64,000 nucleotides of DNA from an uncultured Clostridia bacterium (GTDB lineage Bacteria > Bacillota > Clostridia > Lachnospirales > Lachnospiraceae). The position numbers were made by a program, and so were the translations under genes. A model generated the notes under the pieces. The model searched no databases. It was given only the letters and a program-made list of their open reading frames with translations, and was not told the DNA's origin. Location: positions 1 through 64,000 of the forward strand of contig CAMWKO010000007.1 of the NCBI GenBank assembly GCA_947174885.1. The letters are read 5' to 3'. Below, in pieces: positions 1-64,000 of the stretch (positions within the stretch are counted from its first letter, which is position 1; the number at the start of each line of letters is the position of its first letter).

Positions 1-37
1 ATATAATAAAAAATGTTACAAAATATCAGGAGGAAAT

Positions 38-1564
38 ATGAGCAGCAAAAAAGATAAAGAAATTGAAATAGAAATGATAAATACAAAGGAAAACAATAAA
101 CCAAACAGTAAAAACAGAACATCACCAAAAAAAGCTGCAAAAAAAACATCAAAAAAGAAAATATCAAAATCTACAAAGACACTAATGGTATTTATATGTA
201 TTGCAGTTATTTTTATGTGCTGCGGAATATTTTTTCTTGTTAGTAACAAGGCGGGAAAGCCTGTGAAGTCAAAAGACACACAACCTACTACAACTGAAAA
301 GGTTGTCATTAAGGATTTTGTGGGTATAAAGCAGGCTGAATATATTTCAACACTGGAGGAATATTTTACATATGGTACAAGTCTATGTATAAGAGGAAGC
401 ATTTCAGCTGAGGATTTGACCGGTATAGATATTAATACAATAGATAAGCTATCACTTGTTTTAAAGAAAGCATATACTAATGAGGATGGAAGTATAGTAG
501 AGGAGGATATAGAGGAATTTTCACTGTATACGGAATTAAATGAAAATAAAATAAGCTATAGCTCCTATGAAAAAATAAATGAGGGAATTTCCCTTGAAAA
601 TTTTACAGACAATGAATACTGTATGCTTTTAAAGGTTACATATAATGACGGAAATACAGAATATTGTACATTTGATTATGAGGGTAAAATGGAGCCTCTT
701 TGTTATTACACAATTACAAAGAACGGAATAAATCAGAAGATTGATATGACACTGGAAAAATTTGAGGACAAGCCATATATATCGTTTAATGTAGCAGAAA
801 GTGAATTGCCGGAGGATGTATATGATATTGTTTTAGATCCGGGACATGGTGGTAATGATCCGGGTGCAGTCAATGGGAGTTATAATGAGGCCGTATTGAT
901 GCTTGATTATGCATTGGACATAAAGGCTGCTTTGGAAAAAGAGGGATATAAGGTGGCACTTACAAGAGATGGTACAGAGGATCCGAATGAAAAGATGGCA
1001 TATACTATGTACAACGAAAACGGACGTGTAAATGTGGCTTGCAGTACTAATGCAAAATTTTGTCTGTCGCTACACTTAAACAGTAATGCTGTGCAGTTAA
1101 GCAGAGGCGGTATTCAGATATACTATACTTACCGTGGAAGCGAAAGCTTTGCAAAAAATATGGTGGAAAATATAGTTGAAGCCTCCGGTACTTACATATC
1201 ACCTATGCTGGCCTTTCGTGTATCGGATGGAGTATATACCCGTGCATTTTCACAGTCTGATATAGACAGTTCAAGACAGGATGCTGTAAATGACGGATAT
1301 GAGCCATATAATATGACTACAGATACAGATTACTATTTTATGATTAGAGAGTTGGGAGGAAAAGCTACAAATGCATATGTAGACGGAAGAAATGCAAGGT
1401 ATGGAAGCAATAGATACAGAGACAGCAGAAACGGTATAGAAAGCTGTATAATCGAGTTTGGATTTATTTCGGTAGATGATGACTTGAATCATATACTGAA
1501 TAATAAAGATAAATATATAGAGGGTTTAGTGAATGGAATTAATGATTGGGTAAAGACAAATTAA
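38..1564 (+). CDS. N-acetylmuramoyl-L-alanine amidase (Amidase_3), membrane-anchored
   Basis: N-terminal Lys-rich tail and TM helix, then amidase_3 motifs 'IVLDPGHGGNDPGAVNG', 'SLHLNS', 'CIIEFGFIS'. RBS aggagg upstream. Confidence 0.9.
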   Translation: MSSKKDKEIEIEMINTKENNKPNSKNRTSPKKAAKKTSKKKISKSTKTLMVFICIAVIFMCCGIFFLVSNKAGKPVKSKDTQPTTTEKVVIKDFVGIKQAEYISTLEEYFTYGTSLCIRGSISAEDLTGIDINTIDKLSLVLKKAYTNEDGSIVEEDIEEFSLYTELNENKISYSSYEKINEGISLENFTDNEYCMLLKVTYNDGNTEYCTFDYEGKMEPLCYYTITKNGINQKIDMTLEKFEDKPYISFNVAESELPEDVYDIVLDPGHGGNDPGAVNGSYNEAVLMLDYALDIKAALEKEGYKVALTRDGTEDPNEKMAYTMYNENGRVNVACSTNAKFCLSLHLNSNAVQLSRGGIQIYYTYRGSESFAKNMVENIVEASGTYISPMLAFRVSDGVYTRAFSQSDIDSSRQDAVNDGYEPYNMTTDTDYYFMIRELGGKATNAYVDGRNARYGSNRYRDSRNGIESCIIEFGFISVDDDLNHILNNKDKYIEGLVNGINDWVKTN

Positions 1565-1744
1565 GAGTACGGATTTTATGAAGCGTAGAAATAGAAAATG
1601 ATGAGGCTTAAAAACAGAAAATATGGAGCTTAAGATAAAAAACACGGAAACTATGTTAAAAAATACTTGACATTTATATCCTGACTCTTTAAAATAATTA
1701 AAGTATTAAAACTAAATATTTTAAAGTCTATGAACAAAATAGTA

Positions 1745-2052
1745 CTTATGAAATTCACATCACAGAGAGCCGCAGTAGCTGTGAAGCGGTATGCAGAGTC
1801 ATAAGGAATGGGTTTGGGAGACGCGAGGATGAAACAACAGTAGTCCCGACGTGACCTCACGTTACAGAGGAAGGATATCGATTGGCAAAGCCTGTCCGTA
1901 TCTGATAATGAAGTCGACAATGGTGGCAGGTATTTTCCTAGACGGAAAATACCTTTTTTTATACAAAATAATACCACCTGCAAATTGTCGTAAATTAGGG
2001 TGGCACCACGGAATTATCGTCCCTAGCTAATATTTTAGCTGGGGATTTTTTA
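1745..2052 (+). promoter_or_regulatory. T-box leader (tRNA-responsive) of the trp operon
   Basis: Canonical T-box AGGGTGGCACCACGG at 1997-2011, followed by terminator hairpin CCCTAGCTAA-tatt-TTAGCTGGGG-A-TTTTT (2021-2051). Upstream structured region contains 'gaatgggtttggga' with TGG triplets as possible Trp specifier. Lies immediately 5' of trpE. The 5' boundary is approximate. Confidence 0.88.
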
Positions 2053-2226
2053 TATATAAATCGTAGAAAGTCTTTTTAAAATTTATATATAAAACATTAT
2101 GTAAACAGCTGAATTGGAAATACATAACTGTCTTACAAAAATAGGTACAGCAAAGAGAAACCGGAAAAAGGTGATAGCTTTGCAAAACAGTATTATTAAT
2201 ATTAAGGATGAAAGGAAGGATATAGA

Positions 2227-3642
2227 ATGAAGGAAAGATATTTAAGAGCCTATAGAAAGACTATCAGTATAGTGAATGAAACTCCTATAGGAATTTTTGA
2301 AAGTATGGGAAAGGGTAAAAAGGGATTTTTGCTGGAAAGCTATGACAAGGACTATGACAGATATACCTTTATAGGAATTGAGCCGGAAGAAATTATTACA
2401 TCTAAGGGCAGTGAGGGTATAATTATTACAAAAAACACGGGAGAAACTGATTTTATAGAGGGAAATCCTGTAAAGCTGTTAAAGGATTATTGTAAAAAAT
2501 TTCATGTGGTTAAGGATGAGGGAGAGCTTGCCTTTTGTGGAGGTTTAGTTGGAAGTATAGGTTATGACTATATAAGGTATACCGAAAAGCTCCCTGATGA
2601 TAATGAAGAGGAAATAGGTATTGAAACAGTTCAGTTTATGCTGGCTACAAGGTTTATAGTAGTAGACCATGTGGCAGAAACACTTTCAGCCGTAGTATTG
2701 GAAGATGATACAGAGGAGGGAAAGCAAAAGGCAGCAAAAACAGGTATTGAACTTATAGAAATGGCAAAAGCCAATATGAAGCCCGTGACGGTAAAAGATA
2801 CAAGAACAGGAAAGATTATTAAAAAATCGGATACCTTAGAAGAATATAGTGCAAAAGTAGATAAAATAAAGGAATATATTAAAGAAGGACATATTTTCCA
2901 GACTGTTCTTTCACAGAGATGGACAATAGAAACAAAGGAAGACGGTTTTGAATTATATAAAAACTTAAGAGAATTAAATCCGTCACCATATCTGTATTAC
3001 TTTAATTTTGGAGAATTTGAGATAATCGGAAGCTCTCCGGAAATGCTTGTAAAGGAAAGAGATAATAAGATTCAGACCTGTCCTATTGCAGGCACCAGAA
3101 AACGGGGAAAAAATGCAGAGGAGGATGCGTTATTAAAGGACAGTCTGTTAAGAGATGAAAAGGAGAGGGCAGAACATGTAATGCTTGTAGACCTTGCAAG
3201 AAACGATATGGGAAGAATTTCGGAATTTGGTACCGTTAAGGTTACGAGATTTATGGAGGTAGTTAATTACTCTCATGTAATGCACATTGTATCACTTGTT
3301 GAGGGCAGGAAAAATAAAGAATATCATGCACTTGATTTATTATCTTCATTTTTACCGGCAGGTACACTTAGCGGTGCACCGAAGATTAGAGCAATGGAGA
3401 TTATTGATGAGCTTGAAACCGTAAGGAGAGGTCTGTATGGCGGAGCTACAGGCTACATTGATTTTACGGGGAATATGGATTTTTGTATTACCATAAGAAC
3501 AATGATTAAAAAGGGAGATAAAGTATATTTACAGGCAGGTGCAGGAATTGTAGCTGATTCAGAGCCTAAGCAGGAATATCTTGAATGCTGTAACAAGGTA
3601 ATGGCACTTGCAACTACACTTGTAGAGGAGGAAAATTTATGA
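2227..3642 (+). CDS. trpE: Anthranilate synthase component I
   Basis: Chorismate-binding motifs 'QTVLSQRW', '[10 protein letters not shown]', 'PIAGTRKRG', '[11 protein letters not shown]', '[22 protein letters not shown]'. Confidence 0.95.
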
Positions 3643-4208
3643 TTTTACTTATAGACAATTATGATTCATTCACATATAACTTATATCAGTACATGGGTAT
3701 TTTTACAACTGACATAGTAGTAAAAAGAAATGACAGGGTAACAATAGAAGAAATTGAACAGCTTAATCCTGAAAAAATTGTAATATCACCCGGCCCTAAA
3801 TCCCCAAAGGAGGCAGGCATATGTCTTGAGGTAATTAAGTATTTCGGCGGTAAAAAGCCGATTCTTGGAATATGTCTTGGACATCAGTGTATAGGAGAGG
3901 CGTATGGTGCAACAGTCAGTTATGCAAAGAAAATCTTTCACGGTAAGCAGTCAGTTATTGAACATGACGGAAATGATTTATTTGAAGGAATTGATTCTCC
4001 GATAAAGGTAGCACGATATCATTCACTCGCCATTATAGAAGAAACTCTTCCGGAGTGTCTTGAAGTTACGGCAAAGACAGAGGATGGAGAAATTATGGCG
4101 GTACGTCATAAGGAATATCCTGTTTATGGACTTCAGTTCCATCCTGAGTCTATTTATACGGAGCATGGTAAAAAGATGATTGAAAACTTTATAAACAACT
4201 GTAACTAG
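3639..4208 (+). CDS. trpG: Anthranilate synthase component II (glutamine amidotransferase)
   Basis: 'LLIDNYDSFTYNLYQY', 'GICLGHQCIGEAYGA', 'GLQFHPESIYTEHG'. 189 aa, no fused TrpD domain. Overlaps trpE by 4 nt. Confidence 0.95.
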   Translation: MILLIDNYDSFTYNLYQYMGIFTTDIVVKRNDRVTIEEIEQLNPEKIVISPGPKSPKEAGICLEVIKYFGGKKPILGICLGHQCIGEAYGATVSYAKKIFHGKQSVIEHDGNDLFEGIDSPIKVARYHSLAIIEETLPECLEVTAKTEDGEIMAVRHKEYPVYGLQFHPESIYTEHGKKMIENFINNCN

Positions 4209-4218
4209 GAGTGATTGT

Positions 4219-5031
4219 ATGATATTAGATGATATTGTAGCTGATAAAAGAATGAGACTTATGGAGCACAAAAGAAAAATAAGTGAAGAAGAAATGAAGC
4301 AGATGGCACTTAAATCAGAAAGAAGCTCTATAAGCTTTTATGAGGCTTTAAAAAAGCCGGGACTGTCAATTATCGGTGAGTTTAAGAAGGCTTCACCAAG
4401 TATGGGTGTTATTGACGGAAAAATCGATTTGGTAAACCGTATTGACCAGTACAATGCATCCGTAGATGCTATCAGTGTATTGACTGAGGAAGACCATTTT
4501 AACGGAAATGCGGATTATTTAAAGCAGGTAAGAGCTATTTCAGAACTTCCTATTATCAGAAAGGATTTTATAATAGATGAGTATCAGGTATATGAGGCAA
4601 AGGTCATAGGTGCTGACTCCATTCTGCTTATTGCGGCGATTTTAAGCGATACTAAGATGAAAAAGCTCTATGATCTGGCATATTCTTTAGGACTTGATGT
4701 ACTGCTTGAGGTACATGATGAGATAGAAATGGACAGAGCCTTAAATCTGAATGCTAAAATAATCGGAGTAAATAACAGAAATTTAAAGAACTTTACGATT
4801 GATTTAAAAAATACTGAAAAACTTTCAGTGTATATGGATAAAAGACTTAAAGAAGGCGGAAATACCGACAGACCGGTATTTGTGTCTGAAAGCGGTGTGA
4901 CAGAGGATGAACATATTTCATTTTTAAAGAAATGTAATGTAGATGCACTTCTTATTGGCAGAGCATTTATGGAATCGGAGAAACCGTTAGAGGTGGCTCA
5001 TAAATGGAAGGGAATTTTTAATGGAAATTAA
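4219..5031 (+). CDS. trpC: Indole-3-glycerol phosphate synthase
   Basis: 'IIGEFKKASPSMGVI', 'ISVLTEEDHFNG', 'IIGVNNRNLKNFTIDL', 'VSESGV', 'ALLIGRAFM'. Confidence 0.95.
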   Translation: MILDDIVADKRMRLMEHKRKISEEEMKQMALKSERSSISFYEALKKPGLSIIGEFKKASPSMGVIDGKIDLVNRIDQYNASVDAISVLTEEDHFNGNADYLKQVRAISELPIIRKDFIIDEYQVYEAKVIGADSILLIAAILSDTKMKKLYDLAYSLGLDVLLEVHDEIEMDRALNLNAKIIGVNNRNLKNFTIDLKNTEKLSVYMDKRLKEGGNTDRPVFVSESGVTEDEHISFLKKCNVDALLIGRAFMESEKPLEVAHKWKGIFNGN

Positions 5032-5650
5032 GATTTGCGGTATTACAAAAAAATATGAAATAGATAAGCTTATAAGTGAAACCGTGGATTATGCAGGCTT
5101 TGTGGTAAATTATCCTAAGAGTAAGAGAAATAATACAATATCTGCGGCAAAAGAACTGTTAAATTATGTTAAGGAATTAAACGAAGCTCAGGACGGTTAC
5201 AGTCTGAAAACAGTAGCAGTTACGGTGTCACCGACGCTTGATGAGATAAAAGAAATTGAAGCCGCAGGCTTTGATATTATTCAGATTCATGGTAATATGG
5301 ATGAGATGCTTTTACATCAAATCAATATTCCTGTTTTCAGAGCCTTTAATGTTGATGATAAATCAGATATATCATATATAAATGACAGTAAAATAGAGGC
5401 AATACTGTTAGATGCAAAAATACCCGGACAGGGAGAAACCTTCGATTGGGAAAAGTATACAGGCTTTGAGGCTAAAGACAAAAAATTTATTTTGGCAGGT
5501 GGGTTAAATGCTTCAAATGTAAAAGCCGGAATTGAAAAAATGAATCCTGATGTAGTGGATTGCAGTAGCGGAGTAGAATATGAGGATAAGAGTATTCCAG
5601 GTAAAGACGTTAATAAAATAGAACAATTTGTAAAAGAAGTAAGGAGATAG
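5021..5650 (+). CDS. trpF: Phosphoribosylanthranilate isomerase
   Basis: '[12 protein letters not shown]', '[14 protein letters not shown]', '[12 protein letters not shown]', '[17 protein letters not shown]'. Overlaps trpC end. Confidence 0.93.
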
Positions 5651-5652
5651 TC

Positions 5653-6834
5653 ATGGAAAAGTATTATGGACAGTTTGGCGGACAATTTGTATCCGAATCG
5701 CTGATGAATACTCTGGGCGAGTTGGAAAAGGCTTACAAGGAAGCTATTGAGGATGAAAGCTTCTGGAAGGATTATGATTACTACATGAAAGAATATGTGG
5801 GCAGAGAAAACCCATTATATTTTGCCAAAAGGCTTACCGAAAAATACGGTCCTAAAATCTATTTAAAGAGAGAGGATTTGAATCATACAGGTGCGCATAA
5901 AATTAACAATGTTATCGGTCAGATTTTACTGGCAAAAAGAATGGGAAAGACAAAGGTTATAGCAGAAACAGGAGCAGGACAGCATGGTGTGGCAACGGCT
6001 ACGGGAGCAGCTCTTTTTGGTATGGAATGTACGGTATATATGGGAGAGGAGGATATAAAAAGACAGTCGCTCAATGTATTCAGAATGGAGATGCTTGGAG
6101 CAAAGGTAGTGAGTGTAACTACAGGCAGCAGAACCTTAAAGGATGCTACAAACGAAGCAATCAGAACCTGGGCTAAAGAAGCAGAGGATACCTTTTATAT
6201 CATCGGTTCGGCAGTAGGCCCTCATCCATATCCTGCCATGGTTAAAAAATTTCAATCGATTATCAGTAAAGAAGCAAGAAAACAGATATTGGAGAAAGAG
6301 GGAAGGCTTCCTGATGCAGTAGTTGCCTGCTGTGGCGGCGGCTCAAATTCCATTGGTATGTTTGCAGAATTTTTAAATGATTTGGATGTAAAGCTTGTAG
6401 GCGTGGAAGCGGCAGGACTGGGAATTGAAACAGGAAAGCATGCGTCTGCCATGGCAGAGGGAAAACCGGGTGTACTTCATGGTATGTGTTCATATCTTCT
6501 GCAGGATGATGACGGAAATGTTAAAATTGCACACTCAATTTCGGCGGGACTTGACTATCCGGGTGTAGGCCCTGAACATTCTTATCTTAAGGATACAGGC
6601 AGGGTTGAATATGTTTCCATTACCGATAAAGAATGTATGGATGCACTTTTGGAATTGTGTAAGCTTGAGGGTATTATACCTGCGATTGAAAGTGCCCATG
6701 CATTGGCACATGTGTTTAAAATGGCAAAAACAATGTCAAAGAATGATATTATAGTAATGTGTCTTTCAGGACGGGGAGATAAGGATGTTCACACGGTTGC
6801 TGCTTATCTTAACGGTGAGGATATGAACAGATAA
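5653..6834 (+). CDS. trpB: Tryptophan synthase beta chain
   Basis: '[21 protein letters not shown]', '[20 protein letters not shown]', '[12 protein letters not shown]', '[12 protein letters not shown]'. Confidence 0.97.
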
Positions 6835-6910
6835 TAATTATTTTGAAATTGTGAAGTTTACATTGTCAGAATATGTTTGTTTCTATATTAAATTTATGAA
6901 AGGAATCGTT

Positions 6911-7699
6911 ATGGAAAACAGAATAGATAAAAGACTTAATGAATTAAAAGGTGAAGGTAAAAAGGCTTTCACTACATATATGACAGCAGGCTTGCCGGAT
7001 ATGGATACTGCTATTGAAATAATAAAGGCTCAATATGAGGCAGGAATTGATATTATAGAACTGGGTGTACCGTTTTCTGATCCTGTAGCAGACGGTCCTG
7101 TTATTCAGGACGCTTCATATAAGGCAATCTGTAATGGTGTAAAACTGGAAAATGTGTTTGATATGGTTGAAAAATTAAGACAGGATTGTGAAGTGCCTAT
7201 AGTATTTATGATGTATTATAATACAATTCTTCATTATGGACTTGATAATTTTGCCAAAAAGTGTCAAAATGTAGGTGTTGATGGTCTTATTGTTCCGGAT
7301 TTACCTTTTGAGGAGCAAAAACCATTAGCGTTGGCATTAGATGCCTGTGATAACGCAACATATTTATTACAGCTTGTATCACCTGTATCTAAGGATAGAA
7401 TTAATATGATACTGGAAAATGCAAGAGGATATGTATACTGTGTATCTTCGATGGGTGTTACGGGTCAGGACAAAGCATTCTATGCAAATGTTGAAAATTA
7501 TTTAAAAGAAGTTAAGGCAGTATCAAAAATTCCTATTATGATGGGATTTGGTATAAGAACAGCAAAAGATGTAGAAAATTATAAGGACATCATAGATGGG
7601 GCTATAGTTGGTTCTTATTTTATTAAATATATGGAGAGTAATAATTATGATCTTGAAAAAATAAAGGAATATGTATCGACCTTTAAAAAGGAATTTTGA
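6911..7699 (+). CDS. trpA: Tryptophan synthase alpha chain
   Basis: 'TTYMTAGLPDMDTAIEII', 'IIELGVPFSDPVADGPVIQ', 'GVTGQDKAF'. ATG at 6911 preceded by 'gaaagga' is preferred over the track start at 6851. Confidence 0.94.
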   Translation: MENRIDKRLNELKGEGKKAFTTYMTAGLPDMDTAIEIIKAQYEAGIDIIELGVPFSDPVADGPVIQDASYKAICNGVKLENVFDMVEKLRQDCEVPIVFMMYYNTILHYGLDNFAKKCQNVGVDGLIVPDLPFEEQKPLALALDACDNATYLLQLVSPVSKDRINMILENARGYVYCVSSMGVTGQDKAFYANVENYLKEVKAVSKIPIMMGFGIRTAKDVENYKDIIDGAIVGSYFIKYMESNNYDLEKIKEYVSTFKKEF

Positions 7700-7753
7700 G
7701 TCTGGGCTAAACTCCTTTTCTTTAGGTCATTGAGAGAAGGAAAGGATTTTCTA

Positions 7754-8542
7754 ATGGTAAAACTGATTGCAAGTGATTTGGATGGAACATTGCTACAAAA
7801 TGGTTTAACGGAAGTATCAGACAGAGCTATTGATTTAATAAAAAAACTTCATGAATATGGAGTTATATTTGCGCCCGCAAGTGGAAGACAGCTTTCAGGT
7901 CTTAGAAGGCTGTTTAGTCCGGTTGCGGACAATTTAGTTTATATATGTTTAAACGGTGCATATGTAAAGTACAGGAATGAAGTAATCTATAAGGAAGCAA
8001 TGAACAGGGAAAAATGTATTGAATTGCTTAAGAGTATTAAAGAAAAAAAAGAGTGCGGATTTTTATTATATACGGAAGAAGTTTCATATACTATGGCAGA
8101 TAATGATATTTATAGCGAATCCGTAAAAGATGATATAAAGAATGATTATATTTGCATAAACGATTTTGATGAGATTAAAGGGAATATTTTGAAAATATCC
8201 ATATATCATAAAGGGGAAACAGAAATATTAAAAGACTATCTTAGTGAGAAATTTGACGGAGAGTTTAAGGTTACTGTATCCGGAAAGAATTTTATTGACG
8301 TTGTATCAAAGGATGTAAACAAGGGAAAGTCACTGCAAAAGGTTAAAGAAAGGTTCAATATAGAAACAGACTTTGCTATGTGCTTTGGTGACAGCTTTAA
8401 TGATTTGGAAATGTTTGATGTAGTATATTTCAGCTATGCAATGACACATTCTGATTCGGAGATTAGAAAGAAAGCAAGATATCTGACAGGAAATGTAGAA
8501 GATATATTATATGATGTATTTAAAATGCTTGAACTTGGATAG
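7754..8542 (+). CDS. Cof-type HAD-superfamily phosphatase
   Basis: 'KLIASDLDGTLLQNG', 'ASGRQLSGL', 'CFGDSFNDLEMF'. ATG 7754 chosen over track start. Confidence 0.88.
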   Translation: MVKLIASDLDGTLLQNGLTEVSDRAIDLIKKLHEYGVIFAPASGRQLSGLRRLFSPVADNLVYICLNGAYVKYRNEVIYKEAMNREKCIELLKSIKEKKECGFLLYTEEVSYTMADNDIYSESVKDDIKNDYICINDFDEIKGNILKISIYHKGETEILKDYLSEKFDGEFKVTVSGKNFIDVVSKDVNKGKSLQKVKERFNIETDFAMCFGDSFNDLEMFDVVYFSYAMTHSDSEIRKKARYLTGNVEDILYDVFKMLELG

Positions 8543-8568
8543 TTATATAATTGGAAAGGAAACATAAG

Positions 8569-8832
8569 ATGCAGAACATTAACAGAGAAATTGCAGAATT
8601 TTTTTTGAAAAATCAAGGAAAATTATTTAATATATCAGTGGCAGAAACATTAGAAGAGGCTATGGAGTTTTTAGAGGATTGTATGGCAAATGTTTTTGAA
8701 AATATTGAGGAGCTTAAGGAATATTGGGAAGATGAAGGGGTAGATATTAAGGAAATGTCAGATGAAGAAATATTAGATTCTCTTGAGGTATTTGCCTTAC
8801 CGGATGGAAAAATTTTATTGGTAGAAGCATAA
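8569..8832 (+). CDS. Small conserved-looking acidic hypothetical protein
   Basis: 88-codon ORF with ATG at 8569 after 'ggaaagga', tightly packed between two genes on the same strand. Confidence 0.6.
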   Translation: MQNINREIAEFFLKNQGKLFNISVAETLEEAMEFLEDCMANVFENIEELKEYWEDEGVDIKEMSDEEILDSLEVFALPDGKILLVEA

Positions 8833-8845
8833 AAGGTTGCAAATT

Positions 8846-9886
8846 ATGAAGAAATATTTGAAAATTTATTTATGTATATTATTAATAATGGCGGTGGGCT
8901 TTATCACAGCAGGCTGTAATGGAAAAGTGTATTTTACAACCGGCTTTAATAATGACGAGATGATAAAGGTGTCAGGAGAGGTTGTACCTATGTCATTGGG
9001 AAAGCTTATTCTGGCAGTAGAAAAGTCAAATTATGCCAGTGAGCTTGGAGATGAAATCTGGAAGCTGGAAATAGACGGAGAAAGTCTTTGGGAGAAGCTT
9101 AAGCAGACAGTTAAAATTCAGTTATCTGAGCTTAAAACTATAAGTATGCTTGCAAAAGAAAAAAATATACTGCTGTCAGTAAGTGAAAATGAAAAAATCA
9201 ATAATGCCACAGAGGAGTTTTATAACAGCCTGTCGGAAGAAGAAAGGGAGGCTCTTGGTATAACAAAGGAAGATGTCAGAACCTTATATGAATATTTCAG
9301 GGTTTCAGAAAAGCTGTATGAGCTTACAACAAATGGAATCACAGTAGAAATATCTGATGAAGAAGCCCGTGTGATAAAAGTTCAGTATTGTTTTGTAAAA
9401 AAATATTATTATGATGAAAATAACAATGAAAAACAGCTGGATTCCGAGGGAGTTGAAGCAGCAAGGAATATAATTGAAGAAGCAAACGAAAAGATAAAAA
9501 CAGGAACTGATTTTTCTTTAATTGCAAAGGAATATTCTGATGATACAATATATGAATATGAGTTTGGAAGAGGAGAGATGGAGCAGAATTTTGAAAATGC
9601 TGCTTTTTCACTGGAAAATGGAGAGATAAGTGATATAGTAGAGAGCGAAAAAGGCTTTTATATCATAAAGTGCCTGAACAGCTATGAGGAATTAAAAACT
9701 GAGGAAAATAAAGTTGAGTTGCTGAAAAAATATAAGAATAAGGCATTTCATGACATGTATGAGCCTTTTATGGCAGAGCAGACTTATGAGTACAATGATA
9801 AAGAATATAATAATATTGACATTGACTCTCTTGTGCTTAATAATAATAAATTGTATGAGATATACTCACAATATTTAGAGGAATAA
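8846..9886 (+). CDS. Peptidylprolyl isomerase (PrsA/SurA-like parvulin) lipoprotein
   Basis: Lipobox 'ITAGC'; parvulin pattern 'VQYCFVKKYYY...FSLIAKEYSDD...GRGEMEQNFENAAFSLENGEISDIVESEKGFYIIKC'. Confidence 0.85.
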   Translation: MKKYLKIYLCILLIMAVGFITAGCNGKVYFTTGFNNDEMIKVSGEVVPMSLGKLILAVEKSNYASELGDEIWKLEIDGESLWEKLKQTVKIQLSELKTISMLAKEKNILLSVSENEKINNATEEFYNSLSEEEREALGITKEDVRTLYEYFRVSEKLYELTTNGITVEISDEEARVIKVQYCFVKKYYYDENNNEKQLDSEGVEAARNIIEEANEKIKTGTDFSLIAKEYSDDTIYEYEFGRGEMEQNFENAAFSLENGEISDIVESEKGFYIIKCLNSYEELKTEENKVELLKKYKNKAFHDMYEPFMAEQTYEYNDKEYNNIDIDSLVLNNNKLYEIYSQYLEE

Positions 9887-9972
9887 GGTTGAAAGAAACC
9901 TTCGACCTTGAGTCTGTGCTTCAACCGGAGATATGAATGTTTATGCTTGAAGCATTAGGAGGCAGATATAAA

Positions 9973-11052
9973 ATGAAGACAGTAGATATTATAGTTCCTT
10001 GTTATAATGAGGAAGATGTTCTTTCGGTGTTTTATGAGGAAACAAGTAAAATAGTAAGCAAAATTGAAGGCTATATATTTAGATATATATTTATAGATGA
10101 TGGAAGTCGTGATAAAACTTTTTCGATTTTAAAGGCTTTAGGCGAAGCGCATAGTGAAGTGAAATATATATCCTTTGCCAAAAATTTCGGTAAAGAGGCA
10201 GGTATGTATGCTGGCTTAAAGTATTCTACAGGAGACTATGTAATTATAATGGATGCAGATTTACAGCATCCGCCCGCACTTATACCGCAGATGCTTTCAG
10301 GCATAGAAGAAGGATATGATTGTGTAGCAGCAAGAAGAACTTCAAGAAAAGGCGAGGCAAAAATCAGAAGTGTGTTTTCCAGAATGTTCTATAGATTAAA
10401 TAATAAAATGACAGATGTAGATCTCGTTCAGGGGGCAGTAGACTTTAGAATTATGACCAGACAGATGGTGGAGGCAATTCTTGGTCTTTCAGAGAAACAG
10501 AGATTTTCAAAGGGTATATTTGCCTGGGTAGGCTTTAATACAAAATGGATACCTTATGAAAATGTAGAACGTGCCTTGGGACAAACCAAATGGAGCTTTT
10601 GGGGATTATTTAAGTATGCAATAGACGGTATTACTGCTTTTTCTGTAGCACCGCTTAGAATGGTTACCGCTACAGGCTTTTTCATATCTATTGTAGCGTT
10701 TATTTACATTATTGTAACCTTAATTAAAACTATGATATCCGGAGTAGATGTTCCCGGATATGTGACTACATTATCAGCGGTGCTGTTTTTAGGAGGAATA
10801 ATAGAAATATCTATAGGTATATTAGGCGAATATATTGCCCATGTATATATGGAGGTTAAAAACAGACCGATATTTATTATGAGAAATACCAATATTAATC
10901 TTGCAAAGCTTAAGGATATAAAAGGTAATACGGATAATGCGGATAAAATTAAAATATATGATGAGGCTAATATAGATAGAAATACAGCAGAAAAGAAGAA
11001 TAGTGTATCTGCTGAAGAAAATTTACATATGGAGAAAAAGGGTGAAATTTAA
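9973..11052 (+). CDS. Family 2 glycosyltransferase (DPMS/GtrB/CsbB-like) with two C-terminal TM helices
   Basis: 'DIIVPCYNEEDVLSVFYEE', 'YIFIDDGSRDKT', 'YVIIMDADLQHPP', 'GILGEYIAHVYMEVKNRPIFI'. Confidence 0.92.
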   Translation: MKTVDIIVPCYNEEDVLSVFYEETSKIVSKIEGYIFRYIFIDDGSRDKTFSILKALGEAHSEVKYISFAKNFGKEAGMYAGLKYSTGDYVIIMDADLQHPPALIPQMLSGIEEGYDCVAARRTSRKGEAKIRSVFSRMFYRLNNKMTDVDLVQGAVDFRIMTRQMVEAILGLSEKQRFSKGIFAWVGFNTKWIPYENVERALGQTKWSFWGLFKYAIDGITAFSVAPLRMVTATGFFISIVAFIYIIVTLIKTMISGVDVPGYVTTLSAVLFLGGIIEISIGILGEYIAHVYMEVKNRPIFIMRNTNINLAKLKDIKGNTDNADKIKIYDEANIDRNTAEKKNSVSAEENLHMEKKGEI

Positions 11053-11461
11053 GGAATTATTTAAAAAAGTATGTAATAAAGAGACAATACTATATGTTAT
11101 TTTTGGTGTAATAACAACAGTTGTTGATTTTGCAGTATTTTCGGCATTGTACTATTGTCTGCATCTGAATGAAATATTTTCAAATACTGTTGCATGGATT
11201 GTGGCAGTCGTGGTTGCATTTATTACTAATAAAATGATAGTATTTAACTGTAAAAAGCATAGTGCAGGGGAACTGTTTAAGGAGATAGTGTCATTTACTC
11301 TGGCAAGAGTGGTATCACTTGTGATTACTGATATATTTTTAGTGTTTGCAGCAAATATTAATATGAATATGATTTTTGCAAAGGCTGTAATATCAGTAGC
11401 GGTAGTGATAATGAATTATATATTTAGTAAATTATTTATATTTAGAAGCAGGAGGATATAG
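11042..11461 (+). CDS. GtrA/GtcA family membrane protein
   Basis: Four TM helices with 'YVIFGVITTVVDFAVFSALYY', 'FITNKMIVF', 'NYIFSKLFIFR'. GTG start at 11042 overlapping the GT2 end. Confidence 0.85.
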   Translation: MKFKELFKKVCNKETILYVIFGVITTVVDFAVFSALYYCLHLNEIFSNTVAWIVAVVVAFITNKMIVFNCKKHSAGELFKEIVSFTLARVVSLVITDIFLVFAANINMNMIFAKAVISVAVVIMNYIFSKLFIFRSRRI

Positions 11462-11463
11462 TT

Positions 11464-14196
11464 TTGAGTACAAGTAAAGTAAAAATAAAGACCAGGATAT
11501 TTAATTTTATAAAAGAAAATATATCGTTGATATTGGCATTTTTAGTTCCTGTAGTTATTCTTACATGTATATTCATAGGAAGTGAAGTTGTACCCTTTGG
11601 AGACAGTATATATTTAAGAAGTGACTGCTATCATCAGTATGCACCATTTTATAAAGAGCTTTACAGAAAGCTAACAGAGGGCGGAAGTTTGACCTATTCA
11701 TGGAATATAGGAATGGGTGTAAATTTTTCGGCTATATATTCTTATTATCTGGCAACGCCAATAAATCTTTTGCTTGGAATTATAGCACCCGGCGGAAATG
11801 TTCTTATACTTATAGATGTTTTGATTGTGGTTAAAACCGGCTTATGTGGTTTTACTATGGCATATTACCTTTCAAAAAGACACAATACTAAGAAAATGTC
11901 TTTGATAGTGGCAGGATTATTTTATGCACTGTCTTCATATATGGCTGCCTTTAGCTGGAATATAATGTGGCTTGATTGTCTGCTCTTATTACCTGTTATT
12001 GTATTAGGTATAGAAAAGCTTGTAAAAGAGAAAAAGTATCTTACATATACTGTTTCTTTGGGTATAGCTATTTTCTCTAATTATTATATTGCAATAATGC
12101 TTTGTATCTTTTCGGTTTTATATTTTCTGGTTATGCTTTTTACGGCAAATCTGGAAAGAAATTCAAAATACTATCTTGGAAGAATTTGGCTTTTTGCAAA
12201 ATATTCCCTGATTGCAGGCGGTATTGGAGCGGCAATGATTTTGCCGGCACTTTATGCTCTTTCTTATACCGCTTCAGGAGATATAAGTTTTCCGGAAATA
12301 TGGACGAATTATTTTTCGATTCTGGATATGTTATCACGCTCGCTTATAAATGTACCGGTTTCAATATTTAATGCTCATGAACCGAATCTGTATTGTACGG
12401 TAGCAGTATTTTTAATGGTTCCGTTATATTGCCTGTGCGATAAGGTTAACAGAAGCGAAAAAATAGGAAAATTAATTCTCATAGCAATATTACTGATTAG
12501 CTTTAATTTAAATATACCAAATTATATATGGCATGGCTTTCACTTTCCGAACAGTCTGCCGGCAAGAGAATCCTTTATTTATATATTCTTAATTATATCA
12601 ATGGGATATGAGGCTCTTATACATTTAAAGGATTTTTCCACAAAGCAGATAGGCGGATGCTTTGCAGGTGCAATGGCGTTATTTCTATTCATTGAAGAAA
12701 CTTATGTTTCAGGGGATGATTATCCGTTTCAGATAGTATATATTTCGGCATTATTCCTGTTTTTGTATTTTATGATTGCACTTGCACATAAAAACAACAG
12801 AATGAATAGAAATGTAATTATATATCTTATGCTTATAGTATGTATTGCAGAGGCAACCATAAATTCTACACAGGACGATGCCTATAATGTAACCGGCTAT
12901 AGCTATTATCTGGAGGATAATGATGCTATTACGGAGCTGTTAGAAAGTATAGAAGACAGTGATTTTTACAGAGTTGAAAAACTCAACAGAAGGACTAAAA
13001 ATGATGCGGCATGGAATGATTATCATGGTGTATCTGTATTTTCATCGACAGCAAGCTCGTATTTTACGGACTTTTTAGGATATCTGGGATTTGAAAAATC
13101 TACAAATGCATATTCATATTATGGATATACGCCGTTTACTTCTGCATTATTATCTGTAAGATATGTATTTAGTAATTCATCTACAGTAGAAGAAAAGGAG
13201 CCGGTATCGCTTGTAGGCTACAGGGGATTTGAATCCATGTACCTGTATAAAATGAATAACACTCTGCCACTTGGATTTATGATACCATCATACTTTGATA
13301 ATATATGGGATATGAGTGGAAACAATCCGTTTGCGGTACAGAATTCTTTTGCGGAAGCCGCAACAGGAATTCCGGGAATGTTTACGCAGGTGGAGGCTAC
13401 AAGTACAGGCAAAACCACATATATCAATGTGGAGGAGGATATAGATTTATATATTTACTGTACTACTTATGTGGAGGAAATCACATATACGGCAGAAAAT
13501 ACAGACAGAGATTTTTATATAAGTGATTCAGCTACAGGGTTAAAACACAGACAGATAGTTCATATAGGAAATGTACCCGCAGGTACTACCGTAGAGGTAA
13601 CTACAAGTGAATCAGATGTAGTTTCATTACAGCTATATGCGTACGCATTACATGATGATGTATTACAGACCGTATTGTCAGAGTTGGGTGACGAAGGCTT
13701 TGAGATTTCAGAATATGATGATAATTATATAAAAGGCAGTATTACGGCAAAGCAGGATGGATTGATGTATACGTCTATCATTTATGATAAGGGCTGGAGA
13801 GCATATGTAGATGGAGAAGAAGTGGAAATTGGCTCTGTTAAGAATGCGCTTATTACGATTCCTGTATCAGAGGGTACACATACAATTGAACTTAAATATA
13901 CACCTGAGGGTTATACTTCAGGCTGGATGATAACTATTGGAAGTATTATAATTTTATTATGCTGTGTACTTTATGACAGAAAAAAGAAAAAAATAGAAGA
14001 GCTTATGGAGCAGAAAGAATCAGGGGAAACAGATGAAACAGATGAAACAGATGAAACAGATGAAATAGATGAAACAGATAAAACAGAAGAAACAGATGAG
14101 GAATTAGACTTCAAAATAGATGAAGTAATAAATCAGATAGAGGTTACAGAAACTGCAAAGGCACACGAAGAAGAGTTGGATGAACAGGACGAGTAA
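11464..14196 (+). CDS. YfhO family multi-pass membrane glycosyltransferase-like protein
   Basis: 'SDCYHQYAPFYKELYRKLTEGGSLTYSWNIGMGVNF', 'SSYMAAFSWNIMWLD', C-terminal 'YDKGWRAYVDGEEVEIGSVKNALITIPVSEGTHTIELKYTPEGY' typical of YfhO. TTG start. Confidence 0.87.
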   Translation: MSTSKVKIKTRIFNFIKENISLILAFLVPVVILTCIFIGSEVVPFGDSIYLRSDCYHQYAPFYKELYRKLTEGGSLTYSWNIGMGVNFSAIYSYYLATPINLLLGIIAPGGNVLILIDVLIVVKTGLCGFTMAYYLSKRHNTKKMSLIVAGLFYALSSYMAAFSWNIMWLDCLLLLPVIVLGIEKLVKEKKYLTYTVSLGIAIFSNYYIAIMLCIFSVLYFLVMLFTANLERNSKYYLGRIWLFAKYSLIAGGIGAAMILPALYALSYTASGDISFPEIWTNYFSILDMLSRSLINVPVSIFNAHEPNLYCTVAVFLMVPLYCLCDKVNRSEKIGKLILIAILLISFNLNIPNYIWHGFHFPNSLPARESFIYIFLIISMGYEALIHLKDFSTKQIGGCFAGAMALFLFIEETYVSGDDYPFQIVYISALFLFLYFMIALAHKNNRMNRNVIIYLMLIVCIAEATINSTQDDAYNVTGYSYYLEDNDAITELLESIEDSDFYRVEKLNRRTKNDAAWNDYHGVSVFSSTASSYFTDFLGYLGFEKSTNAYSYYGYTPFTSALLSVRYVFSNSSTVEEKEPVSLVGYRGFESMYLYKMNNTLPLGFMIPSYFDNIWDMSGNNPFAVQNSFAEAATGIPGMFTQVEATSTGKTTYINVEEDIDLYIYCTTYVEEITYTAENTDRDFYISDSATGLKHRQIVHIGNVPAGTTVEVTTSESDVVSLQLYAYALHDDVLQTVLSELGDEGFEISEYDDNYIKGSITAKQDGLMYTSIIYDKGWRAYVDGEEVEIGSVKNALITIPVSEGTHTIELKYTPEGYTSGWMITIGSIIILLCCVLYDRKKKKIEELMEQKESGETDETDETDETDEIDETDKTEETDEELDFKIDEVINQIEVTETAKAHEEELDEQDE
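14026..14100 (+). repeat. 9-bp in-frame tandem repeat (GAAACAGAT)n within the yfhO-like gene
   Basis: gaaacagat repeated ~8 times with substitutions, encoding ETDETDETDETDEIDETDKTEETDE. Confidence 0.95.
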
Positions 14197-14224
14197 TAGG
14201 ATTAATTAAAGAACTGATATAAAA

Positions 14225-14280
14225 TCGGGTTGACATAAAGTAAGATAGTGATGTATCTCATTTTATGACAATCCGATTTC
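14225..14280. terminator. Long hairpin between convergent genes, possible bidirectional terminator
   Basis: AAATCGGgTTGaCATAAA...TTTTATGaCAAtCCGATTT pairing between the yfhO-like (+) and flavodoxin (-) genes; no strong U-tract. Confidence 0.45.
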
Positions 14281-14337
14281 ATATATATATATTCAGCATC
14301 CTGTAATTTGCATAATGCTGACTTTCAAAAAATAATG

Positions 14338-15447
14338 TCATTTGTCCGAAACAGAAAATACCTCTTTTAACCATTCGGATACGATATCTCTGCAATATGG
14401 AATATCTCCGCAGTAGATAGTTAGTGGGTTATCTATCACTGTTCCGTTACAAACAGACTTTATGTCTTTTACACTGTCTCCTGCACCGCTTCCACCATGT
14501 GTAACAATCGGTATCACTGTTTTATTTGAAAAGTCATAACTCTTCAAAAATGCTTCCACCGGCTTTGGAATCGTCCACCACCATAGAGGATAAACCAAAA
14601 CTACCGTGTCATATTCATCAAGATTTTCAGGCATTTCAATAAGTGTCGGCAGTTCCCCCGATTTTAGCTCATTGCTTGCCACCGAAACAGTGTCAGCATA
14701 AGAAGATGGATATTTGGCTTCAACATTTATGGAAACAAGATCACCTGCCACAGCGTCTCCTACCATTTGTGCAATCACTTGACTGTTTCCCATCAGTTTA
14801 TCCTCTTCATTTAGAAGTAGGGAAGCTCCGGAAACAGCATCTACATCATTTTCAAAATTTGAGTTGCCTACTCTTGTAAAATATACGATTACTATATTCC
14901 TGTTGTCTGCATCCACATGCTCTCCCATAATCACTTCTTTACAGTTGATCTTGACCGTATTAAAATGTCTTTTCACATATGGCAACATCCATGTATACAA
15001 AAGAACTGCCAAGATCATAGCAATTACTGTTCCGCGAACAAACAGCTTTCCTGAACTTTTTTTTGTAAAATCTATGGTATGTACTAAGATATGGGAGATG
15101 ATTAGTACAAGACAGATCAATGCCAAAGCCGCATGAGTCTGTACAGCTATCGATATACGGATACCTGTATTGAACAGGTATCTGGAACTTATAATTCCCG
15201 TCAAAACAATCGCCGCAATATCTATAATCAAAGCAATATTGATGACAGTAACAATCTTTCTTTTTTTACTATAATTCCCCTTTTTTAAGCCCGAATACCA
15301 TTTTCTGTTTATAATATTGTGAAAAATAATAACAATCGCAAACAGAATTCCTAATATCTCGTGCAGTTGTCCACCTGTGAAGGAGTAGCCAAGCAATATT
15401 ACAAAAAGCAGTCCGGCCATAACATCTATAATGATTTTCTTGCTCAT
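14338..15447 (-). CDS. DUF4405-like TM domain fused to a C-terminal flavodoxin domain
   Basis: N-term 'IIIDVMAGLLFVILLGYSFTGGQLHEILGILFAIVIIFHNIINRKWY' (DUF4405 pattern) and 4 TM; C-term 'NIVIVYFTRVGNSNFE...YPLWWWTIPKPVEAFLKSYDFSNKTVIPIVTHGGSGAGDSV' flavodoxin. Confidence 0.82.
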   Translation of the reverse strand: MSKKIIIDVMAGLLFVILLGYSFTGGQLHEILGILFAIVIIFHNIINRKWYSGLKKGNYSKKRKIVTVINIALIIDIAAIVLTGIISSRYLFNTGIRISIAVQTHAALALICLVLIISHILVHTIDFTKKSSGKLFVRGTVIAMILAVLLYTWMLPYVKRHFNTVKINCKEVIMGEHVDADNRNIVIVYFTRVGNSNFENDVDAVSGASLLLNEEDKLMGNSQVIAQMVGDAVAGDLVSINVEAKYPSSYADTVSVASNELKSGELPTLIEMPENLDEYDTVVLVYPLWWWTIPKPVEAFLKSYDFSNKTVIPIVTHGGSGAGDSVKDIKSVCNGTVIDNPLTIYCGDIPYCRDIVSEWLKEVFSVSDK

Positions 15448-15621
15448 ATACATTTCTCCTTTTGAATTGATTCGTCATCTTGACTTTCTTATCAAGTACT
15501 ATTATAGTTATATCGCAAATAAAATAAAAAACAAGTACGCACATTAAAGTGTGATACTAACATTAGAGTTACATACTTACCAATGGAGAGTGTTGTTTTA
15601 TCAGTTTAGACTGTATTGGAA

Positions 15622-15789
15622 ATGCAAAGCGAGGACACGGGATTCAACTATACAATGTCCTTGATACAAGGAAAATATAAAATGTTTATTCTTTATACGC
15701 TTATGGGTTTTGGTGTTGTTCGGTTCAATGAAATGAAAAAGTATATTGGCGGTATTTCTTATAAAACGCTGACTTTGTATCAAAATTAG
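15622..15789 (+). pseudogene. HxlR-type HTH regulator remnant (N-terminal ~55 codons)
   Basis: Reading + strand from ATG 15622: MQSEDTGFNYTMSLIQGKYKMFILYTLMGFGVVRFNEMKKYIGGISYKTLTLYQN*. Matches the HxlR core 'GKWxxxIL..L..G..RFNELKR.I.GIS.KTLTQ', then stops mid-domain. Confidence 0.75.
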
Positions 15790-15894
15790 CGTTCTTATTT
15801 GTCAAAGATCACCGAAATTGATACAAAGACGCACAGGATCAGAAAAAGACGTAAATTTCATTCTGTTTTTAGTTCGATAAACCGGAATTTTCAG

Positions 15895-16581
15895 CTATTT
15901 ATATATCTTATTTTTGATACGCAAACTTGCTTCTATGTGCATAATCCAATGTCTTGAAAACGGCATTTGAATCAATCCACGAATGTCCTTTCCACACCAA
16001 TAATCAATCAGCCATATTGCATTTTTATCGGTGCTAACAACGCCCAATGATTTTAAGAGTTCTTTTCTTTCTTCAGATATTTTCTTTTTAAGCATATCAT
16101 AAGGCAGACTGATTAATATTCTTTCGGTGCTTTCCTTTACCTCCGAAATATATGAATAAAGTTCGTCAAGATTTAACTGCTTTGAAAAATTGACTATCTC
16201 ATAATTTATCAACTCATTGCCCGTGGTGATTATTTGTGAATTGATACGCTCTTGATAGTTACTTGAAAATAACACTTGCTCATCTTCATTTATAAGTGTA
16301 TGTGCGACAATATCCTCAATACGAAAAATATGCCATATAGAATAAGCAATCGTTTTACAATGATAACCATTTGCATTTACAAAAGGAATTGCATTAAAAT
16401 CTTCTCTTGCCAAATTCTCCTTGAATGATAATAACACTTGCATTAGTTTATTTCGCAAGTCCAATAGTGTATCAATGCCATCTTTGTAAGTATCTTTCTT
16501 TTTGATTTGTGCTTGCATTGTTTTATTAAGTTCAGACCATTCCTTGTTCATATCGTTCACCAATAAATACCAATTTATCAT
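15895..16581 (-). CDS. DinB-superfamily-like hypothetical protein
   Basis: 'TIAYSIWHIFRIEDIVAHTLI' and 'MPFSRHWIMHIEASLRIK' resemble DinB/YfiT-type metal-site helices. Confidence 0.6.
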   Translation of the reverse strand: MINWYLLVNDMNKEWSELNKTMQAQIKKKDTYKDGIDTLLDLRNKLMQVLLSFKENLAREDFNAIPFVNANGYHCKTIAYSIWHIFRIEDIVAHTLINEDEQVLFSSNYQERINSQIITTGNELINYEIVNFSKQLNLDELYSYISEVKESTERILISLPYDMLKKKISEERKELLKSLGVVSTDKNAIWLIDYWCGKDIRGLIQMPFSRHWIMHIEASLRIKNKIYK

Positions 16582-16784
16582 TCTATCTTGAAAGAATTAT
16601 ATAACAAAATAGGAAAGTTTTCAATTACTTCAACGCTTCGCACACTTACAATATTGAAATTATCCTAAATCCTCAAATTACAATTACTCAATATCCCCAC
16701 AAATCACATGAAACCCCATAAATCACGCAATATATGGTTCTAATAGGGATGAAAAAGCCCTTGAAATAAGAACTTTCAGGCAAA

Positions 16785-16827
16785 AAAAAGACAACCGATT
16801 TTATATCAAAATGGGTTGTCTTTTTTG
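16785..16827 (-). terminator. Rho-independent terminator downstream of tRNA-Trp (bidirectional look)
   Basis: AAGACAACC...GGTTGTCTTTTTT hairpin; on the minus strand followed by a U-rich run. Confidence 0.75.
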
Positions 16828-16828
16828 A

Positions 16829-16899
16829 CAGGGGTGGAAGGAATCGAACCCTCCTCTGGAGTTTTGGAGACTCTTATTCTACCGATGAACTACACCCCT
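16829..16899 (-). tRNA. tRNA-Trp (CCA)
   Basis: Reverse complement AGGGGTGTAGTTCATCGGTAGAATAAGAGTCTCCAAAACTCCAGAGGAGGGTTCGATTCCTTCCACCCCTG: 7-bp acceptor, anticodon loop CTCCAAA, T-loop TTCGATT. CCA tail not encoded. Confidence 0.92.
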
Positions 16900-17299
16900 A
16901 AATGTAGGTCAGTTTTAAACTGCCTTATGATTATATAATAATATACAGGATGTGTCAAGGATTTTCATAATTTTCTCCAATATCGGCTTCTACCACTATG
17001 AAATAAAAAGTACGAAAACTCAAGAGGAAAAAGATTTACAAACCTTTGTTACTAAGGTAAACTATATAGAAATGGCTAAAATTAGAAATATTGTTAATAA
17101 TGATATATAATATCAATTAAATACTAAAATATTCTATACATTAAGGCAAAAAACTCTTATTTTATAGGTTTGTATTTTAAGAATAAGCAGAAATGTATGA
17201 ACTGCAAAATATAAACAGATAATTTAAGAATATAAATCAAAGATATAGCTTATGTAAATAGTAAGATTATTTTATGATACAGATCAGGAGGAAAGAAAA

Positions 17300-20221
17300 T
17301 TGTATTTTGATATTGGTAAACTGGAAGCATATACATTAGTAAAGACCGAAAAAATTGAAGAATTAAACTCGACAGGATATTTACTTTTGCACAATAAGAC
17401 AAAGGCAAGAATTGCCGTTATGTTAAATGACGATAATAACAAAGTATTTAGTGTGGGATTTAGAACACCGGTAGAAAATAATACAGGTGTTGCTCATATT
17501 GTTGAGCATACCGTACTTTGCGGTTCTAAAAAGTATCCGTTAAAGGATCCGTTTGTAGAAGTTCTCAAAGGCTCTTTAAATACATTTATGAATGCAATGA
17601 CTTTTCCGGATAAGACTATTTATCCTATTGCAAGCTGTAATGACAAGGATTTTGACAACCTGATGGATGTGTATCTGGATGCTGTGTTTAATCCAATGAT
17701 ATATGAGAGAGAAGAAATATTCAGACAGGAGGGATGGAATTATTCCTTTAATGAGAATAATAATTTAGAGATTAACGGTATTGTATATAATGAGATGAAA
17801 GGTGTATTTTCAAAGCCTGAAGAAATCATTATGAGTAAGGCTATGGCTAATTTATTTCCTGATAATAACTATGGTTATGAATCAGGAGGTGATCCTAAGT
17901 ACATTCCGGAGCTGACATATGAGGATTATCTGTCTTTTCATAAGAGATACTATCATCCGTCAAACTCCTTTATATTCCTTTACGGAGATTTAGACGTAAA
18001 CAGCAAGCTTGAGTATATTGATAGAGAATATTTATCAAAATTTGACTATTTGGAAATTGATTCAACAATAAAGGATCAGAAACCTTTTGAAGAAGTAAAG
18101 ATATGTACAGACTACTATCCGATAGGAGAGGAGGAGACAGAGGAAAACAAAACTTATCTGGCATACCTTATGACAGCAGGTAAGGGCGTGGATAAGAATT
18201 TATACTATGCAATGAAGGTACTTGATTATGCACTTATATCCATGTCAGGTGCACCTATAAAGAAGTCTCTTATTGATGCAGGAATTGGAACTGATGTATA
18301 TGGTGGTGAGCAGAATTTAAAAGAGAAATTTTTTATGCTTGTGGCTAAGTGTGCAAATGCAAATCAACTGGAGCAGTTTAGAAGCATTATAGATAAAACA
18401 TTAAAGGATATAGCAGAAAACGGAATAGATAAGGATTCGCTCAGAGCAGCACTTAATGTAATTGAATTTAATTACAGGGAGGCTGATTTTGGCTCTTATC
18501 CAAAGGGAATTTTCTATTTGTTGGATTGTTTTGAAAGCTGGCTATATGATGATAATGAGCCATTTACACATATTGCAGCGGCAGACACCTTTGAATACCT
18601 AAAGAAAATGGTAGATACAGATTATTATGAAAAGCTTATAGAAAAATATTTTATAAATAATACTCACAAGGTATTGCTTGCACTTGAACCTAAAAAGGGC
18701 ATGGCAGCAAGAGAAGATAAGGAGTTAAAGGAGCGTTTAAAAGCGTTACAGAATTCCTTAAGTGAAGAAGAGATATCTGATATAAAAAAGAAAGAAGAAA
18801 GCTTAACTGCATTTCACGAAATGCCTGAAACAGAAGAAAATCTTAATAAAATTCCGGCACTTGCCATAGAGGATATTGAGAAAAAGGCAGATAAGATTGT
18901 TATGGAAGAGAGAAAAGTCGGAAATGAAAATGTCTTATTCAGCAATATTAAAACTAATGGTATCGCATATTTAAATGTTTCGGCTAATCTTAAGGATGTA
19001 GATGAGAATCTTTTACCATATGTAGGGTTATTGAAGTATATTATAGGAAATGTAGACACGGATAAACATAACTATACGGAATTATCAAATATCATAAATA
19101 TGAATTCAGGAGGAATTGTTAATGACTTATCCTGCTATGTAAATGTAGATTGTGAAAAAGAGTACAGTATGTATTTTGATACAAATATTAAGATACTGTA
19201 TGATAAATTTGAATTTGCTTTTGATATTATTAAAGAGCTTCTGCTCGACACAAAATATATGGATGTAAAGAGAATTAAGGAGATAATAGCAGAGGCTAAG
19301 GGAGTACTGGAGGCGGCAATAATCGGCAGCGGACATATAAGAGCGATTCTTCGTGCAATGTCCAATTTCAGTGAGCCTTCCTATTATAGCGAAAAGATAT
19401 CAGGTATTGACTTTTATTTATTTGTGAAGGAATTGCATAAAAACTTTGACAGCAGAAAGGATGAGATTATTACCTGTATAAAGACTGTAGTGGATGAGCT
19501 TTTCAAGAAAGAAAACATAATGGTGCATATTACATGTGAGGAGAAAGGCTTTGCGGAATTTGAAAAAAGTTATGGTGACTTTATAAATAAATTCAGCTTT
19601 GTACCGTCTGTAAAAAAAGAGAGAAGCTTTGAACCTAAATTCATAAGTGAGGGTATAAAGACCTCGTCTACAGTTCAGTTTGTAGCAAGATGTGGTGAGT
19701 ATACTTCGGAAGGGTATAAATATAACGGACATTTCAAAGTGCTTAGTAATATTTTAGGATATGGATATCTTTGGGAAAACATCAGAGATAAGGGTGGTGC
19801 ATACGGATGTATGTATAATCCGTCAAGAAGCGGAAAGATAAGCCTGGCATCCTATAGAGATCCTAAACTTAGGGAAACAAATGAAATATATGACGGACTT
19901 CCTGAATATCTTAGAAACTTTACTGCAAATGACAGAGAAATGACCAGATATATTATTGGTGCAATCAGCAACATGGATACTCCAAAGACACCTCGTGCAA
20001 AGGGCAGTGCTTCTCTTAGTGCGTATATGACAGGAATTACAGATGAAGATATACAGAGAGAAAGAGATGAGGTATTATCAACTACAGTTGAAGATTTAAA
20101 TGAACTTTCAAAGTCCTTTGAGGCAGCATTATCCAGAGATTGCATTTGTGTAATAGGAAACAGCGAAAAAATAGAAGAAAACAGAGATATGTTTACAGAT
20201 GTAATTAATCTTTTTGACTAA
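17300..20221 (+). CDS. M16C (presequence-protease-like) zinc metallopeptidase
   Basis: 'NNTGVAHIVEHTVLCGSKKYPLKDPF' (HxxEH inverted zinc motif), 'GSLNTFMNAMTFPDKTIYPIAS', 973 aa. TTG start after aggaggaaag. Confidence 0.93.
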   Translation: MYFDIGKLEAYTLVKTEKIEELNSTGYLLLHNKTKARIAVMLNDDNNKVFSVGFRTPVENNTGVAHIVEHTVLCGSKKYPLKDPFVEVLKGSLNTFMNAMTFPDKTIYPIASCNDKDFDNLMDVYLDAVFNPMIYEREEIFRQEGWNYSFNENNNLEINGIVYNEMKGVFSKPEEIIMSKAMANLFPDNNYGYESGGDPKYIPELTYEDYLSFHKRYYHPSNSFIFLYGDLDVNSKLEYIDREYLSKFDYLEIDSTIKDQKPFEEVKICTDYYPIGEEETEENKTYLAYLMTAGKGVDKNLYYAMKVLDYALISMSGAPIKKSLIDAGIGTDVYGGEQNLKEKFFMLVAKCANANQLEQFRSIIDKTLKDIAENGIDKDSLRAALNVIEFNYREADFGSYPKGIFYLLDCFESWLYDDNEPFTHIAAADTFEYLKKMVDTDYYEKLIEKYFINNTHKVLLALEPKKGMAAREDKELKERLKALQNSLSEEEISDIKKKEESLTAFHEMPETEENLNKIPALAIEDIEKKADKIVMEERKVGNENVLFSNIKTNGIAYLNVSANLKDVDENLLPYVGLLKYIIGNVDTDKHNYTELSNIINMNSGGIVNDLSCYVNVDCEKEYSMYFDTNIKILYDKFEFAFDIIKELLLDTKYMDVKRIKEIIAEAKGVLEAAIIGSGHIRAILRAMSNFSEPSYYSEKISGIDFYLFVKELHKNFDSRKDEIITCIKTVVDELFKKENIMVHITCEEKGFAEFEKSYGDFINKFSFVPSVKKERSFEPKFISEGIKTSSTVQFVARCGEYTSEGYKYNGHFKVLSNILGYGYLWENIRDKGGAYGCMYNPSRSGKISLASYRDPKLRETNEIYDGLPEYLRNFTANDREMTRYIIGAISNMDTPKTPRAKGSASLSAYMTGITDEDIQRERDEVLSTTVEDLNELSKSFEAALSRDCICVIGNSEKIEENRDMFTDVINLFD

Positions 20222-20231
20222 TGGAGGAAAA

Positions 20232-21140
20232 ATGGAAGAAAACAACAGGAAATCGGGATTTGTAACTCTTATAGGGAGGCCTAATGTCGGTAAAAGCACG
20301 CTTATGAACAGACTTATCGGCCAGAAAATTGCAATTACCTCCAATAAACCACAGACTACAAGAAACAGAATACAGACTGTATATACAAGTGATGAGGGAC
20401 AGATTGTATTTCTTGATACACCGGGTATTCATAAGGCTAAAAATAAGCTGGGTGAATATATGGTGAATGTGGCAGAAAAGACTTTAAACGAGGTAGATGT
20501 TATTTTATGGCTGGTAGAGCCTACAAATTTTATAGGTGCAGGAGAAAGGCATATTGCCGAGCAGCTTGAAAAATCAAAGACACCAAAGTTTTTAATTATT
20601 AATAAAGTTGATACTGTAAAAAAGGATGAGATTTTACAGTTTATTGATACTTACAGGAAGCTGATGGATTTTGATGAAATCATCCCGGTATCAGCACTTA
20701 AGGGTACAAATACTGATGAAATTATTAGTGAGATATTCAGATATCTTCCATATGGTCCGATGTTTTTTGATGAGGATACTGTTACAGACCAGCCTATGCG
20801 CCAGATTGCAGCAGAAATCATCAGAGAAAAAGCACTTAGATGTCTGGACGAAGAAATTCCTCATGGTATTGCGGTTTATATTGACAGAATGCAGGAACGG
20901 AAGACAAATGACATTATAGATATTGATGCCACGATTGTTTGCGAAAGAGAGTCGCACAAAGGAATTGTTATAGGAAAGCAGGGACAGATGCTAAAGAAAA
21001 TCGGTCAGCAGGCAAGATATGAGCTGGAAAAGATGATGGAAATAAAAATAAATTTAAAGCTGTGGGTTAAGGTAAGAAAAGAGTGGAGAGACAGCGATAT
21101 ACAGCTTAAGAATTTTGGATATAATTCAAAAGAATTTTAG
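20232..21140 (+). CDS. era: GTPase Era
   Basis: 'GFVTLIGRPNVGKSTLMNRLIGQKIAITSNKPQTTRNRI', 'FLDTPGIHKAKNKLGEYM', KH domain 'SHKGIVIGKQGQMLKKIG'. Confidence 0.97.
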   Translation: MEENNRKSGFVTLIGRPNVGKSTLMNRLIGQKIAITSNKPQTTRNRIQTVYTSDEGQIVFLDTPGIHKAKNKLGEYMVNVAEKTLNEVDVILWLVEPTNFIGAGERHIAEQLEKSKTPKFLIINKVDTVKKDEILQFIDTYRKLMDFDEIIPVSALKGTNTDEIISEIFRYLPYGPMFFDEDTVTDQPMRQIAAEIIREKALRCLDEEIPHGIAVYIDRMQERKTNDIIDIDATIVCERESHKGIVIGKQGQMLKKIGQQARYELEKMMEIKINLKLWVKVRKEWRDSDIQLKNFGYNSKEF

Positions 21141-21345
21141 TAAATGTATTTTCATCATCACATGAATTGGAAATAATTATATGTTTTTTATATGTTTCAT
21201 TTAGGTAAACTAATATTGTTCGGTAAGTTTTTATAACTTAAAACTGATTAGACTGTAAATAACCGAAAGGAATGATTTTAGCCGTAATAATCAGTTTTAT
21301 TAAGACAGATAAAATTATTTATATGAGCTGTATTAGGAGGTAATT

Positions 21346-21555
21346 ATGGAACATATGGGAACAAGCGGGGCAATGGACAGAAACAGCGATTACGAAAACC
21401 GTGCCTATGGAGAGCGGGCAAATGAATTTTATGATGGCAGAGAGGGTAATGAGGTTTTGCAGGCTGCGTGGAATTTATTCGGTCTTACAGGCTCTATTGA
21501 GGAGTATATGCTTATAAAGGAAATTGAAAGAAGAAATGAACCCGGATTAAAATAG
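21346..21555 (+). CDS. YqzL-like small protein with N-terminal extension
   Basis: C-term 'AAWNLFGLTGSIEEYMLIKEIERR' matches the YqzL pattern; lies between era and recO as in Bacillus. Confidence 0.7.
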   Translation: MEHMGTSGAMDRNSDYENRAYGERANEFYDGREGNEVLQAAWNLFGLTGSIEEYMLIKEIERRNEPGLK

Positions 21556-21568
21556 CTTTAAAAGGCAG

Positions 21569-22312
21569 GTGACAGGTGTGGTAAACCAGCTTACCCTTAC
21601 AGGAATGGTACTAAGTGCCACACCTGTAAATGAATATGATAAGCGTTTGGTAATACTTACAAAGGAAAGAGGAAAGATTACGGCATTTGCAAAGGGTGCA
21701 AGGAGACCTCACAGTCAGTATGTGGCAGGCTCAAGACCACTTTCCTTTGGAGAATTTACCGTATATGAGGGCAGAACGGCATATAATTTAATTGGAATAA
21801 ATATAAAAAACTACTTTGAAGAAATTGCCGCAGATATTGATAATGTCTACTATGGCTTTTATTTTTTGGAAATGGCTGACTATTATTCAAGTGAAAATAT
21901 AGAAGCAACACAGCTGCTGAATCTTTTATATGTGTCACTAAAGGCACTGATGAACCCTGCAATTCCAAATGAACTTATACGAAGGATTTATGAACTTAAA
22001 ATACTAACCATAAACGGAGAATATCCGGAGGTATTTAATTGTGTAGGATGTGGAAGTAAAGAAAAACTAAAATATTTTTCTTCAAAATCTGACGGAGCAT
22101 TGTGTGAAGAATGTGCAAGTGTGGACAGTGACTGCATTGAGCTTAATACATCTACATTTTATACAATGCAGTACATAGTTTCGGCAACGCTTGATAAATT
22201 ATATAATTTTAACGTATCAGAGGAGGTATTAGGCGAGCTTAGAATGGTTCTGGTCAGGTTTATGAAGAAGCATATAGATAAGGAATTTAAGTCAGAGGAG
22301 CTTTTGATATGA
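21569..22312 (+). CDS. recO: DNA repair protein RecO
   Basis: N-term OB fold '[39 protein letters not shown]', zinc motif '[25 protein letters not shown]'. Confidence 0.9.
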
Positions 22313-22755
22313 AGTTTGTAATACAGAGAGTTAAAAGAGCCAGTGTAAGTGTAGACGGCGAAACAGTAGGTAAGATTAATAAGGGTTTTTTAGTGTTAAT
22401 CGGAGTATCAGGTGAAGATACAAAGGAAATAGCAGATAAAATGATTAAAAAACTGATAGGAATGAGGATTTTTTCTGATGATGAGGGGAAGATTAACCTT
22501 AATCTTGAAAGTGTAGGTGGCGGACTTTTACTGGTTTCACAGTTTACGCTGTATGCAGACTGCAAAAAGGGAAACCGTCCCTCCTTTGTAAATGCAGGTA
22601 CACCTGATATGGCAAATGAAATATATGAGTACATAGTATCAGAGTGCAGAAAAAATATAGAAGTAGTGGAAACAGGCGTATTTGGAGCTCATATGGATGT
22701 TGAACTTCTAAATGACGGACCGTTTACAATTTTGCTTGACAGCAGAGAGCTGTAA
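22309..22755 (+). CDS. dtd: D-aminoacyl-tRNA deacylase
   Basis: '[38 protein letters not shown]', '[20 protein letters not shown]', '[23 protein letters not shown]'. Confidence 0.95.
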
Positions 22756-22781
22756 TATTTATTCCTACGGGTAGTGATATA

Positions 22782-22843
22782 ACATCGAGTTGTCCACAAC
22801 TCGATGTGCCGAGGGCATAAAATCTGCGATTTTATCCACGAGG
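22782..22843 (+). repeat. Double-hairpin intergenic repeat, copy A
   Basis: ACATCGAGTTGT-cc-ACAACTCGATGT followed by GGCATAAAATC-tgc-GATTTTATCC; related to copies at 25812-25951. Confidence 0.75.
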
Positions 22844-22927
22844 CAGTAGTGATAGTATAAATTTAATATATTACTTATGATAAATGAAAAAATATATATT
22901 TTATTCTAAAATTTGAGGTGATATGTA

Positions 22928-24295
22928 ATGGATATATTATTGTTAATGCTTATTGAGTTTTTTGGAATTAGTCTGATGGGAGCTTGTTTACAAAATAAAA
23001 TTAGAATATTAAAGAATTCTCAAAATATGTTTTTTGGGTGTATAGGCGGTTTAGTTACATATTTTTTAAAATTACCTGTTGCTTTCATAATTGCTGTTTG
23101 GATTCTTTGTATTATAATTTCTCATATTGTATTTAGTAAATTTATCAGTAAGAATATTTTTGATATAAAGTCTGAGAAGATATTAAGACTGATAATATCC
23201 TTTTCTGTAATTGTAATGATATTTGGCTTTTTTATTTCGATGCTTATGCAAGTAGGCATGAATAATATCTTTTATAATCCTATATTATATATTTTTCTAA
23301 TTCTTTTTGCAGTTAGTGTAATTGGCGGTATTAAAAGATTATCTTCACTTATAGATATGGTTACTAAGTATAATCCGGACGGTTCTCAGGAAGAAGATAC
23401 TGTTAAAATTTTTGAACAGAACTTAAAGGAAGGTTCTGATAAAACCGCTGACACTTTAATTGCAGAAAAGTCAGAATATAATTCTGTATATGATAATTAC
23501 CATGCAGAAAAGTTAGAATACAATTCTGTATATGATAATTACCATGCAGAAAATACGGAAAATAATGATGTATATAGTAATTACTATACAGAAAGCTCAG
23601 AAAATAATTCTGCATATGGTAATTACTATACAGAAAACCCGGAAAATAATTCTGCATATGGTAATTACTATACAGAAAACCCGGAAAATAATTTTGTATA
23701 TGGCAATTACTATGCAGAAGATTTGAAAAATAATTCTGTATATAGTGATTATTATGCAGAAAAGCAAAATAGTAATTCAAGTATATTTGAGGAAAAGAAA
23801 AAGAACATAGCTGAGATTATAATGCCGGTTTCTTTTGTTATGCTAGGAATAATTATAATAATTATTGGAATTTATAATCAGTATAAAAATACAATGTTTT
23901 TTAAACATGCAGAGAGAACAGTTGCTATTGTAACTAATATAAAAAGAATTGATAATCATAATTCTAAATCGCGTTATTCGTATTATTGTGATGTAAAATA
24001 TGAAATCGATGGAACGATATATGAAGGTACTTTAAGAATTAGTAGTGATGGATATTATCAGATAAAAAATATAACAGAATCCGGATTAGATGCAGATATG
24101 CTTATATATTATAATTTATATGATTATAATGATATTAGATTGGGGATGGAAAATAATTACGTTATGATTATAATTGGAATATTGTGGACAATAATTAGCA
24201 TACTATTATTTCATTTTATAAATAAAAATGAAAAGGGTAAGCATAACATACATACTCTGAACAATAAAAGAATTCAGTATTATAAGATAAAATAA
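22928..24295 (+). CDS. Multi-TM protein with DUF3592-like C-terminal domain and a Tyr/Asn-rich tandem repeat linker
   Basis: TM segments at both ends; 'AERTVAIVTNIKRIDNHNSKSRYSYYCDVKYEIDGTIYEGTL' resembles DUF3592; internal 14-aa repeats. Confidence 0.6.
   Translation: MDILLLMLIEFFGISLMGACLQNKIRILKNSQNMFFGCIGGLVTYFLKLPVAFIIAVWILCIIISHIVFSKFISKNIFDIKSEKILRLIISFSVIVMIFGFFISMLMQVGMNNIFYNPILYIFLILFAVSVIGGIKRLSSLIDMVTKYNPDGSQEEDTVKIFEQNLKEGSDKTADTLIAEKSEYNSVYDNYHAEKLEYNSVYDNYHAENTENNDVYSNYYTESSENNSAYGNYYTENPENNSAYGNYYTENPENNFVYGNYYAEDLKNNSVYSDYYAEKQNSNSSIFEEKKKNIAEIIMPVSFVMLGIIIIIIGIYNQYKNTMFFKHAERTVAIVTNIKRIDNHNSKSRYSYYCDVKYEIDGTIYEGTLRISSDGYYQIKNITESGLDADMLIYYNLYDYNDIRLGMENNYVMIIIGILWTIISILLFHFINKNEKGKHNIHTLNNKRIQYYKIK
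23474..23767 (+). repeat. 7 x 42-bp (14 aa) coding tandem repeat
   Basis: EYNSVYDNYHAEKL / EYNSVYDNYHAENT / ENNDVYSNYYTESS / ENNSAYGNYYTENP x2 / ENNFVYGNYYAEDL / KNNSVYSDYYAEKQ. Confidence 0.93.
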
Positions 24296-24430
24296 CCCTT
24301 AAAACAAAAATACAAAAACTCTGCGGTTATTAAAAATTAGAAAACTCAATTATAAATTTTATTGAAATATAAAAGGTCTGAGAGTATAATACTTAAATCA
24401 ATGATTATAGGATAGGAGAGAAATAAAATC

Positions 24431-25828
24431 ATGGAAAAAACAATGGATAAAATTGTTGCACTTGCAAAGGCAAGAGGATTTGTATATCCGGGTTCGGAAA
24501 TCTATGGAGGACTAGCTAATACTTGGGATTATGGTAATCTTGGAGTAGAGCTTAAAAATAATGTAAAAAAAGCCTGGTGGTCAAAATTCATTCAGGAAAA
24601 TCCATATAATGTAGGTGTGGATTGTGCTATTCTTATGAATCCACAGACCTGGGTTGCTTCAGGACACTTAGGAGGTTTTGCAGATCCGCTTATGGATTGT
24701 AAAGCATGTAAGGAAAGATTCAGAGCCGATAAGCTTATTGAAGACTATATGGAAGAAAACGGAATTACAATAGAAGGCTCTGTAGATGCCTGGTCAAATG
24801 AAGAAATGCAAAACTACATAGAAGAAAAAAATATCTGTTGTCCGTCCTGCGGTAAACATGATTTTACGGAAATCCGTCAGTTTAATCTTATGTTTAAAAC
24901 CTTTCAGGGAGTAACTGAGGATGCAAAAAATACAGTATACCTAAGACCGGAAACTGCGCAGGGTATCTTTGTCAATTTCAAGAACGTTCAAAGAACCTCC
25001 AGAAAGAAAATTCCATTCGGAATCGGTCAGATAGGTAAATCATTTAGAAATGAAATTACACCGGGTAATTTCACTTTCAGAACAAGAGAATTTGAGCAGA
25101 TGGAATTGGAATTTTTCTGTGAACCGGGAACAGACTTAGAGTGGTTTGCATATTGGAAAGATTTCTGTATTAACTGGTTAAAAGCACTTGGCATGAAAGA
25201 TGATGAAATGAGGGCAAGAGACCATTCACCGGAGGAACTTTGTTTTTATAGCAAGGCTACAACAGATATTGAATTCTTATTCCCATTTGGCTGGGGTGAG
25301 CTTTGGGGTATTGCCGACAGAACGGATTATGACCTTACACAGCACCAGAATACTTCAGGTGAACCAATGGATTACTTTGATGATGAGAAGAAGGAAAAAT
25401 ATATTCCGTATGTTATCGAGCCTTCGCTTGGTGCAGACAGAGTAACATTAGCTTTTCTTTGTGCTGCATATGACGAAGAAGAGCTTGAGGGCGGAGATGT
25501 AAGAACAGTGCTTCATTTCCATCCTGCACTTGCACCTGTAAAGATTGGTGTATTACCGCTTTCAAAGAAGCTTAATGAGGGTGCGGAAAAAATCTTTATG
25601 GAGCTTTCAAAGAAGTACAACTGTGAATTTGATGACAGAGGAAATATCGGAAAGAGATACAGAAGACAGGATGAAATAGGTACACCTTTCTGTATTACTT
25701 ATGACTTTGAATCTGAAACGGACGGATGTGTAACCGTAAGAGACAGAGATACAATGGAACAGGAAAGAGTAAAGATTGAGGATTTAAAATCATATTTTGA
25801 ACAGAAGTTTGAAATAGCACTGAGTTGA
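24431..25828 (+). CDS. glyS: Glycyl-tRNA synthetase (single-chain GlyQS type)
   Basis: '[32 protein letters not shown]', '[16 protein letters not shown]', '[33 protein letters not shown]', '[14 protein letters not shown]'. Confidence 0.97.
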
Positions 25829-25951
25829 GAAGCAACTCAGTGCGCCGAGTGCATAAAATCTGTGATTTTATCCACGAGGAAAAATAGCACTGAGTTGAGA
25901 AGCAACTCAGTGCGCTGAGTGCATAAAATCTATGATTTTATCCACTCAGCA
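25812..25951 (+). repeat. 2 x 70-bp tandem copies of the double-hairpin repeat (copies B and C)
   Basis: aaatagcactgagttgagaagcaactcagtgcgc(c/t)gagtgcataaaatct(g/a)tgattttatccac... repeated at 25812 and 25882; the first copy starts inside the last glyS codons. Confidence 0.93.
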
Positions 25952-26094
25952 AAATATTCTTAGTATTCTTTGGCATATCAAAAGTAATTTATAAGCATAA
26001 GCTTGCAAAATCAAAGCGAAATTTAGAACAAAATAATGGGCAGTATATTAAAAATAAAAATTTGTAATGGAATAGAACCAAGACCTGAAAAGGA

Positions 26095-26424
26095 GTGAAT
26101 ATACATATGCAGGAATTTATAATATTAATATTGGATTTGCTATTGATAATAGCCCAGATAGTACTGTTAATTTATTCTATTATGAAAAAAAGAAAGAAGT
26201 ATTGGGTATGCTTATTTTCAGTAGAAGTTTTATCCGTAATTATATCTGTAGTACTTATGTATATTTACGATACTCTTCCGGGAATAGGAATTATGCCTGG
26301 ACTAACCTATTTCAGCCATTGGTTTTTGTCATTTTGGACAGCTGTTATTTCCGCAGTAATATTAATCTTATCATTAATTATAGGGATAATTATAAAACTG
26401 CTGTTAAAGAGGGATAATTCTTAA
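26095..26424 (+). CDS. Small hypothetical membrane protein
   Basis: 109-aa ORF with three hydrophobic segments; RBS-like aaggag upstream. Confidence 0.5.
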   Translation: MNIHMQEFIILILDLLLIIAQIVLLIYSIMKKRKKYWVCLFSVEVLSVIISVVLMYIYDTLPGIGIMPGLTYFSHWFLSFWTAVISAVILILSLIIGIIIKLLLKRDNS

Positions 26425-26538
26425 TTAGCAGCAAAATTTAAATTTACAATGGAATTGACTTAATTGGCTGAAATTGGTATAATTAGACAGTAAATGCATT
26501 AGTGCGCTCTTTGTGTGTGCTCTTTGCTATAAATTTTA

Positions 26539-26558
26539 TATAAGGACAAGTCCTTATA
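26539..26558. promoter_or_regulatory. 20-bp palindrome upstream of ppdK (possible operator)
   Basis: TATAAGGAC-AA-GTCCTTATA, perfect 9-2-9 dyad. Confidence 0.4.
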
Positions 26559-26590
26559 GTGTGATACTATGGTTTAAAACGTCAAATATA

Positions 26591-26733
26591 CTTACTATAT
26601 ACTATATATAATATTTAGAATAATATTTTATCGAATTGTATATTTAAGATTATATATAGTCAATAATGTATGATGATATTTAATCTGTTTTTATTTGATT
26701 AAATATCGGATATTATATATGGTATATAGTAAG
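26591..26733. repeat. Nested inverted-repeat structure in the ppdK upstream region
   Basis: CTTACTATATACTATATATAATATT ... AATATTATATATGGTATATAGTAAG arms enclosing inner hairpin GATATTTAATC-N11-GATTAAATATC (26675-26707). Confidence 0.75.
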
Positions 26734-26796
26734 AGTGCGATGCATCTTTTAACTATAGTGTTGCAAGATAAAAGTATATTTTAGGAGGAACTTAAA

Positions 26797-29424
26797 ATGG
26801 CAAACAAATGGGTATACCTTTTTAGCGAAGGTAATGCTAGCATGCGTGAGCTCCTTGGTGGTAAAGGTGCTAACTTAGCTGAGATGACTAATATTGGTCT
26901 TCCGGTTCCACAGGGCTTCACAATTACAACAGAAGCTTGTACTCAGTATTATGAGGATGGCAGAGAAATCAACGATGAGATTCAGGGACAGATTAATGAA
27001 TACATCGTAAAGATGGAAGAAATTACAGGAAAGAAGTTTGGAGATAAAACAAACCCACTTCTTGTTTCAGTTCGTTCAGGTGCAAGAGCATCTATGCCGG
27101 GTATGATGGATACAATCCTTAACCTTGGTCTTAATGAAGAAGTTGTTAATACAATTGCTGAAATGTCACAGAATCCACGTTGGGCTTGGGACTGCTACAG
27201 AAGATTCATTCAGATGTACTCAGATGTAGTTATGGAAGTTGGTAAAAAGTATTTTGAACAGCTTATCGATGAAATGAAAGAAAAGAAGGGTGTTACACAG
27301 GACGTTGAGCTTAGTGCAGATGACTTAAAGGAGCTTGCTTCTCAGTTCAAGGCTGAATATAAGTCTAAGATTGGTTCAGATTTCCCGGATGATCCAAAGG
27401 AACAGTTAATGGGCGCTATCAAAGCCGTATTCCGTTCATGGGATAACCCTCGTGCAAATGTATACCGTCGTGACAATGATATCCCTTATTCATGGGGTAC
27501 AGCTGTAAACGTACAGTCTATGGCATTTGGTAACATGGGTGATGATTGTGGTACAGGTGTTGCTTTCACAAGAGACCCAGCTACAGGTGCTAAGGGACTT
27601 TTTGGTGAATTCCTTACAAATGCACAGGGTGAAGACGTTGTTGCCGGTGTAAGAACACCTATGAAGATTGCTGAAATGGAGCAGAAGTTCCCAGAAGCAT
27701 TCGCACAGTTCAATGAAGTTTGCAAGACTCTTGAAAATCACTATAGAGATATGCAGGATATGGAATTTACTGTTGAACATGGTAAGCTCTATATGTTACA
27801 GACAAGAAACGGTAAGAGAACAGCTCAGGCTGCACTTCAGATTGCTTGTGACCTTGTAGATGAGGGTATGAGAACAGAAGAAGAAGCAGTAGCTATGATC
27901 GATCCTAGAAACTTAGATACATTACTTCATCCACAGTTTGATGCTGCTGCTCTTAAGGCTGCAACTCCTATTGGTAAAGGTCTTGGTGCTTCACCTGGTG
28001 CTGCTTGCGGTAAGGTTGTATTCACAGCTGATGATGCAGTAGAATGGGCTGGAAGAGGAGAAAAGGTAGTTCTTGTTCGTCTTGAAACATCTCCGGAAGA
28101 TATTACAGGTATGAAGGCTGCTCAGGGTATCCTTACAGTTCGTGGTGGTATGACATCACATGCTGCTGTTGTTGCTCGTGGTATGGGTACATGCTGTGTA
28201 TCTGGTTGTGGCGAAATCGCTATGGACGAAGAAAACAAGAAGTTTACATTAGCAGGACAAACATTTACAGAGGGCTCAGAAATTTCTATCGATGGTACAA
28301 CAGGTAACATCTATGCCGGACTTATTCCAACAGTTGATGCTTCTATTGCCGGTACATTTGGTAGAGTTATGTCTTGGGCTGATAAATTCAGAACACTTAA
28401 GGTTAGAACAAATGCTGATACACCGGCAGATGCTAAGAAAGCTCGTGAGCTTGGTGCAGAAGGTATCGGTCTTTGCCGTACAGAGCATATGTTCTTTGAA
28501 GAAGACAGAATTGCAGCATTCAGAGAGATGATTTGTGCTGATACAGTAGAAGAAAGAGAAGCAGCTCTTGAAAAGATTCTTCCATATCAGCAGGGAGATT
28601 TCAAGGCTCTTTATGAAGCACTTGAAGGTAATCCTGTTACAATCAGATTCCTTGATCCACCTCTTCATGAATTCGTTCCTACAGAAGAAGATGATATCAA
28701 GAAACTTGCTGAAGCTCAGGGCAAGTCAGTAGACACAATTAAGAATATCATTGCTTCATTACATGAATTTAACCCAATGATGGGTCACAGAGGATGTCGT
28801 CTTGCAGTAACTTATCCTGAAATCGCTAAGATGCAGACAAAGGCTGTTATCCGTGCAGCTCTCGAAGTTAAGGCAGCTCATCCTGATTGGAATGTTAAGC
28901 CTGAAATTATGATTCCGCTTGTTTGTGAAGTTAAGGAATTAAAGTATGTAAAGAAGGTTGTTGTTGAAACAGCAGATGCTGAAATCGCAGCAGCAGGTGT
29001 ATCTCTTGAATACGAAGTAGGTACTATGATTGAAATTCCAAGAGCAGCTCTTACAGCTGATGAAATCGCAGCTGAAGCTGACTTCTTCTGCTTCGGTACA
29101 AACGACTTAACACAGATGACATTTGGTTTCTCAAGAGATGATGCAGGTAAGTTCTTAAATGCTTACTATGATACAAAGATTTTTGAAAACGATCCATTTG
29201 CTAAGCTTGACCAGACAGGTGTTGGTAAGTTAATGGAAACAGCTATTAAGCTTGGTAAGCCAGTAAACAACAAGCTTCATGTTGGTATCTGTGGCGAGCA
29301 TGGTGGAGATCCTTCATCAGTTGAGTTCTGCCATAAGATTGGTCTTGATTATGTATCATGTTCACCATTCAGAGTACCAATTGCAAGATTGGCAGCAGCA
29401 CAGGCAGCTATAGCTAATAAGTAA
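26797..29424 (+). CDS. ppdK: Pyruvate, phosphate dikinase
   Basis: 'LLGGKGANLAEMTNIGLPVPQGFTITTEAC', 'GGMTSHAAVVARGMGTCCVSGC' (phospho-His), 'GEHGGDPSSVEFCHKIGLDYVSCSPFRVPIARLAAAQA'. Confidence 0.98.
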   Translation: MANKWVYLFSEGNASMRELLGGKGANLAEMTNIGLPVPQGFTITTEACTQYYEDGREINDEIQGQINEYIVKMEEITGKKFGDKTNPLLVSVRSGARASMPGMMDTILNLGLNEEVVNTIAEMSQNPRWAWDCYRRFIQMYSDVVMEVGKKYFEQLIDEMKEKKGVTQDVELSADDLKELASQFKAEYKSKIGSDFPDDPKEQLMGAIKAVFRSWDNPRANVYRRDNDIPYSWGTAVNVQSMAFGNMGDDCGTGVAFTRDPATGAKGLFGEFLTNAQGEDVVAGVRTPMKIAEMEQKFPEAFAQFNEVCKTLENHYRDMQDMEFTVEHGKLYMLQTRNGKRTAQAALQIACDLVDEGMRTEEEAVAMIDPRNLDTLLHPQFDAAALKAATPIGKGLGASPGAACGKVVFTADDAVEWAGRGEKVVLVRLETSPEDITGMKAAQGILTVRGGMTSHAAVVARGMGTCCVSGCGEIAMDEENKKFTLAGQTFTEGSEISIDGTTGNIYAGLIPTVDASIAGTFGRVMSWADKFRTLKVRTNADTPADAKKARELGAEGIGLCRTEHMFFEEDRIAAFREMICADTVEEREAALEKILPYQQGDFKALYEALEGNPVTIRFLDPPLHEFVPTEEDDIKKLAEAQGKSVDTIKNIIASLHEFNPMMGHRGCRLAVTYPEIAKMQTKAVIRAALEVKAAHPDWNVKPEIMIPLVCEVKELKYVKKVVVETADAEIAAAGVSLEYEVGTMIEIPRAALTADEIAAEADFFCFGTNDLTQMTFGFSRDDAGKFLNAYYDTKIFENDPFAKLDQTGVGKLMETAIKLGKPVNNKLHVGICGEHGGDPSSVEFCHKIGLDYVSCSPFRVPIARLAAAQAAIANK

Positions 29425-29487
29425 TTAAGAAATCTAGAATTTATATAGGTTTGATGGACATTTCCCTATAGACTAGGATTTTGAAAT

Positions 29488-29531
29488 AGTCCGTTTCAGA
29501 GTGTTTATTCATTCTGAAACGGACTGTTTTT
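29488..29531 (+). terminator. Rho-independent terminator of ppdK
   Basis: AGTCCGTTTCAGA-loop-TTCTGAAACGGACT-GTTTTT. Confidence 0.9.
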
Positions 29532-29560
29532 ATTTCAGATGATTTTAAAAGAGGTATGCT

Positions 29561-30781
29561 ATGCAGAGGAAAGATGATATAAAAATTTTTTTAAGTTTAT
29601 GTTTATGGATGTTAATACCATCTGTCTATTTATTGTTTCGGATGAATATTCTTTCTGTTAATAATGTAGACATTAATATATTGGGGCAGATGGAATGGTT
29701 TGATTTAATTGATGAGATAATTACGACTGCATTTATTACTCCGTTGTATTATCTTCTTAAAAATAAAGACTCTAAGAAAAACGGGTTTTCCTTCATAATA
29801 TCATTTGGTGTATATTTTTTGTTTACATTGATTATTTCATTATATATTGGTAATATATCAGAATTTATGAATGCTGAATATGCAAAAGAATATCTTTTAA
29901 TGCAATCAGTATCTATGTTGATTGCTTTTATAGGGGTATTTGTGAATTTGCTATTTATTATATATGAGAATTATAAGTGTATAGTATTGTTTACGGTAAT
30001 AAAATTAATTTTATTGTCTTTATTTGATTATTTACTGATACCTTTATTTAATGATTTAGGAACTTCCTATTCTGAAATCATTGTTAATACGGTTATTGCA
30101 ATCTCTTCAATGTTGATTATTCTTAAAAAGAAATATATTTCGTTTGCTGTCTCCAACAAAGAGTTTTTGTGTTCATGGGCAAAAATAGGGGCTTTTTCAG
30201 GATTACAGATATTTTTAGATAATTTTATCTATGCGCTTCTTGTATGCCGTATGGTAAATGCGGTTTTTGAATCAGGGAATTACTGGATAGCAAACAACTT
30301 TATATGGGGTTGGTTATTGGTACCTGTTACCTGTTTGGTACAAGTCATACAAAAAAATTCGTTGAAAATCATTACATTTCATGATGTTTGGAAATATGTT
30401 TGTGTGATTATATCTGTGTGGGCTGTTACAGTACCCTTTTGGAGTTTTTTTATACATAACATAATGGGAATCAGTAATGATAAAGATATTCTAAATATAC
30501 TATATATTTTAGTTCCGTATTATCTATGCTATATCATTGCTGCTATGATAGATGCATGGTTTGTTTCTAAAGGAAAAACCATATATATATTTATTAATTC
30601 GATTATTGTAAATATTGTATATTATGGAATCATGTATGTTTTATTTAAAGCAGGCACATTTGCTCTAAATATTCATTTTATCATTCATCTTTTCGGACTG
30701 GGAATGGTGATTCATATGCTGATTTCAATAATATTATATTTATATGAAACACGTAAAAATACAAAAACTCAAGCAATATAA
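29561..30781 (+). CDS. Multi-pass membrane protein, MATE-like
   Basis: ~12 hydrophobic segments; 'FSGLQIFLDNFIYALLVCRMV' and overall layout similar to MATE/flippase exporters. Family assignment tentative. Confidence 0.5.
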   Translation: MQRKDDIKIFLSLCLWMLIPSVYLLFRMNILSVNNVDINILGQMEWFDLIDEIITTAFITPLYYLLKNKDSKKNGFSFIISFGVYFLFTLIISLYIGNISEFMNAEYAKEYLLMQSVSMLIAFIGVFVNLLFIIYENYKCIVLFTVIKLILLSLFDYLLIPLFNDLGTSYSEIIVNTVIAISSMLIILKKKYISFAVSNKEFLCSWAKIGAFSGLQIFLDNFIYALLVCRMVNAVFESGNYWIANNFIWGWLLVPVTCLVQVIQKNSLKIITFHDVWKYVCVIISVWAVTVPFWSFFIHNIMGISNDKDILNILYILVPYYLCYIIAAMIDAWFVSKGKTIYIFINSIIVNIVYYGIMYVLFKAGTFALNIHFIIHLFGLGMVIHMLISIILYLYETRKNTKTQAI

Positions 30782-30958
30782 ATATTCAAATGTAACAGCA
30801 TTTGTTATATAATATAAGCAACGAGCCAAGTGTAAGGGTTCATCCTTACATTTGGCGACTGCAGATAATCATAAGCTGTGCTTATGATATAATAAAACTT
30901 ATGAATTTTATATAATAAAGTCATATAAAAGAATTTTTAAAAGAGAAAGCAGAAAAAT

Positions 30959-32488
30959 ATGGTTGATAGAATTTCAAATTTGATAGCGGTCGGACAGCTT
31001 GAGGATGCAACAATTCTTTTAATGAAGGAAATAGAGAAAAACGGATTTAATGATATATATGCAATCTTAGCTGCAACTATTAATAAACAATATGGGGATT
31101 TTGAAAGCTCTTTGAATTATATTTTGAGGGGATTGGAATATAATAATGCAAATTATGAACTGCATTTGATGCTGGGGGATTATTATGCCGATTTGGATGT
31201 GATGCAGGCATATTTACAATATGAGACAGCTCTTCTTTTCTGTGAAAACCAGAAGGGATGTAACAGTGAAGATTATGTATACATTCAGGATGTGTCAGCT
31301 TCCTTTAAAAAGTCAAAAAGGGAAGAACTTAAGCAGAGCTTTAGACATGCACCAATTCTGATATATAAGTCGGAGGATATATGTTATGGTCTGCTAAATC
31401 ATTTTTCGGATGTTATGGCAGAGGAATTGAAGCAACTGGGAGAAAATGTAGAGGTAATTGATATTACGGAGACGCCACTGGAAAGCCTGACGAAGCTGGC
31501 AGGTAAATACTATAAAGCTATTCTGGGGATTCAGACATATTTGTTTTCAATAAAATATCAGGACGGGCGAAATCTGCATGATTTTATTTTTGGACCTAAA
31601 TTTAATATGCAGTTTGATCATCCCACATGTATGTATAAGCATTTTATGAATGGACCAAAGGAACTGACTGTGCTGACACATGATAGAAATTATAGCTCAT
31701 TTATACAAAAAAATTATCAGAATATTAAGGCCACATATATTTTTCCACCGGCAGGAGAAAAGTATGAAAAAAACGTGGATAAAATTTATGACTTGGTTTT
31801 TGTAGGCTCATATAGAAATCCAAAAGACTGGATGGGAGAAATATCGCAATTAGACATTAAATATGCCGGAAAGGCAACAGCGTTGATTGATTGGATGATA
31901 AAATATCCGAACGAAACATATGAGAATGGTGTAATGCACATTTTTGGAGAGGGTGTTTCCGTAGAGCAATATTTTGATTTGAAACAAACATATTTTTATG
32001 TAATGTTTTATTACAGAGAATTAATTATACAGACTATTTTAAAGGCGGGAATAGAGCTTCATGTATTCGGAGAAAGCTGGGAAACTGAAAACTGGAAAAA
32101 ATATGATAATTTAGTTATACATCCCTCTCTTACATGGGAGGAAAGCCTGAAGGTATATGCACAATCCAGACTCTCCCTTAATATTATGTCATGGCACAAG
32201 GATGGAATGACAGAGCGTATTGCAAATATGATGTTAAATAGGACGGTAGTGATTTCAGACAGAAGTACATATCTTGAAGAACACTTTGTGGACGGACAGG
32301 AGATTATGTTATTCAATCTGGAAGAAATAGGAATGCTTCCGGAATTAATAAAAAATGTATTAGAGGATAAAGCTTTACAGGATAACATTTGCGAAAAGGC
32401 TTATGAAAAAGCAGAAAGAACAGATACTTGGGAAATGCGGGCAAAACAGTTTCTTGAAATTGTAAATAAGTATTGTGATACTCCATAG
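30959..32488 (+). CDS. TPR-like N-terminus plus CgeB-type glycosyltransferase domain
   Basis: C-term 'SRLSLNIMSWHKDGMTERIANMMLNRTVVISDRSTYLEEHFVDGQEIMLFNLEEIGMLPELIKNVLED' matches the Glyco_trans_1_2/CgeB pattern. Confidence 0.7.
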   Translation: MVDRISNLIAVGQLEDATILLMKEIEKNGFNDIYAILAATINKQYGDFESSLNYILRGLEYNNANYELHLMLGDYYADLDVMQAYLQYETALLFCENQKGCNSEDYVYIQDVSASFKKSKREELKQSFRHAPILIYKSEDICYGLLNHFSDVMAEELKQLGENVEVIDITETPLESLTKLAGKYYKAILGIQTYLFSIKYQDGRNLHDFIFGPKFNMQFDHPTCMYKHFMNGPKELTVLTHDRNYSSFIQKNYQNIKATYIFPPAGEKYEKNVDKIYDLVFVGSYRNPKDWMGEISQLDIKYAGKATALIDWMIKYPNETYENGVMHIFGEGVSVEQYFDLKQTYFYVMFYYRELIIQTILKAGIELHVFGESWETENWKKYDNLVIHPSLTWEESLKVYAQSRLSLNIMSWHKDGMTERIANMMLNRTVVISDRSTYLEEHFVDGQEIMLFNLEEIGMLPELIKNVLEDKALQDNICEKAYEKAERTDTWEMRAKQFLEIVNKYCDTP

Positions 32489-32573
32489 CCTGCTCAGTGT
32501 ATCTGATTATGCAGTTTTTTCATGACCATGAACGGTAACTCTAAAAGTTATATATAGGAAAAGGAAAACTGAT

Positions 32574-33278
32574 ATGAACGAGAAGATACTTATCGTTGAT
32601 GACGAAAAGGAAATAGCTGATTTAGTTGAGGTATATTTGAAAAATGACGGGTATACTGTTTTTAAATTTTATAATGGTATTGATGCATTAAAATGTATAG
32701 ATGAAACGGATATAGATTTAGCAATATTGGATATAATGCTTCCTGATGTTGATGGTTTTCATATTTGTCAGAAAATCAGAGAGAAATTCTATTATCCCAT
32801 TATCATGCTGACGGCTAAGGTTGAGGATGGAGATAAAATAATGGGACTTACCATTGGAGCTGATGATTACATTACAAAACCCTTCAATCCGTTAGAGCTT
32901 GTAGCCAGAGTAAAGACACAGCTTCGCCGATATGTTCGCTATAACAACGCCGTTAATCCTGCAGAAAAATCTGCAACGATTACGGAATATGATATAAAAG
33001 GACTTATTATTAACAAAGAAACTCACAAATGTACTTTGTATGGAAAGGAAATTCTTCTTACTCCGATTGAGTTTTCCATACTCTGGTATCTGTGTGAACA
33101 TAGAGGGAAAGTAATTTCTTCGGAGCAATTATTTGAAAATGTCTGGGGAGAAAAATTTATTGATAATAACAATACGGTTATGGCACATATTGGAAGATTA
33201 AGGGAAAAGCTTAAAGAGCCGGCAAGAAATCCGAAATTTATAAAAACAGTATGGGGGGTTGGCTACACCATTGAATAA
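32574..33278 (+). CDS. VanR-type OmpR-family response regulator
   Basis: 'ILIVDDEKEIADLVEVYLKNDGYTVFKFYNGIDAL', 'LAILDIMLPDVDGF', 'ADDYITKPFNPLELVARVKTQLRRYVRYN', wHTH C-term. Confidence 0.9.
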   Translation: MNEKILIVDDEKEIADLVEVYLKNDGYTVFKFYNGIDALKCIDETDIDLAILDIMLPDVDGFHICQKIREKFYYPIIMLTAKVEDGDKIMGLTIGADDYITKPFNPLELVARVKTQLRRYVRYNNAVNPAEKSATITEYDIKGLIINKETHKCTLYGKEILLTPIEFSILWYLCEHRGKVISSEQLFENVWGEKFIDNNNTVMAHIGRLREKLKEPARNPKFIKTVWGVGYTIE

Positions 33279-34374
33279 AGAAATAAGATCAAGAGGTAAT
33301 TATAAGAACAGGATTATACGGCGTATTGCGTTCCAATATATATTTACCGTTCTGGCATTTATAGGAGGAATTTTACTTTTAACATTAATAGCATACGAGC
33401 TTGTTAATCAGATTATATGGCAGCCATATAATCCTATTTATATTATCTTAAAGGCTATAAAAGAATATGCACTTGTGTTTTTGATTATCTTTATTATAGC
33501 AGGCTGGGTATTTATTACCTATAAGTTTATGGGGCGTCCGTTGTGGTATCTGGATGAAGTTATTTCTGCATCCGAAAAGCTTGCCCATCCAACTGATGAA
33601 CAGATTATTTTGCCTGATGCCATGAAAAGTGTTCAGGATGAAATGAATTATATAAGAGAAACAGCTCTTCGTAATGCTTCTCTTGCAAAAGAAGCAGAAC
33701 AGCGAAAGAATGATTTGATTGTATATCTGGCACATGACTTAAAAACTCCGCTTACCTCTGTAATAGGATATCTGACATTGCTTCGTGATGAGGTCAGTAT
33801 ATCAGAAGAGCTTAGGGAAAAATATCTGTCGATATCATTAAATAAAGCCGAACGTCTTGAGGATTTGATAAATGAATTTTTTGAAATTACCAGATTTAAC
33901 CTTTCAGATATTACACTTCAGTATAGCAGAGTTAATCTGACACGATTACTGGAACAGCTTGTATTTGAATTTAAGCCTATGTTTTTAGAGAAGAATCTGC
34001 AATTCAGTTTAAGTATTCCTCCTGATATTATGATAAGATGTGATGTGGATAAGCTGCAGAGAGTCTTTGATAATCTTTTAAGAAATGCTGTTTTCTATAG
34101 CTTTGAGAATAGCGAAATTGAAATTATCGTAATGCAGGATGATATAAAAACGGATATCAGATTTATAAACCATGGTAATACCATTCCACAGGAAAAGCTT
34201 GAACGTATTTTTGAACAGTTTTATCGTTTAGATACATCACGAAGCACAAATAGTGGTGGTGCAGGACTTGGACTTGCGATATCAAAGGAAATTGTAGAGC
34301 TTCATAATGGAAGTATAAAAGCAATAAGCGAAGATGAAATTATTGAATTTGATATCAGAATCCCTCTGTCGTAA
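33259..34374 (+). CDS. VanS-type sensor histidine kinase
   Basis: Two TM; 'LIVYLAHDLKTPLTSVIGYLTLLRDE', 'DKLQRVFDNLLRNAVFYS', 'IFEQFYRLDTSRSTNSGGAGLGLAISKEIVELHNG'. TTG start overlapping the regulator. Confidence 0.9.
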   Translation: MATPLNKEIRSRGNYKNRIIRRIAFQYIFTVLAFIGGILLLTLIAYELVNQIIWQPYNPIYIILKAIKEYALVFLIIFIIAGWVFITYKFMGRPLWYLDEVISASEKLAHPTDEQIILPDAMKSVQDEMNYIRETALRNASLAKEAEQRKNDLIVYLAHDLKTPLTSVIGYLTLLRDEVSISEELREKYLSISLNKAERLEDLINEFFEITRFNLSDITLQYSRVNLTRLLEQLVFEFKPMFLEKNLQFSLSIPPDIMIRCDVDKLQRVFDNLLRNAVFYSFENSEIEIIVMQDDIKTDIRFINHGNTIPQEKLERIFEQFYRLDTSRSTNSGGAGLGLAISKEIVELHNGSIKAISEDEIIEFDIRIPLS

Positions 34375-34405
34375 GAAAAATGTAAGAAATTCCGTAGGAA
34401 AATAT

Positions 34406-34552
34406 TTGAGTATTTTTTATTAAAACAAATAAATAACACTCTTGTTATTGGTACAATTTTTGTATCAGGACAAGAGTGTTTTTTGTGCAATATATCTATG
34501 TTGCCTTTGGCAACAAGACTTTTTGAAGCTAAAAAAAATACGGAAACTCAAG
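34406..34552. mobile_element. Palindromic MITE-like element, copy E1 (degenerate/partial)
   Basis: Right half 'tctatgttgcctttggcaacaagactttttgaagctaaaaaaaatacggaaactcaag' matches E2/E3; left half diverged. Confidence 0.65.
34435..34484 (+). terminator. Rho-independent terminator after vanS-like gene
   Basis: AACACTCTTGT...ACAAGAGTGTTTTTT hairpin with U-tract. Confidence 0.8.
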
Positions 34553-34600
34553 TATAATAACATTTTTGAAATATAAAATCACGAAAGGAGATATATTAAA

Positions 34601-35641
34601 ATGCGAATAGCTATTATTTTCGGAGGTAACTCAACAGAATATGAAGTGTCCCTGCAGTCGGCATTTTCGGTTTTTGAAAATATAAATAAGGATAAGTATG
34701 ATATAGTTCCAATCGGAATTACCTGTGATGGAGAATGGTATCACTATACAGGAGATTATGTAAAAATAGCTGATAATACATGGCATGAGGATAATAAAAA
34801 CCTATATCCGGTTGTCGTTTCACAAAGCCGCTCTGTTAAAAGTTTTTTAGAACTTACAGAGGATAAGTACACGGTTATTGGTATTGATTTTGTATTCCCC
34901 ATACTTCATGGAAAAAATGGTGAAGATGGAACACTTCAGGGAATGTTTGAGCTTGCGGGGATACCTGTTATTGGCTGTAACACCTTGTCATCTGCTCTTT
35001 GTATGGATAAGGACAGGGCACATAAGCTCGTAAGCTTTGCAGGTATATCCGTACCAAAATCGGTAACCTTTAAACGTTTTGAAACAGATACGGCCTTGTT
35101 AAAAATCGAAAAGGATTTGACATATCCCCTGTTTGTCAAGCCTGTCCGTGCAGGCTCCTCCTTTGGAATAACAAAAGTAAATGCAAAAAATGAACTTAAT
35201 ACGGCTATAGAGTCAGCATTTGAACATGATACGGAGGTTATTGTCGAGGAAGCGATAGACGGCTTTGAAGTAGGTTGTGCAGTACTTGGCAATGATAAAC
35301 TGACTGTTGGCAGGGTTGATGAAATTGAGTTGTCAGGAGGTTTCTTTGATTACACTGAGAAATACACTCTTAAATCCTCAAATATTTATATGCCTGCAAG
35401 AATAGACAGTGAAACGGAAAAAAGGGTACAGGAAACTGCCGTAATTATATATAAGGCATTGGGGTGTTCAGGTTTTGCCAGAGTAGATATGTTTTTAACG
35501 CCATCCGGAGAAATTGTTTTTAACGAAGTAAATACCATTCCCGGATTTACCTCACACAGCCGTTATCCTAATATGATGAAAGGCATAGGCTTGTCTTTTG
35601 CAGATATGTTGGACAAGCTGATAGGGTTATATATAGAGTAA
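34601..35641 (+). CDS. vanG-like: VanG-type D-alanine--D-serine ligase
   Basis: 'IIFGGNSTEYEVSLQSAFSVFENI', 'LVFPILHGKNGEDGTLQGMFELAGIPVIGC'-like segment, 'VDEIELSGGFFDYTEKYTLKSSNIYMPARI', 'NEVNTIPGFTSHSRYPNMMKGIGLSFADMLDKLIGLYIE'. EKYTLKSS active-site region typical of VanG/C/E ligases. Confidence 0.87.
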   Translation: MRIAIIFGGNSTEYEVSLQSAFSVFENINKDKYDIVPIGITCDGEWYHYTGDYVKIADNTWHEDNKNLYPVVVSQSRSVKSFLELTEDKYTVIGIDFVFPILHGKNGEDGTLQGMFELAGIPVIGCNTLSSALCMDKDRAHKLVSFAGISVPKSVTFKRFETDTALLKIEKDLTYPLFVKPVRAGSSFGITKVNAKNELNTAIESAFEHDTEVIVEEAIDGFEVGCAVLGNDKLTVGRVDEIELSGGFFDYTEKYTLKSSNIYMPARIDSETEKRVQETAVIIYKALGCSGFARVDMFLTPSGEIVFNEVNTIPGFTSHSRYPNMMKGIGLSFADMLDKLIGLYIE

Positions 35642-36792
35642 TGAAAACAATTATACAAGGAAAAGAAGAAATCTCCAAAACGGACAGAGCCTACATAGAA
35701 ATTAATTTGAAGAATCTTTGTCATAACGTAAAAGTTTTACAAAATGCAATGCCAAAGAAATGTGAATTAATGGCTGTTGTGAAAGCCGAGGCATACGGAC
35801 ATGGTGCTTTTTATATTTCTAAATATCTTAATAAAATGGGTATTAAATCCTTTGCTGTTGCTACTATTGACGAGGGTATTAAACTTAGAAAATACGGTAT
35901 CAGGGGAGATATACTTATTCTTGGATGGACATGTGTAAACAGAGCATATGAACTTAAAAAATATGACCTGACCCAGACTTTAATAGATTTTGAATATGCT
36001 TATGAATTAAGCAGGCAGGGTGTTGCCGTAAAAGCACATATAAAAATAGATACGGGAATGCACAGACTGGGAATACCATGTGAAGAGTTTTTAAATGTAA
36101 AAAAAGTCTTTTCTATGAAGAATATAAAAATAAGCGGAATCTTCACTCACTTGTGTTGTTCGGACAGTAGAAATCCCGAGGATATTGAATTTACAAAAGG
36201 TCAGATTTTAAGCTTTTACAATTTAATTGATATTTTAAAGGCGAGCAGTATAACAATACCTAAGCTGCATATTCAAAGCAGCTATGGTCTCCTGAACTAT
36301 CCGGAGCTTAATTGTGATTATGTAAGAGCAGGTATAGCCTTATATGGAGTCTTAAGTACACCTGACAATGATACAAAGCTTAAACTTGATTTACGACCGG
36401 TATTTTCTCTAAAGAGTAAGGTAGTGCTTATACGGTCGGTAAAAAAAGGTGATAGTATAGGATATGGCAGGAGCTTTACGGCAAAACGTGACAGCCGGAT
36501 TGCTATATTATCTGTTGGTTATGGTGATGGATTTCCAAGAAATCTGTCCTGCGGCAGAGGAAGTGTGAAAATAAATCAACATATAGTGCCTGTAATCGGT
36601 CGTATTTGTATGGATCAGCTTGCTGTTGATATAACAGATGCAGGAGATGTAAATTGCGGAGATATTGCAACGCTTATAGGAGCAGAAGAAAGTAATGTGT
36701 TATCAGCTCCTGTAGTTGCAGATAATTCAGGCAGCATAAGTAATGAACTGCTATGCCGAATGGGAGCAAGACTGCCCGTAAGAATAGAATAA
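35641..36792 (+). CDS. Alanine/serine racemase (VanT catalytic-domain-like, no membrane domain)
   Basis: 'RAYIEINLKNLCHNVKVLQ', PLP Lys motif 'AVVKAEAYGHGA', 'RICMDQLAVDIT'. Start overlaps the ligase stop. Confidence 0.88.
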   Translation: MKTIIQGKEEISKTDRAYIEINLKNLCHNVKVLQNAMPKKCELMAVVKAEAYGHGAFYISKYLNKMGIKSFAVATIDEGIKLRKYGIRGDILILGWTCVNRAYELKKYDLTQTLIDFEYAYELSRQGVAVKAHIKIDTGMHRLGIPCEEFLNVKKVFSMKNIKISGIFTHLCCSDSRNPEDIEFTKGQILSFYNLIDILKASSITIPKLHIQSSYGLLNYPELNCDYVRAGIALYGVLSTPDNDTKLKLDLRPVFSLKSKVVLIRSVKKGDSIGYGRSFTAKRDSRIAILSVGYGDGFPRNLSCGRGSVKINQHIVPVIGRICMDQLAVDITDAGDVNCGDIATLIGAEESNVLSAPVVADNSGSISNELLCRMGARLPVRIE

Positions 36793-36826
36793 AAACACCG
36801 AGTTGTGTACAACTCGGTGTTTTTAT
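36791..36826 (+). terminator. Rho-independent terminator after racemase
   Basis: AAAAACACCGAGTTGT-GT-ACAACTCGGTGTTTTT. Confidence 0.92.
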
Positions 36827-36879
36827 TCTTGATGAAAAAGAATTATAGTTGTATAGTAGAGTACAGAAAGGTGGCAGAT

Positions 36880-37179
36880 AAAATGTGCAATCCACAGCTT
36901 GAAACATTTATGGCAATGGACATCTACTTTTAATTCGGAGCGAAAGAACTACTGTTTATCGCAGAGGGCATCAACTATGTATTGTATGAAAGAGATTCGG
37001 ATGGTAGCTTTACGGTAGCAAACAGTGGTGCCGTTTATAACAAAGCCTATGTAAATTTAGTGACAGGAAAATTTACACAGTATGCGGAAAAATCAAAAAT
37101 CCAATATATGCCTGGTATGGAAAATGTCAAAGAACAGAAAATGCTTGACCAGACTTGCTTTGTTTACAGCGTGTCATAA
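36880..37179 (+). pseudogene. Degraded coding remnant of unknown family
   Basis: MCNPQLETFMAMDIYF*FGAKELLFIAEGINYVLYERDSDGSFTVANSGAVYNK... reads through one in-frame stop with coding-like composition. Confidence 0.4.
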
Positions 37180-37180
37180 G

Positions 37181-37330
37181 GATTGTATGCTTCAGAATTT
37201 TGATGTCTTTGATTTTACACTGAAAGAAAACGACATGGAGGCAATCAGAGCCTTAGATGAAGCAGAAAGTTTATTCTTCTCACATTATGATCCAAAAACG
37301 GTAGAAATGCTGACGGGCTTGCACAGATAA
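37181..37330 (+). pseudogene. Aldo/keto reductase C-terminal fragment
   Basis: 'LQNFDVFDFTLKENDMEAIRALDEAESLFFSHYDPKTVEMLTGLHR' matches the AKR C-terminal signature; no upstream barrel. Confidence 0.75.
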
Positions 37331-37636
37331 GGAGAAATTGAAGGGGACATTTTGATTAAAATGAAGTATATGTTTAATTATTTCTATGATAATTGTATTA
37401 TCACTGGCTGCCTGTGGAAGTTCCGATGATAATAATACCGCCCAGAAAGCAAACTTCTGTAAAGTATCCGGGAGATGGCGGAGAACTAATTGAGTTTGAT
37501 GATAAAGAGCAGGATGATAATGCCCGCCCGGAGCTGATGAGTCATATTGAGGATTTGGACCTCCCTGCGCCGGAATTGATGTTTTTGGCACTACATAGGC
37601 TTGAAAGTTACTTTTTGCATTAGAGGATGGTTGGGT

Positions 37637-38110
37637 TTAGCCATCATCTTCTTCGGTCATTCTTTTGACATGGATCATGCGAGAACGAATTGTCTGCATT
37701 CTGTCGGGAATGTCTTCTTTTTTCATTGTACCATGTACCGAAAGCGTTCCGGCCTCTTTTGCTTTCTCATAATACCAGACCTTGTAGTCCACTGCGTCTG
37801 CACATTCCTTCAGCTTTTGCAATTCCTTTGACAGTATCCTCTGCTTTTCCCGGAAGAGGTTTAGGCACTGCTCAATATTTTGATCGCCTTCTGCCAACCA
37901 TGTCATGTATTGCCGAATTTCACTGATAGTCATACCGCAGCGCTTCATGCACTCGATCATATAAAATGTCTCAATATCAGTCTGACTGAATAACCGGGTA
38001 CCTCTGGAATCCCTCTTGATTGCAGGGAACAGACCCTCTTTCAGATAATATCGTATCGTATGAGGTGATAAACCTGTTTTTTGTGAAACTTCTATGACTG
38101 TATAAAACAT
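37637..38110 (-). CDS. MerR-family transcriptional regulator
   Basis: 'MFYTVIEVSQKTGLSPHTIRYYLKEGLFPAIKRDSRGTRLFSQTDIETFYMIECMKRCGMTISEIRQYM'. ATG at 38110 with GGAGGATTT RBS. Confidence 0.92.
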   Translation of the reverse strand: MFYTVIEVSQKTGLSPHTIRYYLKEGLFPAIKRDSRGTRLFSQTDIETFYMIECMKRCGMTISEIRQYMTWLAEGDQNIEQCLNLFREKQRILSKELQKLKECADAVDYKVWYYEKAKEAGTLSVHGTMKKEDIPDRMQTIRSRMIHVKRMTEEDDG

Positions 38111-38224
38111 AAATCCTCCAAAAATATGAAAATTGCTCTTGACTGAGAGTATACTATCAGCCATATAATATATGTATTAATGGCAAAAGTCAATACAACT
38201 GTTTACGATAAACAGGAGGTAAAA

Positions 38225-38590
38225 ATGAAAGATATTTTACAAAGAGAATTGGACGGAGAGGTTATCCGCACAGACGATCCCGAATATGAAAAGATAAGTG
38301 GCACGATAAGGGAAACAATGCGCCTTGCAAGCGTTTTTAATGCAAGAGCGCCGTTTGACGAGGACAACAGAGAATTGCTTGCACAGATTTTCGGCAAAAC
38401 ACTTGATGAGAGTTCAAGCATACTTCCGCCGTTCTATATTGATTATGGAAAGAATGTAACGATTGGGGATAATTCGATTATTGCCGCAGGAGCGGTTGTA
38501 ACTAAAGATGTGCCGCCTAACTGCATAGTTGCAGGCGTTCCGGCCAAAAAAATAAAAAATCTAGATAATTTACAGGAGGAAAAGATATGA
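38225..38590 (+). pseudogene. Sugar O-acetyltransferase (maltose-acetyltransferase type) with internal in-frame deletion of the hexapeptide core
   Basis: N-term maltose-acetyltransferase cap then '[14 protein letters not shown]' joined directly to '[31 protein letters not shown]'; typical proteins have ~60 additional residues here. Confidence 0.75.
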
Positions 38591-39201
38591 AAGTTCTTTT
38601 AATCAATGGAAGTCCTCACGAAAACGGCTGCACTTATACAGCGTTGTGTGAAGTGGCAAAGGCACTGGAAACAGAGGAGATTGAAACACAGATTTTTCAG
38701 ATTGGCAAAGCACCTGTGCGTGGCTGTATTGCCTGCGGCGCATGTGGGAAGCTTGGAAAATGTGCGTTTGACGATGATCCGGCAAATGAAATGATGCGGC
38801 TCATGCAGGAAGCTGACGGAATCGTGATTGGTTCACCGGTTTATTATGCAGGACCAAACGGTGCGTTGTGTGCATTATTGGACAGAGCATTTTATGCGAG
38901 CGGCGGCTTTGCATTTAAACCTGCAGCAGCAGTAGTTAGTGCGAGACGAAGTGGTACGACAGCAACCTTTGACCGTTTGAACAAATATTTCACCATGAAT
39001 CGTATGCCCATTGTTTCCTCACAATACTGGAATGGTGTCCATGGATTTACGCCTGATGACGTAAAGAAAGATGAAGAAGGCCTGCAGACTATGCGCACTC
39101 TTGGTCATAATATGGCATGGATGCTAAAAAATATTGTGGCAGGAAAGCAGCCGGTACCGACAATGGAACCGTGGCAGCCAACCCATTTTATCAGGGATTA
39201 A
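38587..39201 (+). CDS. Flavodoxin-fold NAD(P)H-dependent FMN reductase
   Basis: '[19 protein letters not shown]', '[19 protein letters not shown]', '[27 protein letters not shown]'. Confidence 0.9.
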
Positions 39202-39321
39202 ACAAAGCATGAAGCTTACGTTGGCTTCTTTTTTCTGATGTTAGATGCTTAAATTTTTTACTGTCCGATTTCATTTTATAATCAACCAAAAGATTTCATT
39301 TTCAAAGATATAAAAATATGC

Positions 39322-39350
39322 TTGACAATTTGCAATTATTTTGTTACCAT
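39322..39350 (+). promoter_or_regulatory. Sigma-A-like promoter for MATE gene
   Basis: TTGACA (39322) - 17 nt - TACCAT (39345). Confidence 0.6.
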
Positions 39351-39364
39351 TCCAATTAAATTAC

Positions 39365-39460
39365 CCGGAGGGTGAGTCATTCGTTAGGAAATGATGAGCT
39401 GGATAAGGTAACAGGTTGGGATGCCTGTTTTCTTACCAGCTCTTTTTCAATTTCAAAGGA
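39365..39460 (+). promoter_or_regulatory. Structured attenuator-like leader of MATE gene
   Basis: Strong hairpin GAGCTGG(a)TAAG(gt)AACAGG-loop-CCTGTT(tt)CTTACCAGCTC-TTTTT between promoter and the MATE start codon. Confidence 0.6.
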
Positions 39461-39469
39461 GATGAGAAA

Positions 39470-40780
39470 ATGGATATGTTATCTGGAAATGTCAGGCGTA
39501 TTTATTTTAAATATTTAGCCGCGGCTTTTGGAAGTGCGTTGATCAGTTCCATTTATGGTATTGTGGATATGGCAATGGTGGGGCAGTATCAGGGACCAAG
39601 CGGTACGGCCGCGCTTGCAGTTGTAGCCCCAATCTGGAATATAATATACAGTCTGGGACTTTTAACAGGAATCGGCGGTTCTGTACTGCTTGGCACTGCA
39701 AAAGGAAAAGGCGAGACAAAAGAACAAAATGAATATTTTTCAGCAGCATTGATATTTACCATAATCCTTTCGGTAGTCTGCTGGGGCACTGTCCTGTTTT
39801 TTGATACGGAAATGCTGACACTTTTTGGCGCAGAGGAGACTTTGTTACCTTTGGCAAAAGAATATCTTGTTCCGATTAAATTTGTAATTCCCGCCTTTCT
39901 ATTTAATCAAATGCTGGCAGCATTTTTGCGAAATGATGACGCTCCTGGACTGGCAACAGCAGCAGTTTTAACTGGCGGAATATTTAATATTTTTGGGGAT
40001 TATTTCTTTGTCTTTACTTTGGACATGGGTATACAGGGTGCAGGATTAGCAACCGCAATAGGGGCAGCCATTACTTGCGTGGTCATGCTTTCCCATTTTT
40101 TCACACATAAAAACAATTTGCGCTTTATTTTTCCTTCCCTTTTTTTAAAAAAGTCATGGCAGATTTTGGTGGTTGGATTTTCTACTTTCTTTATTGATGT
40201 GGCAATGGGCTTTTTGACCATGATATTTAACCGACAGATTGTAAGGTATTTTGGGACGGATGCATTATCTGTTTACGGTGTCATTGTGAATGTCAGTACG
40301 ATTGTACAGTGTTGTGCGTATAGTGTAGGGCAGGCGGCACAGCCAATTTTATCTGTTAATTATGGCTCGCACAACTGGGAGAGGATAAGGGGAACACTCC
40401 GCTATGCGCTGTATACAGTGGCATTTTTCAGTGTTGCATGGACAATATCCATTTGGACAGTTCCAAATGGGTTTATCCGTGTTTTTATGGCTCCAACAGA
40501 AGCTGTCTGCCGAATTGCACCGTCCATTATGCGCAGCTACGGGATATCATTCCTGTTATTGCCGCTGAATGTTTTTTCGACCTATTACTTCCAGTCATTA
40601 ATGAAATCAGGCGCCTCTTTCCTTGTTTCTGTTGCAAGGGGAATGGTTGTCAGTGGGATTTTGATTTATGCATTGCCTGCTTTGGCAGGGGCCGGATTTA
40701 TCTGGTTTGCCATGCCGATTACAGAAGTGTTGGTGGCGCTTGCTGTTATCATTTTGATGATAAGATATACATCAAAATGA
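39470..40780 (+). CDS. MATE family efflux transporter
   Basis: 'YFKYLAAAFGSALISSIYGIVDMAMVGQYQGPSGTAALAVVAPIWN', 12 TM, 'RNDDAPGLATAAVLTGGIFNIFGDYFFVF'. Confidence 0.9.
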   Translation: MDMLSGNVRRIYFKYLAAAFGSALISSIYGIVDMAMVGQYQGPSGTAALAVVAPIWNIIYSLGLLTGIGGSVLLGTAKGKGETKEQNEYFSAALIFTIILSVVCWGTVLFFDTEMLTLFGAEETLLPLAKEYLVPIKFVIPAFLFNQMLAAFLRNDDAPGLATAAVLTGGIFNIFGDYFFVFTLDMGIQGAGLATAIGAAITCVVMLSHFFTHKNNLRFIFPSLFLKKSWQILVVGFSTFFIDVAMGFLTMIFNRQIVRYFGTDALSVYGVIVNVSTIVQCCAYSVGQAAQPILSVNYGSHNWERIRGTLRYALYTVAFFSVAWTISIWTVPNGFIRVFMAPTEAVCRIAPSIMRSYGISFLLLPLNVFSTYYFQSLMKSGASFLVSVARGMVVSGILIYALPALAGAGFIWFAMPITEVLVALAVIILMIRYTSK

Positions 40781-40897
40781 ACAAAGGGAATGCCTGTGGA
40801 TTTCAGAGTGCCGCTTTGTATGAAAATCTGCAAAGAATAGAGTTATAATTTTAGCGTCGGGATGTCTGGCAGATTAGAATATGAAAGGTTAGATGAC

Positions 40898-41242
40898 ATG
40901 AAAAAAGTAAAAATTACAGTTTTGAAAACAACTTTTGATAAGGAACTGGCAGAAGAGTATGGGGCAGAAGGTCTGACTGCCTGCCCAATGATGAAGGAAG
41001 GCCAGGTGTTTTATGCTGATTATGCGAAACCGGAAGGCTTTTGTGACGAAGCATGGAAGGCTATTTATCAATATGTGTTTGCATTAGCTCATGGAGCTGG
41101 AAATGATGTATTTTATTATGGGGATTGGATTCGTAAGCCGGGAGTTGCAATTTGTAGTTGTAACGATGGTTTAAGGCCTGTTATTTTTAAACTGGAGACA
41201 ACAGAAGAAATTTCTGAAATTGACTATACTCCTGTCAGGTAA
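40898..41242 (+). CDS. TIGR04076 family protein
   Basis: 'KKVKITVLKTTFDKELAEEY...CPMMKEGQVFYADYAKPEGFCDEAWKAIYQYVFALAHG' with 'RKPGVAICSCNDGLRPVIFKLE'. Confidence 0.75.
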   Translation: MKKVKITVLKTTFDKELAEEYGAEGLTACPMMKEGQVFYADYAKPEGFCDEAWKAIYQYVFALAHGAGNDVFYYGDWIRKPGVAICSCNDGLRPVIFKLETTEEISEIDYTPVR

Positions 41243-41410
41243 ATTACAGTTAATTAGAATGATTGACTAAAATCTGTAATAATCTCGTGGGTGCTTCTGT
41301 CATTCCAAAAGTGTTGATGTTAGGTCGTTTCCCGTAAATGTAAAAACGATAGCACCCAATCAGAATTTGTATCAATTTGGACATGCAATATGGTGGTATG
41401 ATATGCCACA

Positions 41411-41500
41411 GTGATTGAAAACGGTTTTACAGTAAATGAACGTGATGTTGCCAATGCAGGTAATGATATTTCAAACTGGCTAAAAGATTTAGGATTCTAA
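41411..41500 (+). pseudogene. Flavodoxin C-terminal remnant
   Basis: Frame reads VIENGFTVNERDVANAGNDISNWLKDLGF*, the typical flavodoxin C-terminal pattern; no upstream domain. Confidence 0.55.
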
Positions 41501-41588
41501 AATTATAAGAATTATCTTTTAGGCTTTGGGATTAAAATTCACAAAGCTTAGTATTTTCTTTCAGAGTGAAAGGAGCATAGAGGTCTGC

Positions 41589-41786
41589 ATGAAAAAGAAG
41601 ATAGTCATAAGAATGATTGTTGATGTTGCAATGACAGTTATACTGATTTTTTTAATGACATATGAACTGATTGGGCAGGCAACACATGAATGGATTGGAA
41701 TTGCCATGTTTGCATTTTTTGATTTTAGTGAACCGGTAATAAAATTTCTGGCGGATTATATAGCAATTATGGGATTGCTTTATTAA
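41589..41786 (+). pseudogene. DUF4405 protein with large internal deletion
   Basis: 'MKKKIVIRMIVDVAMTVILIFLMTYELIGQATHEWIGIAMFAFF' (DUF4405 N-term) joined to 'EPVIKFLADYIAIMGLLY'; only 65 aa. Confidence 0.6.
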
Positions 41787-41946
41787 TAAAAAATCTGAAA
41801 GTTATCCTGTGATTCATAATAAAAAATCTATAATATATTTAATATAATATTTTTTTCTTGCAAATTTTGCCATTTTTTGATATTATTTACTACAGTATAA
41901 ACATACAATAGAGGAAATATTTATAGTTTATAAATTTTAAGAAAAT

Positions 41947-42025
41947 AGTTATACTTTTTACTAAAGAAACAAGCATATATAAGAAAAGCAATGCTTGAAT
42001 GGTTGGTAAAAGTATAACTTTTTTT
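41947..42025 (+). ncRNA. Candidate structured small RNA or terminator hairpin
   Basis: AGTTATACTTTTTAC ... AGCAT..ATGCT ... GGTAAAAGTATAACTTTTTTT, long stem with inner hairpin and U-tract, far from any CDS. Confidence 0.4.
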
Positions 42026-42467
42026 GCTGTTAGGATTTTTTATTAACAGTTTTATGTGGTATTCGGTATTAATTTTATTTACTTTATAAAAATAAATTTA
42101 ATGCAAAACAATGGGAAAGGAGAGTGACTGCTTAGAAAATGGAAAAATTACTGTAACAATATTTTAGAGAAATTTTTACAAAAATAATGTACAAATGCAG
42201 GCAATTAAATATTAATAAAGTATTTTTTGTTTGTAAGATGAAAAATATAAAAATTGCTAATTTAAACTTAGATTTAGTGATTTAACATATTATCCTGTAA
42301 TATGAATTAAATCAGAACAGGAGGGAAAATAAAAAGAAATTTAGTAAAAATATTTAAAGGATAGTCAGAAAATGTGACAAAAAAGATTAAAATTTTATGT
42401 CAGAAATATGTATTGATTAATATTGCAAAAAGACAAATTATTATTAAGAAAGGAACAGGTAATAAAT

Positions 42468-45089
42468 ATGTATAATAAGATTTTAAAAATAAGAAACATT
42501 ATTACATATATTGTTGTAATGGCTATTATGTTTACCTATGTGAATATTAATGGTTTAATAGCAAATGCAAAAACTACAGAGAATATGATTACATTGTTTT
42601 TTGTAGATAATACAAATGAAAAATGGTTGCAAAACGATAATGCGGTTTTGGAGTTGGTAGATAATTCAAATGGTCATGTACATTATGATATGATTAAACA
42701 GGATGATTGTATATGGAAGGCAGAGGTTCCTGAGAATGCTTATAATATTACATTCAACAGATATGATTCTGAAAAAACAACTCAATGGAATTCTTGGAGT
42801 GCCGGTGGACGTGAGGACAATAATGCATATTATGTCGACGGAAGTGAGTATGGTCACTGGGAGACTATTGAATATGTAAAACAAGAAAATTATTTCCATG
42901 CAGGAGATGTTATATATCTTGATGTATCAGAATTTGAAGAATGGCAAAGCGATGAAGCTTTAATGTATGTTAATTTCAGTGCTGCTTCAAAAGAGGAAAC
43001 CGGTGGATATGACATTAGTATTACAAGTGCAGATAAGCTATTATATAATCCTGAAAATATGGAAGATATGGTTGGGGAAAATGTATACAGATATGTGATA
43101 AATGAAAGTGATGAGGGAGCGACAGAATTAAGATTCTGGAGAGGAAATTCAGATTTTCTATGGAATTATTCAATTCTTTTTACATATGATGATTTTGTAC
43201 AGTCGGGAAATTGCGTAAAAATAACAGATTGGGATAATGACGGATATATAATAAATAAATATTACCAGGATAAATATCTGTTTTCAGATAAAAGTGAAAT
43301 ATTTATCGGTGAAGACAGTGAAGTACTTTATTTCTATATCAGCGGTATAGAAAATGAGGAAAATGAGATTAAATTGTATGAAGATGGTGTTCAAGTAGGT
43401 ATCTTCTATGATGATGGCAATTACTCAATTCATGGAGATGATATGGAAGGAGATGGTATATATTCTTCAAAATACATTTTAAATAAAGATACATATATTA
43501 ATGAAGAATATAACTATTATGCTGAATTTAGTGACGGCACCAGAACAAATAATGTAGAGATAAGAATTATAGTTCCTTTTACTGAAAAGGAATTAGATGA
43601 TATGGAATATGTCGATAATAAAATCTCAGAGATATTGTTTGAAAATGAAACTACTGCTTCATTGCTTGAAGAGGTATTAGAATCCTTGTTAAATGAGGGA
43701 TACATAAAGGAATTTGAATATGATAATATAAACAGGGTATACAATTGTAAATATTCCAATGGTGTTATGTTTGCTATTATTATTGATGATTTTTTGGAAA
43801 CTAATACATATAATAATGAAAATATGAATATATTATATGAAGCAGAAGCTTATAAAGACTATAGTGGATATAGTGCCGTTATATTAAATGCATTTGAGGA
43901 TACCCCATATAGAACAGAGTTTTATGAAGATTTTGTTGACGAATGGAAAAATAGCGGAATGGATGTTGATTATGATGATTTTGTAACAATATATGATTTG
44001 AAAACAAAGCTATATAACAGAGATTTGATAGCACTAAGTGGACATGGAACCATAGTAGCTTCACATCCGGTATTTTGTCTGCAAGATGAAAGTGCTACAA
44101 AAGATAATAATAAAATATATGCTAATGATATCCAAGCAGGAAGAATAATTCCTGTAACTTATTCAAACGGGATTAAATCATATGTAATAACAGGTAAGTT
44201 TTTCTCATATTATTATGGAGACAGTGGATTGAGTGAAAGCTTTGTCTTTGCAGAATCATGTATGTTTATGGGAAATAGTGAAAATGGAATAAATACAGAA
44301 TTTGCGGATGCATTTTTGGATTGTTCAGCGGAAGCGGTAATAGGATTTGTAAATTCTGTTCTGGCGGGTTATTCAAGAAATCTTATGTTATCATACTTTG
44401 AGAGTATATTATCAGGTAATACAGTTGAAGATGCATTTTATTATGCCAGAGAAGCATATGGATATGACGATGGAAATACAGCATATCCGATTTTAAGCGG
44501 AAATAGAGAGGCAACAATTGACAGAGGATTAAGAAATGGTGATTTTGAGGCATCAGGTCAGAAAAATATGTTTCCTCCGCTATATTGGAAATGTGAAGGA
44601 GATGTCAGAGTACAAGATAAGCTGGGCGATATTAAAGCATATGGAAACTATATGGCATTTTTATCTACCGGAATAGGTTCTAAATCAGGTGTAAGTTTAT
44701 CAGGTACACAGGGAAGTACAATGAGCCAGATGGTAAAAAATATTGATAATACCAAATTGGAGTTTACATATAATGTTGTTTCAGAAGAGCCTATGGAATA
44801 TGTTGGAAGTCAATTTGATGATAAATTTGAAATTCAAATATTAGATAGTCATGATAATATACTTTATAGTGAAGTAGTAGAATCTGTAAATACATCTATC
44901 TGGTATCCAATATCAGGTATAGATTTTGATGGTGGTGATCATACAACGTATCATACCCAGTGGAAGACAAAAAGTATTGATATTTCAGAATATCAGAATG
45001 AACTTATTAAGATAAAATTTATGGTATACGATGTAGGAGATTCAATATATGATACGGCTGTTATAATTGATAATATAAATATATCGTGA
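42468..45089 (+). CDS. Secreted clan CD (caspase/gingipain/clostripain-like) cysteine protease with N-terminal carbohydrate-binding-like and C-terminal beta domains
   Basis: Signal-like N-terminus; His motif 'DLIALSGHGTIV' (44037-44048) and Cys motif 'SFVFAESCMFMG' (Cys codon 44259-44261), followed by 'AEAVIGFVNSVLAGYSRNLMLSYFESILSGNTVEDAFYYAREAYG'. Confidence 0.72.
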   Translation: MYNKILKIRNIITYIVVMAIMFTYVNINGLIANAKTTENMITLFFVDNTNEKWLQNDNAVLELVDNSNGHVHYDMIKQDDCIWKAEVPENAYNITFNRYDSEKTTQWNSWSAGGREDNNAYYVDGSEYGHWETIEYVKQENYFHAGDVIYLDVSEFEEWQSDEALMYVNFSAASKEETGGYDISITSADKLLYNPENMEDMVGENVYRYVINESDEGATELRFWRGNSDFLWNYSILFTYDDFVQSGNCVKITDWDNDGYIINKYYQDKYLFSDKSEIFIGEDSEVLYFYISGIENEENEIKLYEDGVQVGIFYDDGNYSIHGDDMEGDGIYSSKYILNKDTYINEEYNYYAEFSDGTRTNNVEIRIIVPFTEKELDDMEYVDNKISEILFENETTASLLEEVLESLLNEGYIKEFEYDNINRVYNCKYSNGVMFAIIIDDFLETNTYNNENMNILYEAEAYKDYSGYSAVILNAFEDTPYRTEFYEDFVDEWKNSGMDVDYDDFVTIYDLKTKLYNRDLIALSGHGTIVASHPVFCLQDESATKDNNKIYANDIQAGRIIPVTYSNGIKSYVITGKFFSYYYGDSGLSESFVFAESCMFMGNSENGINTEFADAFLDCSAEAVIGFVNSVLAGYSRNLMLSYFESILSGNTVEDAFYYAREAYGYDDGNTAYPILSGNREATIDRGLRNGDFEASGQKNMFPPLYWKCEGDVRVQDKLGDIKAYGNYMAFLSTGIGSKSGVSLSGTQGSTMSQMVKNIDNTKLEFTYNVVSEEPMEYVGSQFDDKFEIQILDSHDNILYSEVVESVNTSIWYPISGIDFDGGDHTTYHTQWKTKSIDISEYQNELIKIKFMVYDVGDSIYDTAVIIDNINIS

Positions 45090-45100
45090 GGTAGATAAGT

Positions 45101-45565
45101 TTGAAAAAAAAGTCATATGCAATAAGTATATTAAGTATATTAATTGTGGTAATATCTTTTATAATATACTTAGCAATATTTCAACAGTCAAAGAATGATG
45201 TATCATCTGATAAAGAGTCAGATACTACTATGATAAGCCAGGATAATGGAAATAAAAATGAATATGATAATGATAAGGATAAGGATAATAAAAATGATAA
45301 TGATAACGGAGATGATAAAGATTTAATGAGTGTAGATGATATGGTTTCGGAATTTACTAAATCAAATCAGTTCCAACAGGGAAATACAGAAGAAAGGGTA
45401 AAATTAATGGAGACACTAATGGATGAACTTGTTGGAGAAGGAAAGATTAAGGATTATAAAGTAGATTTATCAGCAGGGTCATCGAATCCTAATATATTAT
45501 ATTATTATAATGATGGAGGATTTGGTATGGTAATGATAAATGAATTCCGAGAAGACCAAAATTAG
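45101..45565 (+). CDS. Small secreted or membrane-tethered partner protein with propeptide-like C-terminal domain
   Basis: Start TTG/ATG near 45101; N-term TM, Asp/Asn/Lys-rich linker, C-term 'VKLMETLMDELVGEGKIKDYKVD..NPNILYYYNDGGFGMVMINEFRE' resembling protease residues before the catalytic domain. Confidence 0.7.
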   Translation: MKKKSYAISILSILIVVISFIIYLAIFQQSKNDVSSDKESDTTMISQDNGNKNEYDNDKDKDNKNDNDNGDDKDLMSVDDMVSEFTKSNQFQQGNTEERVKLMETLMDELVGEGKIKDYKVDLSAGSSNPNILYYYNDGGFGMVMINEFREDQN

Positions 45566-45609
45566 AAGAGCTATATTATATAGAATATAAAATCCTATAT
45601 AATAAATCA

Positions 45610-45636
45610 GCAAGCCCCTTTCGGGGCTTGCTTTAT
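45610..45636. terminator. Bidirectional terminator between partner gene and carB
   Basis: GCAAGCCCC-tttc-GGGGCTTGC-TTTAT. Confidence 0.88.
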
Positions 45637-45689
45637 AATTAAAATAAAATTCTGAAATTATTTAACTAATTAATTTAATATTCAAACCT

Positions 45690-48600
45690 CTATTTTTCTT
45701 TTATTTCACTGTGAAGCTGTTGGATGGACTTTACATCTCCGTCGCCATGCTTTTTAACATAAAGTATACCCTTTGCGGTAGCTCTTGCAGCAGCTATTGT
45801 AGTCATGTAAGGGATTCTTCCTTTTATAGCAGCCTTACGAAGATAGCTGTCATCATGTACACTGTCTTTTCCTATAGGAGTATTGATAATTAAGTCAATA
45901 TCTCCGTTTGTGATTAAATCCAATACATTTGGACGGCCTTCATACAGCTTGTTTACAATCTCTGCATTTATACCTGCATTTTTAATCAGCTCATATGTTT
46001 TACCTGTTGCAATAATCTTAAAGCCGGCTTCATCAAATAGTTTTGCTATTTCTGCAACCTCAGGTTTATCCTTTTGATTTACGGATATAAGGACTGTACC
46101 GCTAAGAGGAAGCTTTGTCTGTGTTGCCTCCTGAGCCTTGAAGAAGGCTTCTCCATAATATGGTGATAATCCAAGTACCTCACCGGTAGATCTCATTTCA
46201 GGTCCAAGTACAGGGTCTACTTCAGGGAACATATTAAATGGGAATACTGCCTCCTTAACGCCATAGTATGGAATATCCTGCTCCTTAAGTGACGGTACGG
46301 GAGATGGTCTGTTTGTAATCTCTGAGGTAATAATATCCGTAGCAAGCGGTACCATGCGGATGTTACATACCTTTGAAACAAGAGGAACAGTACGGGATGC
46401 ACGTGGATTTGCCTCAAGCACATATACCTTGCCGTTTTCAATGGCATACTGCATATTCATTAAGCCTTTGACGTGCATTTCCTCGGCAATTTTCTTTGTA
46501 TACTCCTTTATGGTTGCAACGTTTTCTTCCGTAATGTGAACAGAAGGAATGATACAGGCTGAATCACCTGAATGAACACCTGCAAGCTCAATATGCTCCA
46601 TAACTGCCGGTACAAAAGCATGAACGCCGTCGCTTATGGCATCGGCTTCACATTCCAGCGCATGATTAAGGAAACGGTCAATGAGTATAGGTCTGTCAGG
46701 AGTTACACCAACAGCAGCATTCATATAGTTTGTCATACTGCTGTCATCATATACAACCTCCATACCACGTCCGCCAAGAACGTATGAAGGACGAACCATT
46801 ACAGGATATCCTATTTTACCTGCTATACTTATGGCTTCATCGACAGTAGTAGCCATACCTGCTTCAGGCATAGGAATTCCAAGCTTGTCCATCATGGCAC
46901 GGAATAAATCCCTGTCTTCTGCAAGGTCAATAACGGCAGGAGGAGTACCGAGAATTTTAACACCGTTTTTCTCCAATTCGGAAGCAAGGTTAAGAGGAGT
47001 CTGACCTCCAAACTGGGCAATTACACCAAGAGGCTTTTCTTTATTGTAAATACTTAAAACATCCTCAAGAGTAAGAGGCTCAAAGTATAACTTGTCTGAT
47101 GTATCATAATCAGTTGAAACCGTTTCAGGATTACAGTTTACAATGATAGTTTCAAAGCCGAGCTTTTTAAGTGCTAAAGAAGCATGAACACAGCAGTAGT
47201 CAAACTCAATACCCTGACCGATTCTGTTTGGACCGCCGCCAAGAATCATAATCTTAGGCTTTTCGGTATTTACAGGATTTTTATCCGGTGCATTATAGGT
47301 AGAGTAATAGTAGGCGCTGTCAGGAGTACCGCTGACATGTACACCCTCCCAGGCTTCCTCTACATCCAGAGAAATACGTTTATTTCTGATATCCTCCTCA
47401 GGAATAGCTAAAATCTGGCTTAAATATTTGTCTGAGAAACCATTCTTCTTAGCCGAAATCAATTCTTCATCAGCAGGTAAAGCTCCCTTTGACTTAGCCA
47501 GAGCTTCTTCTTCCTCAACAAGCTCCTGCATCTGTTTTACAAAGTAATGCTTAACCTTTGTGATGTCAAAGATTTCATCTACGGTAGCACCTTTTCTAAG
47601 TGCTTCGTACATAATAAAGTGACGGTCACTTGACGGATTGGCAAGCATAATAAGTAATTCTTCTTTGGTCTTTTTATTGTAATCCTTAGCATATCCAAGG
47701 CCGTAGCGGCCTGTCTCAAGACTTCGGATAGCCTTTTGGAAAGCCTCCTTGTAGGTTTTTCCGATACTCATTACTTCACCGACTGCACGCATCTGTGTGC
47801 CGAGCTTATCCTCAACACCTTTAAATTTTTCAAATGCCCAGCGGGCAAATTTGATAACAACATAGTCACCGTCAGGAACATACTTGTCTAAGGTACCGTA
47901 TTTTCCACATTCTATATCCTTTAATGTAAGTCCTGCAGCAAGCATTGCCGAAACAAGTGCGATAGGAAAACCTGTTGCTTTTGAAGCAAGAGCAGAAGAA
48001 CGTGATGTTCTTGGATTGATTTCAATAACAACTATACGGTCGGATACCGGATCGTGGGCAAACTGAACATTTGTACCGCCAATAACCTTAACAGACTCCA
48101 CTATACGGTAAGCCTGCTCCTGAAGTTTTTTCTGAAGCTCTTCCGATATAGTGAGCATTGGAGCTGAACAGAAGGAATCACCCGTATGTGTACCAAGCGG
48201 ATCAATATTTTCAATGAAACATACAGTAATCATGTTGCCCTCTGCATCGCGAACAACTTCAAGCTCTAGCTCTTCCCAACCAAGAATAGATTCTTCAACA
48301 AGAACCTGTCCTACAAGACTGGCCTGAAGACCACGGGCACATACGGTTTTTAATTCTTCTTTATTATATACAAGACCGCCGCCGGCACCGCCCATAGTAT
48401 AAGCAGGACGAAGAACAACAGGATAGCCCAGTTTTTCAGCAATGGCAAGAGCCTCTTCAACACTGTAGGAAACCTCACTTCTTGCCATTTCAATTCCTAT
48501 GGCATCCATGGATTTTTTAAATTCTATACGGTCCTCACCACGTTCGATGGCATCTACCTGTACACCGATTACCTGAACATTATATTTGTCAAGTATTCCC

Positions 48601-48914
48601 TCTTTGGCAAGCTCTGCACAAAGGTTGAGTCCGGACTGACCTCCAAGATTTGGAAGAAGTGCGTCCGGCCGTTCTTTTGCAATTATCTGTTCAAGACGAT
48701 TTACATTAAGCGGCTCAATATAAGTAACGTCAGCAATTTCAGGATCTGTCATAATGGTAGCCGGATTGGAATTTACTAATACAATTTCATATCCAAGCTT
48801 ACGAAGTGCTTTGCACGCCTGAGTTCCGGAATAGTCGAACTCACACGCCTGTCCGATAATAATCGGACCTGAACCGATTATTAATACTTTGTTAATATCT
48901 TCTCTTTTTGGCAT
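45690..48914 (-). CDS. carB: Carbamoyl-phosphate synthase large subunit
   Basis: 'PKREDINKVLIIGSGPIIIGQACEFDYSGTQACKAL', two ATP-grasp repeats 'PVVLRPAYTMGGAGGG' and 'PVMVRPSYVLGGRGMEVVY', MGS-like C-term. Confidence 0.98.
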   Translation of the reverse strand: MPKREDINKVLIIGSGPIIIGQACEFDYSGTQACKALRKLGYEIVLVNSNPATIMTDPEIADVTYIEPLNVNRLEQIIAKERPDALLPNLGGQSGLNLCAELAKEGILDKYNVQVIGVQVDAIERGEDRIEFKKSMDAIGIEMARSEVSYSVEEALAIAEKLGYPVVLRPAYTMGGAGGGLVYNKEELKTVCARGLQASLVGQVLVEESILGWEELELEVVRDAEGNMITVCFIENIDPLGTHTGDSFCSAPMLTISEELQKKLQEQAYRIVESVKVIGGTNVQFAHDPVSDRIVVIEINPRTSRSSALASKATGFPIALVSAMLAAGLTLKDIECGKYGTLDKYVPDGDYVVIKFARWAFEKFKGVEDKLGTQMRAVGEVMSIGKTYKEAFQKAIRSLETGRYGLGYAKDYNKKTKEELLIMLANPSSDRHFIMYEALRKGATVDEIFDITKVKHYFVKQMQELVEEEEALAKSKGALPADEELISAKKNGFSDKYLSQILAIPEEDIRNKRISLDVEEAWEGVHVSGTPDSAYYYSTYNAPDKNPVNTEKPKIMILGGGPNRIGQGIEFDYCCVHASLALKKLGFETIIVNCNPETVSTDYDTSDKLYFEPLTLEDVLSIYNKEKPLGVIAQFGGQTPLNLASELEKNGVKILGTPPAVIDLAEDRDLFRAMMDKLGIPMPEAGMATTVDEAISIAGKIGYPVMVRPSYVLGGRGMEVVYDDSSMTNYMNAAVGVTPDRPILIDRFLNHALECEADAISDGVHAFVPAVMEHIELAGVHSGDSACIIPSVHITEENVATIKEYTKKIAEEMHVKGLMNMQYAIENGKVYVLEANPRASRTVPLVSKVCNIRMVPLATDIITSEITNRPSPVPSLKEQDIPYYGVKEAVFPFNMFPEVDPVLGPEMRSTGEVLGLSPYYGEAFFKAQEATQTKLPLSGTVLISVNQKDKPEVAEIAKLFDEAGFKIIATGKTYELIKNAGINAEIVNKLYEGRPNVLDLITNGDIDLIINTPIGKDSVHDDSYLRKAAIKGRIPYMTTIAAARATAKGILYVKKHGDGDVKSIQQLHSEIKEK

Positions 48915-48991
48915 AAGAATCTCCTTGTAGAATAAAATTTATGAATATATTATAACTTATATTGATGATAAAAAAAATATTTTTTATCATA

Positions 48992-49135
48992 GAGTTTCTA
49001 TTTTTTTATTTTTTGCTTCAAAAAGTTGCAGATGAAAGTTCACTTTCATCTGCAACTTTTTTTTTTGCAAGATGTCTATGTTGCCTTTGGCAACAAGACT
49101 TTTTGAAGCAAAAAATAAAAAAATAGAAACTTAAG
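48992..49135. mobile_element. Palindromic MITE-like element, copy E2
   Basis: gagtttctatttttttattttttgcttcaaaaa...tttttgaagcaaaaaataaaaaaatagaaactt TIRs; central hairpin GTTGCAGATGAAAGTTCACTTTCATCTGCAAC; lacks the left arm. Confidence 0.85.
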
Positions 49136-49342
49136 CAAATCGGACAGTTTACAAGTTATTTAAAAACTGAGAAAACAAGTCATTTGAACAGGAATAATTA
49201 AAAACTTTTTTTGGAAGATTGTTATTCCTTTCGGAGTTTCGGTATTCTTTATTAAAAAAATTAATATAAAAGTTTATTTTAACGGCAATATAATATATAA
49301 TATGGAAAGAAATAAATATGATTTAAGCATTAGGAGGCAAAT

Positions 49343-50329
49343 ATGAGTACACGTATTGGAATTATTGGTTATGGAAATTTGGGACGAGGTGTAGAATGTG
49401 CTATACGTCAGAATAATGATATGGAGTTAGTAGCGGTATTTACACGAAGAGATCCTGCTACAGTATCCATTCTTACAGATACAGCTAAGGTTTGCAGTGT
49501 TGACGGGATATCAGAATGGAAAGATAAAATAGATGTTATGATTTTATGTGGCGGTAGTGCAACAGATTTACCGACACAGACACCGGAGTATGTAAAATAC
49601 TTTAATGTAGTTGACAGCTTTGACACTCATGCCCGTATTCCCGAGCATTTTTCAAAAGTAGATGCAGCTGCAAAGGAAAGCGGACATATAGGTATTATCT
49701 CAGTGGGTTGGGACCCAGGAATGTTTTCCCTTAATCGTCTTTATGCAAATGCTATTTTGCCGGAAGGAAGTGACTATACCTTCTGGGGAAAGGGTGTAAG
49801 TCAGGGACATTCAGATGCTATCAGGCGTGTTCCGGGAGTTAAAAATGCAAAGCAGTATACTATACCGGTAGACAGTACTTTAGAAGCAGTTCGCGAAGGC
49901 TCAAATCCTGAGCTTACTACAAGACAGAAGCACACAAGAGAATGTTTTGTAGTTCTTGAAGAGGGTGCAGATGCAGCAAAAGTTGAAGAAGCCATTAAAA
50001 CTATGCCAAACTATTTTGCTGATTATGATACTACAGTTCATTTTATATCAGAAGAAGAGCTTATTGCAAATCATAGCGGAATACCACATGGAGGCTTTGT
50101 AATAAGAAGTGGTTTAACAGGCTGGAATAATGAAAATAAACACATTATTGAGTATAGCTTAAAGCTTGATTCAAATCCTGAATTTACTACAAGTGTTCTT
50201 ATAGCTTATGCCAGAGCAGCACATCGTCTTGCAAAAGAAGGACAGAGTGGCTGTAAAACGGTATTTGATATTGCACCGTCATATCTTAGTGCAAAAAGCG
50301 GTGAGGAATTAAGGGCTGCAATGTTATAA
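49343..50329 (+). CDS. ddh: meso-Diaminopimelate D-dehydrogenase
   Basis: 'TRIGIIGYGNLGRGVECAIRQNNDMELVAVFTRRDP', 'VVDSFDTHARIPEHF', 'VGWDPGMFSLNRLYANAILPEGSDYTFWGKGVSQGHSDAIRRV'. Confidence 0.96.
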   Translation: MSTRIGIIGYGNLGRGVECAIRQNNDMELVAVFTRRDPATVSILTDTAKVCSVDGISEWKDKIDVMILCGGSATDLPTQTPEYVKYFNVVDSFDTHARIPEHFSKVDAAAKESGHIGIISVGWDPGMFSLNRLYANAILPEGSDYTFWGKGVSQGHSDAIRRVPGVKNAKQYTIPVDSTLEAVREGSNPELTTRQKHTRECFVVLEEGADAAKVEEAIKTMPNYFADYDTTVHFISEEELIANHSGIPHGGFVIRSGLTGWNNENKHIIEYSLKLDSNPEFTTSVLIAYARAAHRLAKEGQSGCKTVFDIAPSYLSAKSGEELRAAML

Positions 50330-50339
50330 TGCAGGTAAT

Positions 50340-50524
50340 CTTGAGTTTCCGTATTTTTATTTTTAGCTTCAAAAAGCTTACATCATCATAACAATGTAAG
50401 CATCTTGCACAAAAAATCACAGATGAAAACTCACTTTCATCTGCAACTTTTTTTGCAAGATGTCTATGTTGCCTTTGGCAACAAGACTTTTTAAAGCTAA
50501 AAATAAAAAATACGGAAACTCTAA
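50340..50524. mobile_element. Palindromic MITE-like element, copy E3
   Basis: TIR CTTGAGTTTCCGTATTTTTATTTTTAGCTTCAAAAAG ... TTAAAGCTAAAAATAAAAAATACGGAAACTC; exactly flanked by 15-bp direct repeats TATAATGCAGGTAAT (50325-50339, 50525-50539). Confidence 0.92.
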
Positions 50525-50632
50525 TATAATGCAGGTAATATGTTTACATCGTTTTAAAACTTTAGACTGCATTATCCTGAAAATTCAAAATACTAAAACT
50601 CAGGAATAAAAAATAAAAATTTACTTAATTAT

Positions 50633-50686
50633 TTACAAATGTAATCCGATATATAATGCGAAGGCAGATTTAGTACTACCATAGTA
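50633..50686 (+). promoter_or_regulatory. Candidate BlaI operators
   Basis: TTACAAATGTAA (50633-50644; TACA..TGTA core) and TACTAccaTAGTA (50674-50686) upstream of blaI. Confidence 0.6.
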
Positions 50687-50758
50687 TTGATTGTCGGATA
50701 GAAAATGGGCATACTTTAAAAGGTATGTTCATTTTCAATTATTGTCAGGAGGAATTTT

Positions 50759-51160
50759 ATGGGAGAACTTACACCCAGTGAAAATGAATGGACTATTATG
50801 GAAGTGGTTTGGAGAAGTAAGGAAAGAATTACTGCCACAAAAATTATTGAAGAATTATCAGGCGTTTTGGATATTAGTAAAAAAACTGTCAGAGTAATGA
50901 TAAACAGACTGGTTTCAAAGGGGTTGTTAGATTATGTTGTGGATGAAAATGATGCAAGAGTATATCACTACTTTCCTAAAAGAAGCAAAGAAGAATGCCT
51001 GAAAATGAAAAGTGAAAGATTTATAAATAATTATTTTGGAGGAGACAGGAGTCTGGCAGTTGCTAATTTTTTAAAAGCGTCAGATATAACAGAAGAGCAG
51101 ATTGATGAGCTTAGAAGTATTTTAGATACTTTGGAGGATAGTAAACACAAACACTTATGA
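50759..51160 (+). CDS. BlaI/MecI/CopY family repressor
   Basis: 'LTPSENEWTIMEVVWRSKERITATKIIEELSG...KKTVRVMINRLVSKGLLDYVVDENDARVYHYFP'. Confidence 0.93.
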   Translation: MGELTPSENEWTIMEVVWRSKERITATKIIEELSGVLDISKKTVRVMINRLVSKGLLDYVVDENDARVYHYFPKRSKEECLKMKSERFINNYFGGDRSLAVANFLKASDITEEQIDELRSILDTLEDSKHKHL

Positions 51161-51180
51161 TTTAAGCATTAGGAGGCAAA

Positions 51181-52491
51181 ATGAAGGAGATACTTGAAAT
51201 AATAAAGAACTTTTCGGATTTTGCAGCAGTATTCTGCTTTACCAAGTGCATTAAGGCAATGGTATGTGCTTTTATTCTGTTTCCATTTATACTGATTTTA
51301 AGAAAAACTTTAAAAAATGCAAATACAAATATAAAGCTTGGATTACTTCTATTATTTATTCCTATGGTATTTATGGGGAATAGCAAGTTGTTTTACTATA
51401 CGGGCTTTGTAAAAGTAACCGTATTTTTGAATAAGATAATAAAACCTGAATACGGAAAAATATATTTTGCTGTGGTATTTATACTTTTAGTGAGATATTT
51501 ATACATGAATATTGTATTTAATCATAAGATAAGGAAGTTAAAAAATACAGAAAACAGAGAAATACTTCTGGATATTATAGAAGATATTACGCTAAAAGAC
51601 AGAGTTGTTCTGATAAAGAAATATTTGCAAAAAACTAAATTATATATTACCGAGGAAAATATAAGTCCTTTCTCAGGAGGAATATTAAAACCATACATAG
51701 TATTGCCAAGAGATATAATTGAAAATTGGGAAGATAAAGATTTCAAAGCAATACTTATACACGAGCTGTTACATATAAAATCCGGACATATCATATATTT
51801 TATTATTTTTGATTTAATAAAGATATATTGGTGGATTAACCCTTTTGTGTATATTTGTAAAAAGCTGGTACAGGAGGATGCGGAAAAAGCCTGTGATGAA
51901 AGCACTGTTTATTATTCGCAGATAGAGAGGCAGGAATATGGTAATTTACTGTTGGATATGACATGTGTTTTAAATGAAGTGGAAAATCGCAGTATTGCAT
52001 CATTTGTGGATAGGAATGGATTTCGGACTTTAAAGAAAAGGCTTCTTAACTTAAAAAAGAAAAGTATTGAAAGGCTTCCCGAAATAAACAGAAAAATATC
52101 AGGAGTATTTTTAATATGTCTTGTGTGTATAACATGCAGTATTGTTATGACCTCATATCCAAGATATACTAAAATAGAAGAAATATCTGTATATGATGAA
52201 AAAATTAATATTATTACATATGATATAAATAAGGAGTGTCAGATAGCGTGGATAGTAGATGACAGACTCGTAATAGATGAAGAGGGTTTTAGAGAATATA
52301 TACTTAATAATGATATACATGATGAATATGTATATTTATCTTATGGTACAATCATGAAAGTACCGGGAGTAGGCGGCATGGGATATGTGGGTATGGTATC
52401 TACAGCGGATTGTACAGACATAATATATTTAATTGATGATAATAATATAAAAAATATAATATTAGAGTTTTGTATTAAGTATTTAATTTAA
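51181..52491 (+). CDS. BlaR1/M56 family membrane metallopeptidase
   Basis: 'AILIHELLHIKSGHIIYF' (HExxH), 'EDAEKACDESTVYY', TM helices; no penicillin-sensor domain. Confidence 0.9.
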   Translation: MKEILEIIKNFSDFAAVFCFTKCIKAMVCAFILFPFILILRKTLKNANTNIKLGLLLLFIPMVFMGNSKLFYYTGFVKVTVFLNKIIKPEYGKIYFAVVFILLVRYLYMNIVFNHKIRKLKNTENREILLDIIEDITLKDRVVLIKKYLQKTKLYITEENISPFSGGILKPYIVLPRDIIENWEDKDFKAILIHELLHIKSGHIIYFIIFDLIKIYWWINPFVYICKKLVQEDAEKACDESTVYYSQIERQEYGNLLLDMTCVLNEVENRSIASFVDRNGFRTLKKRLLNLKKKSIERLPEINRKISGVFLICLVCITCSIVMTSYPRYTKIEEISVYDEKINIITYDINKECQIAWIVDDRLVIDEEGFREYILNNDIHDEYVYLSYGTIMKVPGVGGMGYVGMVSTADCTDIIYLIDDNNIKNIILEFCIKYLI

Positions 52492-52525
52492 AAATTTTAA
52501 TGCTGAAGTTCTGATAATATTAAAT

Positions 52526-52707
52526 CTTGAGTTTTCGTATTTTTATTTCTAGGTTTAAAAAGTTATGCTGCCTGTTGCAACATATACATCCTGTACAAAA
52601 ATTGCAGATGAAAGTAAACTTTAATCTACGATTTTTTGCAGGATGCTTACATTAATTATACTGCTGTAAGCTGTTTAAACTTAAAAATAAAAATACGGAA
52701 ACTCAAG
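52526..52707. mobile_element. Palindromic MITE-like element, copy E4
   Basis: CTTGAGTTTTCGTATTTTTATTT ... AAAAATAAAAATACGGAAACTCAAG, exactly flanked by 8-bp direct repeat TATTAAAT (52518-52525 and 52708-52715). Confidence 0.93.
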
Positions 52708-52777
52708 TATTAAATACATTGACATTTTATTGTATTATGCTAAACTACAAGAAATTTAAGTAGTGGAAGGTTAATCC

Positions 52778-54109
52778 GTGGATACAAGTATTGATTTAGT
52801 AAAAGGAAAAGTTTTGAGAGTATTGATTTTATTTTCAATACCGTTTTTATTTTCAAACATTTTTCAGCAGCTATATAATATGATTGATACCTTTATAGTG
52901 GGTAATGCACTGGATGAAAGTGCATTGGCTGCTATAGGTGCCTGTGGCGCAATCTATGAGCTTTTGGTAGGATTTGCAGTAGGTATTGGTAATGGGCTTA
53001 GTATTATAGTGGCAAAATATTTTGGTGCAGGGGATGAAAAAATGGTACGCAAGTCGGTAGGCGCAGCAATTATTATAGGACTGATAGTAACAGTTGTGCT
53101 TATGATATTTTCTGTGACTTTGCTATATCCAATGCTGAATCTGCTCAATACACCTGCTGATATCATCGATGAAGCATATTCTTATATTGGAATTATAGGA
53201 ATATTTGTAGGAGTAATGCTTGCTTATAATTTGTTGGCGGGTTTTTTAAAAGCTATTGGTAACAGCTTTATGCCACTTGTATTTTTGATTATATCAACTG
53301 TTATAAATATTATATTGGATTATATATTTATCGTAAATCTGGGCATAGGAATTAAGGGGGCAGCAATAGCAACTGTTTTGGCGCAGCTTATATCGGCTGT
53401 TTTGTGTGGTGTTTTCATATATAAAAAATATAGATATATATTACCTGATAAAGAGGATATGAAGGTGGATAGGCAGCTATATGGTGAATTGTGGGCACAG
53501 GGACTTTCAATGGGATTTATGTCTTCAATAGTTTCTATAGGCACGGTTGTTTTACAGTACTCTATTAATGGATTGGGAACAATGATTATAGCAGGTCATA
53601 CGGCAGCCAGAAAAATATTTGCATTTTCTACCCTTCCCATTACTACATTGGGAATGTCTATTACTACTTATGTGTCACAAAATAAGGGTGCCGGAAAAAA
53701 GGATAGAATATTAAAAGGAGCAAAATACGCAAATGTTATGACTACAGTATGGAGTATAATTGCTGCTGTTATATTGATACCTTTCTCAGAGATATTAGTA
53801 CGGCTTTTGTCAGGCTCGGAAAACATGGAAGTATTGACAAATGGTGCCAATTACCTGAAATTCAATGTACTGTTTTATATACCGTTGGGGATTCTTATTA
53901 ATATGAGATGTATACTGCAAGGTATTGGATATAAGATTTTACCGTTGATATCAAGTATTATTGAACTTCTGGGAAAAGTAGTATTTACATTCCTTCTTAT
54001 TCCTGACCTTAATTATACGGGTGTTATAATATGTGAGCCTGTAGTATGGTGTCTTATGGCAATACAGCTTACTGTATCCTTTTACAGGAATCGATATATC
54101 CGGGATTAG
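52778..54109 (+). CDS. MATE family efflux transporter
   Basis: 'IPFLFSNIFQQLYNMIDTFIVGNALDESALAAIGACGAIYELLVGFAVGIGNGLSIIVAKYFGAGDE', 12 TM. Confidence 0.93.
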   Translation: MDTSIDLVKGKVLRVLILFSIPFLFSNIFQQLYNMIDTFIVGNALDESALAAIGACGAIYELLVGFAVGIGNGLSIIVAKYFGAGDEKMVRKSVGAAIIIGLIVTVVLMIFSVTLLYPMLNLLNTPADIIDEAYSYIGIIGIFVGVMLAYNLLAGFLKAIGNSFMPLVFLIISTVINIILDYIFIVNLGIGIKGAAIATVLAQLISAVLCGVFIYKKYRYILPDKEDMKVDRQLYGELWAQGLSMGFMSSIVSIGTVVLQYSINGLGTMIIAGHTAARKIFAFSTLPITTLGMSITTYVSQNKGAGKKDRILKGAKYANVMTTVWSIIAAVILIPFSEILVRLLSGSENMEVLTNGANYLKFNVLFYIPLGILINMRCILQGIGYKILPLISSIIELLGKVVFTFLLIPDLNYTGVIICEPVVWCLMAIQLTVSFYRNRYIRD

Positions 54110-54291
54110 AGTTTCCGTATTTTTTTATTTTTGGATTCAAAAAGTCTTGTTGCCAAAGGCAACATAGACATCTTGCACAAAAAGTTGCAGATGAAAGTTC
54201 ACTTTTATCTACAATTTTTTGTGCAAGATGCTTACATCATATGATGATGTAAGCTTTTTGAAGCCAAAAATAAAAAATACGGAAACTCAAG
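54106..54291. mobile_element. Palindromic MITE-like element, copy E5
   Basis: TTAGAGTTTCCGTATTTTTTTATTTTTGG ... CCAAAAATAAAAAATACGGAAACTCAAG; flanked by ATCCGGGA (54098-54105) and ATTCGGGA (54292-54299). Confidence 0.92.
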
Positions 54292-54509
54292 ATTCGGGAA
54301 AGGTAATGAATATTAAAACTTTTAAGGTATGCCATGACAGTAATAGACATAATTCATTGGTAAAAACTCATAAATTTTGGAAATAAATAATAAAAAACTT
54401 ATAAAAAATGCAAAAAAGGTATTGAAATATTTAATGAATGTTATTATAATATAGCTATTAGTAACTTGATTACTTAAAAACAACATTTATAAAAGAAAGG
54501 GATTGAAAA

Positions 54510-55031
54510 ATGAGAAAAATTTTCAAGAAAATCGCTGCTTTTGTTGCAACAGCAGCAATGGTAACAACAATTTGTGGAACTGTACTTGCAGACGATACAT
54601 ACAGTGTCATCGGTACAATTAATGGTAACTGGGATACAGATACAGATTTAGTAGCTCAGGGAGATGGAACATACTCAGTAGTAATTGAAGATGTAGAGCC
54701 AGGTTCTTATGAATTCAAGGTTCGTACAAATCACGCATGGGATATTGGCGAATATAACCTTGAAGGTGATGCAAGCAGTGGCGGTGCTAACATTGTATGG
54801 GAAGTAACAGAGAAATGTAACGTAACAGTAACTTTTGATGGTGAAAAGGTTACAGTAGTTAATGGAACAGCAGCAGCTCCAGCAGAACCAGCAGCTCCAG
54901 CAGAACCAGCAGATGAGCCAGCTCCAACAGCTCCACAGACAGGTGATGCAACTCCAGTTGCAGCAGCAGTAGTAGCTATGTTAGCTATGGGATGTGCAGT
55001 ATTAGTTTTAAATGCAAAGAAAGCTAGATAA
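54510..55031 (+). CDS. Secreted wall-anchored protein with X25-like/starch-binding domain
   Basis: Signal peptide; 'YSVIGTINGNWDTDTDLVAQGDGTYSVVIEDVEPGSYEFKVRTNHAWDIGEYNL'; Pro/Ala linker; C-term 'PQTGDATPVAAAVVAMLAMGCAVLVLNAKKAR' sortase-type signal. Confidence 0.8.
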   Translation: MRKIFKKIAAFVATAAMVTTICGTVLADDTYSVIGTINGNWDTDTDLVAQGDGTYSVVIEDVEPGSYEFKVRTNHAWDIGEYNLEGDASSGGANIVWEVTEKCNVTVTFDGEKVTVVNGTAAAPAEPAAPAEPADEPAPTAPQTGDATPVAAAVVAMLAMGCAVLVLNAKKAR

Positions 55032-55050
55032 TTAAATACTTTGATTCATG

Positions 55051-55085
55051 ACAATGGAAAACTCGCAAAGCGTGTTTTCCATTGT
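55051..55085 (+). terminator. Rho-independent terminator
   Basis: ACAATGGAAAAC-loop-GTTTTCCATTGT. Confidence 0.75.
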
Positions 55086-55106
55086 TTAAATTAAATGTAA
55101 AAAAGA

Positions 55107-55140
55107 AAGTGATATGTAGATTCATATCACTTCTTTTTTT
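55107..55140 (+). terminator. Second hairpin terminator
   Basis: AAGTGATATG-tagatt-CATATCACTT-cTTTTTTT. Confidence 0.8.
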
Positions 55141-55462
55141 ATTCAAGCAAGCAAAGAGCCAAAGTCAGGCTTGCTTGAACTTGGCTATTGCTGAAAGGTC
55201 ATATACCCCACAGCCCTGTTACACTGCAAGTTTGATGCTTTGTAGCTTGCTGATGGGTATTTGACTTTACTGCTTCATGTGATATAGTTTCAGAAAATTT
55301 ATATTTTTGTGCATATTGCTATAAAAAAACACAAAAAAATATAAAAAATATATGAAAATCGTTTATAACTATTGAAAATAATTGTATAGGCTATTATAAT
55401 AGATATATCAGTAAATGAATTGATATGGAAACTCAATAAAAGGAAGGAAAGGGATTTTAAGA

Positions 55463-56689
55463 ATGAGAAAAATTTTTAAAAAAGTAGTTACAGCAGTAGC
55501 TTCAATGGCTATGCTGGCTGGTATGGTTGCGGGAATGCCTACCTTAGATGCTAAGGCAGGATCGCTTGTTTGTAAAAAAAATATTTATGTATCAGTTCCT
55601 AGTGATACAGTGGGGGTTGGTATCAATGTATGGCAAGGCTTAGATACAACGGCCGGAAATGCATCAGATAATGTAACGTGGGCAAAGGCAATGACTAAGG
55701 TACAAAATGGTTTATTCAAAATTACTGGTGATATGTATGATGATTTTACAACAGGAGGAGGATTACAGATAATAATTCTAGATGCAGATGGTAGTAATAT
55801 TGGTGAATATAAAACAGATAGCTCACAAAAAACAACATACTGGAATGATGTAAATACAGCAATGTTAGATAGTGATATGACTGATGTATGGCTAGAATTA
55901 GATAAAGATAATGATTGGACAGTTAAGGTTGGTTCAGAAGTTAAAATTGTAGCTACAGATGCTGAAATTGCAGCAGCAGCAGAAGCTAAGATTGATACAG
56001 CATTAGCATTAGAAGCTACAAAGGCAAACAAGTCAGCATATGATACAGCAAAATCAGCATATGATGGACTTACAGCTGCACAGAAGGCATTAGTTACTTC
56101 ATCAAAGGTTACAACTTTAACATCACGTATTGCTACAATTCAGGCAATTATTGATGCAGAAAATGCAGCAGCATCAGGTACTCTTACAATATATGTAACA
56201 GCTGAAGACGGTTGGGAAACAATGAATGTATATGGATGGGATGGTGCTGATTTTGGTGCTTGGCCAGGAAAAGCAACAACACCTTGTGAAAAGAATGATG
56301 GATGGTTCTCATTATCATTCAATATTACACAGGCAACAAACCTTATTTTTAATAACGGAGATGGTGTTCAGACAGATGATATTAATGGTGTTACAGCTGG
56401 TACATATTGGTATGTGATAAAAACAGCTGAAGATGGTAGTGTAACTTATGAAGTTTCTACAACAGCTCCAACAGGATGGGTTGAAGAGCAGGCAGTAGTT
56501 ATTGAGCAGGTAACAACAGTTCCAACAGAAAACGGTGAAGAGCAGGCTCCTACAACAGCTCCAACAGAAAACGGAGAAGCACAGGCTCCTACAACAGCTG
56601 ACACAACTCCTGTTGCAGTAGCAGTAGTAGCTATCTTAGCACTTGGTTTAGGAGTAGTTGCATTAAACTCAAAGAAAGTAAACAGATAA
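55463..56689 (+). CDS. Secreted starch-binding-module (CBM26-like) surface protein
   Basis: Signal peptide similar to upstream gene (MRKIFKK); 'LTIYVTAEDGWETMNVYGWDGADFGAWPGKATTPCEKNDGWFSLSFNITQATNLIFNNGDGVQTDDI'; C-term TM anchor paralogous to 54510 gene. Confidence 0.78.
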   Translation: MRKIFKKVVTAVASMAMLAGMVAGMPTLDAKAGSLVCKKNIYVSVPSDTVGVGINVWQGLDTTAGNASDNVTWAKAMTKVQNGLFKITGDMYDDFTTGGGLQIIILDADGSNIGEYKTDSSQKTTYWNDVNTAMLDSDMTDVWLELDKDNDWTVKVGSEVKIVATDAEIAAAAEAKIDTALALEATKANKSAYDTAKSAYDGLTAAQKALVTSSKVTTLTSRIATIQAIIDAENAAASGTLTIYVTAEDGWETMNVYGWDGADFGAWPGKATTPCEKNDGWFSLSFNITQATNLIFNNGDGVQTDDINGVTAGTYWYVIKTAEDGSVTYEVSTTAPTGWVEEQAVVIEQVTTVPTENGEEQAPTTAPTENGEAQAPTTADTTPVAVAVVAILALGLGVVALNSKKVNR

Positions 56690-56750
56690 TTAAGATTAGA
56701 TTTTAATGAATGGTTTATAGTATAAGTTTTTATTAAAGAATAAAAGGCAT

Positions 56751-56785
56751 AAAAAGTCCTTACTATTAATGTAAGGACTTTTTTA
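56751..56785 (+). terminator. Rho-independent terminator
   Basis: AAAAAGTCCTTAC-tattaat-GTAAGGACTTTTTT. Confidence 0.9.
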
Positions 56786-56908
56786 TAAAAAGAATATTTT
56801 TAAATATTAATTTGAACATGTTTACATATATTTAAAAATAAGGTGTCAATATATTATCAGTTGATAAGATATGGACTCCAAAAAATAAAAAGGAGGGAAT
56901 AAACTTCT

Positions 56909-59900
56909 ATGAAAAATGTAAAAAGAAGAATATGGGCATGGATATTGACCTTTGTTGTTATATTTACAGGTGTAATATCATACTATACACCTGATAAAGA
57001 TGTCTATGCTGATGAAACTTCCACTGTAGTAATACATTATCAGAGAGATGATGGAGATTATGACGGATGGGATGTATGGGTATGGCCGGATGGAGCAGAG
57101 GGAAAAGCGGTAAAATTTACTGACGAGGACAGTTTTGGTAAGGTTGCGGTTTATAGAGTTAACAGTACAGTTACAGAAGCCGGATTTATAGTTCGTTTAG
57201 ATGATTGGTCAGAAAAGGATTGTGGAGATGACCGATTTGTTGAATTGACAGATGGCTTTGCAGAAATTTGGGTTACAAGTGGCGAGGAAACCTTTGAGGT
57301 TACACCACCGGCAGGAGCAGAGCCTTATACAGTTCCTGAGGATGATCCGAACAGCACACCTGGGGGTACAGAAAATCCAAGTAATGGTAGTGGTGATTTA
57401 ACAATTAATCTTCATTATCATAGATACGATAATGAATATGCAAACTGGAATATCTGGTTCTGGCCGGATGGTGGTGATGGTGCAAGATATGAGTTTACCG
57501 GAACAGATGATTTTGGTGTTGTAAGTACAGTAAAGTTTGATACTTCCGTATCAAGCTACGGATTTATTGTTAAGCTTAATGACTGGGATCAAAAAGAATG
57601 TGACATGGACAGATTTATTGATACATCAAAGGCTGTAGATGGTGTAATTGATGTATATATAGTTCAGTCAGATGAAAAAATATACTATGATGCAAATGAA
57701 GCAGATCTTTCACCTAAGTTTTTAGGTGCATCTCTTACAACAGCCAAGAGAATAGCAGTAAAGGTTACAGTACCTGTTGACTGTGAAGCTGAGAATGCAA
57801 AGGACGAATTTGTTGTAAAGGATCAGGACGGAAATAGTTATGAGTTGTTAAATGTATTCTCAACAGGCTCATCAGGTGTTTCCAGCACATTTAATATTAA
57901 TATGCAGGAGCCTCTTGATTTATCAAAGAGTTATACAATCAGTTCTGAATATTATGGCGATATTGCAGTAACATTTGGTGAAGTATTTACTACATCAGAT
58001 TTTGAGAATCAGTTCACATATACAGGTGACGATTTAGGTGCTGTATATACTAAGGACGCTACAACATTTAAGGTATGGTCACCAACAGCTACAAAGGTTG
58101 TATTAAATCTCTATGAAAACGGTACAGACGGAGATGCATATCAGACAGTTGAAATGACAAAAGGTACTGCCGGTGTTTGGGAAACAACAGTGACCGGCGA
58201 TTTAAATAAGGTATATTATACATACTCTATTACAAATGCGGGAGTTGAAAGAGAAGCAGTTGACCTCTATGCCAGAACAACCGGTGTAAATGGTAAGAGA
58301 GGTATGGTAATTGACCTTTCTACAACAAATCCTGAGGGTTGGGACAATGATAAGAGACCGGGAGTTATTAAAAACGCAACAGATGCAATTATTTATGAAT
58401 TACATATCAGGGATTTCACGATAGATGAAAGCTCAGGTGTAACAAACAAGGGTAAGTATCTTGGACTTACAGAAAAGGGTACAAAGAATGCAACCGGACA
58501 GTCAACCTGTCTTGACTATCTTGCAGGACTTGGTATTACACATGTTCAGATACTTCCGATGTATGATTATTCTCCGAACTCAGTAGATGAAACAAAGCTT
58601 GATAAGGAGCAGTTTAACTGGGGATATGACCCATACAATTATAACGTTCCGGAAGGTTCATATTCTACTGATCCTTACAATGGAGAGGTAAGAATTAATG
58701 AAATGAAGCAGATGATTCAGGCATTACATGGCGAGAATATCGGTGTAATCATGGACGTTGTATATAACCATACAGCAGAATCAGAAAATTCATATTTCAA
58801 CATTACGGTACCTGATTACTACTATAGACAGAATGCAGAAGGCGGTTTCTCAAACGCTTCCGGATGTGGTAATGAAGTGGCTTCAGACAGAGCAATGGTT
58901 AGAAAATATATTGTTGATTCTGTAGTATACTGGGCTAGTGAATATCATATTGATGGTTTCAGATTTGACCTTATGGGTATTTTAGATCTTGAAACTATGA
59001 ATGAAATCAGAACAAAACTTAATGAAATTGACCCAACTATTCTGTTATATGGCGAAGGCTGGACAGGTGGAGACAGTGCACTTGGTGCATCATTAAGAGC
59101 CATGAAGGTAAACACATACTTAATGGAAAATGTTGGTGCATTCTCTGATGATATCAGAGATGGTATCAAGGGTAGCGTATTTGATGCAAAGGATGGAGGT
59201 TTTGCGACAGGTAAGCAGGGTCAGGAAGAAAGAATTAAATCAGGTGTTATTGCTGCAACAGATTATCCGTCAATTAACTGGAGTGAAACAAATACTGACG
59301 TAAAGGCTCCATGGACAAATTCACCGGTACAGGCACTTAACTATGTATCATGTCATGATAATCTTACACTTTGGGATAAGATTAACAGCTCAAATCCTGA
59401 TGATACATTAGAAGACAGAGTTAAAATGAATAAGCTTGCTGCAAGTATTGTATATACAGCACAGGGTGTTCCTTTTATGCTTGGTGGAGAAGAAATTTTA
59501 AGAACAAAGCCAAATGACAAAAATACAGGCTTTGTTGATAACAGTTATAAGTCATCTGACTATACAAACAGTATCAAGTGGGATACATTGAATGATGAAA
59601 CTGTGGCAGATGTACTTGAGTTCTACAAGGGTCTGATAGCTTTTAGAAAGACACATTCAGGACTTAGAATGGCTACAGCTGAAGAAGTTCAGAATAACTT
59701 AAAGTTCCTTGAGCCGGCAGACAAGAATGTAGTAGCTTTCGTTATTGAAAACCAGCCAAATGGTGAATGTTCAGATAAGATTTGTGTAGTATACAATGCA
59801 AATACTGCATCCACAACCGTATCAGTACCAAGTGGCGAATGGAAGGTTTGTATCAAGGACGGTAAAGCAGGAACAGAAGCAATCGAAACATTTACAGGCA

Positions 59901-60325
59901 GTGAAGTAACAGTTGATCCTATTTCTTGTTTAGTAATGGTACAGGGTGACTTGGTTGGAAGTAACACTGTAGGCGAAAACAACAATAATAATAAAAACGA
60001 TAGCAACTTCCCATGGTGGATTGTAGTCATTGTAGCAGTTGTTGTTTTAGTTATAATTATTATTGTAATAGCTATGAAGAAAAAAGGTTCATCAAAGAAT
60101 TCAGGTGTAACAGAAAAGATTTGTGATGTAAAGCTTTTATCAGCAGGAGCAAACTCAAGTGAAGTAGCTAAGGCAGTTAGTGACATTACAGGATTATCAT
60201 TAGCAGAGGCTACAGATATGGTAAATAACACACCAAAGATTGTAAAGAGTGGAGTTACTGTAAGTGAAGCTGAAACAATTAAATCAAAGCTTGAAGGATT
60301 AGGAGCAAGTATTAAGGTTATTTAA
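56909..60325 (+). CDS. Type I pullulanase (two CBM41-like modules, GH13) with C-terminal TM helix and L7/L12 C-terminal-like domain
   Basis: Two 'VIHYQRDDGDYDGWDVWVWPDG'/'NLHYHRYDNEYANWNIWFWPDGG' PUD/CBM41 modules, 'NWGYDPYNYNVPEGSYSTDPYNGEVRINEMKQMI', 'GVIMDVVYNHTA', 'IDGFRFDLMGILD', 'YGEGWTGG'; C-term TM and 'ICDVKLLSAGANSSEVAKAVSDITGLSLAEATDMVNN...'. Confidence 0.93.
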   Translation: MKNVKRRIWAWILTFVVIFTGVISYYTPDKDVYADETSTVVIHYQRDDGDYDGWDVWVWPDGAEGKAVKFTDEDSFGKVAVYRVNSTVTEAGFIVRLDDWSEKDCGDDRFVELTDGFAEIWVTSGEETFEVTPPAGAEPYTVPEDDPNSTPGGTENPSNGSGDLTINLHYHRYDNEYANWNIWFWPDGGDGARYEFTGTDDFGVVSTVKFDTSVSSYGFIVKLNDWDQKECDMDRFIDTSKAVDGVIDVYIVQSDEKIYYDANEADLSPKFLGASLTTAKRIAVKVTVPVDCEAENAKDEFVVKDQDGNSYELLNVFSTGSSGVSSTFNINMQEPLDLSKSYTISSEYYGDIAVTFGEVFTTSDFENQFTYTGDDLGAVYTKDATTFKVWSPTATKVVLNLYENGTDGDAYQTVEMTKGTAGVWETTVTGDLNKVYYTYSITNAGVEREAVDLYARTTGVNGKRGMVIDLSTTNPEGWDNDKRPGVIKNATDAIIYELHIRDFTIDESSGVTNKGKYLGLTEKGTKNATGQSTCLDYLAGLGITHVQILPMYDYSPNSVDETKLDKEQFNWGYDPYNYNVPEGSYSTDPYNGEVRINEMKQMIQALHGENIGVIMDVVYNHTAESENSYFNITVPDYYYRQNAEGGFSNASGCGNEVASDRAMVRKYIVDSVVYWASEYHIDGFRFDLMGILDLETMNEIRTKLNEIDPTILLYGEGWTGGDSALGASLRAMKVNTYLMENVGAFSDDIRDGIKGSVFDAKDGGFATGKQGQEERIKSGVIAATDYPSINWSETNTDVKAPWTNSPVQALNYVSCHDNLTLWDKINSSNPDDTLEDRVKMNKLAASIVYTAQGVPFMLGGEEILRTKPNDKNTGFVDNSYKSSDYTNSIKWDTLNDETVADVLEFYKGLIAFRKTHSGLRMATAEEVQNNLKFLEPADKNVVAFVIENQPNGECSDKICVVYNANTASTTVSVPSGEWKVCIKDGKAGTEAIETFTGSEVTVDPISCLVMVQGDLVGSNTVGENNNNNKNDSNFPWWIVVIVAVVVLVIIIIVIAMKKKGSSKNSGVTEKICDVKLLSAGANSSEVAKAVSDITGLSLAEATDMVNNTPKIVKSGVTVSEAETIKSKLEGLGASIKVI

Positions 60326-60406
60326 TCAGTCATTAAATTTGAATCTAAAAAGATATTGCTTATAATACAAAATGCTTGTGATTTAAAATTAGCTGAGATA
60401 TTTAAT

Positions 60407-60450
60407 AAAAAGGCTGTTCTTTAGTAAAGCTAAGGAACAGCCTTTTATTT
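60407..60450. terminator. Bidirectional terminator between convergent genes
   Basis: AAAAAGGCTGTTC...GGAACAGCCTTTTATTT. Confidence 0.88.
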
Positions 60451-60462
60451 TAATATTTTGCA

Positions 60463-61257
60463 CTATATCAGACCAAATTTTACTAAGGCATTGTATATAC
60501 CATCATCATTTATATCGTTAGTAATGTATTTTGTAATACTTTTCAGTTCTGTGCAGGAATTTCCCATAGCAACACCATAGTTTACATATTTTAACATTTC
60601 ATAGTCATTCATACTGTCACCAAAAGCGTATGTATTTTCAATAGGAATATCAGTATATTTTAGATATTCTTCTATACCTTTAGCTTTAGAGGAATATTTT
60701 GGAATAAACTCAATAAGTACATTTCCATGGCAGACAATATTATATTTGTCCTTATACTTGGCCATAAGTGAAACGGAATCACCATTTTCAGTAAACCTGG
60801 CACTTGCTTTTGCAATGTTTAGGTGTGAATAATCCTTTGGAATAGGTTTCATATAAGGCTTAGCCTCTCTGAAGTAATGGTTTAGTACATTTCTATACGA
60901 TTCATCTGCAGTTTCATCATCATAGTAGGAGATTGAGTGACCTTCCAGTATCGGGATAAGTCCAAAATGTCTGATGTCCTCTAAAAGGTTGGAGCTATCA
61001 TTGTTTTCAAGATTTATTTCATATATGGTTTTCTCATTAATTTCCACATATGTACCTGCACCGGCAATAATACCATTAAAACCAATAGAAATAATACTTT
61101 GAGGCACCATTGAACGGGCTCTGCCGGTACATATAACTATATCTGTGTTCTTTTCTTTTAATTTGGATAGGGCTTCAAGTGTAGAAGCAGGTATTCCTGT
61201 TTTTGGGGAAAATAATGTTCCGTCAATATCAAAAAAAATTACTGTTCTATTATTCAT
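60463..61257 (-). CDS. Cof-type HAD-superfamily phosphatase
   Basis: 'TVIFFDIDGTLFSPKTGIPASTLEALSKLKEKNTDIVICTGRA', 'YAFGDSMNDYEMLKYVNYGVAMGNS'. ATG 61257 with aggagattt RBS. Confidence 0.93.
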   Translation of the reverse strand: MNNRTVIFFDIDGTLFSPKTGIPASTLEALSKLKEKNTDIVICTGRARSMVPQSIISIGFNGIIAGAGTYVEINEKTIYEINLENNDSSNLLEDIRHFGLIPILEGHSISYYDDETADESYRNVLNHYFREAKPYMKPIPKDYSHLNIAKASARFTENGDSVSLMAKYKDKYNIVCHGNVLIEFIPKYSSKAKGIEEYLKYTDIPIENTYAFGDSMNDYEMLKYVNYGVAMGNSCTELKSITKYITNDINDDGIYNALVKFGLI

Positions 61258-61515
61258 ATTAAATCTCCTAAACAAAATTAATATTTAAAAATAGCATAAA
61301 AAAGGATTTATAATCAATTTTTATGTAATATGTCTTAATCCTTAAATATATAAATAATTTAATAAATTTCAAAACAAAAAATATAGCAACTTTAGTATTA
61401 TTTATGCTTGAATTATATAAAAATATTTTAAAGCAAATATTTAAAAGTGCAAGTTGTTTTTTATGGCAAAATCATTTAATATAGAATAGGTGTAAAATTT
61501 TAAATAAGACATATA

Positions 61516-61632
61516 TCAGAGTTTTTTGTATTTATTATTTTTAGCTTTAAAAAGTCCTGCTGAAATAGGCAACTAATCATTATGATAATATAAGCTTTTT
61601 GAAATTAAAAATAGAAGATACGGAAGCTTAAG
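61516..61632. mobile_element. Palindromic MITE-like element, copy E6 (short, centre deleted)
   Basis: gagttttttgtatttattatttttagctttaaaaagtcctgctgaaataggcaac...taagctttttgaaattaaaaatagaagatacggaagcttaag. Confidence 0.75.
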
Positions 61633-61671
61633 AACATCTGAAAATTACTAAAAAAGGATAAAAGGTATATT

Positions 61672-62559
61672 ATGGAGCTACGGGAAGATAATGGGAATAT
61701 TATTATAGAAAATATAACAGATTTTTCAATATCACAAACCTTAGAGTGTGGTCAGTGTTTTCACTTCTACAAAATAGGAGAAGAGGAGTATATTGTTATT
61801 GCTTATGATAAAATGCTGCATATCAGGCAGGAGGAAAGTACACTGATATTTTATAATACAAATCTTTATGAATATAAAGAGGTATGGGAGAAATATTTTG
61901 ATTTGAATAGAGATTATTCTGCTATAAAGAAATATCTCATTGACAGGGACAAAACTTTGATACCTGCAATTGAGGATAAGTACGGTATAAGGATTCTGAA
62001 TCAGGAATTTTCAGAAACATTGATGTCATTTATTATATCCCAGACAAAGCAGATACCACAGATAAAGCAGGTGGTTAAGTCTATATCGGATAGATTTGGA
62101 AAGCTGGTAGGTGAATATGACAATGTAAAATATTATGCATTTCCGGATATTGATGCTTTAAAGAAAATTACAAAGGAAGAATTTTTAGAGTGTAAGGCGG
62201 GATTCAGGGCAGAATATCTGGTGGAGGCGGCAAAGTTTCTTAAGTATGAAATGAATGAAGAGTATTTTAAAAAATTTACATATGATGAGGCAAAGAAGGA
62301 ACTTACATCTATAAAAGGAGTAGGTGAAAAGGTAGCTAACTGTGTGCTTCTCTTTGCATTAGGATATAGAAATGCATTTCCTGTAGATGTATGGATAAAG
62401 CGAACCATGGAGGATTTATATTTTCATAAGGAAGCTAAGGCAGCAGATATTCAGAAATTCGGAGAAGACCTGTTTGGTGAATATGGAGGGTATGCACAGC
62501 AATATCTGTTCTATTTTGGAAAAACGTCTTTAAATGATAAACGATTAAAAAATAATTGA
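61672..62559 (+). CDS. OGG1-type 8-oxoguanine DNA glycosylase
   Basis: N-term 'FSISQTLECGQCFHFYKI', HhH-GPD 'LTSIKGVGEKVANCVLLFALGYRNAFPVDVWIKRTM'. Confidence 0.9.
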   Translation: MELREDNGNIIIENITDFSISQTLECGQCFHFYKIGEEEYIVIAYDKMLHIRQEESTLIFYNTNLYEYKEVWEKYFDLNRDYSAIKKYLIDRDKTLIPAIEDKYGIRILNQEFSETLMSFIISQTKQIPQIKQVVKSISDRFGKLVGEYDNVKYYAFPDIDALKKITKEEFLECKAGFRAEYLVEAAKFLKYEMNEEYFKKFTYDEAKKELTSIKGVGEKVANCVLLFALGYRNAFPVDVWIKRTMEDLYFHKEAKAADIQKFGEDLFGEYGGYAQQYLFYFGKTSLNDKRLKNN

Positions 62560-62686
62560 AGTCATAAGTAAATAGGGTAATTAATAAAATATTTATTAAT
62601 TATATTAAATGAAACGAAAAGTTAAAAATAATATTAAAAAACTATTGCAATAATTGGCAAAAGGATTTAGAATACATTACAGATGG

Positions 62687-62713
62687 TTAGCACTCAAAAA
62701 GATAGAGTGCTAA
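62687..62713. promoter_or_regulatory. CIRCE element (HrcA operator)
   Basis: Perfect TTAGCACTC-N9-GAGTGCTAA upstream of groES. Confidence 0.97.
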
Positions 62714-62742
62714 TAAGAAAATATAGTTAGGAGGATTCAAAA

Positions 62743-63006
62743 ATGAAATTATTACCATTAGGAGAGAGATTAGTACTTAAGCAGTGTGCAGCAGAAGAAA
62801 CTACAAAGTCCGGAATTATTTTAACAAGTCAGTCACAGGAAAAACCACAAGAAGCTATAGTAGTAGCTGTGGGACCTGATGTTAAGGCAAGTCTTGCAGA
62901 AGGTGATAAAGTTATTTATTCTAAATATGCAGGAAATACTGTTAAAGTAGATGATGAAGAACTTATGATTATAAAAGAAGAGGATATCTTAGCAGTAGTT
63001 AAATAG
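62743..63006 (+). CDS. groES: Co-chaperonin GroES
   Basis: 'KLLPLGERLVLKQCAAEETTKSGIILTSQSQEKPQEAIVVAVGPDV...YSKYAGNTVKVDDEELMIIKEEDILAVV'. Confidence 0.97.
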   Translation: MKLLPLGERLVLKQCAAEETTKSGIILTSQSQEKPQEAIVVAVGPDVKASLAEGDKVIYSKYAGNTVKVDDEELMIIKEEDILAVVK

Positions 63007-63071
63007 TTGAAGATATTCTGTATATATATTTAGTGGTGCTATGAATATTTTTTAGCTAAATTAAACAATTA

Positions 63072-64000
<929 letters not shown>

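Follow-up and report, generated by a model that had tools for sequence, protein, structure and literature searches.

The 64,000-nucleotide stretch of DNA analysed here (an uncultured Lachnospiraceae bacterium, contig CAMWKO010000007.1; hereafter, the window) carries a two-gene unit in which a predicted secreted cysteine protease of clan CD is followed by a small membrane-anchored protein homologous to the segment preceding the catalytic domain of that same protease. Similar pairs recur in other genomes, and separate copies of the domain invariably end in asparagine. We consider the small protein to be a trans-acting inhibitor or immunity-type partner of the protease, a reading to which we assign a probability of roughly 0.55.

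The protease gene (positions 42,468–45,089, + strand, ATG start) encodes 873 amino acids. A signal peptide with a hydrophobic core and a junction called by eye at ANA|K (42,468–42,569) is followed by a region common to much larger Lachnospiraceae surface proteins (42,573–43,277). Protease residues 7–348 gave matches down to E = 2.8e-94 in open reading frames (ORFs) of 1197–3163 amino acids. In related genomes, larger proteins of up to 3163 amino acids have N-terminal-type regions that are 42–52% identical to the one encoded at window positions 42,468–43,500, which suggests that the N-terminal region is a shuffled surface module. An Ig-like domain, recognized by eye (43,314–43,577), precedes the pre-catalytic domain, which was delimited by BLASTP, profiles and hhalign to residues 379–455 (43,602–43,832). 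The catalytic His526 in the SGHG motif (44,043–44,045) and Cys598 in the ESC motif (44,259–44,261) come next, and the protein terminates with a beta-sandwich of the choice-of-anchor or cleaved-adhesin type (44,535–45,086). The latter is matched by NF038133 in 6 of 9 family members (best value 7.8e-9), with the window copy being sub-threshold (1.8e-5), and in Foldseek searches the C-terminal part of the protease model resembles the cleaved-adhesin domains of gingipains. Many members of the protease family carry SLH or adhesin-like domains.

The preliminary description of this locus recognized the clan CD dyad layout, and this assignment holds: the 2 catalytic residues are 72 positions apart and are conserved in all 9 close members, and His526, the adjacent Gly527 and Cys598 are invariant across 10 divergent members of a broad alignment, which are 17–34% identical to the window copy. 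A structural model of residues 379–873, built from 2 sequences only, has a pLDDT of 49 overall and of 70–80 across much of the catalytic core. Its element order, b-a-b-a-b(H)..b(C)-a-b-a, is that of caspase-type folds, with the His-Gly…Cys dyad placed at the ends of adjacent strands. The best PDB match of this low-confidence model in Foldseek was the CHAT protease of the SAVED-CHAT filament (8tl0, E = 7.9e-6). Likewise, CHAT (PF12770) is the sole catalytic Pfam family matched by several members, although only one of the 2 proteases of genome G681 (G681a) scores above the cutoff (26.6 bits against 24), with the proteases of G449, G624 and G033 reaching 22.0, 16.8 and 14.1 bits, respectively, and the window copy being unmatched. 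Neither the window protease nor its close relatives match the gingipain C25 family of Pfam (PF01364), for which one distant relative scored 14.2 bits against a cutoff of 23. No match to SpeB (C10) or Spi was obtained in Pfam, NCBIfam or PDB.

The partner gene (45,101–45,565, + strand, TTG start) encodes 154 amino acids and, as originally noted, begins 11 bp past the protease stop codon; it is preceded by a ribosome-binding-like site, GAGGTAG. The protein consists of an N-terminal membrane anchor, an acidic Asp/Asn-rich linker, the homologue of the pro-domain and a C-terminus reading FREDQN. A bidirectional intrinsic terminator is predicted at 45,609–45,632, at the end of the two-gene unit. Given the 11-bp gap, the shared strand and the shared terminator, the 2 genes are likely to be co-transcribed. 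Elsewhere in the window, a T-box leader (1,721–2,027; Rfam RF00230, 107.8 bits) is unrelated to the protease pair. The domain is approximately 75 residues long and comprises 3 helices and 3 strands. In the partner (45,320–45,562), a model built from 3 sequences (mean pLDDT 84.5) places the helices before the strands in an ordered core, followed by a free C-terminal tail, REDQN (45,548–45,562), which is modelled with low confidence as disordered and flexible and ends in the conserved Asn. In a low-confidence model, the protease's own copy shows 2 helices followed by 2 strands. A PDB fold search with the partner domain model yielded no match (best E = 0.33), and since neither Pfam nor the solved structures offer a convincing match to the small domain, its structure would be new information. 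Sub-threshold Pfam matches of the partner (PFF1_TM, DUF6556 and others) were attributed to the transmembrane and acidic stretches and rejected. PPR proteins in PDB, which the domain profile also matched, were rejected as well: the signal comes from a brief helical segment that recurs along the target, none of its occurrences passing singly.

The 154-residue partner is a true homologue of the pre-catalytic segment of the protease. In a direct BLASTP comparison, 80 residues aligned at 29% identity (single-comparison E = 5e-6), the similarity beginning approximately 25 residues upstream of the segment first described (VDN.ISE in one copy and VDD.VSE in the other). The coordinates of that segment in the protease (43,656–43,799) were exact, and its counterpart in the small protein exists but spans 45,395–45,553 rather than 45,394–45,555, a difference of 1 to 2 bases. 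Against a leave-one-out HMM, the window partner scored 59.2 bits (E = 7e-17), while 2000 shuffled versions of its own domain reached 12.0 bits at most; against a profile of protease copies only, it scored 28.1 bits (best shuffle, 10.3), and against a profile of just 2 non-window proteases, 21.1 bits (best shuffle, 15.0). The HMM-HMM comparison, the sequence-based part of the refutation test set out in the preliminary description, was significant: profiles of 6 separate copies (leaving out the near-duplicate from G624) and of 7 protease copies aligned with hhalign at 99.2% probability (E = 2.6e-19) from an N-terminal Val through the terminal Asn. In this homology of the small protein to the pre-catalytic region of the adjacent protease, the pair agrees with pairs of the SpeB-Spi kind, and we infer that this region would be removed as a pro-region. 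Beyond the preliminary description, the analysis brought out the conserved C-terminal Asn, the tethering of most copies to the membrane and the affinity of the catalytic domain to CHAT.

The genomes searched numbered 397 for the family, 48 for one genus, 373 for the order and 300 for the phylum. In total, 9 close proteases were found, including 2 in G681 and one on scaffold MT835937.1, and in all 9 the domain is located ahead of the catalytic domain. An adjacent partner on the same strand, always just downstream of the protease, accompanies 5 of them: in the window (gap of 11 bp), G449 (locus L082; 12 bp), G624 (L095; 22 bp), G681 (L096; 62 bp) and G744 (L101; 2 bp). The pairs span several genera and 2 families. 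In G744, a single protease is followed by 2 tandem, nearly identical partner genes (L101:4934-5278 and 5329-5673), both products ending in FREDQN. The remaining 4 close proteases (G033, G071, G681b and MT835937) have no adjacent partner. A 141-residue exported ORF behind the G033 protease (L004:1013-1438) has no recognizable domain, ends in Met and was not counted; it may be unrelated or a very diverged partner. Distant proteases of G196, G259, G377, G161, G288 (twice) and G319 carry, without a partner, a helix-strand segment at the same position, whose kinship with the pro-domain is no more than suggestive (hhalign E = 1.5e-4, probability 51%). Outside the window's own, the 300 phylum genomes yielded nothing, and within the window's genus the protease is present in the window genome only, with 2 relatives matching just its N-terminal region. 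Weak matches at L055-L057 (E of 0.001–0.01 with the first domain profile) proved to be unrelated proteins. The plasmid search found nothing, no relative turned up in 3 scans of viral contigs, and the single record returned by a scan of genome contigs was that of G033, which is a Lachnospiraceae MAG. The one match in the phage search, MT835937.1 (L083), is an unannotated GenBank 'Bacteriophage sp.' scaffold on which bacterial housekeeping-type genes (tsaB/tsaE, rpiB, upp) were recognized by eye, flanking the protease gene; it is probably a bacterial contig. PADLOC gave no defence-system match.

The domain also occurs as a separate protein in 5 genomes (G369, G410, G521, G577 and G683) in which a nine-member profile detected no protease of the family at E ≤ 0.01, 4 of these genomes being 98–99% complete. 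The orphans of G521, G577 and G683 are lipoproteins composed of the Ig-like domain, as judged by eye, and the domain in question, i.e., the middle of the protease without its catalytic part. Two of the 3 lipoprotein genes (L098:8300-9106, L099:6747-7541 and L100:3069-3905) adjoin a NUDIX gene and a gene for an adenosine-deaminase-like lipoprotein. The G410 orphan (L029:5854-6310) has no signal peptide in-frame, but a different frame contains a signal-peptide-like stretch immediately upstream, so a frameshift in this gene is possible. Among the separate copies, those of the window and G744 carry a transmembrane anchor and those of G681, G449, G521, G577 and G683 a lipobox-like signal. The pairing of protease and stand-alone homologue first seen in the window recurs in 4 other genomes, but the stand-alone domain is not strictly tied to a local protease. 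Where no protease is detectable, the partner needs another target or a community-level use.

In a phylogeny of 19 domain copies, which has long branches, the partners of the window, G744 and G369 cluster together (support 98/91), as do the proteases of the window and G744 (97/91), whereas the G624 partner groups with its own protease (100/99), to which it is 69% identical. These groupings imply that the window has its pair in common with G744 and that the G624 partner arose separately, so that the separate copies would have at least 2 origins; the label 'separate' changes 5 times on the tree, with 2 of the changes forced by strong branches. By sequence, the G624 partner was recently copied from the domain of the neighbouring protease. 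A recent duplication in the window genome itself was rejected, the window partner being nearer to those of G369 and G744 than to its neighbour. Between the window and G744, the partners are 25% identical and the proteases 53%; partners thus diverge faster. The G+C content drops to 26–33% across the protease unit and the DNA preceding it (41,000–46,000), compared to approximately 40% on both sides. The low G+C content, together with the absence from the searched congeneric relatives, would fit acquisition or loss of the protease.

Asn is the last residue of all 11 separate copies, against a background of 6.6% in the 286 ORFs of the examined loci that have 200 codons or more. The probability of this by chance is approximately 1e-6 if only 5 lineages are counted as independent; because the copies share ancestry, it is sounder to say that both the residue and the position of the chain end are conserved, with the remainder of the domain diverging to 20–30% identity. 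The window and G744 partners are a case in point, with the last 6 residues, FREDQN, being identical. The terminal Asn lies 5 residues past the aromatic residue of the last strand in 9 copies, including G521 with its KEFDPYMN tail, and 10 residues past it in the other 2. The protease chains continue beyond the aligned point, reading N|S in G033, N|G in G624 and G681b, N|T in MT835937 and D|G in G681a. The G449 protease has N|G at +10, the same spacing as in its partner, and the G071 protease an Asn at +6. The window protease has no Asn at +5 and one at +10 within an Asn-rich stretch, the G744 protease has none, and the distant proteases (G259, G377 and others) have no Asn motif altogether. The separate proteins thus look like a released pro-domain. 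As the pattern was spotted with the sequences in hand, it is a hypothesis for testing on new copies, and since both the window and G744 proteases have no Asn at +5, its cleavage-site part is weakest for the window pair.

In clan CD, specificity is set by the P1 residue, and legumain cuts after Asn or Asp (PMC12445089; PMC9788469; PMC4357240). Legumain also cleaves itself after Asn323 and Asp303/309 (PMC9788469), and the pro-domain of gingipain RgpB inhibits by injecting a P1 residue into the S1 pocket (PMC4357240). Based on this biology, we propose that the large protein is an exported CHAT-like cysteine protease with an N-terminal pro-domain, and that the zymogen would be cut at an Asn (or Asp) in the tail of the pro-domain, releasing the latter. 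The partner, a detached copy of the pro-domain that faces outward from its membrane anchor, would end exactly at the cleavage Asn and mimic the released piece. With its free C-terminal Asn in the S1 pocket, it would bind the mature protease in trans and inhibit it in a product-like manner, which would protect the surface of the producing cell and amount to an immunity-like role. The predicted cleavage specificity is drawn solely from the conserved Asn/Asp in the pro-domain tail. The analysis shows the homology, the invariant dyad, the recurrence of the pairs, the signals for export or tethering and the terminal Asn; from these and from clan CD biology we infer proteolytic activity, the pro-domain function, cleavage after Asn, specificity, binding and inhibition. 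In its full version, namely, an exported CHAT-like family with asparaginyl, legumain-like specificity, inhibited by a membrane-tethered detached pro-domain that acts as a product mimic and has arisen repeatedly, with orphans possibly protecting non-producers, the proposal is tentative, and we put it at nearer one chance in three than one in two.

The preliminary description had left open whether the partner is an inhibitor, a chaperone or an immunity-like protein. Recurrence of the pair in 4 other genomes makes the inhibitor or immunity type the best reading. Of the alternatives, the one that survives best, though we regard it as unlikely, is that the domain is a binding or docking module retained in the mature protein, with the separate copies docking the protease or competing for a ligand at the surface. 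The SLH and adhesin-like domains of many family members, the orphan lipoproteins without a protease and the possibly related domain that distant members keep without the Asn motif (at the 51% probability given above) are in line with this possibility. However, the separate copies stop exactly at the Asn, after a tail that is both flexible and conserved, which a core binding domain does not need. More doubtful is a role as a folding chaperone that would help the secreted protease to fold at the membrane surface. Pro-domains of secreted proteases often both chaperone and inhibit, the partner is tethered outside the membrane, where the nascent protease emerges, and its gene is consistently placed just behind that of the protease. 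Nevertheless, every protease has the domain in cis, so a chaperone in trans would be redundant; orphan copies exist without a protease, and the conserved C-terminal Asn is left unexplained. The orphans weaken a strictly one-to-one inhibitor model and leave room for another target or for protection against the proteases of neighbours. On the latter account, to which we give little credence in its general form, orphan and paired copies alike would be broad 'immunity' proteins against neighbours' secreted proteases, with self-protection as a special case. Retention of the domain and its terminal Asn in 5 genomes with no detectable protease and the faster divergence of the partners (25% between the window and G744, compared to 53% for their proteases) would be expected, but nothing indicates that these proteases attack bacteria, and the orphans are possibly relics, as the potentially frameshifted G410 copy illustrates. 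Finally, a tandem duplication in decay, its small protein without function, is a very improbable account of the pair, although the recent origin of the G624 partner might suggest it, given the recurrence in several genera and 2 families, the preserved export signals, the FREDQN ends identical at 25% overall identity and the terminal Asn in 11 of 11 copies.

The inhibitor reading has precedents among known protease-inhibitor gene pairs. SpeB, the secreted cysteine protease of Streptococcus pyogenes, belongs to family C10 of clan CA. Spi, 'a propeptide analogue', is encoded beside speB, co-transcribed with it and inhibits SpeB (PMC2873492). The preliminary description named no described two-gene system of exactly this form; one of the general form is known, in an unrelated protease family (PMC2873492). 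The window pair shares with SpeB-Spi the adjacency of a secreted cysteine protease and a small propeptide-analogue gene but differs in the protease clan, in the membrane tethering and export of the partner, in the existence of orphans and in the conserved terminal Asn. Staphopain-staphostatin and Bfp-Bfi are similarly gene neighbours, but their proteases belong to clan CA, and staphostatins are lipocalin-like rather than homologues of a pro-domain. In both staphopain-staphostatin and the Bacteroides pair Bfp-Bfi, the protease gene adjoins a small inhibitor gene, with Bfi being predicted in the periplasm or membranes (PMC2873492). Gingipains (C25, clan CD) resemble the window protease in having an N-terminal pro-domain with a P1-like residue in S1 and a similar C-terminal adhesin-type domain, but are Arg/Lys-specific, and the window subfamily does not match Pfam C25. 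We know of no separate gene for a gingipain pro-domain. Legumain (C13, clan CD), with its Asn/Asp autoprocessing, is the model for the proposed specificity; its pro-domain, by contrast, is C-terminal, and no sequence match to it was found. CHAT proteases (PF12770; SAVED-CHAT, 8tl0) have the closest catalytic fold by Foldseek, whereas the window family is exported and multi-domain, with a pro-domain and a partner. To our knowledge, the CHAT proteases described so far are intracellular effectors. A search of open-access papers found no report of a detached pro-domain partner for a protease of clan CD or of the CHAT type; with most subscription papers outside its scope, this is weak evidence of absence.

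The pair would be a clan CD counterpart of SpeB-Spi, from a family of bacteria that is common in the guts of animals, and the proposal makes a prediction that can be read from sequence alone, namely, that every detached copy ends in Asn. If the proposal is true, these bacteria would possess a family of Asn-specific secreted proteases, the partner would explain how the producer survives its own enzyme, and protease pro-domains would repeatedly escape to become separate inhibitors.

Follow-up and report, generated by a model that had tools for sequence, protein, structure and literature searches.

A multi-copy family of cloverleaf-folding MITEs in a Lachnospiraceae genome and a putative IS4-type helper with the same tips

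Several families of short bacterial repeats, including the RUP, BOX, Correia and ERIC MITEs, are non-coding elements of <500 bp with terminal inverted repeats (TIRs), AT-rich intergenic targets and stable stem-loops (PMC10969869), features which they share with the family described here. The likeness extends to QMITE2 of Coxiella burnetii, which in the published passages that describe it is 150-190 bp long, is flanked by direct repeats of 7-11 nt and occurs in large and small versions (PMC5896051, PMC10969869); QMITE2 also lies mostly in 3' untranslated or intergenic sequence, its ends extend a few bp into the 3' ends of genes and its predicted fold is strong. For the IS4 family of insertion sequences (IS), tables of the published survey give the sizes, ends and repeat lengths of the subgroups, and the YREK motif is named (PMC2266710); the putative helper reported below resembles this family in its length of ~1,572 bp, in its DDE transposase with a complete YREK motif and in duplicating 8-11 bp.

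The window analyzed here is a stretch of 64,000 nucleotides from a Lachnospiraceae genome (G000, 2.62 Mb in 56 contigs). A sequence-only reading of this window had described E4 and E5 as non-coding elements bounded by TIRs and flanked by TATTAAAT on both sides and by ATCCGGGA and ATTCGGGA, respectively. Direct reading bore this out, and no genes were found within E4 or E5 (Table 1). Four further copies had been proposed, E1, E2, E3 and E6, all of which proved real, but only E3 is intact, being the third intact copy in the window and opposite in orientation to E4 and E5, whereas the remaining three are decayed or arm-deleted. A tree of aligned copies placed E4 in a subfamily of four copies. One host gene ends within a family copy: E5 contributes the last bases of a 443-aa ORF (52778-54109), including its TAG stop, and joining the E5 flanks without the element gave an ORF one residue longer.

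Table 1 Features of the repeat family in the 64-kb window
Feature	Position	Strand	Description	Basis
E4	52526..52707	+	182 bp, older subfamily, CTTGAG-type at both tips	ends read directly, family search, fold, tree
E4 left target duplication	52518..52525	.	TATTAAAT	read directly, duplication scan
E4 right target duplication	52708..52715	.	TATTAAAT	read directly, duplication scan
E5	54106..54291	+	186 bp, main subfamily, TTAGAG / CTCAAG tips	read directly, DNA fold
E5 left target duplication	54098..54105	.	ATCCGGGA	read directly, duplication scan
E5 right target duplication	54292..54299	.	ATTCGGGA, 7/8 match to left	read directly, duplication scan
E5 hairpin arm A	54144..54169	+	TTGCC AAA GGCAA	DNA fold, consensus structure
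E5 central hairpin arm C	54170..54229	+	28 consensus pairs	fold, consensus structure
E5 hairpin arm B	54230..54254	+	GCTTACATCAT ... ATGATGTAAGC, terminator-like match too	fold, terminator scan
E3	50340..50524	-	185 bp, intact, main subfamily	family search, duplication scan, alignment
E3 left direct repeat	50325..50339	.	TATAATGCAGGTAAT, 15 bp	long-repeat scan, direct reading
E3 right direct repeat	50525..50539	.	TATAATGCAGGTAAT, 15 bp	long-repeat scan, direct reading
E2	48989..49135	-	two-arm copy, altered TIR TTTCTATTTTTTTATTTTTTGCTTCAAAAAG in both outer arms, without clear duplication	
E1	34480..34552	-	right part of decayed copy, clean CTCAAG end, left half diverged	
E6	61519..61632	.	decayed copy, approximate ends	

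Other repeats were also seen in the window. Eight overlapping 84-nt matches at 42-bp spacing (23419-23796), within an ORF at 22928-24295, correspond to a 14-residue protein tandem repeat. A second intergenic repeat family of ~70 bp (ATAAAATCTGTGATTTTATCCACGAGG) lies at 22776-22845 and 25812-25951, with two copies in tandem, and a hairpin repeat resembling it ends one of the small G000 contigs (L076).

Searching the whole genome with E4 as a DNA query placed the family at at least 40 distinct sites at E ≤ 0.001, with the best 40 of 230 candidates scored, and the TIR 14-mer TACGGAAACTCAAG with ≤1 mismatch gave 134 genome matches compared with 2 for a reversed-pattern control (75 of the matches listed being exact). 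Pairing of tips within the fetched stretches of G000 yielded 91 candidate elements. Statistics were based on the 65 with ≤2 mismatches across the two 15-base ends, and the other 26 pairs, which had poor ends and surely include some chance pairs, were left out. In the duplication scan these well-ended copies were 44-187 bp long, plus a single one of 203 bp, and they carried no transposase ORF. Perfect direct repeats of 7-13 bp flanked 30/65 copies, and repeats with ≤1 mismatch flanked 46/65, compared with means of 0.045 and 1.0, respectively, in 200 shuffled left-right pairings. When longer repeats were allowed, 31/65 were perfect, with lengths of 7 (3 copies), 8 (13), 9 (11), 10 (2), 11 (1) and 15 bp (1, E3), while the scan for 7-13 bp found none at 19 of the 65, E3 with its 15 bp being among them. 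Perfect repeats were 87% A+T versus 76% in the flanks.

The proposal of a MITE-like family, first made from copies in the window, held genome-wide by the E4 search, by the tip count against its control and by the duplications against shuffles, and neither the family nor its flanking repeats are due to chance. The 8-bp target duplication claimed for it is likewise real and far above the shuffled null, but its length is variable, mostly 8-9 bp within a range of 7-11 bp, with one of 15 bp. The copies are shorter than ~500 bp, lack a transposase gene, have TIRs and target duplications, and are numerous and dispersed. Several contig breaks in the assembly are explained by family copies. On one contig (L068, 1-360), three copies or parts of copies lie head to tail with the same ATATTTAATTTA between them, which forms a 12-bp duplication around the middle copy and could reflect tandem duplication or repeated insertion. 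Elsewhere (L054, 1380-1478), a short palindrome with GGGGCTGT(C/T)GCA tips sits beside a family tip; it looks like a different MITE-like element that inserted into a copy of the family.

To describe the fold of the family, we used a structure alignment of 42 of the 91 copies, those 175-190 bp long, with a mean column identity of 92%. The consensus was a near-perfect four-way cloverleaf, built of a 37-pair outer stem plus three hairpin arms of 11, 28 and 11 pairs, with hardly any unpaired base outside the loops and with pairing in 94.4% of alignment cells. RNAalifold unaided returned a similar structure of 62 pairs, and fold z-scores were -17.8 for E5 as DNA and -11.3 for E4 as RNA. Changes on both sides were found in 21/87 pairs, compared with 10.5 (sd 2.1) in shuffled alignments and 5-8 when the structure was slid, counts which kinship of the copies tends to raise. 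Renewal of the structure in master copies would also leave this pattern, so that the covariation shows that symmetry is kept, and not the reason for it.

The arms also behaved as modules. Four copies of 122 bp kept arms A and B, and three of these had a duplication of 8-9 bp (≤1 mismatch), each of different sequence and at a different site; three copies of 145-146 bp kept arms C and B; and in copies of 70-79 bp little besides the stem remained. Because arm-deleted copies have their own, different duplications, these shortened forms very probably transposed as well, and arm loss very probably does not stop movement. The same altered TIR on both outer arms of E2 suggests that one arm was copied onto the other.

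The maintained symmetry of the arms is one oddity of the family, and a lead to another is that interior orientation may not be tied to the tips. The two tips differ: one reads CTTGAG, and the opposite one is usually TTAGAG, E5 being an example. When the 42 copies were set with arm A on the left, the TTAGAG-type tip lay on the left in 17 and on the right in 13, the CTTGAG-type occupied both ends in 9, the TTAGAG-type occupied both in none, and 3 were ambiguous. Orientation changes on the interior tree numbered 10 versus a shuffled mean of 9.9, on a poorly resolved tree with 5/39 branches starred, and because this tree is weak, frequent interior inversion is treated as a lead only. Inversion of QMITE2 between strains is noted in a table footnote (PMC5896051). 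A tentative and rather doubtful explanation is that the cloverleaf is renewed at the DNA level, in that template-switching or cruciform processing might copy arm onto arm and flip the interior relative to the tip types, which would make the element a self-correcting palindrome instead of a decaying IS remnant, with arms that would act as exchangeable modules dispensable for mobility.

A tip scan of 200 genomes of the bacterial family revealed paired tips ~1,573 bp apart in G207, G051 and G206, bounding an IS with a frame of 433-443 codons. This IS is ~1,572 bp long and carries the same 14-bp tip as the MITE, CTTGAGTTTCCG(C/T)A. The only Pfam family on its transposase was DDE_Tnp_1 (PF01609; score 42.2 bits, threshold 23), while the best NCBIfam IS4 equivalog, NF033592, scored 49.1 bits against a cut-off of 115, so that the protein is classed by these profiles as IS4-like, yet outside the named NCBIfam equivalogs. 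The catalytic aspartates and a complete YREK motif, YFSRW(R/K)IEEYFRCKK, were present in 8/8 aligned transposases, with motif spacing judged by eye, and no sequence relative of the transposase was found in the PDB.

Searches with the transposase detected it in 29/299 genomes of the bacterial family, many with only fragments and G000 not among them. Eighty named loci, nearly all from Lachnospiraceae or other Clostridia, included 36 with both tips, 1424-1589 bp apart (34 at 1562-1589 bp, the other two at 1441 and 1424 bp). CTTGAGTTTCCGCA stood at both ends in 21 of these 36 full-length copies. Perfect duplications of 8 (9 copies), 9 (7), 10 (3) or 11 bp (1) flanked 20/36, compared with 0 in the shuffled null, and 13/36 were without duplication. 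One full-length copy of this type, at 78% identity (L258, 1501-2739), lies on a contig assigned to Candidatus Brocadia, through either horizontal transfer or a binning error.

Ends reading CTTGAGTTTCCGTA occurred once in one locus (L247) and twice in another (L259). In a sister species of the same genus (G005), IS ends matched CTTGAGTTTCCGTA exactly, and transposase fragments showed 73-77% identity; both CGCA- and CGTA-type IS ends were present there, interrupted by contig ends. Among the eight genomes of the genus, only G000 (134 tips) and G005 (36) were tip-rich. The G005 loci (L117-L146) represent two related multi-copy ISs, one with CGCA and one with CGTA tips. Most of their internal sequence is missing from the assembly, many contigs stopping ~124 bp inside. 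The sequence-only reading had advised looking for a full-length IS with the same TIRs; an IS with the same 14-bp tip exists in related Lachnospiraceae, and its duplications have the same lengths as those of the MITE. Only the tip is common to MITE and IS ends, the remainder of the 37-bp stem being absent from the IS ends, and because only the tips match, the MITE interior probably derives from non-IS or heavily remodelled DNA.

The same reading had noted that no mobilizing transposase was visible in the window, and none was found in the whole genome assembly either: the transposase query (P0001) gave no match in G000, and a collapsed IS sought at small contigs and contig starts was not seen, the breaks lying inside short family copies. 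The only DDE_Tnp_1 match in G000, an interrupted gene at C3:97944-98405, was rejected as a helper (best E 0.39 against P0001).

Within the sequence searched, the family appears confined to its source species. The full E5 DNA matched only its own genome among 40 relatives, apart from one weak end match (G022). A 35-base core had no match in a genome contig collection that may omit near records, nor did a 27-base stem piece in a viral contig collection. No empty site was found, either with MATE protein and DNA queries in seven congeners, where the matches were too diverged for the comparison, or with 54 joined-flank queries against the fetched own-genome sequence, which returned only self or element-tail matches.

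We considered whether the cloverleaf acts as RNA, as a terminator, mRNA 3'-end stabilizer or small RNA dispersed through the genome, with selection keeping its arms paired. Beyond the strong fold and the both-side changes described above, this reading would fit the terminator-like matches in the 48-62 kb region (21 versus 5.7 in shuffled sequence, several inside elements) and the placement of 30 copies between same-strand genes, at a median of ~42 bp from the upstream stop and ~176 bp from the downstream start (by hand). Nearly all copies (41/42) were intergenic by simple ORF calls. However, only 20 of these 30 lie closer to the upstream stop, for which promoter avoidance would also account, and none of the elements matched Rfam 15 at the gathering score, the matches in the window being a T-box leader (1721-2027) and a tRNA (16829-16899), both outside elements. 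If RNA folding were under selection after insertion, G-U should exceed A-C mismatches in the transcribed strand, and no excess was seen (72 versus 74 on the upstream-gene strand; 95 versus 91 over all 42 copies). RNA-level selection was not adopted in view of this absence of bias, and a dispersed RNA element is in our view improbable. The arms of the copies score as terminators, and a side effect on transcription is plausible.

Two other modes of spread would account for part of these data. The ISL3, IS256 and IS1595 families also generate 8-bp duplications, and the sequence-only reading had named them as possible sources; the tip-sharing IS instead carries DDE_Tnp_1 and a complete YREK motif of IS4 type, with none of those families' transposase domains, and it makes duplications of 8-11 bp, the same spectrum as for the MITE, which makes movement by one of those families very unlikely. 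Palindromes of the REP/BIME type, mobilized by a Y1 (HUH) transposase or dispersed through recombination, are likewise many-copy intergenic hairpin repeats, and their flanking repeats would then be fortuitous. The target duplications are far above chance, the long TIRs have fixed tips, and HUH transposition is not known to leave a target duplication, all of which renders this origin extremely improbable.

Taken together, the comparisons of tips and duplications make it very likely that the family is a non-autonomous, IS-derived MITE moved in trans, and we infer that the IS transposase was the mover of the G000 copies. An IS4-type DDE transposase, supplied by the ~1,572-bp IS, would have bound the MITE tips and inserted the element by a staggered cut, duplicating 8-11 bp of AT-rich target, and the family would then have multiplied to dozens of copies within one species. 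The helper may since have been lost from the genome, or may be missing from the assembly, and for either reason the copies are now probably immobile. With a MITE family and a plausible helper both at hand, mobilization in trans by an IS4-type transposase becomes directly testable, and the 8-11 bp duplications together with the modular cloverleaf provide a clean data set on the upkeep of palindrome symmetry.

The open-licence literature searched yielded no description of this MITE family, while the type of element is already known, in that it works and tests as a MITE. The putative helper is apparently of IS4 type by its sequence features and fits no published subgroup fully. With the ISPepr1 subgroup, as tabulated, it shares a length of 1500-1600 bp, its end CTTGAGTTT is a near match to YT-AA-YTT that differs at position 4, and its duplications of 8-11 bp, with 11 of the 20 perfect ones longer than 8 bp, contrast with repeats of 7-8 bp (PMC2266710). 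As it departs from ISPepr1 in tip and repeat length, we did not file it there. The IS4Sa subgroup in the same tables has 8-10 bp repeats but CA ends (PMC2266710). QMITE2 differs from the present family in carrying a GTAG REP, an IS1111 target, and inter-strain conservation is reported for it (PMC5896051); compared by description, the present family instead has tips that match an IS4-type IS and a three-arm cloverleaf. From RUP, BOX, Correia and ERIC it is set apart by its modular arms and by an interior whose orientation appears not to be fixed relative to the two tip types.
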